A stretch of 47,351 nt of DNA from Chloroflexota bacterium (GTDB lineage: Bacteria; Chloroflexota; Dehalococcoidia; DSGV01), in contig JAJYLG010000016.1 of assembly GCA_021787985.1 (NCBI GenBank), forward strand, positions 1 through 47,351. The letters are read 5' to 3'. Below the pieces are notes generated by a model. It was given only the letters and a program-made list of their open reading frames with translations, was not told the origin of the DNA and did not search any database. Positions 1-47,351 of this stretch are shown here, piece after piece (the stretch's first letter is position 1; every line of letters begins with the position of its first letter). A program made the position numbers and the translations under genes.

Positions 1-135
<135 letters not shown>

Positions 136-2211
136 TCAAGCCCGGCTGCGGGCCAGCATTGCTTCCGAAGCCGCCCGTGGCAACCCAGCGTAGTGGTCGA
201 ACTCCATGCTGTGCGTGCCCCGGCCCTGCGTCATCGAACGCAGCTCGGTCGTATAGCCGAACAGCTCGGCCAGCGGCACCTCGGCACGGATCACCTGCAG
301 GTTGCCGACCGCCTCCATGCCCACCACGTGTCCGCGGCGTGCGTTGATATCGCCCACGACATCGCCGAGGAAGCTCTCCGGCACTCGGATCTCGAGCTTC
401 ATGACCGGTTCGAGGATGACCGGACCGGCCTTCCCCACCGCCTCGCGCACCCCAATGGAGCCCGCGGTGCGGAACGACAGCTCGTTCGAGTCGACCGGGT
501 GATAGCCCCCGTCGACCAGCGTCACCTCCACGTCGAGCACCGGGTAGCCGGCGAGCACGCCGCTCTCCAGCCGCTCGCGCACGCCGGCCTCCACCGCCCC
601 GATGAACTCCCGCGGGATGGCGCCGCCCACGACCTTGTCGACGAACACCACACCCGAGCCGCGCTCCAGCGGCCGCACGTCCAGCACCACGACGCCATAC
701 TGTCCACGACCGCCCGTTTGGCGGACGAAGCGCCCCTCGGCGTGCGCCGGGCGCGTGATGGTCTCCTTGTAGGCGACCTGCGGGCGGCCGACGTTCGCCT
801 CCACCCGGTACTCACGCCGCATCCGGTCCACCAGGACATCGAGGTGCAGCTCGCCCATGCCGGAGATGATCGTCTGGCCGGTCTCCTTGTCGTAGCGGAC
901 GCGAAACGTCGGGTCCTCCTCGGCCAGGCGGGTGAGGGCCTCGCCCATGCGGTCCTGATCGTCCTTGGTCTTGGGCTCGATCGCCACCGAGATGACTGGC
1001 TCTGGGAACTGGATCGCTTCCAACAGGACGGGATGGTCGGGGTCGCACAGCGTGTCGCCGGTGAAGGTGCCCTTGAGCCCGCCGACGGCCGCGATGCCGC
1101 CGGCCTGGACCTCCTCGATCTCCTCGCGCTTGTCCGCGTGCATCACGTACATGCGGCCCATGCGCTCCCGCTGATGGCGCGCCGTGCTCATCACCTGCTG
1201 GCCCACCCGCACGGTGCCGGAGTAGACGCGGAAGTAGGCCAGCCGCCCCACGTAGGGGTCGGCCACGATCTTGAAGGCCAGGGCGGCCAGCGGCTCGCTG
1301 TCCTCGGCGCGACGCTCCACCGGTTCATCGCTGTCCGGGTGACGGCCTGCGACGGGCGGGATATCGACCGGCGACGGCAGGTAGTCCACCACCGCGTCGA
1401 GCAGCGGCTGCACACCCTTGTTGCGCAACGCGCTGCCGCAGAGCACGGGCGTGACCGTGTTGGCGATCGTCTGGCGCCGGATCGCCTTCTTCAGTTCGGC
1501 CACGCCGATCTCGCGGCCCTCGATGTAGCTGATCATGAGCTGCTCGTCGTGCTCGGCCACGCGCTCCACCAGCAGATCGCGATGGCGCTTCGCCTCGTCG
1601 CGCAACGAGTCCGGGATGGGGCCGATCGTCGGCCGGTCGTCGCGGCTGCCGGTGAAGGTAATCGCCTCCCCCGCGACCAGGTCGACCACTCCGGTGAAGT
1701 CCGCCTCGAAACCGATGGGAATGTGGAGCGTCACCGGCTCCATGCTCAGGCGGTCACGGATCATCTCGACCGTACGCCAGAAGTTCGCGCCCACGCGGTC
1801 CATCTTGTTCACGAAACAGATGCGCGGCACGCGATACTTGTCGGCCTGACGCCACACCGTCTCGCTCTGCGGCTCCACGCCGGCAACCGCGTCGAACACG
1901 ACCACACCGCCGTCAAGCACGCGCAGGCTACGCTCCACCTCGGCGGTGAAGTCGACATGCCCGGGCGTATCGATCAGGTTGATGGTGTGCCCGCCCCAAC
2001 TGCAGGTGGTGGCGGCGGCGGTGATCGTGATGCCGCGCTCGCGCTCTTGCACCATCCAGTCCATCACCGCCGTGCCCTCGTGGGTCTCGCCGATCTTGTA
2101 GGTCCGGCCGGTGTAGAACAGGACACGCTCCGATACCGTCGTCTTGCCGGCGTCGATGTGGGCAATGATCCCGATATTGCGAAGTTTCTCGATCGGTACC
2201 GCGCGTGCCAT
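136..2211 (-). CDS. fusA: Elongation factor G
   Basis: EF-G is the GTPase that moves tRNA and mRNA through the ribosome after peptide transfer and helps split ribosomes. At 691 residues the protein has the normal length. All G motifs are readable: AHIDAGKTT at residues 17-25, RGITI at 59-63, DTPGH at 81-85 and NKMD at 135-138. Domains II to V follow. It starts at an ATG 28 bases below the rpsG stop, in the conserved str operon order between rpsG and tuf. It is expected to be co-transcribed from the promoter near position 3400. Long open frames on the opposite strand here are shadows of this GC-rich gene. Confidence 0.98.
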
Positions 2212-2239
2212 TCGAACAGATCCGTTTTCCCCGTAGCCC

Positions 2240-2710
2240 CTACCAGCGATAGTGGGCGAAGGCGCGGTTCGCCTCCGCCATGCGATGGGTGTCGTCGCGC
2301 TTCTTCACCGTGGCGCCCTGACCGTTGGCGGCGTCCAACAGCTCGCCAGCGAGCCTCTCCGCCATGGAGCGGCCGCCCCGCTTGCGCGCCGTCTGCAGGA
2401 GCCAGCGCATCGCCAGCGCCACCCGACGCTCGGCGCGGATGTCTACCGGCACCTGCAGCGTGGCGCCGCCGACGCGCCGCGGCTTCACCTCGACCACGGG
2501 CGTGGCGTTGCGCATCGCCGCCTCGAACACCTCGATCGGGCTGCGACGCACCTGCTGCTCGATCCGGTCCAGTGCGTCGTAGACGACGCGCTCGGCGGTC
2601 GACTTCTTGCCGCGCTGCATTACCTTGTTGATGAACATCTGCAACTGGCGGCTGTTGAACCGTGGGTCAGGCGGGCTCTCCCGCCGTACGACTCGCGCAC
2701 GCCTCGGCAT
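2240..2710 (-). CDS. rpsG: Small ribosomal subunit protein uS7
   Basis: uS7 is a primary 16S rRNA-binding protein that nucleates the 30S head and contacts the E-site tRNA. The protein has the standard 156 residues, starts [11 protein letters not shown] and ends in the HYRW tail. The central [14 protein letters not shown] region is typical of the family. It lies between rpsL (98-base gap upstream) and fusA (28-base gap downstream), all on the minus strand. The 98-base gap, 2711-2808, has no gene. In Escherichia coli S7 represses its own operon by binding that intercistronic region. Nothing in this sequence proves the same control here. Confidence 0.97.
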
Positions 2711-2808
2711 CGGCCATCTCTCCCCGAGGGATCACATCTTCCACCGAGCACTGCTGCCCGGGATCGGTCGAGGTCGCCTCTGGCGACCCTGCTCTTGTCC
2801 GGCGCCGG

Positions 2809-3225
2809 CTAGCTCTTCGGCCGACGCGCCCCGTACTTGCTGCGTCCCTGCTTGCGGTTCTGTACGCCCTGGGCATCGAGCGCCCCACGGACGATGTGGT
2901 AGCGGACTCCCGGCAGGTCCTTGACGCGGCCGCCGCGGATGAGGACCACCGAGTGCTCCTGCAGGTTGTGGCCCACGCCCGGGATGTACGCGGTGACCTC
3001 GATGCCGTTCGTGAGCCGCACACGCGCCACCTTACGCAGCGCCGAGTTCGGCTTCTTCGGCGTCACAGTGCGCACCTGCGTACACACGCCCCGCTTCTGC
3101 GGAGAGCCCACGTCCCGCAACTGCCGGTTGCGCAGCGCATTGAAATGGAAGCGCAGCGCGGGTGACTTCGTCCGCTTCTGGGCCTTCGCGCGGCCGCTGC
3201 GGACCAACTGGCTGATCGTCGGCAC
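2809..3225 (-). CDS. rpsL: Small ribosomal subunit protein uS12
   Basis: uS12 sits at the decoding centre and monitors codon-anticodon pairing; it is the classical streptomycin-resistance target. The protein is 138 residues. The conserved [11 protein letters not shown] and [13 protein letters not shown] blocks are present, with the streptomycin-related lysines unmutated. Between KSPAL and GSPQKRGVC there is an extra stretch (about residues 27-41, [15 protein letters not shown]) that many bacterial S12 proteins lack, which accounts for the length. It is the first gene of the str operon, about 170 bases below the promoter at 3403-3431. The ATG start gives the standard [10 protein letters not shown]-terminus. 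Confidence 0.97.
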
Positions 3226-3402
3226 GAGCTACTCCTGCAGGTCGATCTCGCTGACTCCGATGGCCACAAGGAAAGGCCGAGGTCCCACCTCTGAGCGAGT
3301 CCGGCGTCCCGCGGGTCAACGCGCGCGGCGATACTGCCGACCGTCCTCAGCGTCCGGGCTCTCTGGCCTCCGGGCCGTCCCTGAATCAGGCGCCAAGGGT
3401 AT

Positions 3403-3431
3403 AGTCTAAGTCCGCTTCACAATCGTGTCAA
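3403..3431 (-). promoter_or_regulatory. Sigma-70-type promoter of the str operon
   Basis: On the minus strand there is TTGACA (3431-3426), a 17-base spacer and TAGACT (3408-3403). This matches the housekeeping consensus closely and predicts transcription from about 3396 with a leader of about 170 nt before rpsL. The interval 3226-3447 contains no gene. The promoter lies just beyond the livF stop, so the str operon probably starts independently of the liv operon. Confidence 0.8.
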
Positions 3432-3447
3432 CCGCGCTGCCGGTTGA

Positions 3448-4149
3448 TCAGACGCCCAGGTACGTCCGCACCTCGGGGCTGTCTCGCAGCTCGGCGGCAG
3501 GCGCCTCGTGCTGGATCCGCCCCTTCTCCAGGATGTAGCCGCGGCTGGCCAGACGGAGCGCGAAGAGCGCGTTCTGCTCGCAGAGCAGCATGCTCATGCC
3601 CTCGTCCTTGAGGAGCTGCAGCCACTCGCCCAACTGGCCAACCACCGCCGGCGCCAGTCCCTCGGTTGGCTCGTCCAGCAGCAGCAGCTTCGGGTTCGCG
3701 ACCAGCGCCCGCCCGAGCTTGAGCATCTGCTGCTCGCCGCCGCTCAGGAAGCCGGCGCGCCGGCTGTCCAGCTCGGCCAGCTTGGGAAAGACCTTGTGAA
3801 CCCGCTCGATCGTCCAGACCGCCTCGCCGGCCACCCCATCGTGCGCCGCCAGCTCCAGGTTCTGCCGCACCGTCAGGTCGCTGAAGATGCGCCGCCCACT
3901 GGGGACGAACGCGATCCCCAGCCGCGAGATGGCGTACGTCGGCCGGTGGGTGATCTCGCGCCCCTCCAGCACCACGTGCCCGCGCCGCGCCGGCGTGAGC
4001 CCCATGACGCTGCGCAGCGTCGTCGTCTTGCCCGCGCCGTTGCGGCCGAGCAGCGTCACGACCTCGCCCTCGCCGACGGTCAGGCTCACCCCTTGGAGGA
4101 TGTAGCTCTGCCCGTAGTAGGTGTGGATCTCGCGGACATCGAGCATCAT
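3448..4149 (-). CDS. livF: Branched-chain amino-acid ABC transporter ATP-binding protein LivF
   Basis: One of two ATPases that power the HAAT/Liv-type importer in this operon. The 233-residue protein has Walker A GRNGAGKT at 35-42, the signature LSGGEQ at 135-140 and Walker B LLLLDEP at 155-161. The LivF-specific start pattern LDVREIHTYYG and the short C-terminus separate it from LivG. The reading frame stays open far upstream to 4590, but family alignment and the ATGA overlap with the livG stop place the start at 4149 (or the second ATG, 4146). It is the last gene of the liv operon. The transported substrate cannot be read from the sequence; amino acids, amides or urea are all possible in this family. 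Confidence 0.94.
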   Translation of the reverse strand: MMLDVREIHTYYGQSYILQGVSLTVGEGEVVTLLGRNGAGKTTTLRSVMGLTPARRGHVVLEGREITHRPTYAISRLGIAFVPSGRRIFSDLTVRQNLELAAHDGVAGEAVWTIERVHKVFPKLAELDSRRAGFLSGGEQQMLKLGRALVANPKLLLLDEPTEGLAPAVVGQLGEWLQLLKDEGMSMLLCEQNALFALRLASRGYILEKGRIQHEAPAAELRDSPEVRTYLGV

Positions 4150-4892
4150 ACCTGGTCTCCGAGGTAGACGCGCACCACTTCCTCGTTCTGGCGCACCTCT
4201 TCGGGGACGCCCTCGGCGATCACCCGCCCCTGGTGCATCACCGTGATGCGGTCCGAGATCGCGAACACGACGTTCATGTCGTGCTCGCAGAAGAGCACCG
4301 TGAGGCCGCGCGCCCGCGCCAGGTCGCGCACCAGCTCCACCGTCCGCTCGGTCTCCCACGGCGACATCCCGGCCGTCGGCTCGTCCAGCAGCAGCAGCCG
4401 CGGACCGGTGGCCAGCGCCAGCGCTACCTCCAGCGCGCGTTGGTCGCCATGCGAGAGCGTGCGCGCTTCCTGCTCGGCGACCTCGACCAGCCCCACCGCC
4501 TCGATCACCTCCATCGCCGCATCGCGCGCCGAGCGGTGGTACCAGGTGACGAAGTCGCTCGTGCGCCGGCGGCGCGCCAGCACCGCGCACTGGACCGATT
4601 CCAGCACCGTCATGCGCGGGAACACGTTCGTGATCTGGAAGGCGCGCGCCAGTCCGTGGCGCGTCACGGTGTGCGGTGACTTCCCCGTGATGTCCTCACC
4701 GGCGAAACGGACATGGCCGTGGGTCGGCCGCAGGTGGCCGGTGACGACGTTGAAGAGCGTGGTCTTGCCGGCGCCGTTCGGCCCGATGACGGACCGGATC
4801 TCGCCGTCGTTGACCACCAAGTCCACGTTGTCGACGGCGTGGAAGCCGCCGAACGCTTTCACCAGGCCGTGGGTCTCGAGGAGCACGCCCAT
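4146..4892 (-). CDS. livG: Branched-chain amino-acid ABC transporter ATP-binding protein LivG
   Basis: Second cytoplasmic ATPase of the Liv-type importer. The protein is 248 residues from the ATG at 4892, with Walker A GPNGAGKT at about 37-44, an LSHGDQRALEVALAL signature region and Walker B LLLLDEPTAGMSP. The AGMSP extension after the Walker B glutamate is typical of LivG. The frame extends upstream to 4946, but the start at 4892 gives the usual N-terminus (MGVLLETHGLVKAFGG) and sits one base after the livM stop, as expected for coupled genes. It overlaps livF by four bases. Confidence 0.94.
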   Translation of the reverse strand: MGVLLETHGLVKAFGGFHAVDNVDLVVNDGEIRSVIGPNGAGKTTLFNVVTGHLRPTHGHVRFAGEDITGKSPHTVTRHGLARAFQITNVFPRMTVLESVQCAVLARRRRTSDFVTWYHRSARDAAMEVIEAVGLVEVAEQEARTLSHGDQRALEVALALATGPRLLLLDEPTAGMSPWETERTVELVRDLARARGLTVLFCEHDMNVVFAISDRITVMHQGRVIAEGVPEEVRQNEEVVRVYLGDQV

Positions 4893-4893
4893 C

Positions 4894-5943
4894 TCAGCCC
4901 ACCTCCGCCTGACGGCGCAGGATCGAGCGGACCCGCGCACCCGCACGCCGCCAGCCGGCCAGGGAGAACAACCCCGCCAAGCCGTCCGGCACGAACAGCA
5001 CGATCGCCAGCAGCACGATCCCCAGCACGAGCTGCCAGTGCGTGGTGTACTCGATGATCAGGTCATGCCCGTACTGGTAGACGAGCGCCCCCACCGCCGG
5101 CCCGAGGAAGGTGTACATGCCGCCGATCACGGACACCAGCACCGGGTCGCCGGACTTGGTCCAGTCCAGAAGCTGCGGGTAGGCCGCCTGGTCGTGCACC
5201 ACGAAGAGCACCCCGGCCAGCGCACAAAACGCGCCCGAGATGATGAACGCCAGCAACTGGTGCCAATAGACGTTCACACCCAGCGCTTCCGCCCGCTCGC
5301 GGTTCTCACGGATCGCCCGCAGCGTCAGGCCGAACGGCGACTCGGTGACCTTCCACAGGATGAGCATCGCGATCACCGTCACCGCCAGAACGAAGAGGAA
5401 GCCCGCCTGCGGCTCGGCCAGCTTCGACGGGATCATCGTGCCGAAGATCCCGTTGTCGCCCTGCGTGAAGCCGTACCACTTCTCAGCGACGGTGAAGAAG
5501 AGCTGCGAGAAGGCCAGCGTCAGCAGCGCGAAGTAGAGCCGCCGCGTCCGCAGCGCCAGCGCTCCCACCACCAGCGCCAGGACCGCGCCGGCGACCGGCG
5601 CCAGGATGAAGGCGACCCAGAAGGGCGTCTTGTAATGCGCCCAGCTCGCGGCGACGACATAGGCGCCCAGCCCGTAGAAGGAAGCCTGGCCGAAGGAGAC
5701 CAGCCCTCCGTAGCCCAGCAGCAGATTGGTGGCCACGGCGAACAACGCCAGCGCCAGCACGTTCTCCAGCACCAGCAGCCGCGAGGTCGGCAGCGTGTAC
5801 GACAGCACGACCAGCACCACGATCAGCGCGACCGGAAGCCCGACGCGCCGCACCAGCCGCCAGCCTCGCCGGCGACCCTCGGCCGCGCCGGCCGCTGTCG
5901 GAGCGCCGGCCTCGGCTGTGACTTGGCGAGCCGACTCAGCCAC
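4894..5943 (-). CDS. livM: Branched-chain amino-acid ABC transporter permease LivM
   Basis: One of the two membrane subunits of the Liv-type importer. The 349-residue protein has a basic N-terminal cytosolic segment (about 1-35), then a series of hydrophobic helices from about residue 36 to 330. The conserved permease block GYGGLVSFGQASFYGLGAY and the loop AIRENRERAEALGVN, which couples to the ATPases, are clear. The start codon is GTG at 5943. It lies six bases after livH and one base before livG. It is expected to pair with LivH in the membrane. Confidence 0.94.
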   Translation of the reverse strand: MAESARQVTAEAGAPTAAGAAEGRRRGWRLVRRVGLPVALIVVLVVLSYTLPTSRLLVLENVLALALFAVATNLLLGYGGLVSFGQASFYGLGAYVVAASWAHYKTPFWVAFILAPVAGAVLALVVGALALRTRRLYFALLTLAFSQLFFTVAEKWYGFTQGDNGIFGTMIPSKLAEPQAGFLFVLAVTVIAMLILWKVTESPFGLTLRAIRENRERAEALGVNVYWHQLLAFIISGAFCALAGVLFVVHDQAAYPQLLDWTKSGDPVLVSVIGGMYTFLGPAVGALVYQYGHDLIIEYTTHWQLVLGIVLLAIVLFVPDGLAGLFSLAGWRRAGARVRSILRRQAEVG

Positions 5944-5949
5944 GGCCGC

Positions 5950-6831
5950 TCACCTTTCCGGCGTGCCGAGCAGGCCCCACGGCCGCACGGCCAGCACGAG
6001 GATCATCGCGATGTAGGTGAAGGCCGACGCCCAGGTCGGCACCCACAGGATCCCGATGGCCTGGAACAGCCCCAGGATGATCGCGCCGATCGCCGCCCCC
6101 GCGATCGAGCCCAGACCGCCGATCACGGCGACGATGAACGCTTCCACCAGGATGCCCGCGTCCAGGCCGGGTGCCACCGACACCAGCGGCGCCACCACCG
6201 CGCCGGCCACCCCCGCCAGCAGGGCCCCGATGGTGAACACCGTGGTGAAGAGCAGCCGCACGTTCGTCCCGGTGGCGGCCAGCAGCTCTGGGTCCTCCAC
6301 GGCCGCCCGGATGCGCCAGCCGAGCTTCGTCCGCTGCAGCAGTAGCCACATCGCCACTCCGACCACGACGGCCACGCCCATGACGAAGAAGTTGTACTTC
6401 GGGAAGCTCCGCCCCAGCACGTTCACCTGCCCGGTGAGCACCGGCGCCGCCTGCACCGACCGGAACGCGCCCCCCCAGATCTGCAGCGCCACATCGGCGA
6501 AGATGTAGAACAGCGCGAACGTCGCCAGCAACTGCGTCAGGTGCTCCTTGGTGTAGATGCGCCGCATGATCGTCACTTCTGTGGCCGTGCCCATCGCCGC
6601 CACGATCAGCGGCGCCACGAGCAGCGCGACCCAGAACATGCCGGACGCGCCCGTGCCCTTGCCCACGATGGCAGCCACGATGAAGGCGGCGTACATGTAG
6701 AAGCTGCCATGCGCGATGTTGATCACCCGCATCGCGCCGAACACCAGCGTCATGCCCGCCGACACCATGAACAGGTACCCGGCAACGGTCATGCCGCTGA
6801 GAAGCTGAATGGCAACGTTGCCCAAGTCCAC
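5950..6831 (-). CDS. livH: Branched-chain amino-acid ABC transporter permease LivH
   Basis: The other membrane subunit of the importer, 293 residues, the usual LivH length. It starts with a GTG and has the family hallmarks GMTLVFGAMRVINIAHGSFYM near residue 26 and RAAVEDPELLAATGTNV in the cytoplasmic coupling loop. The C-terminal GGLGSIAGAAIGAIILGL block is also typical. It follows the binding-protein gene after a 140-base spacer that contains a strong hairpin (6939-6966), and it is followed closely by livM. This spacing suggests that it is translated from a less abundant, read-through part of the transcript. Confidence 0.94.
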   Translation of the reverse strand: MDLGNVAIQLLSGMTVAGYLFMVSAGMTLVFGAMRVINIAHGSFYMYAAFIVAAIVGKGTGASGMFWVALLVAPLIVAAMGTATEVTIMRRIYTKEHLTQLLATFALFYIFADVALQIWGGAFRSVQAAPVLTGQVNVLGRSFPKYNFFVMGVAVVVGVAMWLLLQRTKLGWRIRAAVEDPELLAATGTNVRLLFTTVFTIGALLAGVAGAVVAPLVSVAPGLDAGILVEAFIVAVIGGLGSIAGAAIGAIILGLFQAIGILWVPTWASAFTYIAMILVLAVRPWGLLGTPER

Positions 6832-6867
6832 CGCCCGCCTCCTCTGCCACCCGTCTCACACGCCTCT

Positions 6868-6883
6868 CCCCGCGAAGGCGGGG
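6868..6883. repeat. Short palindromic repeat, CCCCGC-GAAG-GCGGGG
   Basis: A 6-bp inverted repeat with a GAAG loop between livH and the hairpin at 6939. The same core with a longer stem is found inside the acyl-CoA dehydrogenase gene at 43526-43543, and a related form lies at 29426-29443. It is one of a family of small interspersed palindromes in this window. No function is evident. Confidence 0.7.
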
Positions 6884-6938
6884 CCTGCTTCCAGTCGGAT
6901 CTGGTCCTAGGGCGCTGCGACCGCGCCGACCGAGCGGA

Positions 6939-6966
6939 GGGGCGGGAGCCGAACGGCTCCCGCCCC
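6939..6966 (-). terminator. Intergenic hairpin after the binding-protein gene (attenuating or stabilising)
   Basis: A perfect 12-bp stem (GGGGCGGGAGCC and its complement) with a 4-base loop starts six bases after the binding-protein stop codon. There is no T-tract on the minus strand. In ABC importer operons such hairpins commonly let the binding-protein mRNA accumulate above the permease mRNAs by partial termination or by blocking 3' decay. That role is inferred. Confidence 0.6.
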
Positions 6967-6971
6967 CTCGC

Positions 6972-8285
6972 CTACTTACCTCGAAGCGCCTCCGACTCCG
7001 CGCAGGTCAGCATGATCTTGTCAGGCTGCCCAATGAACACGTTGGTGGGAGTCCGGAAACCGTAGGTCGAGTTCACCTGGTCCGACAGCGTGCCCACGTA
7101 CTCGGGGATCTCCGCCTGGTGGTCGCACGCCCGGATCTTGATGTCGCCGCGGACGGTCGACACGGTCACACCCGGCAGGGCGGCCGCGATCTTGTCGCCG
7201 TCGAAGCTGTTGGCCTTCTTCACACCGTCGGCCCACGTCTGGACCGCCGAGTAGGCCAGGATCGAGAAGATGCCCGGCCACTGGCCGAACTTCGCGTGGT
7301 ACTGGTCAATGAACGTCTTGATCTTGGCGTTGTCCACGCCCGGCGTGCCGTCGGGCAGATAGATCGGCGCGCGGAACCAGGTCACGCCGCCCGCCGGCGC
7401 GTCCGCGCCCAGCGGCTGCAACGCCGAGATGCTGTAGGCGCCGAACATCTTCATCTGCTTGGCCAGGTTGTAGCCGGCGGCCTGCTTTGAGAAGGTGACC
7501 AGGTCGCCACCGTAGATCGCCAGGAAGAGGGCGTCCGGCTTCGCGCTCTGAATCGCCGAGATGTACGGGGTGAAATCGGACGAGCCGAGCTTCGGCCACT
7601 GCGCGTTGACGACCTCGACGCCTGGCTTGCAGGCCTTCAGGTCCTTGATGAACGTGTCCACCGTGTCGTGGCCGTAGCTGTAGTCCGGCCCGATTGTCGC
7701 CCACTTGGTGTACGGCTGCTGGCAGGCGTAGGCGGCGATCGCCCGCGGCTCCATGGTCGTGTTGGGCACGACCTGGAAGCCATACTTGGTGAACTGCTTC
7801 GTCATCAGGACCGTGTCGTTGGACGTGTGGAAGAAGATCGGGATCTTGTTCTGCGCGGCGATGCCCTCCTCGGCGGCCGCCACCGCGCTGCTCACGGGCC
7901 CGAAGACCGCCACGACCTTGTCGTTCAGGATCATGTTGCGAACGTTGGTCGAGCCGACATCCGGCTTGGCCTGGTCGTCCGCCGACACTACCTCGATCTT
8001 CTTGCCGAGCAGCCCGCCCTTGGCGTTGAGGTCGTCAACGGCGAGCGTAACGCCTTGCAGGCCGTTCTTCCCGAGCTGGGCGATCGCCCCGCTCAGCGTC
8101 GTGGAGATCCCCACCTTGACGGTGCCGGTGAAGGCCGCCGGCTGCGTGCCGGTCGCGGCGGCAGGCTGCGTGCCCGTCGCCTGTGGCGTCGCGGTCGACT
8201 TGGATGAGCCCTTGCAGGACATCGCGGCCAACGCCAGCCCCACGGCCAGCGTCAGGGCGAGCCACCTGAACCGAGTGTTTCTCAC
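6972..8285 (-). CDS. Liv-type ABC transporter substrate-binding lipoprotein
   Basis: Extracytoplasmic receptor of the importer (Peripla_BP_6, type 1 fold). From the GTG at 8285 the protein is 437 residues. It has a basic start, a hydrophobic core and the lipobox LAAMSC with Cys24 as the lipidation site, then a Thr/Ala-rich linker. The mature domain begins GTVKVGISTTLSGAIAQLG, the usual start of Liv/urea/amide binding proteins. The GTG is preceded by AAGGGGG at good spacing; an ATG 36 bases upstream lacks this and would bury the signal peptide. The gene lies 37 bases below the XRE-cupin gene on the same strand, and a hairpin separates it from livHMGF. The ligand is unknown. Confidence 0.92.
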   Translation of the reverse strand: MRNTRFRWLALTLAVGLALAAMSCKGSSKSTATPQATGTQPAAATGTQPAAFTGTVKVGISTTLSGAIAQLGKNGLQGVTLAVDDLNAKGGLLGKKIEVVSADDQAKPDVGSTNVRNMILNDKVVAVFGPVSSAVAAAEEGIAAQNKIPIFFHTSNDTVLMTKQFTKYGFQVVPNTTMEPRAIAAYACQQPYTKWATIGPDYSYGHDTVDTFIKDLKACKPGVEVVNAQWPKLGSSDFTPYISAIQSAKPDALFLAIYGGDLVTFSKQAAGYNLAKQMKMFGAYSISALQPLGADAPAGGVTWFRAPIYLPDGTPGVDNAKIKTFIDQYHAKFGQWPGIFSILAYSAVQTWADGVKKANSFDGDKIAAALPGVTVSTVRGDIKIRACDHQAEIPEYVGTLSDQVNSTYGFRTPTNVFIGQPDKIMLTCAESEALRGK

Positions 8286-8322
8286 CGCTTTTCCCCCTTG
8301 ATACTTGCGCGGTAGGCGCATG

Positions 8323-9039
8323 CTACCGCTCGGTGATGGTGCCGTCGTGGCCCGGCTTCGCCCCTTCCGGGGTCGTGATCACCGCCACCTCCCTTCTTGC
8401 CCCGTTGAGCGTGCGCCGGCGTCGCATGGGGGTCGAGAGCCCCGCGCCGGCGGGCGCCCGCGGTCCGGCCGTGAAGCAGTACACCGATAGCACCTCCGCC
8501 GGCTCCCCGTCACGCGACTCGACGTTGTGCGGATGGTCGCCGTCGAAGTAGGCAAGGTCTCCGGGATCCAGTGGGTAGCGCCCTCCATCGAAGATGAAGT
8601 TGATATGCCCCTTGACGACGAAGAGCATCTCCTCGCCGTCGTGGACCAGGCCGGGCTTGCGCGGCACCTTCGCCGGAACGCCCAGAAGGAACGGATCCAT
8701 ACGCTTCAGCCGCCGCTTGTGCGCCAGCGATTGATACGTGTACCCGAACGTCGTTCCATCCTTCGCCACCTCGCGACGCTCCCCCGCGCGCACGATGACC
8801 ATCGGCTGGTCGGCCGCATCATCATCGAAGAACCAGCCGACCTCGACGTTCAGCGCCTTGGCGATGCGGTGCAGGTTGGCGATGGCGATGGTGACCCGGC
8901 CCGACTCGAGCTTCGAGATCAGGCTCTTACTGAAGCCCACACGCTCTGCCAGCTCAACCTGCGACAAGCCGCGCGTCTCGCGCAGATCCCGGATGTGCGC
9001 GCCGATCATGCGCTCGACGGCGCGTTGCTCAAGCTCCAC
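8323..9039 (-). CDS. XRE-family regulator with C-terminal cupin domain
   Basis: Predicted cytoplasmic DNA-binding regulator of 238 residues. Residues about 12-66 form a Cro/CI-type helix-turn-helix (LRETRGLSQVELAERVGFS, then SLISKLESG). Residues about 130-205 are a cupin_2 barrel with the motifs HDGEEMLFVVKG and PGDLAYFDGDHPH. This architecture belongs to the SutR/PuuR-like group, in which the cupin is thought to sense a small metabolite. The start is a GTG with AGGA upstream. It is the first gene before the Liv-type importer genes, and its promoter has an operator-like palindrome, so autoregulation and control of the importer are likely. The effector is unknown; an amino acid or amine is a reasonable guess. 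Confidence 0.88.
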   Translation of the reverse strand: MELEQRAVERMIGAHIRDLRETRGLSQVELAERVGFSKSLISKLESGRVTIAIANLHRIAKALNVEVGWFFDDDAADQPMVIVRAGERREVAKDGTTFGYTYQSLAHKRRLKRMDPFLLGVPAKVPRKPGLVHDGEEMLFVVKGHINFIFDGGRYPLDPGDLAYFDGDHPHNVESRDGEPAEVLSVYCFTAGPRAPAGAGLSTPMRRRRTLNGARREVAVITTPEGAKPGHDGTITER

Positions 9040-9063
9040 CCGTCCTGCCCCGATTCCCCCGGT

Positions 9064-9077
9064 TCAACAGATGTTGA
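9064..9077. promoter_or_regulatory. Operator-like palindrome at the XRE-cupin start site
   Basis: TCAACA-GA-TGTTGA is a perfect 6-bp inverted repeat with a 2-base centre. It overlaps the predicted transcription start (about 9077) of the promoter at 9084-9112. Two-fold sites of this size suit XRE-family dimers, so this is the most likely autoregulatory site. This is inferred from position and symmetry. Confidence 0.6.
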
Positions 9078-9083
9078 TGTCTC

Positions 9084-9112
9084 CGTATACCTCGGGGCGC
9101 CCTCTCGGTCAA
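9084..9112 (-). promoter_or_regulatory. Sigma-70-type promoter of the regulator-importer operon
   Basis: On the minus strand: TTGACC (9112-9107), a 17-base spacer and TATACG (9089-9084). It lies 45 bases above the GTG start of the XRE-cupin gene and is the only good promoter seen between 9040 and 9185, which otherwise holds no gene. Confidence 0.75.
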
Positions 9113-9185
9113 GCGATGCTGACCGCCGGTCGACTCGAAATCGGGCGAATACCTGATCCGCGGTTCTTCTCGGGAAGTCCGGAGG

Positions 9186-9698
9186 TTAGCGCTCGCGCGG
9201 TCCGCGGCGCATCAGCACCGCGCCCGCTCCGGCGCTCACGGCGGCCGCCGCCAGCGCGAGCAGCGCGGCCGCGGGCGTCGTCCGCCCCGGCGTCGGGCCG
9301 CTGCCGGTGGCGGGCATCGCCGTGATCCCCTTGACCTCGCTCACGAAGCCACCGGACGGCGTGGCCGCGGGCGGCTCGCTCGATGCGGGCGTCTGGGGCC
9401 GGATGATAACAACCGGTTCGCCGACGGTTGGGCTGGGCGTGGGGGTGACGGTGGGCGCCTGCTGTCCCGGCGCCGGGCTCGAGGGCGCCGGACCGCTCTC
9501 GGGGATCCCGCTCGATGGCTCGGGACGGACCAGCACGGCGGGGGCGCCCACCGTGGGTTCGTTCGTGGTGGTCACGGGCGTGCCGACGGCCGGCGCCGGT
9601 GAGGCAGCCGGAATCGGCCCTTCCGCGTAGGCCGTCGCCGCGCAGGCGAGCGCCACCACTGCCGCGACCAGGAGCCCCAGGGGCTGCCAGCGCTTCAC
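9186..9698 (-). CDS. Secreted Pro/Thr-rich surface protein with MPATG-like anchor
   Basis: A 170-residue exported protein of unknown function. Residues 1-25 are a signal peptide (cleavage near AYA). A low-complexity Pro/Ala/Thr region follows, with repeats PTVGAPAVLVRP (48-59) and PTVGEPVVIIRP (90-101), plus a weaker copy near 36-47. At 128-132 is MPATG, then a hydrophobic helix (about 142-163) and a basic tail RRGPRER. That order matches LPXTG sorting signals with Met replacing Leu. It may be sortase-anchored or simply a single-pass membrane protein; no sortase gene is in the window. The GTG start has GGAGG seven bases upstream. The leader carries a cyclic-di-GMP-I riboswitch (9758-9863), so expression is expected to follow cyclic-di-GMP. 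Confidence 0.82.
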   Translation of the reverse strand: MKRWQPLGLLVAAVVALACAATAYAEGPIPAASPAPAVGTPVTTTNEPTVGAPAVLVRPEPSSGIPESGPAPSSPAPGQQAPTVTPTPSPTVGEPVVIIRPQTPASSEPPAATPSGGFVSEVKGITAMPATGSGPTPGRTTPAAALLALAAAAVSAGAGAVLMRRGPRER

Positions 9699-9730
9699 GA
9701 GCGCACCTCCGTCGAGTCCACCGCTCCGGC

Positions 9731-9747
9731 GTCCGCCTCAGGCGGAC
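9731..9747 (-). promoter_or_regulatory. Leader hairpin between riboswitch and gene
   Basis: GTCCGCC-TCA-GGCGGAC forms a 7-bp stem, extended by flanking CCGG/CCGG with one bulge. It lies between the riboswitch aptamer and the ribosome-binding site of the surface-protein gene. It could be part of the expression platform. No T-tract follows, so a simple intrinsic terminator is not supported. Confidence 0.5.
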
Positions 9748-9757
9748 CGGCCAACGT

Positions 9758-9863
9758 CCTCGCAGGCAGCCCGGCTGTCCTGTCACTCCCGCACCGCAGG
9801 AGCGAGGTAGACCCGTGGCTTTGCGTGCGCTCGCTTTCGCGAGGCGTGCCCTGGGCAGCGAGG
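9758..9863 (-). ncRNA. Cyclic-di-GMP-I (GEMM-I) riboswitch
   Basis: Reading the minus strand, the closing helix CCUCGC pairs with GCGAGG at the far end. Next come CAGGGCA, the P1b hairpin CUCGC-GAAA-GCGAG with a GNRA tetraloop, and the near-invariant ACGCAAAGCCACGGGUCUA. A second hairpin built on GCUCCUGC/GCGGGAG follows, then the receptor-like AGCCGGGCUGCC. These match the class I cyclic-di-GMP aptamer (Rfam RF01051) in order and spacing. The J1/2 segment reads GGGCACGCC rather than the usual GGGCAAACC, a modest departure. It lies 60 bases above the GTG of the exported surface protein and should control it in cis. Confidence 0.88.
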
Positions 9864-9923
9864 CGACCCACCCGTTTCCGGCGGGTCCATCACTACGCTA
9901 GATCAGAACTCCTGGCGCGTCGA

Positions 9924-9939
9924 TACGCTGAACAGCGTA
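9924..9939. repeat. 16-bp palindrome TACGCTG-AA-CAGCGTA
   Basis: Perfect 7-bp arms with a 2-base centre, 36 bases after the stop of the 128-residue gene (minus strand) and 60 bases above the riboswitch. It could be a weak terminator for the upstream gene or an operator for riboswitch transcription. The sequence does not decide between these. Confidence 0.55.
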
Positions 9940-9974
9940 CGGGCGCCACCCGACGCCACGCCCGCGGTACAGCC

Positions 9975-10361
9975 CTACCGCTGCCGCGCCAGCCCGGCAC
10001 GGATCTTCTCGAACGGGCTCAGCCCTTCCACGCCCGGTTCGCCGCGCACCGGGGCGCCGGCCGGCACGGCGCTCCTGGCAAGCGCCCGTGCCACCTGCTC
10101 GCGTACCGCCAGCGCCCGTTCGAGCGCGGCGTCGAGCTCGGCCACCGTCGCGCCGGTGAGCACCTCGGCCGGCAGCTCCGGATGCAGCGCGCGCAGCGCC
10201 TCACGGTAGCGCCCCACCGCCTCGGCCAGGGCGGCGGACACGTCCGCTACCTCGGCCGCGCCCTCGCCCAACGGCAGCGCTGCCGGCTCTCGTGCCGCCT
10301 CAGTCGCGTCGTTCGTCCCCGCGGCCTCGGGCTCCGCCTGGCCCGCCACTCGCTCGTCCAT
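9975..10361 (-). CDS. Hypothetical protein, Ala/Glu-rich and helical
   Basis: A 128-residue soluble protein of no recognised family. The N-terminal 35 residues are low-complexity Ala/Glu/Gly. Residues about 38-105 are predicted long helices (ALAEAVGRYREALRALHPEL and AELDAALERALAVREQVARAL). The C-terminus has GLSPFEKIRAGLARQR. The ATG at 10361 is preceded by GGGAGGCGGGCG and is preferred over an upstream start that would add 19 residues with poor character. It lies 121 bases below the cupredoxin lipoprotein gene on the same strand and may be the last gene of the iron-uptake operon. No function can be assigned. Confidence 0.7.
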   Translation of the reverse strand: MDERVAGQAEPEAAGTNDATEAAREPAALPLGEGAAEVADVSAALAEAVGRYREALRALHPELPAEVLTGATVAELDAALERALAVREQVARALARSAVPAGAPVRGEPGVEGLSPFEKIRAGLARQR

Positions 10362-10482
10362 CGCCCGCCTCCCGTTTCGATTTCCTGGAGCGTCGGTCGC
10401 GAGGTGACAGACGCACAAGCGCCGCCTGACAGTCGGGCAGGGAAACGCGGTCGCAGAGGCAAGCTCCTGCGATGCCCGCGTG

Positions 10483-11208
10483 CTAGCGCACCACGAACGG
10501 AGTGTGCATCCCCTCCTGGTAGTGGTCGGCGGTCGAGCCCGCCTCCCCCGGGGCGATGAGGCAGGCCAGCTCGTACCGACCCGGCTTCAGCTCCACCACC
10601 AGCTCGCCGCCGCCGCCCGGCCGGATGCCCTCCACGTCCGCGATCTCCCGCTTCTGCCCGTCCGCGCCCACGGAAAGCACGGCCAGCTCGTGGACCATGC
10701 TCGCCGACACGTTCCGCGCCACGAACCGCACCCGGCCGGCCGGCACCTCGCTGACCGAGGGGGTCACCCGCCACTCGACCAGCTTCACGTCCACCGTCGT
10801 GCCGGCGGCCGCGCCACCGCTCTGCTCGGCCACGGTCGCCGTCGCGCTCTGCACCGGCGAGCCTCCAGACGCCCGCAACTCGATGATGGTCGAAGGCCCG
10901 CCCGGGATGTAGCACTTCACCTTCTGCGTGCCGCCCTGCTCGGGCATGGTGAAGTTCACCCGCCGCGTGCGACCGGCAGGGATCAGCACCTCCGGCAGTC
11001 GGGCGCCCTCGATCCCCTCGATCTCGCGGTCGCCTTTCGCTTCGTTCTTCACCACAAGCGTGAGCTTCTCGCCCGGCTGCGCGTCCACACCGTTCGGGGT
11101 GCAGGCGCTGTCGGTGGCGGTGACCGTCACCTCGCGGCCGCCGCCGGCCGCACAGGCCGCGAGCACGAACGCGGCGGTGGTACCGGTGAGTAAGGTCAAG
11201 AGGCGCAT
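10483..11208 (-). CDS. Lipoprotein with two cupredoxin-like domains (EfeO-related)
   Basis: Predicted extracytoplasmic iron-uptake partner. The 241-residue protein has a signal peptide with lipobox LAAC (Cys19). Residues about 28-115 resemble the EfeO-type cupredoxin-like domain. Residues about 140-241 form a second cupredoxin with the ligand-like order His (VHEL), Cys (ELACLIAPG), His (DHYQ) and Met (GMH), which could bind copper or iron. The M75 peptidase domain of full EfeO is absent. The ATG at 11208 follows CGGAGGGCG; the frame stays open farther upstream, but only this start gives a signal peptide. It lies 40 bases below the FTR1 permease gene, so it probably delivers or oxidises iron for that permease. 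Confidence 0.84.
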   Translation of the reverse strand: MRLLTLLTGTTAAFVLAACAAGGGREVTVTATDSACTPNGVDAQPGEKLTLVVKNEAKGDREIEGIEGARLPEVLIPAGRTRRVNFTMPEQGGTQKVKCYIPGGPSTIIELRASGGSPVQSATATVAEQSGGAAAGTTVDVKLVEWRVTPSVSEVPAGRVRFVARNVSASMVHELAVLSVGADGQKREIADVEGIRPGGGGELVVELKPGRYELACLIAPGEAGSTADHYQEGMHTPFVVR

Positions 11209-11248
11209 GTTCGCCCTCCGCGGGAAGCCGCAGGCTTCGCCGGTAGGA

Positions 11249-12103
11249 TCAGTGCCGTGCTTCGGCCGGCCGGCCGGCGGGCCGCCCGGCTGGGCGCGCG
11301 CCGAGCCCACCGACGAACGCCGTGAGCCCGACCAGCAGGTAGGCCCAGTAGAGGACGATCTGTCCCCAAGTGGGCGCGGAGTCGTAGCCAATCAACGTGT
11401 GCAGGAACTGGCCGCCCGTCGACGCCATCGACACGATGCTGTCCGTGTCCCACGGCCGCGCACCCAGGTTGCCGATCACCCCGGCCGTTTGCAGCGCGCC
11501 GATCCCATTGGTGAGCAGCCCCGCCGCCAGCACGAGCACGACGGCCCCCGTCACGGTGAAGAACTGGCGCATCGGCAGCACGTGCGAGCCACGGTAGACC
11601 AGCCAGCTCAGGCCGGCCGCCACGGCGAAGCCAGCCAGCCCGCCGCCCAGGTAGAGCGCCGTCGAGTCTCCCCGCTGCGCGGACGACCCGGCGAACAAGA
11701 ACAGCACGGTCTCGAGGCCCTCACGGGCGACGGCGCTGAACGCCAGCGCCGCCAGCGCCAGGATCGATCCGCGGCGGAGAGCCACCTCGACCTGCACGCG
11801 CAGGTCCCGGCCCAGGCTGGCAGCCTGCCGGCGCATCCAGAACACCATCCAGGTCAGCACGCCGACGGCGAGCAGCATGGTGAAGCCCTCGAACGCCTCG
11901 CGCGCCGCGCCGGAAAGCTCGGTCGCCGCGAGTTGCAGCCCGGCGGCTACGCCAACAGAGAGCGCGGCCGCCGCGGCCGTCCCCAGCCAGACCTCGCGGA
12001 AGTGACGACGGTTGCCCGTCCGCGCGAGGTAGCCGAGTACGATGGCGACGATGAGGCCGATCTCGAAGCCCTCGCGCACGGTGATGAGGAAGGAGTAGAG
12101 CAC
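11249..12103 (-). CDS. efeU: Iron permease, FTR1/EfeU family
   Basis: A membrane permease that imports iron, in known systems after oxidation by a partner cupredoxin, oxidase or peroxidase. The 284-residue protein has seven hydrophobic segments and the two family motifs. These are REGFE near residue 10 (a variant of REGLE) and REGLE near 125, whose glutamates bind iron. It starts at ATG 12103 and is the first gene of an operon with the two-cupredoxin lipoprotein. It is divergent from a DtxR-type regulator, and the shared 151-base intergenic region contains an iron-box-like palindrome. Iron-dependent repression is therefore likely. No EfeB peroxidase is present nearby. Confidence 0.93.
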   Translation of the reverse strand: MLYSFLITVREGFEIGLIVAIVLGYLARTGNRRHFREVWLGTAAAAALSVGVAAGLQLAATELSGAAREAFEGFTMLLAVGVLTWMVFWMRRQAASLGRDLRVQVEVALRRGSILALAALAFSAVAREGLETVLFLFAGSSAQRGDSTALYLGGGLAGFAVAAGLSWLVYRGSHVLPMRQFFTVTGAVVLVLAAGLLTNGIGALQTAGVIGNLGARPWDTDSIVSMASTGGQFLHTLIGYDSAPTWGQIVLYWAYLLVGLTAFVGGLGARPAGRPAGRPAEARH

Positions 12104-12127
12104 GGCATCACCTGGGAATGCTTCCTA

Positions 12128-12156
12128 TTTACAACGCTTGCCTGACCCGGTATACT
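12128..12156 (+). promoter_or_regulatory. Promoter of the DtxR-type regulator gene
   Basis: TTTACA (12128-12133), a 17-base spacer and TATACT (12151-12156) form a near-consensus housekeeping promoter on the plus strand. Transcription should start near 12163, just before the palindrome at 12180-12210, so a bound repressor would block early elongation or initiation. A second inverted repeat, TTGCCTG/CAGGCAA (12138-12144 and 12163-12169), brackets the -10 element. Confidence 0.78.
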
Positions 12157-12179
12157 AGAAGCCAGGCAACCGCCGTCTT

Positions 12180-12210
12180 CTGGCCTTAGCTTAGGCTAAG
12201 CTAAGGCCAG
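12180..12210. promoter_or_regulatory. Iron-box-like palindrome (DtxR/IdeR-type operator)
   Basis: A 31-bp palindrome, perfect apart from the single central base. Its core TTAGCTTAGGCTAAGCTAA (12186-12204) differs from the IdeR/DtxR consensus TTAGGTTAGGCTAACCTAA at only two symmetric positions. It lies between the divergent efeU and DtxR-type genes. An iron-loaded regulator binding here would repress its own gene and probably efeU. The match to the consensus is seen in the sequence; binding is inferred. Confidence 0.85.
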
Positions 12211-12254
12211 GCGCAACTCGGCCTTTGGGCCTATTCCGCAAGGATCTCCTGCAC

Positions 12255-12920
12255 ATGCCCACGATGACGACCGAGGACTACGTCATCGCCCTCAACACGC
12301 TGCGCGACGAGGGCGTCCGCGCCATCCCTGCCCGCGTCGCCGAGCGCACCGGCGTCTCCGCCCCTACCGTCACCCTCGCCCTCCGCCGCCTCGAGCGCGA
12401 CGGCTACATCGTCTGGACCGGTCGCCGCGAGATCGAGCTCACCCGCCAGGGGCTCGAGCTGGCCGAATCCCTCATGCGCCGCCATCGCCTGGTCGAGCGC
12501 TGGCTGACCGACGTCCTCGGCCTCGATTGGGCCGCCGCCCACGAGGAGGCCCACCGCCTCGAGCACGCCATCTCCCCCATTGTCGAGCAGCGGCTCCTCG
12601 AGCTGATGAACTTCCCCACCACCTGCCCGCACGGCAACCCCATCCCCGGCATCGCCGGTGAGCGACCGCCGAGCGTGCGCTTGGCCGGCCTCCCCGTCGG
12701 GACGCGCGCCCGCCTCTTCCGCATCTCCGAGATCGCCGAGTCCGAGCGCGAGCTGATGCTGTGGTATTTCGACCAGGGTTTCCGCCCCGAGATCGAGCTG
12801 GAGGTGCTTGCGGGCACCCCGGAAGCCGTCGAAGTGCTGGTCGCTGGCCACCAGGTGCGCCTCTCCCGCCGCGCCGCCGAGTTCCTCTGGATGCACGAGC
12901 CGGAGCCGACTCCCGTCTGA
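12255..12920 (+). CDS. DtxR/MntR-family metal-dependent regulator
   Basis: Predicted iron-dependent (possibly manganese-dependent) repressor, 221 residues. Residues about 5-65 are the winged helix (RVAERTGVSAPTVTLALRRLERDGYI). Residues about 70-140 form the dimerisation and metal-binding region, with H96-E-E-A-H100-R-L-E-H104 and the CPHGNPIPG block (Cys124, His126). A C-terminal FeoA/SH3-like domain covers about 150-215. The ATG at 12255 is chosen because it gives the normal N-terminus; an in-frame TTG 30 bases upstream is weaker. It is divergent from efeU and separated from it by an iron-box-like palindrome, which supports iron as the signal. Confidence 0.92.
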   Translation: MPTMTTEDYVIALNTLRDEGVRAIPARVAERTGVSAPTVTLALRRLERDGYIVWTGRREIELTRQGLELAESLMRRHRLVERWLTDVLGLDWAAAHEEAHRLEHAISPIVEQRLLELMNFPTTCPHGNPIPGIAGERPPSVRLAGLPVGTRARLFRISEIAESERELMLWYFDQGFRPEIELEVLAGTPEAVEVLVAGHQVRLSRRAAEFLWMHEPEPTPV

Positions 12921-12963
12921 TCAGCGACGCCTCGTCCGTCCGCAGCGCGAGTAGGGAGGCAGG

Positions 12964-13785
12964 CTAGCCGGCCCCCTGGTCGCCGCTCGCGGGCGCGCCG
13001 GGCGCCAACGGTTCTCCGCGCGTGTCCTGCTCCCGCCAGGCGTTCCCCCGCGGCAGCCAGACCGAGTGCATCCAGAGCGCCAACGCCAGCGCGACGCCGC
13101 ACACGATGAAGCCGGCGATCGCGTCGATGATGAAGTGGTTGCCGGTCACCACCACCGCGAAGAACATTCCCACCGTCTCCGCGGCCGCCGCCAGGTACGC
13201 CCACCACGTTCGCCACGTCCAGGCGATCCCGACTGAGATCAGGAACGCCCAGCCGAAGTGGAGCGACGGCAGGGCAGCGTATGGATTGACGAACGGCTTC
13301 AACGACTCCGCCTGGTAGGAGAGGTCGGCGTAGCGCTGCACCGTATCCACGAATCCGAGACGGGGCAACAGGCGCGGAGGCGTGACCGGGTAGAAGTCGT
13401 AAATGAACAGCCCGATGAGGCAGGAGATCAGAAACGCCGTCCGAATCGTGCTGTACTTCCCGCGATGCTTGAAGTACAGGATGAAGGCCACGACCGCGAT
13501 CAGCGGGCCATGCAGCCAGAAATAGAAGAAGTTCCAGAACTGAGTCCAGAACGTGCTGCCCAGGATCAGCTTCTGCCAGGAGAGCTCCCAGAAGAATCCA
13601 AGATTTGTCTCCAGCCTGATCAAGTCGAGCGCGTGCGCGTCCGCCTGGGGAACGCGATCGACGACGCTGCCGCGGACCAGGAAGTAGAGCAGCAAGCAGC
13701 CGCCCACGATCCCGAATTCGGCCAGTCCGCGCCTTCCGACCAGTCTCCGCACGCTCTGCTCCCGGGTGGGGCGCTCCCCGCGCAT
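12964..13785 (-). CDS. PAP2-superfamily membrane protein (Aur1/inositol-phosphorylceramide-synthase-like), copy 1
   Basis: A polytopic membrane protein of 273 residues with about six helices. The motifs match the PAP2_3 group: FYPVTPPRL (131-139), PSLHFGW (173-179, His176) and GNHFIID (215-221, His217 and Asp221), which supply the catalytic histidines and aspartate. Family members act as lipid phosphatases or transfer phospho-head groups between lipids; the substrate here is unknown. The adjacent gene 13839-14576 is a close paralogue with the same motifs and helix pattern. The C-terminal 35 residues are polar and low complexity, and the copy-2 protein lacks them. The gene ends convergently with the DtxR-type regulator. 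Confidence 0.86.
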   Translation of the reverse strand: MRGERPTREQSVRRLVGRRGLAEFGIVGGCLLLYFLVRGSVVDRVPQADAHALDLIRLETNLGFFWELSWQKLILGSTFWTQFWNFFYFWLHGPLIAVVAFILYFKHRGKYSTIRTAFLISCLIGLFIYDFYPVTPPRLLPRLGFVDTVQRYADLSYQAESLKPFVNPYAALPSLHFGWAFLISVGIAWTWRTWWAYLAAAAETVGMFFAVVVTGNHFIIDAIAGFIVCGVALALALWMHSVWLPRGNAWREQDTRGEPLAPGAPASGDQGAG

Positions 13786-13838
13786 CAGTATAGCGGCCCA
13801 CCGCGTCAGTCGAGGCTACGCGTACGTTACGGCACGCT

Positions 13839-14576
13839 TCAGCCGCGCGCACGCGGGCGGGCCGCCACGCGTCGCGGTGCCCTGCCCTGGTGCAGCCACC
13901 ACGCCAGCGCGAGCGCCAGCAGGCAGAGCGCCCCTCCCGCGGCCACGTCCAGTAGCCAATGGTTCGCCGTGATCACCACCGCGCCGACCATGCCAAACGT
14001 CTCCACGGCGGCGAACGCGTGCGCCCACCAGCGCGGCCACGTCCAGGCGATCCCCACCGCGATGAGGAACGACCAGCCGTAGTGCAACGACGGCATCGCG
14101 GCGTACGGGTTCGTGAACGCCTTTGTCGACTCCGCCTGGTACGCGACCGGGCTGTAGAGCCGCATCGTGTCCACGTAGCCGAGCTCGGGGAGCAGTCGCG
14201 GCGGCGTCAGCGGGTAGAAGTTGTAGACCAGCAGCCCCACCACGCACGAGATCAGGAAGGCGGTGCGGATGACCAGGTACTTCCCGCGATGGCCAAAGTA
14301 GCGGATAAGACCAACGACCACGATCAGCGGCCCATGCAGCCAGAAGTAGAACTGGTTCCAGAACTGGGTCCACTCCCGGCTCGCGAGGAAAGCCTGCTGC
14401 CAGGCCGGCTCCCAGTAGATGCGCAGCCGCCGCTCGATGGCCACGATGTCCATCGCCGCGGCGTTCGCCTGATCGGCGCGATCGGCGACGTTGCCGCGGA
14501 TGAGAAAGTAGAGCAACGCACAGCCGCCGACGATCGCGAGCTCCGTCAGACCCTGGCGCCCCACCAGCCGCCGCAC
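13839..14576 (-). CDS. PAP2-superfamily membrane protein, copy 2
   Basis: A 245-residue paralogue of the neighbouring gene 12964-13785, arranged in tandem on the same strand with a 53-base gap. The same motifs appear in order: FYPLTPPRL (120-128), PSLHYGW (162-168, His165) and ANHWLLD (204-210, His206 and Asp210). The N-terminus MRRLVGRQGLTELAIVGG matches copy 1 almost residue for residue. Both copies keep the catalytic residues, so both are probably active. They may differ in lipid substrate or expression. The direction and the small gap suggest that copy 2 is transcribed first and reads into copy 1. Confidence 0.86.
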   Translation of the reverse strand: MRRLVGRQGLTELAIVGGCALLYFLIRGNVADRADQANAAAMDIVAIERRLRIYWEPAWQQAFLASREWTQFWNQFYFWLHGPLIVVVGLIRYFGHRGKYLVIRTAFLISCVVGLLVYNFYPLTPPRLLPELGYVDTMRLYSPVAYQAESTKAFTNPYAAMPSLHYGWSFLIAVGIAWTWPRWWAHAFAAVETFGMVGAVVITANHWLLDVAAGGALCLLALALAWWLHQGRAPRRVAARPRARG

Positions 14577-14655
14577 GTCAACTCCCTTGCGGGCCCCTGG
14601 GGCGATGATACCGGCTGCCGGCCCTTACGCCTCGCCGGTGCTAGGATCGAGTCCA

Positions 14656-14676
14656 GCCTGCCTGCTGCGGGCAGGC
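14656..14676. repeat. Interspersed palindrome of the GCCTGCC/GGCAGGC type
   Basis: GCCTGCC, a 7-base loop and GGCAGGC, just upstream of the pepA ribosome-binding site. Related palindromes occur at 25552-25587, 33040-33058, 36133-36173 and 46617-46668. Here it could fold in the pepA leader close to GGGGAGG. Confidence 0.65.
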
Positions 14677-14692
14677 GCAGGGGAGGATGGGA

Positions 14693-16195
14693 ATGACCGA
14701 GATCCGCGTCGAGCACGGCGACATCCAGGCCGTCGCGGCTGACACGTGCGTGGTGAACCTCTTCGAGGGGGTGAAGCGTCCGGGCGGCGGCACGGGCGCC
14801 GTTGACCGTGCCCTGGGCGGCGCCATCAGCGACGCGATCGCCGCGGGCGATATCACCGGCAAGTGGGGCGAGCTGCGGGTGATCTACACCCTCGGCCGCA
14901 TCCCGGCCCGGCGGGTGCTGGTGGCCGGCCTCGGGAAGTCGCGCGAGTTCACCCTCGACCGCGTCCGCGACCTGGCGGCCAACGTCGCCCGCGAGCTGCG
15001 CCGCCTCGGCGGGCCGCCGCAGGCGGACGCCACCACGATCGTCCACGGCGCCGGCATCGCCCAGCTCCCCACCGAGGGTTGCGCCGAGGCGATCGCCGAG
15101 GGCACGCTGCTCGGCCTGTACCGTTTCACCGCGCATAGGAAGCCAAAGAACGACGAGCACCAGCTCGCCGTCCTCACCATCGTCGAGCGTGACGCCGCCA
15201 AGCTCGACGGGGTCCGCCGCGGTGTCGAGCGCGGCCGCGTCATCGCCGAGGCCCAGAACTTCGCGCGCGATCTGGCGAACGAGCCGGCGAACGTCCTCAC
15301 GCCCACCGAGCTCGCCCGCCGCGCCGGCGAGGCGTGCCAGGCCGTCGGCGTCGCCTTTGAAGCGTACGACCGCGGCTGGATGGAGACGAAGCTGATGGGC
15401 TCGCTGCTGGGCGTTGCCGCCGGCAGTCATCAGCCGCCCGTCGTCATTGTGATCGAGTACCGTGGCGACCCCGACTCGCCGCGCGTGACCGGCCTGGTCG
15501 GCAAAGGTATCACCTTCGACACGGGCGGCATCTCGATCAAGCCGGCCGAGAACATGCAGGAGATGAAAGGCGACATGGCCGGCGGCGGGGCCGTCATCGC
15601 TACCCTGGTGGCGCTCGGCCGGCTCAAGCCTCGCATCAACGTCATCGGCATCGTGCCCGCGACGGAGAACATGCCCGGTGGCGCGGCCACCAGGCCCGGC
15701 GACGTCCTGCGCGCCATGGATGGCACCACTATCGAGGTCATCAACACCGACGCCGAGGGGCGGCTCATCCTGGCTGACGGCCTCTGCTACGCCCGCGAGC
15801 GCGGCTGCTCCCCGATACTCGATGTGGCGACGCTCACCGGCGCCGTCTCCGTCGCCCTGGGCGACCTGGCGTTCGGACTGATGTCCAATCACGAGGGGAC
15901 GCTCGAGGCGGTGCGCGGGGCCGCCGAGGCAGCGGGCGAGCGCTGCTGGCCACTGCCGATGTGGTCCGAGTATGCCGAGCAGCTCAAGTCGGAGGTCGCC
16001 GACCTCAAGAACACCGGCGGCCGCCGAGCCGCCGCGATCACCGCCGCCCACTTCCTCAAGCACTTCGCCGGCGACACGCCCTGGGTGCACCTGGACATCG
16101 CCGGCGTCGACACCTACGACCGCGAGTCAGGCATCACCGTGAAGGGCGCCAGCGGCATCCCTGTCCGCACGCTCATCGAGTTCCTCACGCGGTAG
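14693..16195 (+). CDS. pepA: Cytosol (leucyl) aminopeptidase, M17 family
   Basis: A dinuclear-metal exopeptidase that releases N-terminal residues from peptides in the cytoplasm. The 500-residue protein has the expected length. The catalytic block GKGITFDTGG contains Lys271 and Asp276, and the signature NTDAEGRL covers residues 351-358 with Asp353, Glu355 and Arg357. The N-terminal macro-like domain spans about 1-160. GGGGAGG lies six bases before the ATG at 14693, which is preferred over the ATG at 14687 that abuts it. The gene is divergent from the PAP2 pair and followed by a small DUF2283 gene. Some M17 proteins also bind DNA, but nothing here indicates that. Confidence 0.95.
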   Translation: MTEIRVEHGDIQAVAADTCVVNLFEGVKRPGGGTGAVDRALGGAISDAIAAGDITGKWGELRVIYTLGRIPARRVLVAGLGKSREFTLDRVRDLAANVARELRRLGGPPQADATTIVHGAGIAQLPTEGCAEAIAEGTLLGLYRFTAHRKPKNDEHQLAVLTIVERDAAKLDGVRRGVERGRVIAEAQNFARDLANEPANVLTPTELARRAGEACQAVGVAFEAYDRGWMETKLMGSLLGVAAGSHQPPVVIVIEYRGDPDSPRVTGLVGKGITFDTGGISIKPAENMQEMKGDMAGGGAVIATLVALGRLKPRINVIGIVPATENMPGGAATRPGDVLRAMDGTTIEVINTDAEGRLILADGLCYARERGCSPILDVATLTGAVSVALGDLAFGLMSNHEGTLEAVRGAAEAAGERCWPLPMWSEYAEQLKSEVADLKNTGGRRAAAITAAHFLKHFAGDTPWVHLDIAGVDTYDRESGITVKGASGIPVRTLIEFLTR

Positions 16196-16251
16196 GAGGC
16201 GCCAACCGGAGCGACGCTCTTCCGCCCAGGTCGGCGTCCGCTGCGCGTAAC

Positions 16252-16512
16252 ATGAAAGCGACACGCTACTTCGAGGAGCAAGTCCTGCGCAAGCGGCCGT
16301 ACATCCACTACTACCCCGAGACCGATTCTCTCTACATTGACCTGAACGGCAGGCCGAGCGTCGATTCGCGTGAGATCGCCAAAGGACTGGTGGTCGACTT
16401 CGACGCAGACGGGACCATCGTCGGCATCGACATTGACCGCGCGTCGCGAAAGCTGGACCTCACGAGTATCGAGGCCGTCGCCCTTCCCGAAGTCGCGGTC
16501 AAACTCGCGTAG
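16252..16512 (+). CDS. DUF2283 family small protein
   Basis: An 86-residue protein whose central part, YYPETDSLYIDLNG (about 20-33) and AKGLVVDFDADGTIVGIDID (about 43-62), is the DUF2283 fold, a small beta-rich domain of unknown function. DUF2283 genes are often found singly or near mobile and toxin-antitoxin genes, but their role is not established. It begins 57 bases after pepA and has no clear ribosome-binding site, so the start at 16252 is chosen from family length. A second, shorter DUF2283 gene lies at 34722-34940. There is no partner gene beside this copy. Confidence 0.82.
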   Translation: MKATRYFEEQVLRKRPYIHYYPETDSLYIDLNGRPSVDSREIAKGLVVDFDADGTIVGIDIDRASRKLDLTSIEAVALPEVAVKLA

Positions 16513-16635
16513 GCGCGCCCCGGCCGTCCGGCTCGCCAGCCGCGGCGTTTCGACAGCGCATGGTACGCTAATCTTCGCGCCCCCTCCCGCGGCCGTCCGC
16601 CAAAGCCCGACCGCAAGTCTACTCGAGGTGCCGCC

Positions 16636-18537
<1,902 letters not shown>

Positions 18538-18564
18538 CGCCGCGGTCGATGCGGCGCCGCCCCG

Positions 18565-19299
18565 TCACACGTGGATGTAACGCTGCCACAGCTCGGCCAG
18601 CGCCTGCACGAACGGCGCCAGTGCCAGCGCGGGCAGCATGTTCGCCACCCGCACGTGCTTGATCTCCAGTAGCACCAGCCCGAGGCCGAGGATCATCACG
18701 CCGCCGACGGCGCTCATCTCGCGCACCATCGCATCCGTGAGCACGGCGTTGAGCGCGTGGGCCGAAAGCGTCAGCGCCCCCTGGTAGAGCAAGACGGTGA
18801 CGGCCGCCAGGGCCACTCCGATGCCCAGTGAAGAGGCGAACGCCATCGCCGCGAAGCCGTCGAGCGTCGACTTGACGGCCAGCAGGCGGAAATCGCCACG
18901 CAGTCCATCCTGCAGGCTGCCGACAATGGTCAGCGGGCCCACGCAGAAGACCAGGCTCGCCGTGACGAAGGCCTTGCTCATGCGGCCCGGGGCCGCCGGC
19001 TGCCCACGCGCGAACCAGCGTTCCAGCCTGCCGCCACGCGCCTCGACCCAGTCGCCGAAGCGGCGCAACCGATCGTCGAGCCGCCACCATTCACCCAGCA
19101 ACGCGCCGGGCAGCAGCGCCCCCAGCACAACGATCACGTTCTTCGTCTGCAATGCCAGGCTCATGCCGATCACCACGGTCACCAGGCCGATGCCGTCCAT
19201 CACGCCCTGGCGCCAGCGCTCGGGAAAGCGCGCGCCCAACGCCGCTCCGGCCGCGGCTCCACACAGCACCGTGACGACATTGATCAGCGTGCCGGTCAT
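18565..19299 (-). CDS. DUF554 family membrane protein
   Basis: A 244-residue integral membrane protein with about six or seven hydrophobic segments. The DUF554 hallmarks are present: TGTLINVVTVLCGAAAGAAL at the start, LVFCVGPLTIVGSLQDGLRGD in the middle (about 113-135), and KSTLDGFAAMAFASSLG. The family (YdfK/YqgA-like) is widespread and its function is unknown; transport has been suggested. It lies 46 bases beyond the mmpL stop (plus-strand coordinate order) on the same strand and is convergent with the radical SAM gene. It may be the last gene of the tetR-mmpL transcription unit. Confidence 0.88.
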   Translation of the reverse strand: MTGTLINVVTVLCGAAAGAALGARFPERWRQGVMDGIGLVTVVIGMSLALQTKNVIVVLGALLPGALLGEWWRLDDRLRRFGDWVEARGGRLERWFARGQPAAPGRMSKAFVTASLVFCVGPLTIVGSLQDGLRGDFRLLAVKSTLDGFAAMAFASSLGIGVALAAVTVLLYQGALTLSAHALNAVLTDAMVREMSAVGGVMILGLGLVLLEIKHVRVANMLPALALAPFVQALAELWQRYIHV

Positions 19300-19345
19300 G
19301 GGCTCACGCTACCGGCGCACCTTCGCTGCGAGCAAGGGCGGCGCG

Positions 19346-21622
19346 CTACTTGGCGGGCGCGTGTCGCTGACGGCGGGCTTCACCCCAGAGTGCGCGCAGC
19401 GGCGCCGGTGCCCACCAGTTCCAGCGGCCGAGCAGCCGCATCAGCGCCGGCACCAATAGCACCCGCACCAGCGTCGCGTCCAGCGCCACCGCCAGCGCCA
19501 TGCCGACTCCCATCGCCTTCAGGTACTCCAGCCCTCCGGCGATCATCGCGCCGAACACCACCACCTGCAGCGCCGCCGCGCTGGTGATCACCCTGCCGGT
19601 CCGTGCCAGCCCCGCGGCGACGGCCTCCGTCGTGTTGCCGCTGCGGTCGTACTCCTCGCGCATCCGGCTCAGCAGAAAGACCTCGTAGTCCATCGAGAGC
19701 CCGAACAGCACGCCGAACATCAGCACCGGGAGCGTCACGTCCACCGTACCGGTGCTGTGGAAGCGCAGCAGCCCCTGCAGATGGCCGTCCTGGAAGCCCC
19801 AGACCAAGACCCCGTACGAGGCGGTGATCGAGAGCCCGTCCATCACCACCGCCTTCACCGGCAGCACCACGGAGCGGAACACGAACACCAGGACGACCAA
19901 CATCGCCAGCACCACGACCGCCACCACCAACGGCGTGCGGGCCGTCACCGCGGCCTTGATGTCCGCCAGGGCGGCGCTGGACCCGCCGACGAGCGGATGG
20001 AACCCTTCCGGGGCGCGAACCTGCCGCAGGGCGAGCACCAGGGCCTGGTCCTCGCGGCTGTTGGGCACATACTCGCTCACCACCCGCAGCTCCGCGGCGT
20101 GCGCGTTGAACATGCGCGCAAGCAATGGCGGCGCACCGAGCCGGCGTAGCCCGTCCGGGCCATCGGCCAGGATCCGCTGGTAGGTGGCGGTGTCCGCATT
20201 GGGCAAGAACGTCACCACGCTGTCAACCCGCTGCACGCCTGGCTGGGCCGCCAGCCGCAGCGCGTACTCGCGCAGCGCGGCCACGCCCGCCGGCGACGTC
20301 AGATCGACGTCCGACCGCACGAAGACCGCCGTCGGCGAAACCTCGTTCGGTGGGAACGACCGCTCCAAGAGGGCGTAGCCGCGATAGGCGTCCGTCGCAT
20401 GCGGCAGGGCTCGCACGTCCTCCATGCCGAGGCGCACGTGCAGGAAAGGGATCCCCAGCACCAGCAGGAGCGTCACTACCCCGGCGGCCACCAGGGGGGC
20501 GCGACGCATCACCCACCCGGCGATCCGCTCCCAGCGGCTTGGCCCGTCCGCCCGCGTGGTGCCTGCCCCCGCGCACGGGCGGAGGGCGGGGGGCCGCGGG
20601 CGCAACACGCGCAACCGGTCGACCCGCGACCCGAGCACGGCCAGGAGCGCCGGCAGCACCGTCAGCGCGCCCACCACGGACAGCGCCACGATCAGCACTC
20701 CCGCCAGCGCCAGCGAGCGGAAGAACCCCAGCGGGAGCAGCGCCATGCCCGCCAGTCCGATCATCACCGCCAGACCGCTGAACGCGACCGCGCGACCCGC
20801 CGTCGCCACCGTGGTGACCACCGCCGGCGCGACCTGCCCACCGCTCCGCCCCAGCTCCTCGCGAAAGCGCGACACGATGAACAGCGAGTAGTCGATCGCG
20901 AGCGCCAGGCCCAGACTGACGAGGATGTTCAAGGCGAAGACGCTCACCGACAGACCACGCGCCAGCAGCGCCAGGGTGGCGCTTCCCAATCCGATGGAGA
21001 GGATGCCCAGTGCCACCGGCAGGGAGGCCGCCACCCCGCTGCCGAACACCAGCAGCAGGACGACCAGCGCCGCCGGCAACGCGATCAGCTCCGCCCGGCG
21101 CAGGTCGTGCTCCGACTGCTGCTGGAAAGCGGCGTACGTGGGCGCCAAGCCGGTGAAGTGTAGCTCGATTGGCACCTGTGGCACCTTCGCGCGCAGCTCG
21201 GGAGCCACCCGCAAGGTCTCGGGATATTGCACCTTCAGATCCACCAGGGCGTAGGTGGTGTGGCCATCGGCCGAGATGAATGCGCTCGTGCCGCCGGAGT
21301 AATACGTGTCGACCTGCTTGACCCGCGCGTCGGAGAGAAGCGGTTGGAGCGTCTGCTTCATCGCCTCGGCGAAGATCGGGTCGGTGGCCCGCCACCGCTC
21401 GGAGTGGAAGACCACCACGATGTCGGACGACCGCACGCCGAGCTGGCGGTCGAGCGCCCTCGCGGCCTGGAACGACTCCGACGAGGGCAGCTCCCACCCA
21501 CCGGGTGTCAAGCGCTGGTTGACATCGCGCGAGACCAGCGCCGCCGGCAGGACCAGGACGACCGCCGCCAGCAGTACCCCCCACCGCAGTCGATAGACGC
21601 TTCGGCCGAGTGCCGCGAACAC
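19346..21622 (-). CDS. MMPL-family RND transporter
   Basis: A 758-residue membrane transporter with the MMPL double layout. One transmembrane helix is followed by an extracytoplasmic domain and a helix bundle, and the set is then repeated. Typical motifs are seen, such as ALAIDYSLFIVSRFREEL (about 240) and the second-half copy FGLSMDYEVFLLSRMREEY (about 655). The GxxxDY(S/T) aspartates are part of the proton relay. Members export lipids, siderophores or drugs in actinobacteria and relatives. The GTG start at 21622 has GGAGG at six bases. It lies 68 bases below a TetR regulator gene, which probably represses the unit. The substrate is unknown. Confidence 0.92.
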   Translation of the reverse strand: MFAALGRSVYRLRWGVLLAAVVLVLPAALVSRDVNQRLTPGGWELPSSESFQAARALDRQLGVRSSDIVVVFHSERWRATDPIFAEAMKQTLQPLLSDARVKQVDTYYSGGTSAFISADGHTTYALVDLKVQYPETLRVAPELRAKVPQVPIELHFTGLAPTYAAFQQQSEHDLRRAELIALPAALVVLLLVFGSGVAASLPVALGILSIGLGSATLALLARGLSVSVFALNILVSLGLALAIDYSLFIVSRFREELGRSGGQVAPAVVTTVATAGRAVAFSGLAVMIGLAGMALLPLGFFRSLALAGVLIVALSVVGALTVLPALLAVLGSRVDRLRVLRPRPPALRPCAGAGTTRADGPSRWERIAGWVMRRAPLVAAGVVTLLLVLGIPFLHVRLGMEDVRALPHATDAYRGYALLERSFPPNEVSPTAVFVRSDVDLTSPAGVAALREYALRLAAQPGVQRVDSVVTFLPNADTATYQRILADGPDGLRRLGAPPLLARMFNAHAAELRVVSEYVPNSREDQALVLALRQVRAPEGFHPLVGGSSAALADIKAAVTARTPLVVAVVVLAMLVVLVFVFRSVVLPVKAVVMDGLSITASYGVLVWGFQDGHLQGLLRFHSTGTVDVTLPVLMFGVLFGLSMDYEVFLLSRMREEYDRSGNTTEAVAAGLARTGRVITSAAALQVVVFGAMIAGGLEYLKAMGVGMALAVALDATLVRVLLVPALMRLLGRWNWWAPAPLRALWGEARRQRHAPAK

Positions 21623-21690
21623 GGGTCCCTCCAGGGACGACAGGATGGCGGGTGCGTCCCTCCGGAGAAGGACTCAGGTGGAGGCGGTGG

Positions 21691-22308
21691 TCACACGGTC
21701 CGCCAGAGGCGGTCCGGCCGCACGGCCCGCAGCACGGTCTCCACCGTCTCGTCCTCGATCCGCGCCGGGTCCAGGTCCGCCCGGCAGCAGGACAGGAACA
21801 TCGCCGCCTCCACCGCCGCCACCAGCACGCGCGCTGTCGCCGGCACGTCCGCCGGCCGCGCTTCGCCGGCGGCGATCGCCCGGCGGAGCTGCTCCTCCAG
21901 CGCCTCCACCGTCGGCGTCCAGGACGCCGCCAGCAGCTCCGCCTCCTCGGACTCCGGATCCACCTGCAGATGGCAGAGCCGCACCAGGTCCGGGTTGGTG
22001 CGCGCCACCGCGAACGACCGTCGCACCTGCTGCTCGACCCGCCGGAGGAACGGCAGCTCCTCCAGTCCCGGGTCGAACAGGGCGAGGTGGTAGGCGTCGG
22101 CGAGCTGCCGATAGAGCGCGATGAACGCGGCCTGCTTCGAGGGGAAGTAGAGGTAGAACGTCCCCTGCGCCACACCCGCCTCGCGCACCACGTCGGCCAC
22201 CGCCGTGCGCCCGTAGCCGTGCGTCGCGAAGACGTGACGAGCCGCCCGCAGCAACTGCTCCCGCCGCACCGCTTCCGATTCGACCCTGGGCGCTCCCGCG
22301 CGTGCCAC
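21691..22308 (-). CDS. TetR-family repressor of the mmpL operon
   Basis: A 205-residue cytoplasmic repressor. Residues about 17-63 are the TetR helix-turn-helix (LLRAARHVFATHGYGRTAVADVVREAG and GTFYLYFPSKQ). The remainder is a helical ligand-binding domain with no recognisable subgroup. The start is GTG with GGAG upstream. It is transcribed before the MMPL transporter in the same direction. A TGACTG-type palindrome overlaps its transcription start, so autorepression and release by an exported compound are likely. The ligand cannot be inferred. Confidence 0.93.
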   Translation of the reverse strand: MARAGAPRVESEAVRREQLLRAARHVFATHGYGRTAVADVVREAGVAQGTFYLYFPSKQAAFIALYRQLADAYHLALFDPGLEELPFLRRVEQQVRRSFAVARTNPDLVRLCHLQVDPESEEAELLAASWTPTVEALEEQLRRAIAAGEARPADVPATARVLVAAVEAAMFLSCCRADLDPARIEDETVETVLRAVRPDRLWRTV

Positions 22309-22329
22309 GGCTGCTCCTTGGCGGCAAGA

Positions 22330-22348
22330 ATGACTGGCAGTCAGTCAT
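22330..22348. promoter_or_regulatory. Probable TetR operator
   Basis: ATGACTG (22330-22336) and CAGTCAT (22342-22348) form 7-bp inverted arms. Nested within them is a 13-bp palindrome, TGACTGGCAGTCA (22331-22343). The site covers the predicted transcription start (about 22343) of the promoter at 22350-22377 and lies 22 bases above the tetR start codon. TGACTG-containing palindromes are common TetR-family operators. Confidence 0.78.
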
Positions 22349-22349
22349 G

Positions 22350-22377
22350 ATTCTGCCACGCTTCGCCTGCGTGTCAA
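22350..22377 (-). promoter_or_regulatory. Promoter of the tetR-mmpL operon
   Basis: On the minus strand: a perfect TTGACA (22377-22372), a 16-base spacer and CAGAAT (22355-22350, four of six bases matching TATAAT). It directly abuts the operator. The rest of 22309-22443 shows no gene. Confidence 0.72.
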
Positions 22378-22443
22378 TCCCCGGCCGATATCACGCGATA
22401 CGAAGCGAGGAGCCGGCGGCCAGAGGTGGTTGGGGCGAAACGG

Positions 22444-22839
22444 CTACTCCACCTGCTGCGGCGCCGCCGGTCGGCCCGTGGCGGCCCGTCCCCTCCACCC
22501 CTCCTGCGGGCCGGTCGGCGTGACCTCCACCATCCGTCGGCGGATCGCCGCGCCGTCGCGCAGCTTGCGGGACGCCGCCTGCAGGTCATGCCGTGCGCGG
22601 CGCGCCAATACCAGCGCCGCCGCCAGCAGGACCGCAGCTACCGCCGGCAGCGCCGCCGCCGCCGGGCCCATGCTCGACGCCTCCACCGACAGCGGCATGC
22701 GGGGGACCATCCAGGCGAGCATCACCAGCGCCGCCAGCCCCGAGCACCAGCGGCTCGCAGCCGTCTTGCGGCGGCTACGCCGCAACGCCAGCAACCCCTT
22801 GCCGTACAGTCCACTATCGTCCTGCTCGGCGGTGCTCAC
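22444..22839 (-). CDS. Small membrane protein, third gene of the riboswitch operon
   Basis: A 131-residue protein of no recognised family. It has a polar start (STAEQDDSGLYGKGLLALRRSRRK), two predicted membrane helices (about 33-50 and 59-80), and a basic cytoplasmic C-terminal half (ARRARHDLQAASRKLRDGAAIRRR). The frame stays open far upstream, but the GTG at 22839 overlaps the stop of the HD-GYP-like gene as GTGA, the coupling pattern seen elsewhere in the window, and gives a sensible N-terminus. Tight coupling suggests that it works with, or sets the level of, the membrane HD-GYP-like protein. Confidence 0.72.
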   Translation of the reverse strand: MSTAEQDDSGLYGKGLLALRRSRRKTAASRWCSGLAALVMLAWMVPRMPLSVEASSMGPAAAALPAVAAVLLAAALVLARRARHDLQAASRKLRDGAAIRRRMVEVTPTGPQEGWRGRAATGRPAAPQQVE

Positions 22840-24125
22840 CGCGAGCCCATCCCGCCCGCGAACCGTATCCGCGCCATCGCCGGCCAATAGCGCTGGGGCA
22901 GCCCGACAACCGGCACCGGCGCCGAGAGCAGGACGACCAGCGCGCGCGCCACCTCCGGGTCGAGCACGCTGCCCGCCGCCGCCTTCACCCGCTCGACACC
23001 GGCTTCCGCCGCCACCCCGTCCGTAACCAGCGCGTCCCAGAAATGCGCCGCCGTGAGCACCCGCGCCAGCCCCGGCGTCGCCGCCTCGTGCAGGCCCAGC
23101 GGGCCGCGCCCATCCCAACGCTCCCAGCCGCAACGCACGAGCTCCGCGATGGTCGCATCGCCGCTCAGGCGCGCCAGCGACCGCGCGCGTCCCTCGATCA
23201 CCTCGCGTGGCGGTGGCTCCGGGTGGAGCGGCTCCGGCGCCGCGAACGGGCGGATCAGGTGGAGCGAGTCGCCCTCCAGGTGATGGAGCCGGGCCGCCGT
23301 CTCGATCGCCTCGAGCTCCTCCGGCTGCCGACCCATCTTGGCGGCCAGCGCGCGGGCCAGCCGGGCCACGCGCTCGGTGTGCTCCCAGACCGCTGGGCGG
23401 TAGGCCTCGGCCATCTCGACCAGCGCGAGCAGCGTGCCCCGCGCCGACTCCTCGGCCCGGACGGCGTCACGGCGCGCATACCAGACGAAGAACGCCGGCG
23501 CCACCAGCAGCGCCACGGCGCCCGGCCGCTGCGCCGCCGCCAGCGCGGGCGGCACGGCCAGGCCAAACTGCGCGAGCTCCTCCACCAGCAGCCGCCGGTG
23601 CGCCCGCCACCACCCGCGCCAGGGTGAGCACCCCAGCAGCATCGCGGTCGCGACATCGGTCAGCACCAGGTTGCCCGCCAGCGCCAGCGCCGCCGCCGCC
23701 ACGATCCGATACCAGCCCGCCACAGACGTCACGGCGGACGCTCCGGTAAGGCCCAGCGCGAATCCGGCGCCGCCATAGGCCAGCGCCACGGCGCCACCGT
23801 TGAACAGCGCGGTGAGCGGCCGCTTGCGCGACCACAGGATGCCGAATGCCACGCCCGCCAGCCCCACGACCATCGCCGCGGACGCGCCGAGCGCGAGCAG
23901 GGCGGCGAACAGCGGCGCCGTGTCGAGCACCAGCTTGCGCTTCGGCGTGAGCACCAGCGGGAAGCGGCGGGCCAGCGCGATGAAGAGCCCGAAGGTCAGC
24001 GCGAGCCCCGCCATCCTGGGCCCGCTCGCCGGCGGGCCCAGCCACAACGCCGCGGCCGTGGCGGCCACGCCGGCCGTGGCCACCAGCAGCAAGTACCAGC
24101 GGAGCGCGCGCGGCAGGTCACGCAT
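22836..24125 (-). CDS. Membrane protein with degenerate HD-GYP domain
   Basis: A 429-residue protein. Residues about 8-215 hold six or seven hydrophobic segments (a MASE-like sensor region) and residues about 235-400 resemble an HD-GYP cyclic-di-GMP phosphodiesterase domain. The first metal His is present (EHTERVARL, His249). However, the HD pair is HH (LHHLEG, 281-282), the HHE motif is GWE (333-335), GYP is reduced to GP, and the later VaDaYDAL Asp is His361. Most metal ligands are therefore lost, so hydrolysis is unlikely; ligand binding or signalling is possible. It lies 16 bases after the secreted-protein gene and overlaps the next gene by four bases, all downstream of a cyclic-di-GMP-I riboswitch. 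Confidence 0.85.
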   Translation of the reverse strand: MRDLPRALRWYLLLVATAGVAATAAALWLGPPASGPRMAGLALTFGLFIALARRFPLVLTPKRKLVLDTAPLFAALLALGASAAMVVGLAGVAFGILWSRKRPLTALFNGGAVALAYGGAGFALGLTGASAVTSVAGWYRIVAAAALALAGNLVLTDVATAMLLGCSPWRGWWRAHRRLLVEELAQFGLAVPPALAAAQRPGAVALLVAPAFFVWYARRDAVRAEESARGTLLALVEMAEAYRPAVWEHTERVARLARALAAKMGRQPEELEAIETAARLHHLEGDSLHLIRPFAAPEPLHPEPPPREVIEGRARSLARLSGDATIAELVRCGWERWDGRGPLGLHEAATPGLARVLTAAHFWDALVTDGVAAEAGVERVKAAAGSVLDPEVARALVVLLSAPVPVVGLPQRYWPAMARIRFAGGMGSR

Positions 24126-24141
24126 CGCCGCTTATCTCCCT

Positions 24142-24624
24142 TCAGCGACTACGACCGGGCCCCGCGTGGGAGTCACCGCCGGTCTGAACCGTGAACCACT
24201 GCACCATCGGCTGGTGCAGCCGTCCTTGCACCTGCTGGGGCTGCTGACCGCCCACCGTCACCTCGAACAGCGCGGGGCCCGTGCCCGGCGCGTCCACGCG
24301 TGCCACGGCGTAGCCAACCGCCCAGCCATCGCCCCGCGGCAGCCACGCCACCTGGTGCACCCGCGCTCGCACGGTGAAGAGGCCGCTGTCGGCGAGCTTC
24401 GCGGTATCCACGCCGCGCGGCACGTACACGTCCAGCGAGCCGCCGACGCCCGGCAGAGAGGCGAGGTCGTGCGGCACGCCCAGGCCGAAGGCCACTTGGG
24501 AGCCGCCCACCTGATACACGGGGTCGTCGAGGTCGAACATCACGGAAGCGCCCGCAGGCAAGACGACTGCGAGCGCAAGCACAAGGGCCGCCAGCGGACC
24601 CAGCATCAACAACCAGCGACGCAT
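24142..24624 (-). CDS. Secreted protein under cyclic-di-GMP riboswitch control
   Basis: A 160-residue exported protein of unknown function. A basic start and hydrophobic stretch (residues 1-28, ending near PAGAS) form a signal peptide. The mature part is soluble and beta-rich, with no cysteines, no anchor and no recognised domain. The ATG at 24624 has GGAGG eight bases upstream; a GTG nine bases earlier would collide with that site. It is the first gene after the riboswitch at 24697-24795 and lies 16 bases before the HD-GYP-like gene. By analogy with other riboswitch-controlled exported proteins, a role in the cell surface, adhesion or matrix is possible, but nothing in the protein shows it. 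Confidence 0.78.
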   Translation of the reverse strand: MRRWLLMLGPLAALVLALAVVLPAGASVMFDLDDPVYQVGGSQVAFGLGVPHDLASLPGVGGSLDVYVPRGVDTAKLADSGLFTVRARVHQVAWLPRGDGWAVGYAVARVDAPGTGPALFEVTVGGQQPQQVQGRLHQPMVQWFTVQTGGDSHAGPGRSR

Positions 24625-24637
24625 CTGCGACACCTCC

Positions 24638-24657
24638 GGCGCCTCGTGGCCGGCGCC
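24638..24657 (-). promoter_or_regulatory. Hairpin next to the ribosome-binding site (candidate expression platform)
   Basis: GGCGCC, an 8-base loop and GGCGCC lie immediately before GGAGG (24637-24633) of the secreted-protein gene. A CCTCC at 24678-24674, between the aptamer and this hairpin, is complementary to that GGAGG. Alternative pairing could hide or expose the ribosome-binding site depending on ligand state. This is an inference from complementarity only. Confidence 0.5.
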
Positions 24658-24696
24658 CAGCCCGGATATGGCGGGAGGGTCGCTCGTGGCGGCCCA

Positions 24697-24795
24697 CCGC
24701 GCTTCGGCAGCCCGGCGGCCCGCCCGCCTCCCGGCGGGTGAGGGCCCGTGGCTTTGCGTCCCCGTCTCTCGGCGGGTTTGCCCGTTCGCGCGCAG
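24697..24795 (-). ncRNA. Cyclic-di-GMP-I (GEMM-I) riboswitch
   Basis: On the minus strand the aptamer reads CGCGC (pairs with GCGCG at 24702-24698), ACGGGCAAACCCG, a P1b hairpin with a GAGA (GNRA) tetraloop, then the near-invariant GGGACGCAAAGCCACGGGC. A second stem follows (CACCCGCC/GGCGGGCG), then the tetraloop-receptor side GCCGCCGGGCUGCCGAA. Every conserved block of Rfam RF01051 is present in order, including GGGCAAACC. It lies 73 bases above the start of the secreted-protein gene and leads an operon with the HD-GYP-like gene. The interval 24634-24947 holds no protein gene; it contains this element and the leader of hpf on the other strand. Confidence 0.94.
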
Positions 24796-24947
24796 CGGCG
24801 CGCACCGCCCCCTCGGGGCGGCTCGCGCGTATCATCGGCCGACTGCGTGCTCTGCTTAAGGGTTCTCCCCGGGTTGCATGCCGGGTCCCGCACCGGCCGC
24901 TTCCCGCTACAATCGGAAGTACCGCCAGTATTCGGAGGCCAGCAACG

Positions 24948-25544
24948 GTGCTTCAATTCACGGTCCACGGCCAGCACGTCGAGCTCAACGAGCGGCTACG
25001 CTCCTACCTCGACCGGAAAGTCGGCAAGCTGGACCGCTATCTGTCCACCCTGCGCGACGCCGTCGTGGAGATCCGCCACGAGCCGACGCGAGCCGTCAAC
25101 CAGCGCTACGTCGTCGAGATTACGGCGACCAACCGTGGCGCCACCCTGCGCGCCGAGGAGCGCGCGCCCGACATCTGGACCGCCATCGACAATGCCGCCG
25201 GCGCGATGGCCCGCCAGGCACGCCGGCACAAGGAGCGGCTGCATCGCCTCGAACGCGGGGAAGAGCTCCGCGCGGGCGCCGTCATTGCCAGCGCCGGCGC
25301 CGCGCCGGCCGGCCTCGTCGCCGCCGAGGAGGACGAGGAGGAGATGCTGGAGCGCGTCCTCGGCCGGGTCGTGCGCGTCAAGCGCTTCCCGATGAAGCCG
25401 ATGTCGCAGGAGGAGGCCCTGGCCCAGACGGAGCTGCTGGGACACAACTTCTTCCTCTTCCTCGACTCCGAGACACGACAGTACAGCCTGCTCTACCGGC
25501 GCGACGACGGCGACTACGGGCTGATCGTGCCTCAGGCCGGCTAG
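24948..25544 (+). CDS. hpf: Ribosome hibernation promoting factor, long form
   Basis: Long HPF pairs 70S ribosomes into inactive 100S dimers in stationary phase. The 198-residue protein has the N-terminal HPF/RaiA domain (about 1-100, FTVHGQHVELNERLRSYLDRKVGKLDRYL) and the C-terminal dimerisation domain (about 140-198, VVRVKRFPMKPMSQEEALAQ and YSLLYRRDDGDYGLI). The start is GTG at 24948 with GGAGG nine bases upstream. The reading frame is open upstream, but that part is not HPF-like. A TACAAT at 24908-24913 may be the -10 element; no good -35 is seen. Transcription diverges from the riboswitch operon. Confidence 0.95.
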   Translation: MLQFTVHGQHVELNERLRSYLDRKVGKLDRYLSTLRDAVVEIRHEPTRAVNQRYVVEITATNRGATLRAEERAPDIWTAIDNAAGAMARQARRHKERLHRLERGEELRAGAVIASAGAAPAGLVAAEEDEEEMLERVLGRVVRVKRFPMKPMSQEEALAQTELLGHNFFLFLDSETRQYSLLYRRDDGDYGLIVPQAG

Positions 25545-25551
25545 GACACCC

Positions 25552-25587
25552 CGTCCTTCTGCCTGCCAGCAGGCAGGCAGAAGGACG
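25552..25587. terminator. Bidirectional terminator-like hairpin (interspersed palindrome)
   Basis: A perfect 16-bp stem with a 4-base loop lies between the convergent ends of hpf (25544) and the enoyl-CoA hydratase gene (25592). The core GCCTGCC/GGCAGGC belongs to the palindrome family seen at several intergenic sites here. Its position and symmetry suit a terminator for both genes, although there is no T-tract. Confidence 0.78.
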
Positions 25588-25591
25588 CCCG

Positions 25592-26383
25592 CTACCGGCC
25601 CTGGAACCGCGGCGCCCGTTTCCCCAGGAAGGCGCCGATGCCCTCGCGGCTGTCGAGCGTCCGCCCCGTGTCCGAGATCGCCCGGCTCTCCAGCTCCATC
25701 TGGCCCTCCAGCGTCTCCGACCAGCAGCTCTGCACGAGCCGCTTGGCGGCCCCCAGCGCCCGCGTCGCTCCCGCCGCGAGCTCCGCGGCCAGCGCCTCAG
25801 CTTCCGCCGCCAGCGCCGCGTCCGGCACCACCCGCGTCAGCAGGCCCCATTCGAACGCCTCCTGAGCGGACAGGGCGCGGTTCGTCAGGGCCAGCTCCAG
25901 GGCGCGCCGCGGTCCCACGATGCGCGGCAGGAAGTAGGTCGACGAGCCGTCCGGCGCAAGGCCGGCGCGCGTGTAGGCCATGGTGAAGCGCGCCGACTCG
26001 GCGGCCAGGATCAGGTCACAGGCGCAGGCCAGGCTCATGCCGGCTCCGGCCGCGACGCCGTTCACCGCCGCGACCACCGGCGGCTCCATGCGCACGAACC
26101 GAGAGACGGCGGCATGCAGGTAGGTGGTCAGCTCTTTCAGATGACCCGGGAGCGCGTCCCCCTGCGCGGCGAAGCTCTTGAGATCGCCACCCGCGCAGAA
26201 CATCGGCCCGCTCCCCGTGACCAGCACCGCACGAACGGCCGCGTCCTCCTCGCAGCGGATGGCGACGCGCATCAGCTCCTGCGCCATCTCCATGTTCAGG
26301 GCGTTGGCCGCGTCCGGCCGGTTCAGGGTGACGCGGGCCACGTGATCCGCCACCTCGAAGCGAACGGCAGTGTACTCCGACAC
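25592..26383 (-). CDS. Enoyl-CoA hydratase/isomerase family protein
   Basis: A 263-residue crotonase-fold enzyme acting on an acyl-CoA in fatty-acid or aromatic-acid breakdown. The oxyanion-hole segments are FCAGGDLKSF (62-71) and NGVAAGAGMSLA (108-119). Position GLAPDGSSTYFLPR (about 141-154) has Asp145 rather than the hydratase glutamates, a pattern like PaaG-type isomerases. The C-terminal FLGKRAPRFQGR is the usual ending. The start is GTG with GAGGAGG upstream. It is followed by a bidirectional hairpin shared with hpf. The exact substrate is not determinable; no other paa or fad gene lies beside it, though acyl-CoA dehydrogenases occur 17 kb away. Confidence 0.88.
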   Translation of the reverse strand: MSEYTAVRFEVADHVARVTLNRPDAANALNMEMAQELMRVAIRCEEDAAVRAVLVTGSGPMFCAGGDLKSFAAQGDALPGHLKELTTYLHAAVSRFVRMEPPVVAAVNGVAAGAGMSLACACDLILAAESARFTMAYTRAGLAPDGSSTYFLPRIVGPRRALELALTNRALSAQEAFEWGLLTRVVPDAALAAEAEALAAELAAGATRALGAAKRLVQSCWSETLEGQMELESRAISDTGRTLDSREGIGAFLGKRAPRFQGR

Positions 26384-26508
26384 GCTGGCGATCCCTCCTC
26401 GACATCAAGCTGGGCGACCGGGTCGCCGGGGACAAGGCTGCGCGCGCGTGCCGTTTCAGACAAGCCGGCGGAACGCGTGACGCAACGTGCGGCCAAGCGG
26501 GGCGCGGG

Positions 26509-27516
26509 TCAGCGCGCGGACGGCCCGCTCGCCAGCTTCAGGGACGGCTCGACGTCCAGGTCGAGGGCGCTGCGCTCGCCGCGCTCCAGCCGCACCGCGC
26601 CCGCGGCGGCGATCATCGCGCCGTTGTCCGTGCACCAGCGCACCGGCGGCACGCGCAGCGGCACGGTGGCGACCCGCGCCAGCTCGCGGCGCAACGCGCC
26701 GTTGGAGGCCACGCCGCCCGCCAGCAGGATCTGCCGCGCGCCCAGTCTGTCCGCCGCCTCGGCCGTCTTGAGCGCCAGCACCTCGACGACCGACTCCTGG
26801 AAGCCGCGCGCGACCTCCGGCGCCGGCGGAGCGGACCGCTCGCGCGTCAGATGCAGCACCGCGGTCTTGAGGCCCGAGAACGAGAAATCGTACGTCCCCT
26901 TCAGCCACGCGCGCGGCAGCGTGACCGAGGCGTCCGCCTCCCGCGCGACCCGTTCGATCACCGGCCCGCCCGGGTAGCCCAGGCCCAGCAGCCGCGCCAC
27001 CTTGTCGAACGCCTCGCCGGCCGCGTCGTCCAGCGTGCGGCCGAGCCGCCGGTAGCGGCCGTGGCCGTCGAGCCAGACCAGGTCGGTGTGCCCGCCCGAG
27101 ACCACCAGCGCCACCGCCGGGAACTCCGGCTCCGGGCGCGTCTCATCGTTCACGTGCAGCCAGTTGGCGTAGACGTGTCCTTCCAGGTGGTTCACGCCCA
27201 GGAACGGCAGCCCCTTCGCCAGCGCGTACGCCTTGCCGGCGTTCAGCCCCACCAGCAGCGAGCCGGCCAGCCCCGGCCCGTACGTCACCGCGATCGCGTC
27301 GATCGTCTCCCAGCCGCCCGCGGCCGCGACCGTTTCCTCGACCACGGGGACGATCGTGCGCAGGTGCTGGCGGCTCGCCACCTCCGGCACCACGCCGCCG
27401 TAGCGGGCGTGCAGCGCCGCCTGCGACGCCACCACCTCGGCCCGGATCGTCCGTCCGTCCTCGATCACGGCCGCCGCGCACTCGTCGCACGACGACTCGA
27501 TGCCCAGCACGCGCAC
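26509..27516 (-). CDS. tsaD: tRNA N6-adenosine threonylcarbamoyltransferase TsaD
   Basis: TsaD transfers the threonylcarbamoyl group to A37 of ANN-decoding tRNAs, an essential modification made with TsaB, TsaC and TsaE. The 335-residue protein has the ASKHA-fold start VLGIESSCDECAAAVI, the metal-binding HLEGH (His110 and His114), SGGHTDLVW and the late LLAGGVASNGALR block. The start is GTG 27516, with AGGAG about eleven bases upstream; a GTG six bases further in is possible. TsaB and TsaE genes are not in the window. The gene is separated from the next upstream gene (27635) by a strong hairpin. Confidence 0.96.
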   Translation of the reverse strand: MRVLGIESSCDECAAAVIEDGRTIRAEVVASQAALHARYGGVVPEVASRQHLRTIVPVVEETVAAAGGWETIDAIAVTYGPGLAGSLLVGLNAGKAYALAKGLPFLGVNHLEGHVYANWLHVNDETRPEPEFPAVALVVSGGHTDLVWLDGHGRYRRLGRTLDDAAGEAFDKVARLLGLGYPGGPVIERVAREADASVTLPRAWLKGTYDFSFSGLKTAVLHLTRERSAPPAPEVARGFQESVVEVLALKTAEAADRLGARQILLAGGVASNGALRRELARVATVPLRVPPVRWCTDNGAMIAAAGAVRLERGERSALDLDVEPSLKLASGPSAR

Positions 27517-27558
27517 GGGAAGAGCTGCTCCTGCGAGGATGTTCCTGATCCCAGTGTA

Positions 27559-27590
27559 GACGGCGGACGGGAAGCCCCCCGTCCGCCGTC
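27559..27590 (-). terminator. Terminator-like hairpin after the secreted propeller gene
   Basis: A 13-bp perfect stem (GACGGCGGACGGG and complement) with a 6-base loop, 45 bases below the stop of the gene at 27635-29224 and 42 bases above tsaD. It has no T-tract. It probably ends the upstream transcript or protects its 3' end. Confidence 0.7.
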
Positions 27591-27634
27591 AGTCTCTCGC
27601 CCCGTCGCCCCTCTCCAACCGCAGGGGCGAGGCG

Positions 27635-29224
27635 CTACGGCCCCACTTTCGCCACGTAGATGTCCGTGTTGCCGAAGGTGGGATCGCACGAGTCGTAGAT
27701 GTTCGGCCTCGGGCCGGTCCCGGCGCGATAGTCGTCGACCGCGCTGCACGCCGAGCCGTTGCGGCTGTCCGTCCACGAGAACCAGAACGCGCCGTCGCTA
27801 CCGGCGGCCGCGCCGTTGTAGTCGCCGATGAACTGGACCGCCAGGTTGTTCGCGCTCGATGCGTCCGGATCGGACGGCGCGGCGCTGATCTTCACGGGCG
27901 AGCTCCACGAGCCGCCGCCGTTCGTTGAGAGGACATAGTACGCATCGTAGGAGACGACGCCGGCGCCCGGCGCCGTGCCGACCGGCTTGTCGTCGATGGC
28001 GTTGAAGCCGATGAACACCTCGCCGTTCGCCGCCGCCGCCACCGCCGGGTAGAAGGCGCTGCGACCGGTCACGTCCGCGGCCGTGCTCGTGCTCCAGGTG
28101 CGGCCGTAGTCCGTGGACTTCGCCAGCTTCACCACCGCGTGGCCGGCCGTGGAGTCGGCCCACGTCGCGTACAGCGCGTCGCTCGGGCCGACGTCGACCG
28201 AGGGGAAGCTGTTGATGCGGAAGCTCGCGCCGGGGAAGGATGGATAGGGCAGGTCGTTGACCAGCGCGATGTTCCGCGGCCGCCCGAAGCTCGCCCCGCC
28301 GTTGGTGGAGACGGCGAACTGCTGGTAGTCCTGATGGCTGGAGGTGCCGCTCTCCCAGAAGACGTAGACGTTGCCCTTGCTGTCCGTGCGGATCTGCGAG
28401 CCCTGCCGCCCGCCGACCGAGTTGTTGTTGTAGGCCGGCGTGATCTTCACCGGCTTGGAGAACGTGGCGCCGCCGTCGGTCGAGCGGGAGACCATGATCG
28501 GCTCGGGCCAGTTGGTCATCCCCACGCCCTGGAAGAGCGTCCAGCCGACGTAGACGTTGCCGAAGTACGGGCTCGCCGGGTTGTTGTCCACCCAGAGGGA
28601 GATCTTGTCGTTGAAGTCCACCGGGTTGTCGCGCGTGGTGGCGACCACCGGGCCATTCCACGTGCCGCCTTTGTCGTCCGATGTGTCGACCGCCAACAGC
28701 TCCTGGCTGGGCACGGCGGGGTTGCCGGCCAGCGAGCCGAAGTAGGCACGTGCGCCGCTGTCGTAGCTGAACCCGCCGTTGCCATTGGGCTGCGGGCCGA
28801 AGGCCACCACCGGGTCGCCATCGGACGTCAGGCCGATCTTTCCATACCAGTGGAGGATCTGCTGACTCCACGAGCTGCCACCGTCCGTCGTCCAGTAGAC
28901 CCCGCTCAGGTCCACGCCCGAAGCGAACGGGCAGGACGAGGAGCCGTCGGTCGCGGGCGTGCAGTCCGGCTCCTCGATCTCGTCGTTCGCGCCGGTGATG
29001 GCGTTGCTCGGATCGACCGGGTTGACCGCCATGGGCGACTCGTTCTGCTTGTTCTGCGGGAAGTGGGACGCACTCGGGCTGACCAGCGTCTCCGAGACCG
29101 ACGGCGTCGGCGGCGCGCTCAAATGCGGTCCGCCACCCCCCTTGGCGGCGGTGGTCAGGGCCAGCGCCAGCACCGGCAGCAGCAGCAGCGCCAGCCACCG
29201 TCTCGTCGATCGGGACCGGGACAT
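27635..29224 (-). CDS. Secreted Asp-box (BNR/sialidase-type) beta-propeller protein
   Basis: A 529-residue exported protein. Residues 1-27 are a signal peptide (SRSRSTRRWLALLLLPVLAL). The mature chain carries at least five Asp-box repeats of the S/T-x-D-x-G-x-T/S-W/F type: TTDGGSSWS, STDGGATFS, STNGGASFG, STDYGRTWS and STNGGGSWS. These mark a sialidase-like propeller. The arginine triad and catalytic tyrosine of true sialidases are not recognisable, so glycosidase activity is unproven; binding or structural roles are as likely. Start ATG 29224 has GAGGAGG upstream. It is divergent from the PP2C-like gene at 29569 and ends at a strong hairpin. Confidence 0.85.
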   Translation of the reverse strand: MSRSRSTRRWLALLLLPVLALALTTAAKGGGGPHLSAPPTPSVSETLVSPSASHFPQNKQNESPMAVNPVDPSNAITGANDEIEEPDCTPATDGSSSCPFASGVDLSGVYWTTDGGSSWSQQILHWYGKIGLTSDGDPVVAFGPQPNGNGGFSYDSGARAYFGSLAGNPAVPSQELLAVDTSDDKGGTWNGPVVATTRDNPVDFNDKISLWVDNNPASPYFGNVYVGWTLFQGVGMTNWPEPIMVSRSTDGGATFSKPVKITPAYNNNSVGGRQGSQIRTDSKGNVYVFWESGTSSHQDYQQFAVSTNGGASFGRPRNIALVNDLPYPSFPGASFRINSFPSVDVGPSDALYATWADSTAGHAVVKLAKSTDYGRTWSTSTAADVTGRSAFYPAVAAAANGEVFIGFNAIDDKPVGTAPGAGVVSYDAYYVLSTNGGGSWSSPVKISAAPSDPDASSANNLAVQFIGDYNGAAAGSDGAFWFSWTDSRNGSACSAVDDYRAGTGPRPNIYDSCDPTFGNTDIYVAKVGP

Positions 29225-29425
29225 AACCGTACCTCCTCACCTTGCTCGGCGAGCGAGCGCGGCATGGTCCGGGTGACGGACGCCGGATCCTCCATGCCCG
29301 CCCGGCGGCGGGACGTCCCGGAATGGCTCGCATTATAGTCCCTCGGGCGCGGCGGGAGATCATCTAACCGCAGTATTTCATACCGACTAACCGGTAGCCT
29401 GGTACGCCTTGGGCGCGCCGCTGGG

Positions 29426-29443
29426 TTCCCGCCTGCGCGGGAA
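29426..29443. repeat. Interspersed palindrome TTCCCGC-CTGC-GCGGGAA
   Basis: A 7-bp inverted repeat followed by imperfect GGGAATGGCGGG-type copies to about 29485. It resembles the common dispersed repeat whose translation gives RHSRAGGNP in many bacteria. It lies in the 344-base intergenic region 29225-29568, which has no gene; no clear promoter was found there either. Confidence 0.7.
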
Positions 29444-29568
29444 TGGCGGGAGAGAGCGGGGGAATGGCGGCGGGTGGGCGGGAATGACGAAGCGGGCGGG
29501 CGTGACGAGAGCGGGGACGTGCCTCGACGTGCTGATACACTCGGGACGACTTCCCGCCCCGAGTCGAG

Positions 29569-31521
29569 ATGTCCACACGCGTCTGGTTCGGTCAGTTCAC
29601 CATCGAGGACGGCGAGGCCCGGCCGGACGGGCCCTATTCCGGCGCCAGCGAGCGGCTGCTCGCCGGCCTGGTCGACGAGTGCTACGTCGTCACCAACCCG
29701 CTGACGCCTCACGCGCCGGACCACTGCCCGGTCATCGTGCGCCAGGTGCTCGAGGGCTATGGCGGGGAGGAGCTCTCCGTCACCGGCGGCCTGGCGCGGG
29801 CGGTAAGCGCCGCCCACTGGCAGCTCCTCGCATGGAACCGCCGCTCGCTGCCCGAGCACCGCGCCCTGCTGGGCGCGGCGGCCGTCGTGCTCCGCGAGGA
29901 CCGTTGCTACGCGTGCCACGCCGGGCCGGTCGGCGTCTACCTGCACCAGGACGGCGTCGTAGACCTTCTCGCCCCGGCGGGCGCCGCCGGCTCCGCCCGC
30001 GGCGGGCTGGGCTCCGACGGCGCCGCACCTCAGATGGCCGTGCGCCCGGTCGCCTCCGGCGCGCGGCTGCTGATGTGCAGCGAGCCGCTCAGTCCCGCGG
30101 AGCTCGCCGCGCTGCCCGGAATCCTCGCCCTCGATCCCCAGGAGGCCCTGGCTGAGCTCTACCTGATGCTGCGCGACCGACCGCGGGCGGCCGTCATGCT
30201 CGCGGCGGTGCTCGCCGCGCCCGCCGGGCGTCGCGCCGTCCGTGGTGACACGACGCTCGTGCAGATCGACACCGCGCCGCCGCCGGACCAGCCGGCCCTG
30301 CGCCGACGCAGGGGCCTCCCGCTCCGCCGCCGCGGGCTGCAGCAGTTCCGCACCACCCCCAGCGCCTGGGACGCGGTCCGCGCCCGCCTCCGCGTGCCGT
30401 TGCTGGCGCTCGGCACCCTCCTGCTCCTGCTGGTGCTGGTCGCGGCCGTGCGCGGGCTGCGTGGCGGCGACAACGGCTTCTCCTCCGCGGTCGACGCGGC
30501 CCAGGCGGACCTGGCCCGCGCCACTTCCGCCGCGGACGTGGCGACCAAGCGGGAGCTGCTCGTCCAAGCGGACGACTCGCTCTCCAAGGCGCTCGCGCTG
30601 CGGCCAGCAGACGCGCGCGCGCGCCAGGTCCAGCAGCAACTGGAACAGGCCTTCCGCGCCATCATCGCCTCATCGACCCTGACGGGCGCCACGCCGCTGG
30701 CCGACCTGGCCGCCGCGGGCATCGCCCCGCGCGACGTCACCGGCATGGCCTGGACCGACCGACCGTACCTGCTCAATGGCGCGAACGGCTCCGTCTACGC
30801 CCTGCCGGACGCGCCCCCGGCCAGCACGCCACAGGGAGAGCCGCCACCGACGACCGTATTCTCACCCGGCCAGGTGGTGGACGGCCGTGCCGCCGGCAAG
30901 GCGCTGCTCATCGCCGTCGGACGACCGTTGGGCATCATGCGGCCGCCCGAGCTGCTGGTCTACGACGACCACCAGCAACTCTACAGCTACGCGGGCGGCT
31001 CGGCCATCCACGGCGTCGCGCTGCCGCCGAACCCGCCTTGGAAGAGCGTCACCGGGCTGGCATACGGCGCACAGGCGCTCTACGTGCTCGATGCCGCCGG
31101 CAACCAGGTCTGGCGCGTCCCCGAAACGAAGGACGGCTTCGCCGGCCAGCCGCAGCCGCTGCTCACGAAGGTCGACCTGGCGGACGCGACCGGCATCGCC
31201 GTCGGCACGGATATCTATGTCACGGGCTCGACCACGCCGCTGCGGCGCTTCGGCCCGGCAGGAGCGCTCCCCTTCCAGATCCACGGGCTGCTGCGGCCGC
31301 TGGAAGGGCCGCTGCCACCGATCCCCGAGCCGTCGAGTGGGCTGCTGTACGTCGTCGACCGCGGCGGCAAGCGGCTGGTCGTGCTGGACGAGTCGGGCAC
31401 ACTGCGAGCCGAGTACACGTCGCCGGAGATGGGGGCGCTGGCCTGGGGGGTGGTCAAGCCGGGCCAGGCGATCTGCTTCGTCGCCGGCCAGCTCGCCTAT
31501 CTGCTCAAGCTGCCGTCGTGA
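29569..31521 (+). CDS. Membrane protein: PP2C-like N-terminal domain plus outer beta-propeller
   Basis: A 650-residue protein of unrecognised family. Residues about 1-220 resemble a PP2C-type phosphatase fold in layout (VWFGQFTIEDGEARP, LLGAAAVVLREDRCYACHAGPVGVYL, RLLMCSEPL) but lack the metal-binding aspartates, so the domain is probably inactive or only distantly related. Residues about 280-302 are a membrane helix (LLALGTLLLLLVLVAAV). A coiled segment (about 310-370) is followed by a six-blade NHL/YVTN-like propeller outside the cell (VVDRGGKRLVVLDESGTLRAEY). The ATG at 29569 has a weak ribosome-binding site. Such a chain could carry an outside state to a cytosolic regulator. It is divergent from a secreted Asp-box propeller gene. 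Confidence 0.68.
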   Translation: MSTRVWFGQFTIEDGEARPDGPYSGASERLLAGLVDECYVVTNPLTPHAPDHCPVIVRQVLEGYGGEELSVTGGLARAVSAAHWQLLAWNRRSLPEHRALLGAAAVVLREDRCYACHAGPVGVYLHQDGVVDLLAPAGAAGSARGGLGSDGAAPQMAVRPVASGARLLMCSEPLSPAELAALPGILALDPQEALAELYLMLRDRPRAAVMLAAVLAAPAGRRAVRGDTTLVQIDTAPPPDQPALRRRRGLPLRRRGLQQFRTTPSAWDAVRARLRVPLLALGTLLLLLVLVAAVRGLRGGDNGFSSAVDAAQADLARATSAADVATKRELLVQADDSLSKALALRPADARARQVQQQLEQAFRAIIASSTLTGATPLADLAAAGIAPRDVTGMAWTDRPYLLNGANGSVYALPDAPPASTPQGEPPPTTVFSPGQVVDGRAAGKALLIAVGRPLGIMRPPELLVYDDHQQLYSYAGGSAIHGVALPPNPPWKSVTGLAYGAQALYVLDAAGNQVWRVPETKDGFAGQPQPLLTKVDLADATGIAVGTDIYVTGSTTPLRRFGPAGALPFQIHGLLRPLEGPLPPIPEPSSGLLYVVDRGGKRLVVLDESGTLRAEYTSPEMGALAWGVVKPGQAICFVAGQLAYLLKLPS

Positions 31522-31583
31522 CGCGAGCCGTGGCCGGTTGAAAACACCTTCAAGCAGCGCGACGTTCCGATCCCCCGCCGAAC

Positions 31584-31619
31584 CGTTATTATAGTTTCTG
31601 GCCACGTGCTATAATAACG
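31584..31619. promoter_or_regulatory. AT-rich palindrome overlapping the fic promoter
   Basis: CGTTATTATAG (31584-31594) and CTATAATAACG (31609-31619) are perfect 11-bp inverted arms 14 bases apart. Each arm contains TATAAT, one on each strand; the plus-strand copy (31610-31615) is a perfect -10 element for fic. The AT content is striking against the GC-rich surroundings. A dimeric regulator, perhaps the Fic protein itself through its C-terminal winged helix, could bind here. Binding is inferred. Confidence 0.72.
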
Positions 31620-31675
31620 TCCTGGCCGGTTGGACTTGCCTTTAATAAGCCAGTCGGCTGGAGGGGGAGCAACGG

Positions 31676-32869
31676 ATGGACGCCACGCGCTTCGCGGCCA
31701 GCGCTCCGGGGCGGCTGGTGACAACGGCCGGCGGGAGTTGGTCGTTCGTCCCAGGTCCTCTGCCTCCGCAGCTCGTCGTGGACGCCGGCTCAGCGTTGCT
31801 GCTCTCGGAAGCCGACCGGCTCCTGGGAGAGCTCTCGGGCTTGGGCCGCGCTCTGCCGAATCCACACCTGCTGATTCGGCCGTTCCTTCGCCGCGAGGCC
31901 GTGCTGTCGTCGCGCATCGAGGGCACGCAAGCCTCGCTCGCGGACCTGCTCCAGTACGAGGCGGGACAGTTGCCGCTCTTGCGCGACGATCGACCGTCCA
32001 CCACGGACGCGCGTGAGGTGCACAACTACGTCGAGGCCTTGGAATATGGCCTCGAGCGGCTCCATCGGCTGCCGGTCAGCCTGCGTCTCATCCGGGAGCT
32101 GCACGAGCGGCTGCTGCACGGCGTTCGCGGCGGTTCGCTGCGTCCGGGCGAGTTCAGGACCATCCAGAATTACATCGCGCCGCCCGGCGCTGGCGTTGAG
32201 GACGCGACATACGTTCCGCCACCCCCTGAGGAGATGCTGACGGCACTCGACCTGTTCGAGAAGTTCATCCACGAGCCGTTGACCGTCCCGCCGCTCGTGT
32301 GGCTCGCGCTCGTCCACTACCAGTTCGAGGCGATCCATCCGTTCATCGACGGCAACGGCAGGATCGGCCGCCTGCTCATCGCGCTGCTCCTGGTCGAACG
32401 GGGATGGCTTTCCCGTCCACTTCTCTACCTGAGCGCATACTTCGAACGCTACCGAACCGAGTACTACGACCACCTGCTCGCGGTGAGCACGGACGGGCAC
32501 TGGGGGGCGTGGGTCAGTTTCTTCGTCCGAGGTATCGCTGCCCAGGCGGCGGATGCCATCCGCCGGAGCGACCGGCTGCTGGATCTGCGCGACCGTTATC
32601 GCGAGCAGCTCAGCCAGGCCCGCGCTTCGGCCCTCTTGCTGCGGATGGTCGACGACCTGTTCGGGCGGCCTGTGCTGACCATTGGCCTGACGGCCAGGGA
32701 GCTCGGAGTCACCTTTCCTGCCGCGCAGGCGATCGTCGATCGCCTCGTCGACGAGGGAATACTTCACGAAGTGACGGGCCAGCGGCGGAACCGGCTCTTC
32801 GTCGCCAGGGAAGTACTGGATCTGCTTGACCAGCCGCTGGAGGAGGTCGACCAGACGGCTGAGGCGTGA
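31676..32869 (+). CDS. Fic-family AMP transferase, class II, with C-terminal winged helix
   Basis: Fic enzymes transfer AMP (or related groups) from nucleotides to protein hydroxyls. The 397-residue protein has the active-site loop HPFIDGNGRIGR (221-232, catalytic His221). An N-terminal inhibitory helix carries the (S/T)xxxE(G/N) motif, SSRIEG (78-83, Glu82), which defines class II and keeps the enzyme off until relieved. Residues about 330-385 look like a winged helix (LTARELGVTFPAAQAIVDRLVDEGIL), common in this subgroup. The ATG follows GGAGGGGGAGC. No partner toxin or antitoxin gene is adjacent. Targets are unknown. The promoter palindrome at 31584-31619 suggests autoregulation. Confidence 0.92.
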   Translation: MDATRFAASAPGRLVTTAGGSWSFVPGPLPPQLVVDAGSALLLSEADRLLGELSGLGRALPNPHLLIRPFLRREAVLSSRIEGTQASLADLLQYEAGQLPLLRDDRPSTTDAREVHNYVEALEYGLERLHRLPVSLRLIRELHERLLHGVRGGSLRPGEFRTIQNYIAPPGAGVEDATYVPPPPEEMLTALDLFEKFIHEPLTVPPLVWLALVHYQFEAIHPFIDGNGRIGRLLIALLLVERGWLSRPLLYLSAYFERYRTEYYDHLLAVSTDGHWGAWVSFFVRGIAAQAADAIRRSDRLLDLRDRYREQLSQARASALLLRMVDDLFGRPVLTIGLTARELGVTFPAAQAIVDRLVDEGILHEVTGQRRNRLFVAREVLDLLDQPLEEVDQTAEA

Positions 32870-33039
32870 GCTGGGCCGACGGGTCCAAGGAACTATAGTC
32901 TGAGGCCCATTACTCTAGTAACATCGGTACGTCGTGCAGCTCACTACAACAAAGAGCGGCGCGGACTGCGCGGTGAGCCAACCCTTATCAGAGCGCCGCA
33001 GCTCCGCCGGCCGAGCGGTCAGCCGAGCTGTCCGGCCGA

Positions 33040-33058
33040 CCTGCCTGCTGCAGACAGG
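33040..33058. repeat. Imperfect member of the interspersed palindrome family
   Basis: CTGCCTG-CTG-CAGACAG, with one mismatch in seven pairs, lies 13 bases past the stop of the ABC-2 permease (minus strand). Related to 14656-14676 and the other sites. It may act as a weak terminator. The surrounding gap 32870-33070 has no gene; TTACT-CT-AGTAA at about 32909-32920 is the only other small palindrome seen there. Confidence 0.5.
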
Positions 33059-33070
33059 CGCCTTCCTCTT

Positions 33071-33859
33071 TCAGCTCGACGCGCTGGTGTAGTGCCGCAG
33101 CGCCATCCGCCACGTTCGGCGCGACAGCGCGAAGAGCAGCACGGCGCCGCCCCAACTCCCCACGATCTGCCACGGCTCGGCGCGCCCCAGCACCGACGAC
33201 GCTGGGAAGGTCGTGATGAACCCCACCGGCAGCACGAACGTCAGCACGATCCGCACCCAGCCGCCCAGCGCGTCGACCGGGTAACGTCCGCCCTCGATCC
33301 CCGCCTGCACGACCTCGACCACGTTGTCCACCTTCACGAACCAGAACGAGAGCGTGATGCTCATCAACCAGAGGCCGTAGACCATCACCAGCGCCGCCAG
33401 CAGCATCGTCGCGAACGTCGCCACCTCCAGCACGCCGGGCCGCGCCCCGCTGCTGGCCACCCCGTAGCCGACGAGTGCCAAACCGGCGAGCACGTCCCAG
33501 CCCTGCGCGAACCGTACGTAGCGCAGCGAGACCAACACCTGACTGTCCACCGGCTTCACCAGCACGAAGTCGAACGTCCCGTCCCGCACCTGTTGCACCA
33601 GCCCCTGCACGTTCGGCCGCAGCACGCCCTCGACGAAGCCGTTGACGATCGTGAACATCCCCACCACGGCCAGCGCCTGATCGTACGTCCAGCCGCGCAC
33701 GGCGCCGGCGTAGTGGTAGATGACGGCGACAACGCCCACCGACCAGACGGCCTGGGCGAGCGTCGCGCCGAACCCGGCCAGGAAGTTCGCCCGATACTCC
33801 AGGTCCTGCTGCAGCGAGGCGCGCACCAGCGCCCGGCCGATGCGAGTCCAGCGCCTCAT
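33071..33859 (-). CDS. ABC-2-type permease subunit (second)
   Basis: A 262-residue polytopic membrane protein of the ABC2_membrane_6 (DUF990-like) group, with six hydrophobic segments and the loop QGLVQQVRDGTFDFVLVKPVDSQ that is typical of it. The frame is open upstream to 34117, but the ATG at 33859 overlaps the stop of the first permease gene as ATGA and gives the normal N-terminus (MRRWTRIGRALVRASLQQDLEYR). It is the last gene of the exporter operon with the ATPase at 35094-36113. Such three-gene systems export drugs, peptides or polymers; the cargo here is unknown. Confidence 0.86.
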   Translation of the reverse strand: MRRWTRIGRALVRASLQQDLEYRANFLAGFGATLAQAVWSVGVVAVIYHYAGAVRGWTYDQALAVVGMFTIVNGFVEGVLRPNVQGLVQQVRDGTFDFVLVKPVDSQVLVSLRYVRFAQGWDVLAGLALVGYGVASSGARPGVLEVATFATMLLAALVMVYGLWLMSITLSFWFVKVDNVVEVVQAGIEGGRYPVDALGGWVRIVLTFVLPVGFITTFPASSVLGRAEPWQIVGSWGGAVLLFALSRRTWRMALRHYTSASS

Positions 33860-34650
33860 CCACCCACCGCCGCGTAGCGCCGCAGCCCCTGCCACCACGC
33901 CAGCCGCACCACCAGCCAGCAGCCGGCGCACCAGGCGCACTGCAGCGCGAGCCCGCCGAGGAGCGCCGTGCCCGTCGCCCGCCCGCTGAGCACGTCGATC
34001 GGGAACGCCACCGTCCAGCGGAACGGCAGGACCGCCGCAAGCTTCCCCAACGTGCCCGGCATCAGGCTGATCGGCAGCAGGTAGCCGGAGAAAAAACTCG
34101 AGAGGAGAAAGAACCACTGGTAGATCGAGAGGGTCGACGTCGTCCAGAACCCGGCGATCCCCACCAGGTACGTCAACAAGAAGCTCAACACATAGCCCAG
34201 GCCGAGCGACGCGGCGAAGACGGCCAGCACCAGCGGCGTCCCCTCGTAGCGCACGCCGGGAACGACCAGCGCAACGACGACCAGGGCCGCCAGGAGTGGC
34301 GGCAGGCGCATCTGCTTGGACTGCATCCCCCGCACGAAGTAGTGCCAGATCGGGTCGATGGGCCGCAGCAGGTGGAATGAGAGCCGGCCCTGCCGCATGT
34401 CCTCGTCCATGTCCCAGACGATCCAGGCCGCGGTGAACTGCCGCACGGCCAACGAGGCCACATAGTACCCGGCGAAACCGGCCGCGGTGTAGCCGCGGAT
34501 CGCCCCGCTCCCCGCCGCGCTGATCCAGACCGCCATGATGAACAGCGGCAGCGCGCCGGTCAGCATCCAGATCAGCGACTCGGCGCGGTACTCCAGCGAC
34601 TCACGCCAACCGATCCGCACCAGCGCCCGGAAGGCGCGCCACGTCACCAT
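33856..34650 (-). CDS. ABC-2-type permease subunit (first)
   Basis: A 264-residue membrane protein of the same group as its downstream partner. It has six hydrophobic segments and the matching loop DMDEDMRQGRLSFHLLRPIDP. The pair probably forms a heterodimeric channel. The start is set at ATG 34650, which has GGGAG close upstream; an ATG at 34671 would add seven Gly/Ser-rich residues and lacks a clear site. The stop overlaps the next gene by four bases. It follows a small DUF2283 gene and, farther upstream, the ATPase gene. Confidence 0.84.
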   Translation of the reverse strand: MVTWRAFRALVRIGWRESLEYRAESLIWMLTGALPLFIMAVWISAAGSGAIRGYTAAGFAGYYVASLAVRQFTAAWIVWDMDEDMRQGRLSFHLLRPIDPIWHYFVRGMQSKQMRLPPLLAALVVVALVVPGVRYEGTPLVLAVFAASLGLGYVLSFLLTYLVGIAGFWTTSTLSIYQWFFLLSSFFSGYLLPISLMPGTLGKLAAVLPFRWTVAFPIDVLSGRATGTALLGGLALQCAWCAGCWLVVRLAWWQGLRRYAAVGG

Positions 34651-34721
34651 TCCGCTCCCTGCCCCGCCCATGCCGCGAGCTGTGCGCCGGTCCCGGAGAC
34701 CGATCGCCGCGGCACCGCCGC

Positions 34722-34940
34722 CTACGCGCTCGGGCTCACCGGCAGCCGCTCGATCGCCACCGACGCCAGCGCGTCCGCGCCCAGCCGCTCACTGGCGTCC
34801 AGCACCTCGATGCCGACCAGGTGGCCTTCCGCACCCAAGTCGGCCGTCACCCCGTCTTCGAGGTCGATGCTGTCTTGAGGCTGGACAGGCCGCAGCTCGA
34901 TGGAGAGCGCGTCCGCGCCGGGGTCATGCGTGATTCGCAT
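34722..34940 (-). CDS. DUF2283 family small protein within the ABC operon
   Basis: A 72-residue protein. MRITHDPGADALSIELRP and VTADLGAEGHLVGIEVLDAS are the two conserved DUF2283 blocks. It is shorter than the copy at 16252-16512 because it lacks the basic N-terminal lead. Start ATG 34940 has GGAGG six bases upstream. It lies between an ABC ATPase gene (153-base gap) and two permease genes (about 70-base gap), all on the minus strand. Co-transcription with the exporter is likely, but a functional link is unknown. The gap 34941-35093 has no other gene. Confidence 0.85.
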   Translation of the reverse strand: MRITHDPGADALSIELRPVQPQDSIDLEDGVTADLGAEGHLVGIEVLDASERLGADALASVAIERLPVSPSA

Positions 34941-35093
34941 CGTCCGCCTCCTGCGGCCCTCGTCTACGCCGGGTAACTGTGATTATGACTCGCGTCTCGT
35001 CTTCTTCAAGCTACGCCACACGCAACCAGCCCTCGCCCACGCGCTTCCACGCGTTGGATCGACCGCGGATACTCGGCGTGATCACGCCCGGGC

Positions 35094-36113
35094 TCACGGG
35101 TAGCCACTTCGCGACGGTGCGTCAGCATCCGCGAGCCCGCCCTCGAACACCTGGCGGACCACCTCCTCCGCCGATGGGTCCTCCACGGTTACGTCCGCCA
35201 CGGAGAGCTCGCGCAGCAGCGCGGCCGCGACCTCGGCCACGCCCTCGCGCTCCACCCGCAGCGCGAACCGCAGCCCATCCTGTTCCACTTCCATCACCGC
35301 GCCATACCGCTCCACGGTGCCCGGCGGCACGCCGTGATCGAGCTGCACCCGCACCAGCTTGTATGGGGCGAGACGCCGCCCGAGCTCCGCCAGGTCGCCG
35401 TCGTACAACTGCCGCCCGTGGTCGATGATCAGCACGCGCCGGCAGAGCGCCGTCACGTCGGCCATGTAGTGGCTCGTCAGCAGCACGGTCGCCCCGGTGC
35501 GCCGGTTGTACTCGGCGATGAACGCACGGATGCGCGCCTGCATGGTGACGTCGAGCCCGATCGTGGGCTCGTCGAGGAAGAGCACCCCTGGCCGGTGCAG
35601 CAGCGCCGCGGTCAGCTCACATTTCATCCGCTCGCCCAGGCTGAGCCGGCGCACCGGCTGCCGCACCAGGTCACCGAGCTCCAGGAGCTCGTCCAGCTCC
35701 GCCAAGGTAGTCCGATACGCGGCCGGGTCGAGGCCATAGACTTCTCGGTTGAGCTCGAACGTGTCCAGCGCCGGCAGGTCCCAGTAGAGCTGCTGCTTCT
35801 GCCCCATCACGAGCGTCATCTGCCGCAGGAACCCCGCTCGCCGGTCCTGCGGACGATAGCCCAGCACGGAGACCTCGCCGGCGGTCGGGTGGAGCAGCCC
35901 GGCCAGGACCTTCAGCGTCGTCGTCTTGCCGGCGCCGTTCGGGCCGAGGAAGCCCACCACCTCGCCCGGCTCGATGCCGAAGTCCACCCCGTCGACGGCG
36001 CGCACCAGGCGATACTCGCGCCGGAAGAGCGAGCGCAGGCTGGAGAGCGCGCCCGACTCCCTGCGGTGCACCCGGTAGTGCTTGTGCAGTCCGCGCACTT
36101 CGACCTGGAGCAT
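35094..36113 (-). CDS. ABC exporter ATP-binding protein (NatA/CcmA-like)
   Basis: A 339-residue ATPase that drives the ABC-2 permeases at 33071-34650. Walker A GPNGAGKTT is at 57-65, the signature is LSLGERMKCELTAALL and Walker B is VLFLDEPTIGLD. A roughly 20-residue insert before the ABC core (SSLRSLFRREYRLVRAVDGVDF) and a C-terminal domain of about 90 residues match the COG4586 subgroup that pairs with DUF990-type permeases. Start ATG 36113 has GGAG at a good distance. It is the first gene of the exporter operon. Known relatives move drugs or cell-wall components; the cargo here is unknown. Confidence 0.9.
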   Translation of the reverse strand: MLQVEVRGLHKHYRVHRRESGALSSLRSLFRREYRLVRAVDGVDFGIEPGEVVGFLGPNGAGKTTTLKVLAGLLHPTAGEVSVLGYRPQDRRAGFLRQMTLVMGQKQQLYWDLPALDTFELNREVYGLDPAAYRTTLAELDELLELGDLVRQPVRRLSLGERMKCELTAALLHRPGVLFLDEPTIGLDVTMQARIRAFIAEYNRRTGATVLLTSHYMADVTALCRRVLIIDHGRQLYDGDLAELGRRLAPYKLVRVQLDHGVPPGTVERYGAVMEVEQDGLRFALRVEREGVAEVAAALLRELSVADVTVEDPSAEEVVRQVFEGGLADADAPSRSGYP

Positions 36114-36132
36114 TGCACTCCAGTCTAGCGCC

Positions 36133-36173
36133 GCCTGCCTGCGGCACCGGTCTACCGCCAGGTAGAGGCAGGC
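36133..36173. repeat. Compound interspersed palindrome
   Basis: GCCTGCCT (36133-36140) pairs with AGGCAGGC (36166-36173). Between them, CTACC-GCCA-GGTAG (36152-36165) forms an inner hairpin directly against the right arm. It fills the 69-base gap between the BCR-type phosphatase gene and the ABC ATPase start. It is a member of the GCCTGCC palindrome family and may act as a terminator for the phosphatase gene. Confidence 0.65.
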
Positions 36174-36182
36174 CGGCCAGAG

Positions 36183-36758
36183 CTACGGGCGAGCCAGGAG
36201 CAACGACGGCAGGAACCGCGCTCCCCAGCGCTGCAGGCCGGTCCACCACGGTACGGTCCAGGCCGCCAGCGACCCGGCCACCAGGCCGATCAGCGCGCCG
36301 GCCAGGATATCCACCGGCCAGTGCACCCCGACGAACACCCGCGCGAAGCCGATCAGCAGCGCCACGACCAGCGCCAGCGCGCCGACCAGCCGGCGCCACC
36401 AGACGATTGCGGTGCCGGCGGCGAAGGCGAACCAGGTGTGGTCACTGGGGAAGCTGTTGTCGGCCGAGTGCCCGATGAGCTGCCGCGTGCTCAGATCGGA
36501 GACGAACGGCCGCGCCTCGTGGTAAAGATGGCCGGCGACCATCCCGCCGAGCGCCGCGATCAGGATGCCGATCAGCGCCGCCCCCGCCACGCGCTGGTTC
36601 AGCGCCCGGGCCGCGCTCGGCGCGGGCCAGAACCAGAGCAGCAGCAGCAGCGGCGCCACGAAGAAGACCAGGTCTGCCGCCGAGAACTTCATCACCTGGT
36701 CGAGCGGGCCGACGTGCCGGGCCATGCCGTTCACCAGGTCCTGGACGCGATCGTTCAC
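36183..36758 (-). CDS. PAP2-type phosphatase, probable undecaprenyl-diphosphatase (BcrC-like)
   Basis: BcrC-type enzymes dephosphorylate undecaprenyl diphosphate at the outer face of the membrane so that the carrier can be reused for cell-wall synthesis; overexpression gives bacitracin tolerance. The 191-residue protein has the three PAP2 motifs: HEARPF (80-85), SFPSDH (102-107) and R140-VFVGVHWPVD (His146, Asp150), set among five or six helices. The GTG start has GGGAGG six bases upstream. It lies between two ABC-2 exporter systems. Beside such exporters, BcrC-like enzymes can contribute to resistance, but that link is only suggestive here. It is not closely related to the tandem PAP2 pair at 12964-14576. 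Confidence 0.84.
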   Translation of the reverse strand: MNDRVQDLVNGMARHVGPLDQVMKFSAADLVFFVAPLLLLLWFWPAPSAARALNQRVAGAALIGILIAALGGMVAGHLYHEARPFVSDLSTRQLIGHSADNSFPSDHTWFAFAAGTAIVWWRRLVGALALVVALLIGFARVFVGVHWPVDILAGALIGLVAGSLAAWTVPWWTGLQRWGARFLPSLLLARP

Positions 36759-36825
36759 ACGGACCTCCCCGCGGGGGCGCCGCTATTCACCCTACCACGA
36801 CGCGGCGGCCGCGACCCGCTCCGGC

Positions 36826-37647
36826 TCAGGCCGAGATGTCCATCCGCCGGAACCACCACCAGGAGAACCCGACCAGCACCACGCCGACCGCGGCCGGCAC
36901 GACCACCGAGAGCACCGGCGTCGCGTCGCCCGCCAGCGCCGGCCCGGGCGCGTAGGCGTGGAAGGGGGTGAGATGAATGAGCGCCCGCGCGCGGCCCCAC
37001 AGCGAGCCGATGATGTTCACCATGTAGAGCAGCAGCATCACGCCCGACGCGTAGAGCAACGCCTGCGAGCGCCGCGAGCACGCCACGGTGAACGCCAGCC
37101 CGACCCCGAGCGAGAAGCCGGCGAGCGCCAGCCCCTCCAGCGCGGCCCACAGCGCGCGGGCGGCGTCCAGCCGTTCGCCCACCAGCGGCGCGCCGAGCCC
37201 GATGGCGACCCACGACGTTGCCGTCAGCACGAAGAGCATCGTCCCCAGAGCGACAGCGCGCCCGAGCAGCAGCCGGCCGCGGTCCACCGGCGCGGCGAGC
37301 AGCAGCTCGAGCGTCCCGCGCTCCAGCTCGCCCGCGCTGATGCCCGCGCTCACGCCCACCGCCAGCCCAATGGCGAACAGCGGCCAGACCACGCCCAGCA
37401 GCTCGCTGGCGATGAACCCGGCGTACGTGGTCGGGTCGACGCCGCTCACGCCGAACGCTGTCTTGAGCGCCTCCGGGTAGCGCTCCCAGAGCTGCCTGAT
37501 GCTGGCCACAGAGTCCCGCACCGCGGGCCAGAGCCCGACCATGAGGCCGACCCACAGCGTCAGCGTGGCCGTCGTTCCGAGTGCGCTCCAGCGTGACTCG
37601 CGCCACTGCAACCGGAAAGCCTTGCCGGCCGTCCGCGGGCGAGTCAC
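36826..37647 (-). CDS. ABC-2-type permease (large ABC2_membrane family)
   Basis: A 273-residue membrane protein with about six helices. It has the ABC-2 features LQWRESRWSALGTTATLTLW near the start and ISAGELERGTLELLLAAPVDRGRLLLGR in the central cytoplasmic loop. The GTG at 37647 overlaps the ATPase stop (GTGA), so the two genes are coupled. Only one permease accompanies this ATPase, so it probably works as a homodimer. The export cargo is unknown. The 67-base interval before the BcrC-like gene holds only that gene's ribosome-binding site. Confidence 0.88.
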   Translation of the reverse strand: MTRPRTAGKAFRLQWRESRWSALGTTATLTLWVGLMVGLWPAVRDSVASIRQLWERYPEALKTAFGVSGVDPTTYAGFIASELLGVVWPLFAIGLAVGVSAGISAGELERGTLELLLAAPVDRGRLLLGRAVALGTMLFVLTATSWVAIGLGAPLVGERLDAARALWAALEGLALAGFSLGVGLAFTVACSRRSQALLYASGVMLLLYMVNIIGSLWGRARALIHLTPFHAYAPGPALAGDATPVLSVVVPAAVGVVLVGFSWWWFRRMDISA

Positions 37648-38546
37648 GACCGCGCCTCCCCGCCCGTTCCGTAGAGCTGACGCAACGCCTCCTCGAGGTC
37701 GAGCTCGCCGATGCGCACGTCCTCCAGCGGCAGGCGCGACAGCCGCGCGAGCAGCTCCGCCGGACGGCCGCTGTAGGTGAGCAGCACCCGTGCGCCGTCC
37801 GCGTGCTCCACGGTCACGCCGTCCAGCCGCAGGTCCTCGGCGGTCAGCGGGCGCGAGGCGCGCAACTCCACCCGTCGCGGGGCGCGTCGCCGCAATGCCT
37901 CCACGTCCTCCAGGGCGGCGATCCGGCCGGACCGGATCACGGCGACGCGATCGGCCACGCGCGAGACCTCGCTCAGGTCGTGCGACGAGAGCAGCACGGT
38001 GGCGCCGCCATGGCACGCCTGCCGCACGTGCTCGAGGATGATCTCGTGCATGTCGGGGTCGAGCCCGCTGCCTGGCTCGTCCAGCACCAGCAGCTCGGGC
38101 CGGTGGCAGAGCGCGAGCACTAGCCCGACCTTCTGGCGGTTCCCTCGGCTGAGCTCGCGCGCCGCCCGGTCCGGCACGCTCATCTCGGCGAGCAGCGACC
38201 GCGCGTAGGGGCGGTCGTAGTCGGCGTGGAAGCGGCCGAGCAGATCGGCCGTCTCGAGCGGCCGCAGCTCCGGCCAGAGCCGCAGGTCGCCGGGCAGGTA
38301 CCCGGTCCGCTCGCGCACCTCGATCGACTGGGACCAGCAGTCGAAGCCGAAGGCCACCACCCGGCCCGCCGTTGCCCGCACGAGCCCCAGCAGCACCCGG
38401 AGCGAGGTCGTCTTCCCCGCGCCGTTTGGCCCGAGCAGCCCGAGCACCTCGCCGCGCCGCACCGCCAGGTCGAGGCCCGCCAGCGCCGCCACACTCGGGT
38501 AGCGCTTCCACGTCCCCTCGAACCGCGCCACGTCCTCAGCAGCCAT
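37644..38546 (-). CDS. ABC exporter ATP-binding protein
   Basis: A 300-residue ATPase paired with the permease at 36826-37647. Walker A GPNGAGKT is at 39-46, the signature is LSRGNRQKVGL and Walker B is LLVLDEPGSGLD; a C-terminal domain of about 80 residues follows. The open frame runs upstream to 38702, but family alignment favours ATG 38546 (TAGGA eight bases upstream) or ATG 38555. It diverges from the ECF sigma gene, with about 100 bases between. The system is of the YhaQ/BcrA-like drug-export type by sequence class; no cargo can be named. Confidence 0.9.
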   Translation of the reverse strand: MAAEDVARFEGTWKRYPSVAALAGLDLAVRRGEVLGLLGPNGAGKTTSLRVLLGLVRATAGRVVAFGFDCWSQSIEVRERTGYLPGDLRLWPELRPLETADLLGRFHADYDRPYARSLLAEMSVPDRAARELSRGNRQKVGLVLALCHRPELLVLDEPGSGLDPDMHEIILEHVRQACHGGATVLLSSHDLSEVSRVADRVAVIRSGRIAALEDVEALRRRAPRRVELRASRPLTAEDLRLDGVTVEHADGARVLLTYSGRPAELLARLSRLPLEDVRIGELDLEEALRQLYGTGGEARS

Positions 38547-38643
38547 CGCTGTCATCCTACCCACCGCCTCGCCAGCGGCGTGCGATCCCGCCAACCGCGA
38601 CGTTATCTCTACTGAGCGATGTCCCGGAAGGAGCGGGCACTTC

Positions 38644-39246
38644 GTGACGCGGGAGTACGCTGGACGATGGGCCGGATTGGCGGCAACGCGGAACACCGGC
38701 ATGGATGACCGGGAAGAGGCGCGGCTCGTGGCGGCGGCGCGGGCTGACCCCCGCGACTTCGCCCCCCTCTACGAGCGTTACGTCGGGCGCGTCTTCGGCT
38801 ACTGCTACCTCCGCCTGGGAACGCGCGCCGACGCGGAGGACGCCACCGGCCAGGTGTTCCTGAACGCGCTGGCGGCGATCGGTCGCTATCGCGACGGCTC
38901 GTTCGCTGGCTGGCTCTTCCGCATCGCCCATAACGTCGTCGCCGACATGCTGCGGCGCCGCCGCCCGGCGACCCCCCTCGACATCGCGCCCGACCTGCCG
39001 GACCGATCACTCCCGCCCGACGAGCAGGCGGCCTCCGCTCAGGAGCGAGTGGCCCTGCGGCAGGCGGTCACAGCGCTGCCCGAACCACAGCGACAGGCCG
39101 TGGAGCTGCACCTCGCCGGCTGGTCGCTGCAGCAGACGGCCGCCGCGCTGGGCAAGACGCCCGAAGCGGTCCACGCCCTCCGCTATCGGGCCGTCCGCCA
39201 GCTCCGAGCCGCGCTCGGAGCCGCGAACGAGGGAGACGGAACATGA
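38644..39246 (+). CDS. ECF-type RNA polymerase sigma factor
   Basis: A 200-residue (from GTG 38644) alternative sigma factor. Region 2 is LYERYVGRVFGYCYLRLGTRADAEDATGQVFLNAL and WLFRIAHNVVADMLRRRR. Region 4 is LPEPQRQAVELHLAGWSLQQTAAALGKTPEAVHALRYRAVRQL. The GTG has GGAAGGAG ten bases upstream; the ATG at 38701 would remove 19 non-conserved residues and is an alternative. The stop overlaps the start of the next gene by four bases (ATGA). That gene encodes a membrane protein with the form of an anti-sigma factor, so the pair probably forms an outside-sensing switch. The target promoters are unknown. Confidence 0.94.
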   Translation: MTREYAGRWAGLAATRNTGMDDREEARLVAAARADPRDFAPLYERYVGRVFGYCYLRLGTRADAEDATGQVFLNALAAIGRYRDGSFAGWLFRIAHNVVADMLRRRRPATPLDIAPDLPDRSLPPDEQAASAQERVALRQAVTALPEPQRQAVELHLAGWSLQQTAAALGKTPEAVHALRYRAVRQLRAALGAANEGDGT

Positions 39247-41561
39247 ACGCGGACGACGAGACTCAGGCCCGCCTGCTGGCCGGTTACCTCGAGGCGCTCC
39301 AGCAGGGCCCTGTGGCCACCCCTCCGCCCGACCTCGATGCCGAGACCGCCGCGACGGCACGCGCTCTGCAGGCGCGCCTCGCTCCGCCCCCGCCCGAGCC
39401 GGCGTTCGCCGGCCGGCTGCGCGCTCGCATCGACGCCGAAGCGGCCCGTATGGCCACGGGTGCGGGGCACGCCCAGTCCTCTCGCACCCCGGCGGTCATG
39501 CGTCCGCTCCGGCGGGCCGGCGGCTGGTGGGGCGCCGCCGCCGCCGTGCTGGTGGGCGCCATACTGCTCGCGGCGATCGCCGTCCTGCTCGTTCGCGTTC
39601 GAGGCGGCGGTCCTGCCCCGGCCGTGCAGTCGCCCTCCCCCACCGCGGCGCCGTGCACCGGAGCCGCGCCGGCGCTCGACCACCTCTGGATCCGGCTCTG
39701 CCCCGACTCTGCCGCACCCGGCAGCACCGTCCGCCTCGAGGGCTTTCTGCCCGGCGGCGCGCCGTCCGCCCAGGGCACTCCGACGGCCTTCGCGACCAGC
39801 CACGCCACGGTCTGCTTCGGCGGCTGCGATGCCGGCATCAAGATCACGGAGGTTCCCGTCCAGTGGTCCTCCACGGAGCCGGGCCGCTTCACCATGCTGT
39901 TCAGCGTGCCGCGCCTGCCGTGGCTCGCGGCCGACGGCGTGCACGCGCTGAAGCCGGGCGAGTACCAGCTCGGGGTCCAGATCGGGTGTGCCGGGCCCGT
40001 CGGCAAGGGCTGCACCGGCGTGCCCGAGGCGACGGCGACCTTCCGCCTGACCGGGCCCACCCCCTCCCGCTGCACCGGCAGCGCCTGCGCCGAGCTTGCC
40101 GTCTCGCCCGCGTCGGCATCGCCCGGCACGACGGTCCAGGCCAGCGGCTGGCTGCCGCTCGCCCCGCCGTACGCGTACATGCTCTTGCTGGAGCGCCCGG
40201 ACGGCAGCGACCAGACCTCCCTGGCGTCCGTCCAACCTCAGCCCGACGGCTCGTTCTCGGCCACTTTCCGCCTACCGCAGGCCATCGCCTCGCTGGGCGT
40301 CCTGGCCCCCGGCCGCTACCGGCTCGTCCTGCAGGCGGGATTCCCGACCGACCATCCGCCCGCCACGGCGACGACCGGTCCCGGCGGCGTCACCATCATG
40401 CCGCTCCAGGGGGGAAAGGCCGGCTTCGTACAGGTGCAGTTGGCCCGAGCCACACTGACGGTGAGCGCCGCGCGGACGTGGGCCTCGCTGGGTCCGCTCG
40501 ATCCGCTCGCGCAGCAGCTCAGCGGCTGGGGCTCGCCGCTGGCAGCCGACCCGTCGAACCCCGGCCGCCTCGCCTACTGCGTGCCGGGCGGCATCCGCCT
40601 CACCAGCGACGGCGGCCGCACCTGGTCCACCATCTCGACCGCCGGCGTGCGCGCGGTGGCCGCGCGGGCCGGCGTCAGCCTGCAAAGCCCGCCCACGTCC
40701 GGGCCCACCTGCAGCACCGTGCTGCTCGACTCCCAGCATCCGGGGACGCTTTTCGCCGCCTTCGGCGCCGCGCCAATGCCGCCGGTTCTCAACATCGCGG
40801 TTCAGACGACCAACGGCGGCCAGAGCTGGACGGCCGTCCCGCCACCCGCGGGCTCCCAGCCGACGGATTTCCGCGGCTTCCGCATCGCCGGTAAGGCCGT
40901 GCTGGCGCTCTACGCGAGCCTGTCCCTTTCGGCGGGCGCCGCCCAGCTCACCGTCTCACGGACCACGGACGGCGCCCGGACCTGGAATGCTACTACCTTC
41001 CCGTGCCCCGCGGCCGGACCGTGCCTGGCCTGGGGTCCCGCCAGCGTCGTCACCGGTATGCAAGCCACCCAGCAGCCGATCGAGCGATCGGCAGACGGGG
41101 GCCAGACCTGGCTGCCGCTGGACTGGCCCAGCCCGTACATCGCCAAGTTCGCCCCGCCGAGCGACCTGGTCACGCTATCCGCCAGCTCGGTCGCTCTGCT
41201 ATCGCCGGGGCAGGATTATGGCCAGGACCGGTATCCGTTCTTGCTGTCGGGGGACGCCGGCAAGACATGGCAGCCGATCGCCCTGCCCACGCTCCGGAAC
41301 GGCGTGAGCTCCGGCTGGGCCTTCGAGTCGCTGCGCCTGCTGCCGGATGGCTCGCTGCTCGGCCTGTCGACGGCGGACGGGGCGTGGGATCTGCTGCCGC
41401 CGGGTGCTTCGTCGTGGTGCACGGTGATGACGCCCGCTCCAGCCGGGCATCTTCCCGAGTCGCTGACCGTTGCCGGCGGCCAGCTCTGGTGGATCGAGCA
41501 GTCGGGCACCGCCGCTCCGACGGTCCGGCACGTCGGCCTGAGCGCGCTGCGCTGCGGATGA
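39243..41561 (+). CDS. Putative anti-sigma factor fused to an outer Asp-box propeller
   Basis: A 772-residue single-pass membrane protein. Residues 1-95 are cytosolic, with a helical segment (LLAGYLEALQQG, PPPDLDAETAATARALQARL, FAGRLRARIDAEAARM) like the short anti-sigma segments beside ECF genes in related bacteria. Residues 96-118 are a membrane helix. Outside are a Ser/Pro linker, two beta-sandwich-like regions (about 130-400) containing several cysteines, and a propeller with Asp-boxes TSDGGRTWS, TTNGGQSWT, TTDGARTWN, SADGGQTWL and SGDAGKTWQ. It overlaps the sigma gene by four bases, supporting a sensor/anti-sigma role. The last codons lie in a 39-bp repeat copied at 42809. The ligand is unknown. 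Confidence 0.82.
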   Translation: MNADDETQARLLAGYLEALQQGPVATPPPDLDAETAATARALQARLAPPPPEPAFAGRLRARIDAEAARMATGAGHAQSSRTPAVMRPLRRAGGWWGAAAAVLVGAILLAAIAVLLVRVRGGGPAPAVQSPSPTAAPCTGAAPALDHLWIRLCPDSAAPGSTVRLEGFLPGGAPSAQGTPTAFATSHATVCFGGCDAGIKITEVPVQWSSTEPGRFTMLFSVPRLPWLAADGVHALKPGEYQLGVQIGCAGPVGKGCTGVPEATATFRLTGPTPSRCTGSACAELAVSPASASPGTTVQASGWLPLAPPYAYMLLLERPDGSDQTSLASVQPQPDGSFSATFRLPQAIASLGVLAPGRYRLVLQAGFPTDHPPATATTGPGGVTIMPLQGGKAGFVQVQLARATLTVSAARTWASLGPLDPLAQQLSGWGSPLAADPSNPGRLAYCVPGGIRLTSDGGRTWSTISTAGVRAVAARAGVSLQSPPTSGPTCSTVLLDSQHPGTLFAAFGAAPMPPVLNIAVQTTNGGQSWTAVPPPAGSQPTDFRGFRIAGKAVLALYASLSLSAGAAQLTVSRTTDGARTWNATTFPCPAAGPCLAWGPASVVTGMQATQQPIERSADGGQTWLPLDWPSPYIAKFAPPSDLVTLSASSVALLSPGQDYGQDRYPFLLSGDAGKTWQPIALPTLRNGVSSGWAFESLRLLPDGSLLGLSTADGAWDLLPPGASSWCTVMTPAPAGHLPESLTVAGGQLWWIEQSGTAAPTVRHVGLSALRCG

Positions 41562-41566
41562 CGGCC
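41528..41566. repeat. 39-bp direct repeat, left copy
   Basis: This stretch covers the last eleven codons and stop of the anti-sigma gene plus five bases. It is repeated exactly at 42809-42847. The two copies bracket the islet holding the 121-residue unknown gene, hicB and broken hicA. It could be a boundary left by insertion or recombination, or a dispersed repeat that supplies the gene end. Confidence 0.85.
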
Positions 41567-41881
41567 GGACGCGCTACCCCCGCAAGCGAGCGCCGCGAAG
41601 ACGCGGAGAACGCGAAGATGGCAAAGCGCGCGGAGACGATTCCGGCCTGTATCCACACTCAAGTGCCGAGAACCGGATAACGGCGGAGGTACGGCCCGTG
41701 CGATGATAGAAGCACGCCCGCGGGAGTCAGAAGCATCTTCGCTCGGTGTGGCTCAGTTCTCTGAGCCGCAGGACCAAACCTTGCGCAAGCGCAAGCGCCC
41801 GCGGGGCATGGCACAAGATGGGACAATGTCACTCCCGCGGGGCCGCGGCACGCGACGCCGGTGCGAACACGAGGTGCAGCG
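41562..41881. other. 320-base intergenic region without a gene
   Basis: No credible coding region. After the direct repeat there is a GCGAAGACGCGGAGAACGCG-type near-repetitive stretch (41590-41640), the hairpin GGCTCAG-TTCT-CTGAGCC (41750-41767), and a CTTGCGC-AA-GCGCAAG palindrome near 41778. The hairpin could end the sigma/anti-sigma transcript. No convincing promoter for the downstream genes was found. An open frame from 41703 overlaps the next gene out of frame and looks like a shadow. Confidence 0.6.
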
Positions 41882-42247
41882 ATGCCAAAGGACCGACGAC
41901 GGATTCTTCGCGTCGAGAGTCGACGCTACCGGCAGTTGGCAGCCGCGCGTCCACTGGTACAGGACATGCTCGACGAACAGCTCGCCCTCGACGACGTGGC
42001 TGATCTCGTGCTCGGCCTTGGCCTCGAGCGAATCCTGACCGACATCATCGGGGGGGCGCCACAAGACACGCTCGTCGAGGCACAGCTTCTCATGGCCGAC
42101 GAGAATCCGAACTTCGTCTACTCCTTCACGCGCGAAAGCCTGCGGCGGGGGACGGAGGTACGCACCGAGGCCGCGCAAGCGCGCGAGGTGGGGTTCGTGG
42201 CGGCCTGGCGCCGGCGGCGCGAACGGCCGGAGCGGCAGGAGGCCTAG
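41882..42247 (+). CDS. Hypothetical protein upstream of hicB
   Basis: A 121-residue soluble protein of no recognised family. The N-terminus is basic (PKDRRRILRVESRRYRQL), the middle is helical (VQDMLDEQLALDDVADLVLGLGLERILTDI) and the C-terminus is strongly basic and Glu-rich (RRRRERPERQEA). The ATG at 41882 follows GAGG at seven bases; the frame extends 21 bases upstream without improving the start. Its stop is three bases before the hicB start, so it is transcribed with the toxin-antitoxin genes. It may be a third islet component or a passenger. Confidence 0.68.
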   Translation: MPKDRRRILRVESRRYRQLAAARPLVQDMLDEQLALDDVADLVLGLGLERILTDIIGGAPQDTLVEAQLLMADENPNFVYSFTRESLRRGTEVRTEAAQAREVGFVAAWRRRRERPERQEA

Positions 42248-42250
42248 GAG

Positions 42251-42514
42251 ATGACGACGACACGCGAGCTCGCGGAGCGATACGGCCGTGGCGTCACGGC
42301 ACGCGTCCAACGATTCGAAATCGTCTACGAACCCGACGAGGATGGCGGCTTTCACGTTTCCGTGCCGCTCCTCAAAGGTTGCCACTCATGGGGCGCTACA
42401 CGGGACGAAGCCCGCCGGAACGCCAGGGAGGCCATCCTGGTCTGGCTCGAGCGCGCGCGAGCGCAAGGCTGGACGCTGCCCCAGGTTGACACCGTCGACG
42501 TCCGGGTCGAGTGA
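42251..42514 (+). CDS. hicB: HicB-family antitoxin
   Basis: HicB neutralises the HicA mRNA interferase and often represses its own promoter. The 87-residue protein has the HicB fold with FEIVYEPDEDGGFHVSVPLLKGCHSWGATRDEARRNAREAI, ending in DVRVE. It lacks a separate C-terminal DNA-binding domain, as in the short HicB class. ATG 42251 has a ribosome-binding site (GGAG) at good spacing. The stop overlaps the hicA GTG as GTGA. The hicB-first order is the less common of the two arrangements. Since hicA is frameshifted, this antitoxin may be an orphan. Confidence 0.88.
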   Translation: MTTTRELAERYGRGVTARVQRFEIVYEPDEDGGFHVSVPLLKGCHSWGATRDEARRNAREAILVWLERARAQGWTLPQVDTVDVRVE

Positions 42515-42731
42515 GTCAGCGGCTCCCTCCGCGACGGCGGCGATTCGGGCATTCCAACGTGCCGGGTGGAACATCTTGCGTCAGAGAGGCAGCCATGTGG
42601 CCATGGGGAAGGAAGGAGTGAATCACATCATCGTGATTCCCCAACATCGCGGTGGCGTGCCGCGAGGGACGCTTCGGGCCATCATCGCCGACGCCGGACC
42701 AACCGTAGACGAGTTCATCGCCCTCCTGTGA
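42511..42731 (+). pseudogene. hicA: HicA-family toxin, frameshifted
   Basis: HicA is a small double-stranded-RNA-binding-fold mRNA interferase. The start is clear: GTG 42511 overlapping the hicB stop and encoding VSQRLPP, the usual HicA N-terminus. From about 42531 the rest of the protein (ATAAIRAFQRAGWNILRQ, then RGSHVAMG with the catalytic His, and PRGTLRAIIADAGPTVDEF) continues in a different frame. One base appears to be missing near 42526-42531. No start codon in the second frame would give a complete toxin. It is read as a broken gene, unless the assembly has an error there or ribosomes shift frame. Confidence 0.82.
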
Positions 42732-42808
42732 CTGGCGGTGGCAGATGGCTGTCCCGCACGAGGCCTCGCCGCTGCTGCTGGGCGGATCGCCGCGGTAGTC
42801 GCACGGGA

Positions 42809-42847
42809 GCACGTCGGCCTGAGCGCGCTGCGCTGCGGATGACGGCC
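42809..42847. repeat. 39-bp direct repeat, right copy
   Basis: Identical to 41528-41566, in the same orientation, eight bases from the stop of the acyl-CoA dehydrogenase gene. Together the two copies enclose 1.24 kb containing the toxin-antitoxin islet. The interval 42732-42808 between hicA and this repeat has no credible gene. Confidence 0.85.
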
Positions 42848-42854
42848 ACGGGGG

Positions 42855-44672
42855 TCAGCGCGGCGTAGCTTCCAGCTTCGCCAGCAGCGGCTCGCAGGCG
42901 TCGGCCGGCACCGGCTCCCACGCCTCCAGCACCGGCCACCAGCGCCACCCCGTCTCGTCCGGATCGAGCGCGTCTCGTGGCGATGCGAACGCCGCGCGCC
43001 ACAGGTACGCCGTGGCGACCAGGTGCTTGTGGGCATCGCCCCGCTCAGCGATGAGCCCTTCGCCCTCCTCGAGCAGGAACGTCGTCGCCATACAGTGGTA
43101 GAGCCGCTCGGCGAGCGGCCGCGCGCGCAGGTCGCGCTCGTGCGGCGGGGCAGCCACCGCGGCCGCCATCGCGGACTCCGCGCGGTCGACCTCGTGCGCC
43201 AGCACGGCCGCCAGCCGCCGCCCGACCTCCGAACGAACGCCCGCGAGCCGGTCGCGCAGCTCGGCCAGGAGCGCGTCGCCGGCTCCCTCACGACGGATGG
43301 CGCGCAGCGTGTCGAGCGCCACCACGTTGGTCGTGCCCTCCCAGATGGAGCCCAGGTGACTGTCGCGCACCAGGCGCGCGTTGATCCAGTCCTCGACGTA
43401 GCCGTTGCCGCCGCGCGCGTCCATGCCGGCCACCGCCACCGCGCGGCCCCGCTCGGTCGTCCAGCACTTGGCCAGCGGCGTCATGATGCGCAGGAGCGCG
43501 CGCGGCCGCTCGTCGCCGGCGCCTACCCCCGCGAAGGCGGGGGGGCGGAGGTCGGCGCGGTCCCACGTCGCCGCCGTGTGGAAGACGACCGCCGCGGCGG
43601 CCTCGACGTCGAGCAGCATCTGGAAGAGGTCCTCGCGCATCAGCGGCAGGTCGGCCAGCGCTCGGCCGAAGGCGGCACGCGCCTTGGCGTAAACCGTCGC
43701 CTCCAGGTACGACCTGCGCATCATCGCGGCCGCCCGCATCGCGTTCGAGAGGCGAGAGGCGTTGATCATCTCCGCCATCTGCACGAAGCCGCGCTCCAGC
43801 TCGCCCACCAGGTAGGCGACCGTGCGGTCGTACGTCACCTCGCCCGACGCCATCGAGCGCGTGCCGAGCTTGTCCTTCAGACGGTTGATGGTGTAGCGGT
43901 TGCGCGAGCCGTCCGGCAGCTCGCGTGGCACCAGGAAGAGGCCGAGGCCGCGCGTGCCGTCCGGCGCGCCCACGGGCCGGGCGAGCGTCAGGATCACGCC
44001 CGCGTCCACGTTGGAGCAGAACCACTTGTCGCCGGCCAGCAGCCAGTGGTCGCCCTCCGGCTCGGCGACGGTGGTGGCAGCACCCACGTCGGACCCGGCG
44101 CCGCGCTCCGTCATGAACATCGCTCCTTGCCACAGCGACTCCAGATCCTGGCTGGTGAGCCGCGGCAGGTACCGCGCCTGCAGCTCTTCGCCGGCGTACC
44201 TGCGCAGCGTGCGCGCCGCCGAGTCTGTCATGTTCACCGGGCAGAGCAGGCCGAACTCCGACTGCGCGAACAGGTATGAGAGCGCGTACTTGGCGGTGTG
44301 CGGCACGACCCCCGGCCAGCCGCGCACACCCGGCCGATGCGACATCGCCGCCAGCCCCAGGTGGCCGAACGCGATCCGCTCCATCTGCTCGTAGGCTGGA
44401 TGGTAGACCACCTCATCCACCCGCTGGCCCGCCTCGTCGTACTGGCGCAGCGTCGGCGGGTTCGCGTTCGCCACGAAGGCGAGCGCGTCCAGCTCGCCGC
44501 CCGCCAGCTCGCCGAGCTCGTCCAGCCACGGCTCCAGGCGAGCGAGATCGGCCGGCGCGAGCAGGCCGCGCAGCACGAACGACAGGTTCGCATCGGCGCG
44601 ATAGAAGTTCATGCCGCGCGTCGTCGGCATCGCGTCGTTGCGCGCGGCGGTGCGCTCGTCCAGCGTCGTCAT
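42855..44672 (-). CDS. Acyl-CoA dehydrogenase, AidB-like
   Basis: A flavin-dependent acyl-CoA dehydrogenase family enzyme of 605 residues, the long AidB/FadE-like type. Core motifs are FMTERGAGSDVGA (186-198), the FAD/substrate loop GDHWLLAGDKWFCSN (207-221), and GGNGYVEDW (421-429) before RLVRDSHLGSIWEGTTNVVALD. AidB relatives also bind DNA in some bacteria; this is not shown here. Residues 377-385 (PPAFAGVGA) come from a palindromic repeat (43526-43543) and sit where the neighbouring paralogue is about 14 residues shorter. Its paralogue at 44769-46511 lies upstream on the same strand with a 96-base gap. The substrate is unknown. Confidence 0.9.
   Translation of the reverse strand: MTTLDERTAARNDAMPTTRGMNFYRADANLSFVLRGLLAPADLARLEPWLDELGELAGGELDALAFVANANPPTLRQYDEAGQRVDEVVYHPAYEQMERIAFGHLGLAAMSHRPGVRGWPGVVPHTAKYALSYLFAQSEFGLLCPVNMTDSAARTLRRYAGEELQARYLPRLTSQDLESLWQGAMFMTERGAGSDVGAATTVAEPEGDHWLLAGDKWFCSNVDAGVILTLARPVGAPDGTRGLGLFLVPRELPDGSRNRYTINRLKDKLGTRSMASGEVTYDRTVAYLVGELERGFVQMAEMINASRLSNAMRAAAMMRRSYLEATVYAKARAAFGRALADLPLMREDLFQMLLDVEAAAAVVFHTAATWDRADLRPPAFAGVGAGDERPRALLRIMTPLAKCWTTERGRAVAVAGMDARGGNGYVEDWINARLVRDSHLGSIWEGTTNVVALDTLRAIRREGAGDALLAELRDRLAGVRSEVGRRLAAVLAHEVDRAESAMAAAVAAPPHERDLRARPLAERLYHCMATTFLLEEGEGLIAERGDAHKHLVATAYLWRAAFASPRDALDPDETGWRWWPVLEAWEPVPADACEPLLAKLEATPR
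43526..43543. repeat. Palindromic repeat inside the acyl-CoA dehydrogenase gene
   Basis: CCCCCGC-GAAG-GCGGGGG, 7-bp arms, the same core as the intergenic repeat at 6868-6883. It is translated in frame as part of RPPAFAGVGA, a peptide typical of repeat insertions that stay open in coding regions. The insert lies in a region that is variable among paralogues and probably forms a surface loop. Confidence 0.78.
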
Positions 44673-44768
44673 CCTGCGCTCATCCTCCCCGGCGGCCGGC
44701 CACTCGGCACGCCGACCGCCGCCACCTTCCCGCGGCCGCCCCCATGGCCCGCCTGCCCGCCCCGTCGC

Positions 44769-46511
44769 CTACCCCTCCGCGACCCGGCGGTAGCAGACGA
44801 TATCCTCGAAGTGCCGCAGCACTGTCACGTCGCCGTCCTCGATCCCGCGGGCGACTGGCTGCTGCAGCCGCTCGCGCGCGAAGATCCGCGCCACCACCCG
44901 GCCGCGCTCCGAACCGTCGGTGTCGCGCTGCCACGCGGCCGCCTCCAACAGCAGCGCCGCCTGCGTGACGTCCGCCAGGTACTCGACCGCGCGCCGCAGC
45001 TTGAGCTGCGCCTCGCGCGGCTGCGCGGCCAGCACGTAACGGAAGGCGCGCTCCGCCGCCAGCCGCTCGCGCCGGACCACCTCGGCCTCCGGCAGGTGAC
45101 CGGCCGCCGCCAGCGCCGCGTCGATGCGGTCGAGCAGCGCCTCGTGCGCCTGCTCCTTGCGCGCGGCACGGAGCACGTCGAGGCAGATGATGTTCTCCGT
45201 GCCCTCCCACAGGGTGTGGCACTGGGCGTCGCGCAGGATGCGCGCCGTCGGCCAATCCTCGATGTATCCGTTGCCGCCGATCGTCTCCACTGCCTGCACG
45301 GCCAGCTCCACCCCGCGCCGCGTCGCCCGCATCTTGGCCAGCGGCACCAGCACCCGGTAGAGTCGCTCGCCGTAGCCGGTCATCGTGCCAGCCTGTGCCG
45401 CCTCCAGCACCAGCGCCAGCGCCGCCTCGACCTCCACCGCCATGCGCACCAGCGTTTCCTGCACGGGCGCGTACTCCCAGATGCGCTGGCCGAAGGCGAC
45501 CCGCCGCGCGGCGTAGATCGCCGCTTCGAGGAACGCGCGGCGCATGATACCGAGGCCCATCGTGGCCACGCCCAGCCGCGACGTGTCCACCATCTCCATC
45601 ATCCGGTTGATGCCGCGGCCGTCGTAGGCGGCCTCCGGGTCGTCGCTGCCGGCCAGCAGGTACCCCTCGCAATCGACGAAGTCGACCTCGCCGGTGGGCA
45701 CCACGCGCGTCCCCAGCTTGTCCTTGATGCGCCGCACGTGGATGCCGTTCGGTGTGCCGTCGCGCCGCGTGTGCGGCACCAGGAACAGCGCGAGCCCCTT
45801 GACGCCCGGCGGCGCGCCCTCCGGCCGGGCGAGCGTCGCGATGGCGCGCGCGTCCACGTTGCTGCAGAACCACTTCAGCCCGTTGAGCAGCCAGTGGTCG
45901 CCCTCGCGTCGCGCCGTCGTCTCGATCGCGCCCACGTCCGAGCCGCCGGTGCGCTCGGTCATGAACATCGCGCCGTCCCACTTCTCCTCGAACGGCGCCT
46001 AGGTCAGCCGCCAGTAGGCCTCGTCCCGCCACCAGGCGGGCGCGTACCGGCCGACCAGGTCCGCCACGCCGGCGGTCATGCCGACGGCGCAGGTCATGCC
46101 GGTCTCGGCCTGGTTGAGCATGTAGGAGAGCGCCGTGGCCACGGCGCCGGGAACCTCGCGTCCCTCCTGCGCCTGCACCCGCTGGCTGAAGGCCGGAAAG
46201 CCGAACTCCCACAGGTCGCGCTTGGTGGCGAGCGCCGTCTCGTGGTGCACCACCTCGTCGACCTCGTTCCCCTCCCGGTCGTGCTTCACCAGCCGCGGCG
46301 GGTTCTTGTCGCTCACCTCCGCGCGCCGCGCGATCGGACCGCCGCAGAGCTCGCCGAAGCGGTCCAGGAGCGGCTCGGCCCAGGTCAGATCGCCGGCCGA
46401 GAGCATCCGCCGCAGCGCGTCCTGCAGCGCGTAGTCGGTGCGGTACCAGTTGAGCCCGATGGGGGTTTGCCAACGGCTGTAGTCGATGGGCGCCCGCGTC
46501 GTCGTCGTCAT
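44769..46511 (-). pseudogene. Acyl-CoA dehydrogenase, AidB-like, with in-frame amber stop
   Basis: A second AidB-like acyl-CoA dehydrogenase, paralogue of 42855-44672. The first part (170 codons from ATG 46511, after GGGAGG) ends in DEAYWRLT and TAG at 46001-45999. The same frame then continues without shift as APFEEKWDGAMFMTERTGGSDVG through to a normal C-terminus at 44769. The full frame would encode 580 residues, close to the paralogue's 605. GDHWLLNGLKWFCSN and GGNGYIEDWPTARILRD are intact downstream of the stop. It is either a recent nonsense mutation, a sequencing error or a read-through codon; a pseudogene is the simplest reading. Internal initiation at ATG 45968 would yield a 399-residue fragment without the N-terminal domain. 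Confidence 0.8.
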
Positions 46512-46616
46512 CGCGGCACCTCCCGCGGCACCATTGCACCGCCGGCCATCGGGCGCGGTCAATAGACCGTTCGGACCACCTTACGCGATGCCCGGCGCGG
46601 CACGCATCGTGTCTGG

Positions 46617-46668
46617 CGCGCCCCGCCTGCCCTGCCTGCCTGCCGGCAGGCAGGGCAGGCGGGGCGCG
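46617..46668. terminator. Long perfect hairpin after the SufR-like gene (interspersed palindrome)
   Basis: A perfect 24-bp stem with a 4-base loop (TGCC), six bases beyond the stop of the SufR-like gene and about 105 bases above the second acyl-CoA dehydrogenase start. The core CTGCCTGCC/GGCAGGCAG belongs to the palindrome family at 14656, 25552, 33040 and 36133, and is the longest member here. It probably ends the regulator's transcript. The interval 46512-46673 has no gene. Confidence 0.8.
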
Positions 46669-46673
46669 GCCGC

Positions 46674-47312
46674 TCAGCCCGCGGCCACCGCCTCGGCCAG
46701 CGGCCGCACGCGGTAGGAGCACGAATCGTCGCCGCGCAGCAGCGAGCTGACCAGCTTCACCTCGCCGCCCAGCAGCCGCCGCACCATGTCGAACTCGAGC
46801 GCGCACACCTCGTGGTGCGCCCGCGCCACCCGCGTGTACGGGCACGTGCACTCGCGCAGCAGGAAGCTCCCGTCCTCGCCGTGCTCGACCCGCACCTCGC
46901 ACCCCTGAGCGCGCAGGAGCTCGGCCACCCCCTGCACCCGTCGCCCGAGCGGCAGCCCCTCGACCCGGTACGCGTTGTCGCTCACCATGCGCCCGGCCAC
47001 CCGGCGCAACAGCCGCATCTCCCCGTCGAGCCCCTCGGCGGCGCGGATCTCCTCCAGCAACAGATTGGCCAGCGCGAAGTAGTTGTTCGGCAGCAGCCCT
47101 TCGGCGCGGTCGGAGAGGCGATACACCAGCGCCGGCCGGCCGACCCTGCCCCGCACCTCGCTCGTGTCCACCATCCCGTCGCGCTCCAGCACCGTCAGGT
47201 GCTGGCGGATCGCCGTGGGTGTCAGACGCATCACGTGCGCCAGGTCGCGCACCGTCGCCTGACCCTGACGCCGCAGGTGGGCGAGAATGCCCTGCCGCGT
47301 GCCCTGGATCAT
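46674..47312 (-). CDS. SufR-like iron-sulfur transcriptional regulator
   Basis: A 212-residue DNA-binding regulator. Residues about 5-65 form a DeoR/MarR-like winged helix (ATVRDLAHVMRLTPTAIRQHLTVLERDGMV). The C-terminal half has the SufR-type cysteines: Cys155 and Cys157 in ECTCPYTR, Cys170 in HHEVCALEFD and Cys198 in LLRGDDSCSY. The last three match the usual cluster ligands. Relatives hold a [4Fe-4S] cluster and repress the suf operon when iron-sulfur supply is adequate. ATG 47312 has GAGGGG upstream. The suf genes would be expected divergently beyond 47351, outside the window. A role with iron fits the DtxR/EfeU region but no link is shown. Confidence 0.87.
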   Translation of the reverse strand: MIQGTRQGILAHLRRQGQATVRDLAHVMRLTPTAIRQHLTVLERDGMVDTSEVRGRVGRPALVYRLSDRAEGLLPNNYFALANLLLEEIRAAEGLDGEMRLLRRVAGRMVSDNAYRVEGLPLGRRVQGVAELLRAQGCEVRVEHGEDGSFLLRECTCPYTRVARAHHEVCALEFDMVRRLLGGEVKLVSSLLRGDDSCSYRVRPLAEAVAAG

Positions 47313-47351
47313 GTCGCCCCTCGTTGCCGGATTACGCTAGTCAAACATAGT

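Follow-up and report, generated by a model that had tools for sequence, protein, structure and literature searches.

A cyclic-di-GMP riboswitch aptamer precedes the genes for an exported protein and a MASE9-like membrane receptor with a degenerate HD-GYP domain in a Chloroflexota bacterium

In a Chloroflexota bacterium of the class Dehalococcoidia, a cyclic-di-GMP class I (c-di-GMP-I) riboswitch aptamer lies ahead of genes for an exported all-beta protein (gene 1), a membrane receptor (gene 2) and a small membrane protein (gene 3), all within a stretch of 47,351 nt that was analyzed as a whole and is referred to here as the window (Table 1). The receptor joins a MASE9-like membrane domain to an HD-GYP domain that has lost most of its metal ligands, and the order of aptamer, exported-protein gene and receptor gene recurs in relatives. 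We favor, with a probability of about 0.6, the reading that the riboswitch controls a two-protein sensor, accompanied by a small lineage-specific membrane protein, which forms a feedback loop in the relatives and has become a pseudo-enzyme receptor in the window.

Table 1. Features of the riboswitch-led gene set (window coordinates).
Feature	Position	Strand	Evidence and remarks
Possible long P1 extension, 5' strand	24786..24815	-	CCGCUGCG and neighbors pair with 24674-24706; duplex prediction -38 kcal/mol
c-di-GMP-I riboswitch aptamer	24703..24792	-	RF01051, 46.5 bits (cut-off 35); canonical GGGC and GCUGCC ligand-pocket segments; A where RF03167 has G
Expression platform	24626..24684	-	Anti-Shine-Dalgarno (anti-SD) GCGACCCUCC (~24683-24674) pairs with GGAGG-UG-UCGC (24637-24627); predicted folds and duplexes
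Gene 1, exported all-beta protein, 160 aa	24142..24624	-	ORF; signal peptide residues ~4-22 (hydrophobic segment); DDP motif; family A2/A5; model pLDDT 86.5
Gene 2, membrane receptor, 429 aa	22836..24125	-	MASE9-like/S-component-like domain (residues ~4-222) and degenerate HD-GYP (~235-401); Pfam, A1 profile, residue table, model, Foldseek
MASE9-like membrane domain of gene 2	23460..24116	-	A1 profile 1.4e-66 (the window protein is a row of A1); predicted S-component-like fold
Degenerate HD-GYP domain of gene 2	23001..23423	-	HD_5 match; metal ligands lost
Gene 3, small membrane protein, 131 aa	22444..22839	-	ORF, GTG start overlaps gene 2 stop; hydrophobicity; nearly lineage-specific

An earlier, sequence-only reading of the window had placed a class I aptamer at 24697-24795, and this is borne out by the minus-strand covariance-model match to RF01051, which scores above the threshold of the family with an E-value of 4.7e-6 for the window and 8.4e-8 for the whole genome. 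Scored alone on the aptamer, RF03167 (c-di-GMP-I-GGC) reaches 48.9 bits, slightly above the RF01051 score but under its own cut-off of 59, and the alignment places an A (GACGCAAAGCC) at the defining base where the GGC consensus has G (GACGCGAAGCC); RF03167 was rejected as the true class on these grounds. By eye, the alignment retains the ligand-pocket bases G20, A47 and C92 (GGGCAAACC, GACGCAAAGCC and GGGCUGCC), in what we take to be the Vc2 numbering. The host genome holds 9 GGDEF and 4 EAL matches, so that c-di-GMP is probably made and turned over in this organism, as well as other HD-GYP matches. Each of the four aptamers in this genome is followed by a gene for an exported protein. One of the others also lies in the window (9762-9860, minus strand, 49.8 bits) and leads a 170-aa exported Pro/Thr-rich protein (9186-9698, minus strand) with MPATG, then a hydrophobic helix and Arg at its C-terminus; it looks like a sortase substrate. 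On contig C164 an aptamer precedes a CAP-like secreted protein, and on contig C95 the gene for a secreted 164-aa protein lies ~550 nt downstream of an aptamer and is followed by a signal-peptidase-like gene (loci L001/L002).

On the minus strand, the aptamer and genes 1, 2 and 3 follow one another with intergenic gaps of 16 and -4 nt, in agreement with the sequence-only reading; the gap of -4 is a GTGA overlap between the stop of gene 2 and the start of gene 3. The likely start of gene 1 is the ATG at 24624, 8 nt after GGAGG (24637-24633), which is better placed than the GTG at 24633, the latter being disfavored because it overlaps the Shine-Dalgarno sequence. An uncoupling promoter between the three genes had been named as an observation that would speak against a common unit, and a scan for the sigma-70 consensus found no promoter-like site there; the only sigma-70-like match of the region (TTGACA-16-CAGAAT, 22377-22350) lies past the operon and before a TetR gene, which together with a gene for an MMPL-family transporter makes up the next unit (19346-22377, minus strand). 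GC3 is 0.85-0.93 in all three genes, like that of their neighbors, and the operon is presumably co-transcribed. Upstream of the riboswitch and divergent from it lies hpf, encoding a ribosome-hibernation factor (24957-25541, plus strand); in an Atribacteria MAG and a Bacillota MAG (L154, L159), membrane HD-GYP genes likewise have hpf upstream.

The predicted topography of the leader suggests how the aptamer may act. In predicted folds the Shine-Dalgarno sequence of gene 1 is buried, with an unpaired probability of <=0.01, and a scan of the gene 1 leader found no terminator-like site, which removes a transcription-terminating switch from consideration. Duplex energies place the anti-SD strand on positions shared with the possible P1-extension strand, although this overlap alone is weak evidence because the duplex search ranges themselves overlap and the test is not unbiased. 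SD-sequestering helices that overlap a possible P1 extension are predicted for the window and for three related genomes (G076, G322 and G357); the leaders of G076 and G322 have a like design built from different sequences, which in G076 sets GAAGAGCUCC against GGAGGUUCUUC, and CUUC:GAAG may pair next to them in P1. The riboswitch would most likely hide or expose the ribosome-binding site of gene 1 and thereby control the translation of the sensor pair and gene 3. If the ligand stabilizes P1, the ribosome site would open, and the predicted energies, an indication rather than proof, weakly favor such an ON switch.

Gene 2 is recognized in Pfam by HD_5 alone, at 27.6 bits against a cut-off of 27.2, and its membrane domain matches neither PF20972 (MASE9) nor any other Pfam model. 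That domain aligns with MASE9-containing proteins in alignment A1, whose profile, which includes the window protein, recovers the whole set, and PF20972 itself matches 3 of the 12 rows of this family (best 7.5e-9). The structural model of gene 2 (pLDDT 82) matches the PDB HD-GYP structures DvhD, Bd1817 and PmGH by Foldseek. The model of the membrane domain resembles the ECF S-components RibU and FolT, with target TM-scores of 0.61-0.69 at E-values of only 0.03-0.6, the RibU match having a target TM-score of 0.67-0.69 and an E-value of 0.03-0.04. The best NCBIfam match, NosR (NF053512), falls far under its cut-off (41.5 against 400 bits), and a scan of genome contigs returned no close relatives of the window protein.

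An alignment with eleven full-length relatives, read in what we take to be the PmGH numbering of the metal-ligand positions, shows two of the seven ligands kept (H189 and H221) and five changed: D222 to H, H276 to G, H277 to W, D305 to H, and H250 to a residue other than H that depends on local gap placement. Also missing are the lysine of GK and the tyrosine of GYP. The domain is thus degenerate, as the sequence-only reading had proposed, and with five of its seven metal ligands gone it cannot be a normal phosphodiesterase; it is probably a pseudo-enzyme whose role may lie in partner binding or conformational output. Since GK has lost its lysine, GYP its tyrosine and the HH pair is gone, it is doubtful that the domain still binds c-di-GMP. 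It is very probable, as had been suggested, that c-di-GMP controls the expression of a protein with a phosphodiesterase fold in which most catalytic residues are changed.

The exported protein connects the window to a wider family with the motif W-C-x-D-D-P, of which the window protein has lost W and C and kept DDP; a PDB search with its model gave no significant relative (best E 0.05, TM ~0.2). A profile search of 393 genomes of the class yielded 20 members; in 16 cases the next gene downstream is MASE9-like, with gaps between the two genes of -11 to 107 nt in the class. When 400 genomes from across the phylum were searched, 17 members lay outside the class, and at least 11 of these also precede a MASE9-like gene. 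The same pair occurs in a Thermomicrobiales MAG, the sole useful yield of a contig scan with alignment A3 that otherwise brought up mainly generic HD-GYP proteins. The exported protein and the MASE9-like, ECF-S-component-like membrane domain are a conserved gene pair across the phylum, and their recurrence supports the earlier view that exported protein and receptor belong together. We infer that the two proteins bind each other directly, in which case the exported beta protein would be the extracytoplasmic partner of the adjoining membrane receptor. Gene 3, whose hydrophobicity is consistent with the small membrane protein proposed earlier, has no convincing homologues in 148 genomes of the class and is absent downstream of the other riboswitch-led receptors, and was therefore dropped as a member of a conserved module.

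Aptamer, exported-protein gene and MASE9-like HD-GYP gene stand in this order in five genomes from three families of the class (G000, which is the genome of the window, G024, G357, G322 and G076). In a genome from another class of the phylum (G407), the aptamer and the exported-protein gene are followed by a gene for a MASE9-like PAS-GGDEF protein (L238), so that the same front end drives a cyclase, not a phosphodiesterase. The order of riboswitch, exported protein and receptor is present in at least six species. The sequence-only reading had regarded this gene order as without described precedent, which does not hold, since relatives have it, mostly with an intact HD-GYP domain. Within the class, at least 21 of the 94 listed MASE9-like matches, from 17 genomes and seven families, are preceded on their own strand by an aptamer no more than 2.5 kb away, where ~0.05 would be expected by a rough estimate from aptamer density that takes the mean genome as 2.7 Mb and counts related species separately; the window, which prompted the count, is one of the 21. 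Among the matches listed, none has an aptamer downstream and one has it on the opposite strand, and the upstream excess far exceeds the errors of the rough expectation. At the aptamer cut-off, many exported-protein/MASE9 pairs have no aptamer (G055, G003, G043, G064 and G009).

The interval between aptamer and receptor holds a sigma-factor gene at two loci (L066 and L130) and nothing at a third (L129). At the first two (G050:C24 and G016:C66, respectively), the aptamer is followed by a seemingly FliA-like RNA polymerase sigma factor and then by a MASE9-like protein with an intact HD-GYP domain, and their aptamer-receptor spacing of ~1.0 kb is also seen in several more genomes, which suggests the same order there. 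A further locus (L097) carries two divergent c-di-GMP-I aptamers ~350 nt apart (374-461, minus strand, and 816-900, plus strand), one of which leads an exported-protein/MASE9-like pair.

The outputs of these receptors vary between intact HD-GYP, degenerate HD-GYP, histidine kinase and GGDEF (as PAS-GGDEF). The HD-GYP domain is intact in G024, G076, G322, G003, G043, G064 and on contig C154 of G055, and degenerate in the window and on contigs C25 and C196 of G055. The losses in the two degenerate G055 paralogues (L068 and L069) differ, being H to R and D to E in one and HD to QH in the other, beside the intact paralogue of the same genome; this is repeated and independent loss of the active site. 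Such variety of outputs behind one membrane domain would be expected if the exported partner works with the membrane domain and not with any one output. The combination of a shared sensor domain, an exported partner and swappable outputs points to an outside-in sensor.

Most HD-type relatives carry an intact HD-GYP phosphodiesterase, and a feedback loop is for this reason the probable ancestral circuit: c-di-GMP would set how much sensor is made, and the sensor would degrade c-di-GMP upon an outside signal. With an intact HD-GYP domain and an ON switch this would be negative feedback, a rise in c-di-GMP raising the level of the sensor phosphodiesterase. In the window species, where the HD-GYP domain is dead by sequence, a riboswitch-controlled receptor would remain. 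The whole module could instead be decaying in this lineage, the riboswitch still driving expression of a receptor and a partner that no longer function and are on their way to pseudogenes. The missing W-C pair of the exported protein and the aptamer score, which is the lowest of its group (46.5 against 55-77 bits), raise this possibility, and an HD domain that has lost GYP and five of its seven metal ligands would fit it. We nevertheless judge such decay unlikely, as the three frames are open with normal codon-position GC, the operon spacing is precise, and the signal peptide and the membrane domain are retained. The two degenerate HD-GYP paralogues of G055 stand beside a well-kept partner, so that degeneration recurs without gene loss.

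The circuit put forward by the sequence-only reading, in which the degenerate HD-GYP domain binds c-di-GMP, the receptor or decoy passes a signal inside-out to the exported protein, and the riboswitch adjusts the receptor level in response to c-di-GMP too, has a precedent in DvhD, which binds c-di-GMP without hydrolysis through its HD-GYP domain, is thought to signal inside-out (PMC13090378) and is the best PDB fold match of gene 2. Against this circuit, the window protein lacks the lysine of GK, the HH pair and the tyrosine of GYP, though the DvhD lysine near the phosphates may be at another position, and some receptors of the family have a histidine kinase or GGDEF in place of HD-GYP, as is typical of outside-in sensing. 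We consider it less likely still than decay, and the decoy or inside-outside reporter finds no support in a comparative pattern that points to an outside-in sensor. A doubly gated receptor, with c-di-GMP setting the level through the riboswitch and also being read by a non-hydrolyzing HD-GYP domain that acts through the S-component-like domain on the exported beta protein, would be a long shot. Finally, the aptamer might control the exported protein only, with genes 2 and 3 transcribed separately and the HD-GYP link incidental, a notion that draws on the aptamers of the same genome that precede single exported proteins (9762-9860, C164 and C95). The tight spacing of the three genes and the outcome of the sigma-70 consensus scan between them speak against it, and aptamers recur with MASE9-like genes that lack the exported protein (G055:C77, G050:C24 and G016:C66), which makes it highly improbable. 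The riboswitch-controlled two-protein sensor remains our preferred reading.

These comparisons expose a conserved exported partner for a large group of orphan MASE9-like membrane sensors and show that c-di-GMP riboswitches target such sensors repeatedly, with probable feedback of the messenger on the very sensor that degrades it. In the window there is a natural case of an enzyme that is dead by sequence and for which riboswitch, partner and receptor have been kept, making the role of the dead HD-GYP domain directly testable. The literature searched contained neither the conserved exported-protein/MASE9-like pair nor its repeated control by riboswitches. Several of the parts have known counterparts. 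That c-di-GMP-I (GEMM) aptamers precede cyclase and phosphodiesterase genes was recognized from the first description of the family (Weinberg, Sudarsan; reviewed in PMC12564702); the window shares with these the aptamer family and the class of target gene, and differs in that the target is an exported-protein/MASE9-like receptor pair with a phosphodiesterase inactive by sequence.

Degenerate HD-GYP proteins are likewise known (PMC6205966 and PMC12570481). NosR of Burkholderia pseudomallei (NF053512; PMC12570481) has a degenerate HD-GYP domain like that of the window but is a response regulator in a two-component operon, and HdgA and HdgB of Streptomyces (6TM-HD-GYP and 6TM-degenerate HD-GYP; PMC6205966) are membrane HD-GYP proteins that include a degenerate version and for which the available text describes no exported partner or riboswitch. 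DvhD, the HD-GYP c-di-GMP receptor of Desulfovibrio vulgaris that binds without hydrolysis (PMC13090378; PDB 9rbz, 9rc0), is, like gene 2, a membrane protein with an HD-GYP domain that does not hydrolyze (in the window, judged from its residues). DvhD comes with a dCache periplasmic domain, a PAS domain and an operon for the Dvh adhesin and protease; in the window there are instead a MASE9-like domain, an exported protein encoded by its own gene and a riboswitch, and the operon contains no LapG-type protease or giant adhesin. S-component folds have already been published as receptor domains in 5TMR histidine kinases (PMC11109136), and both these receptors and MASE9 (PF20972) fuse an S-component-like membrane sensor to varied outputs, a build that the receptor of the window may share; the window copy is too divergent to match PF20972, and the text of PMC11109136 is silent on MASE and HD-GYP. 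For the exported partner, the functional analogy is DbfQ-DbfS of Vibrio cholerae, a proven relation between an exported partner and another sensor (PMC12714742): a small exported protein is encoded beside a membrane sensor and binds it, although DbfQ belongs to the PepSY proteins and DbfS, a histidine kinase, has a periplasmic sensor, unlike the window pair.
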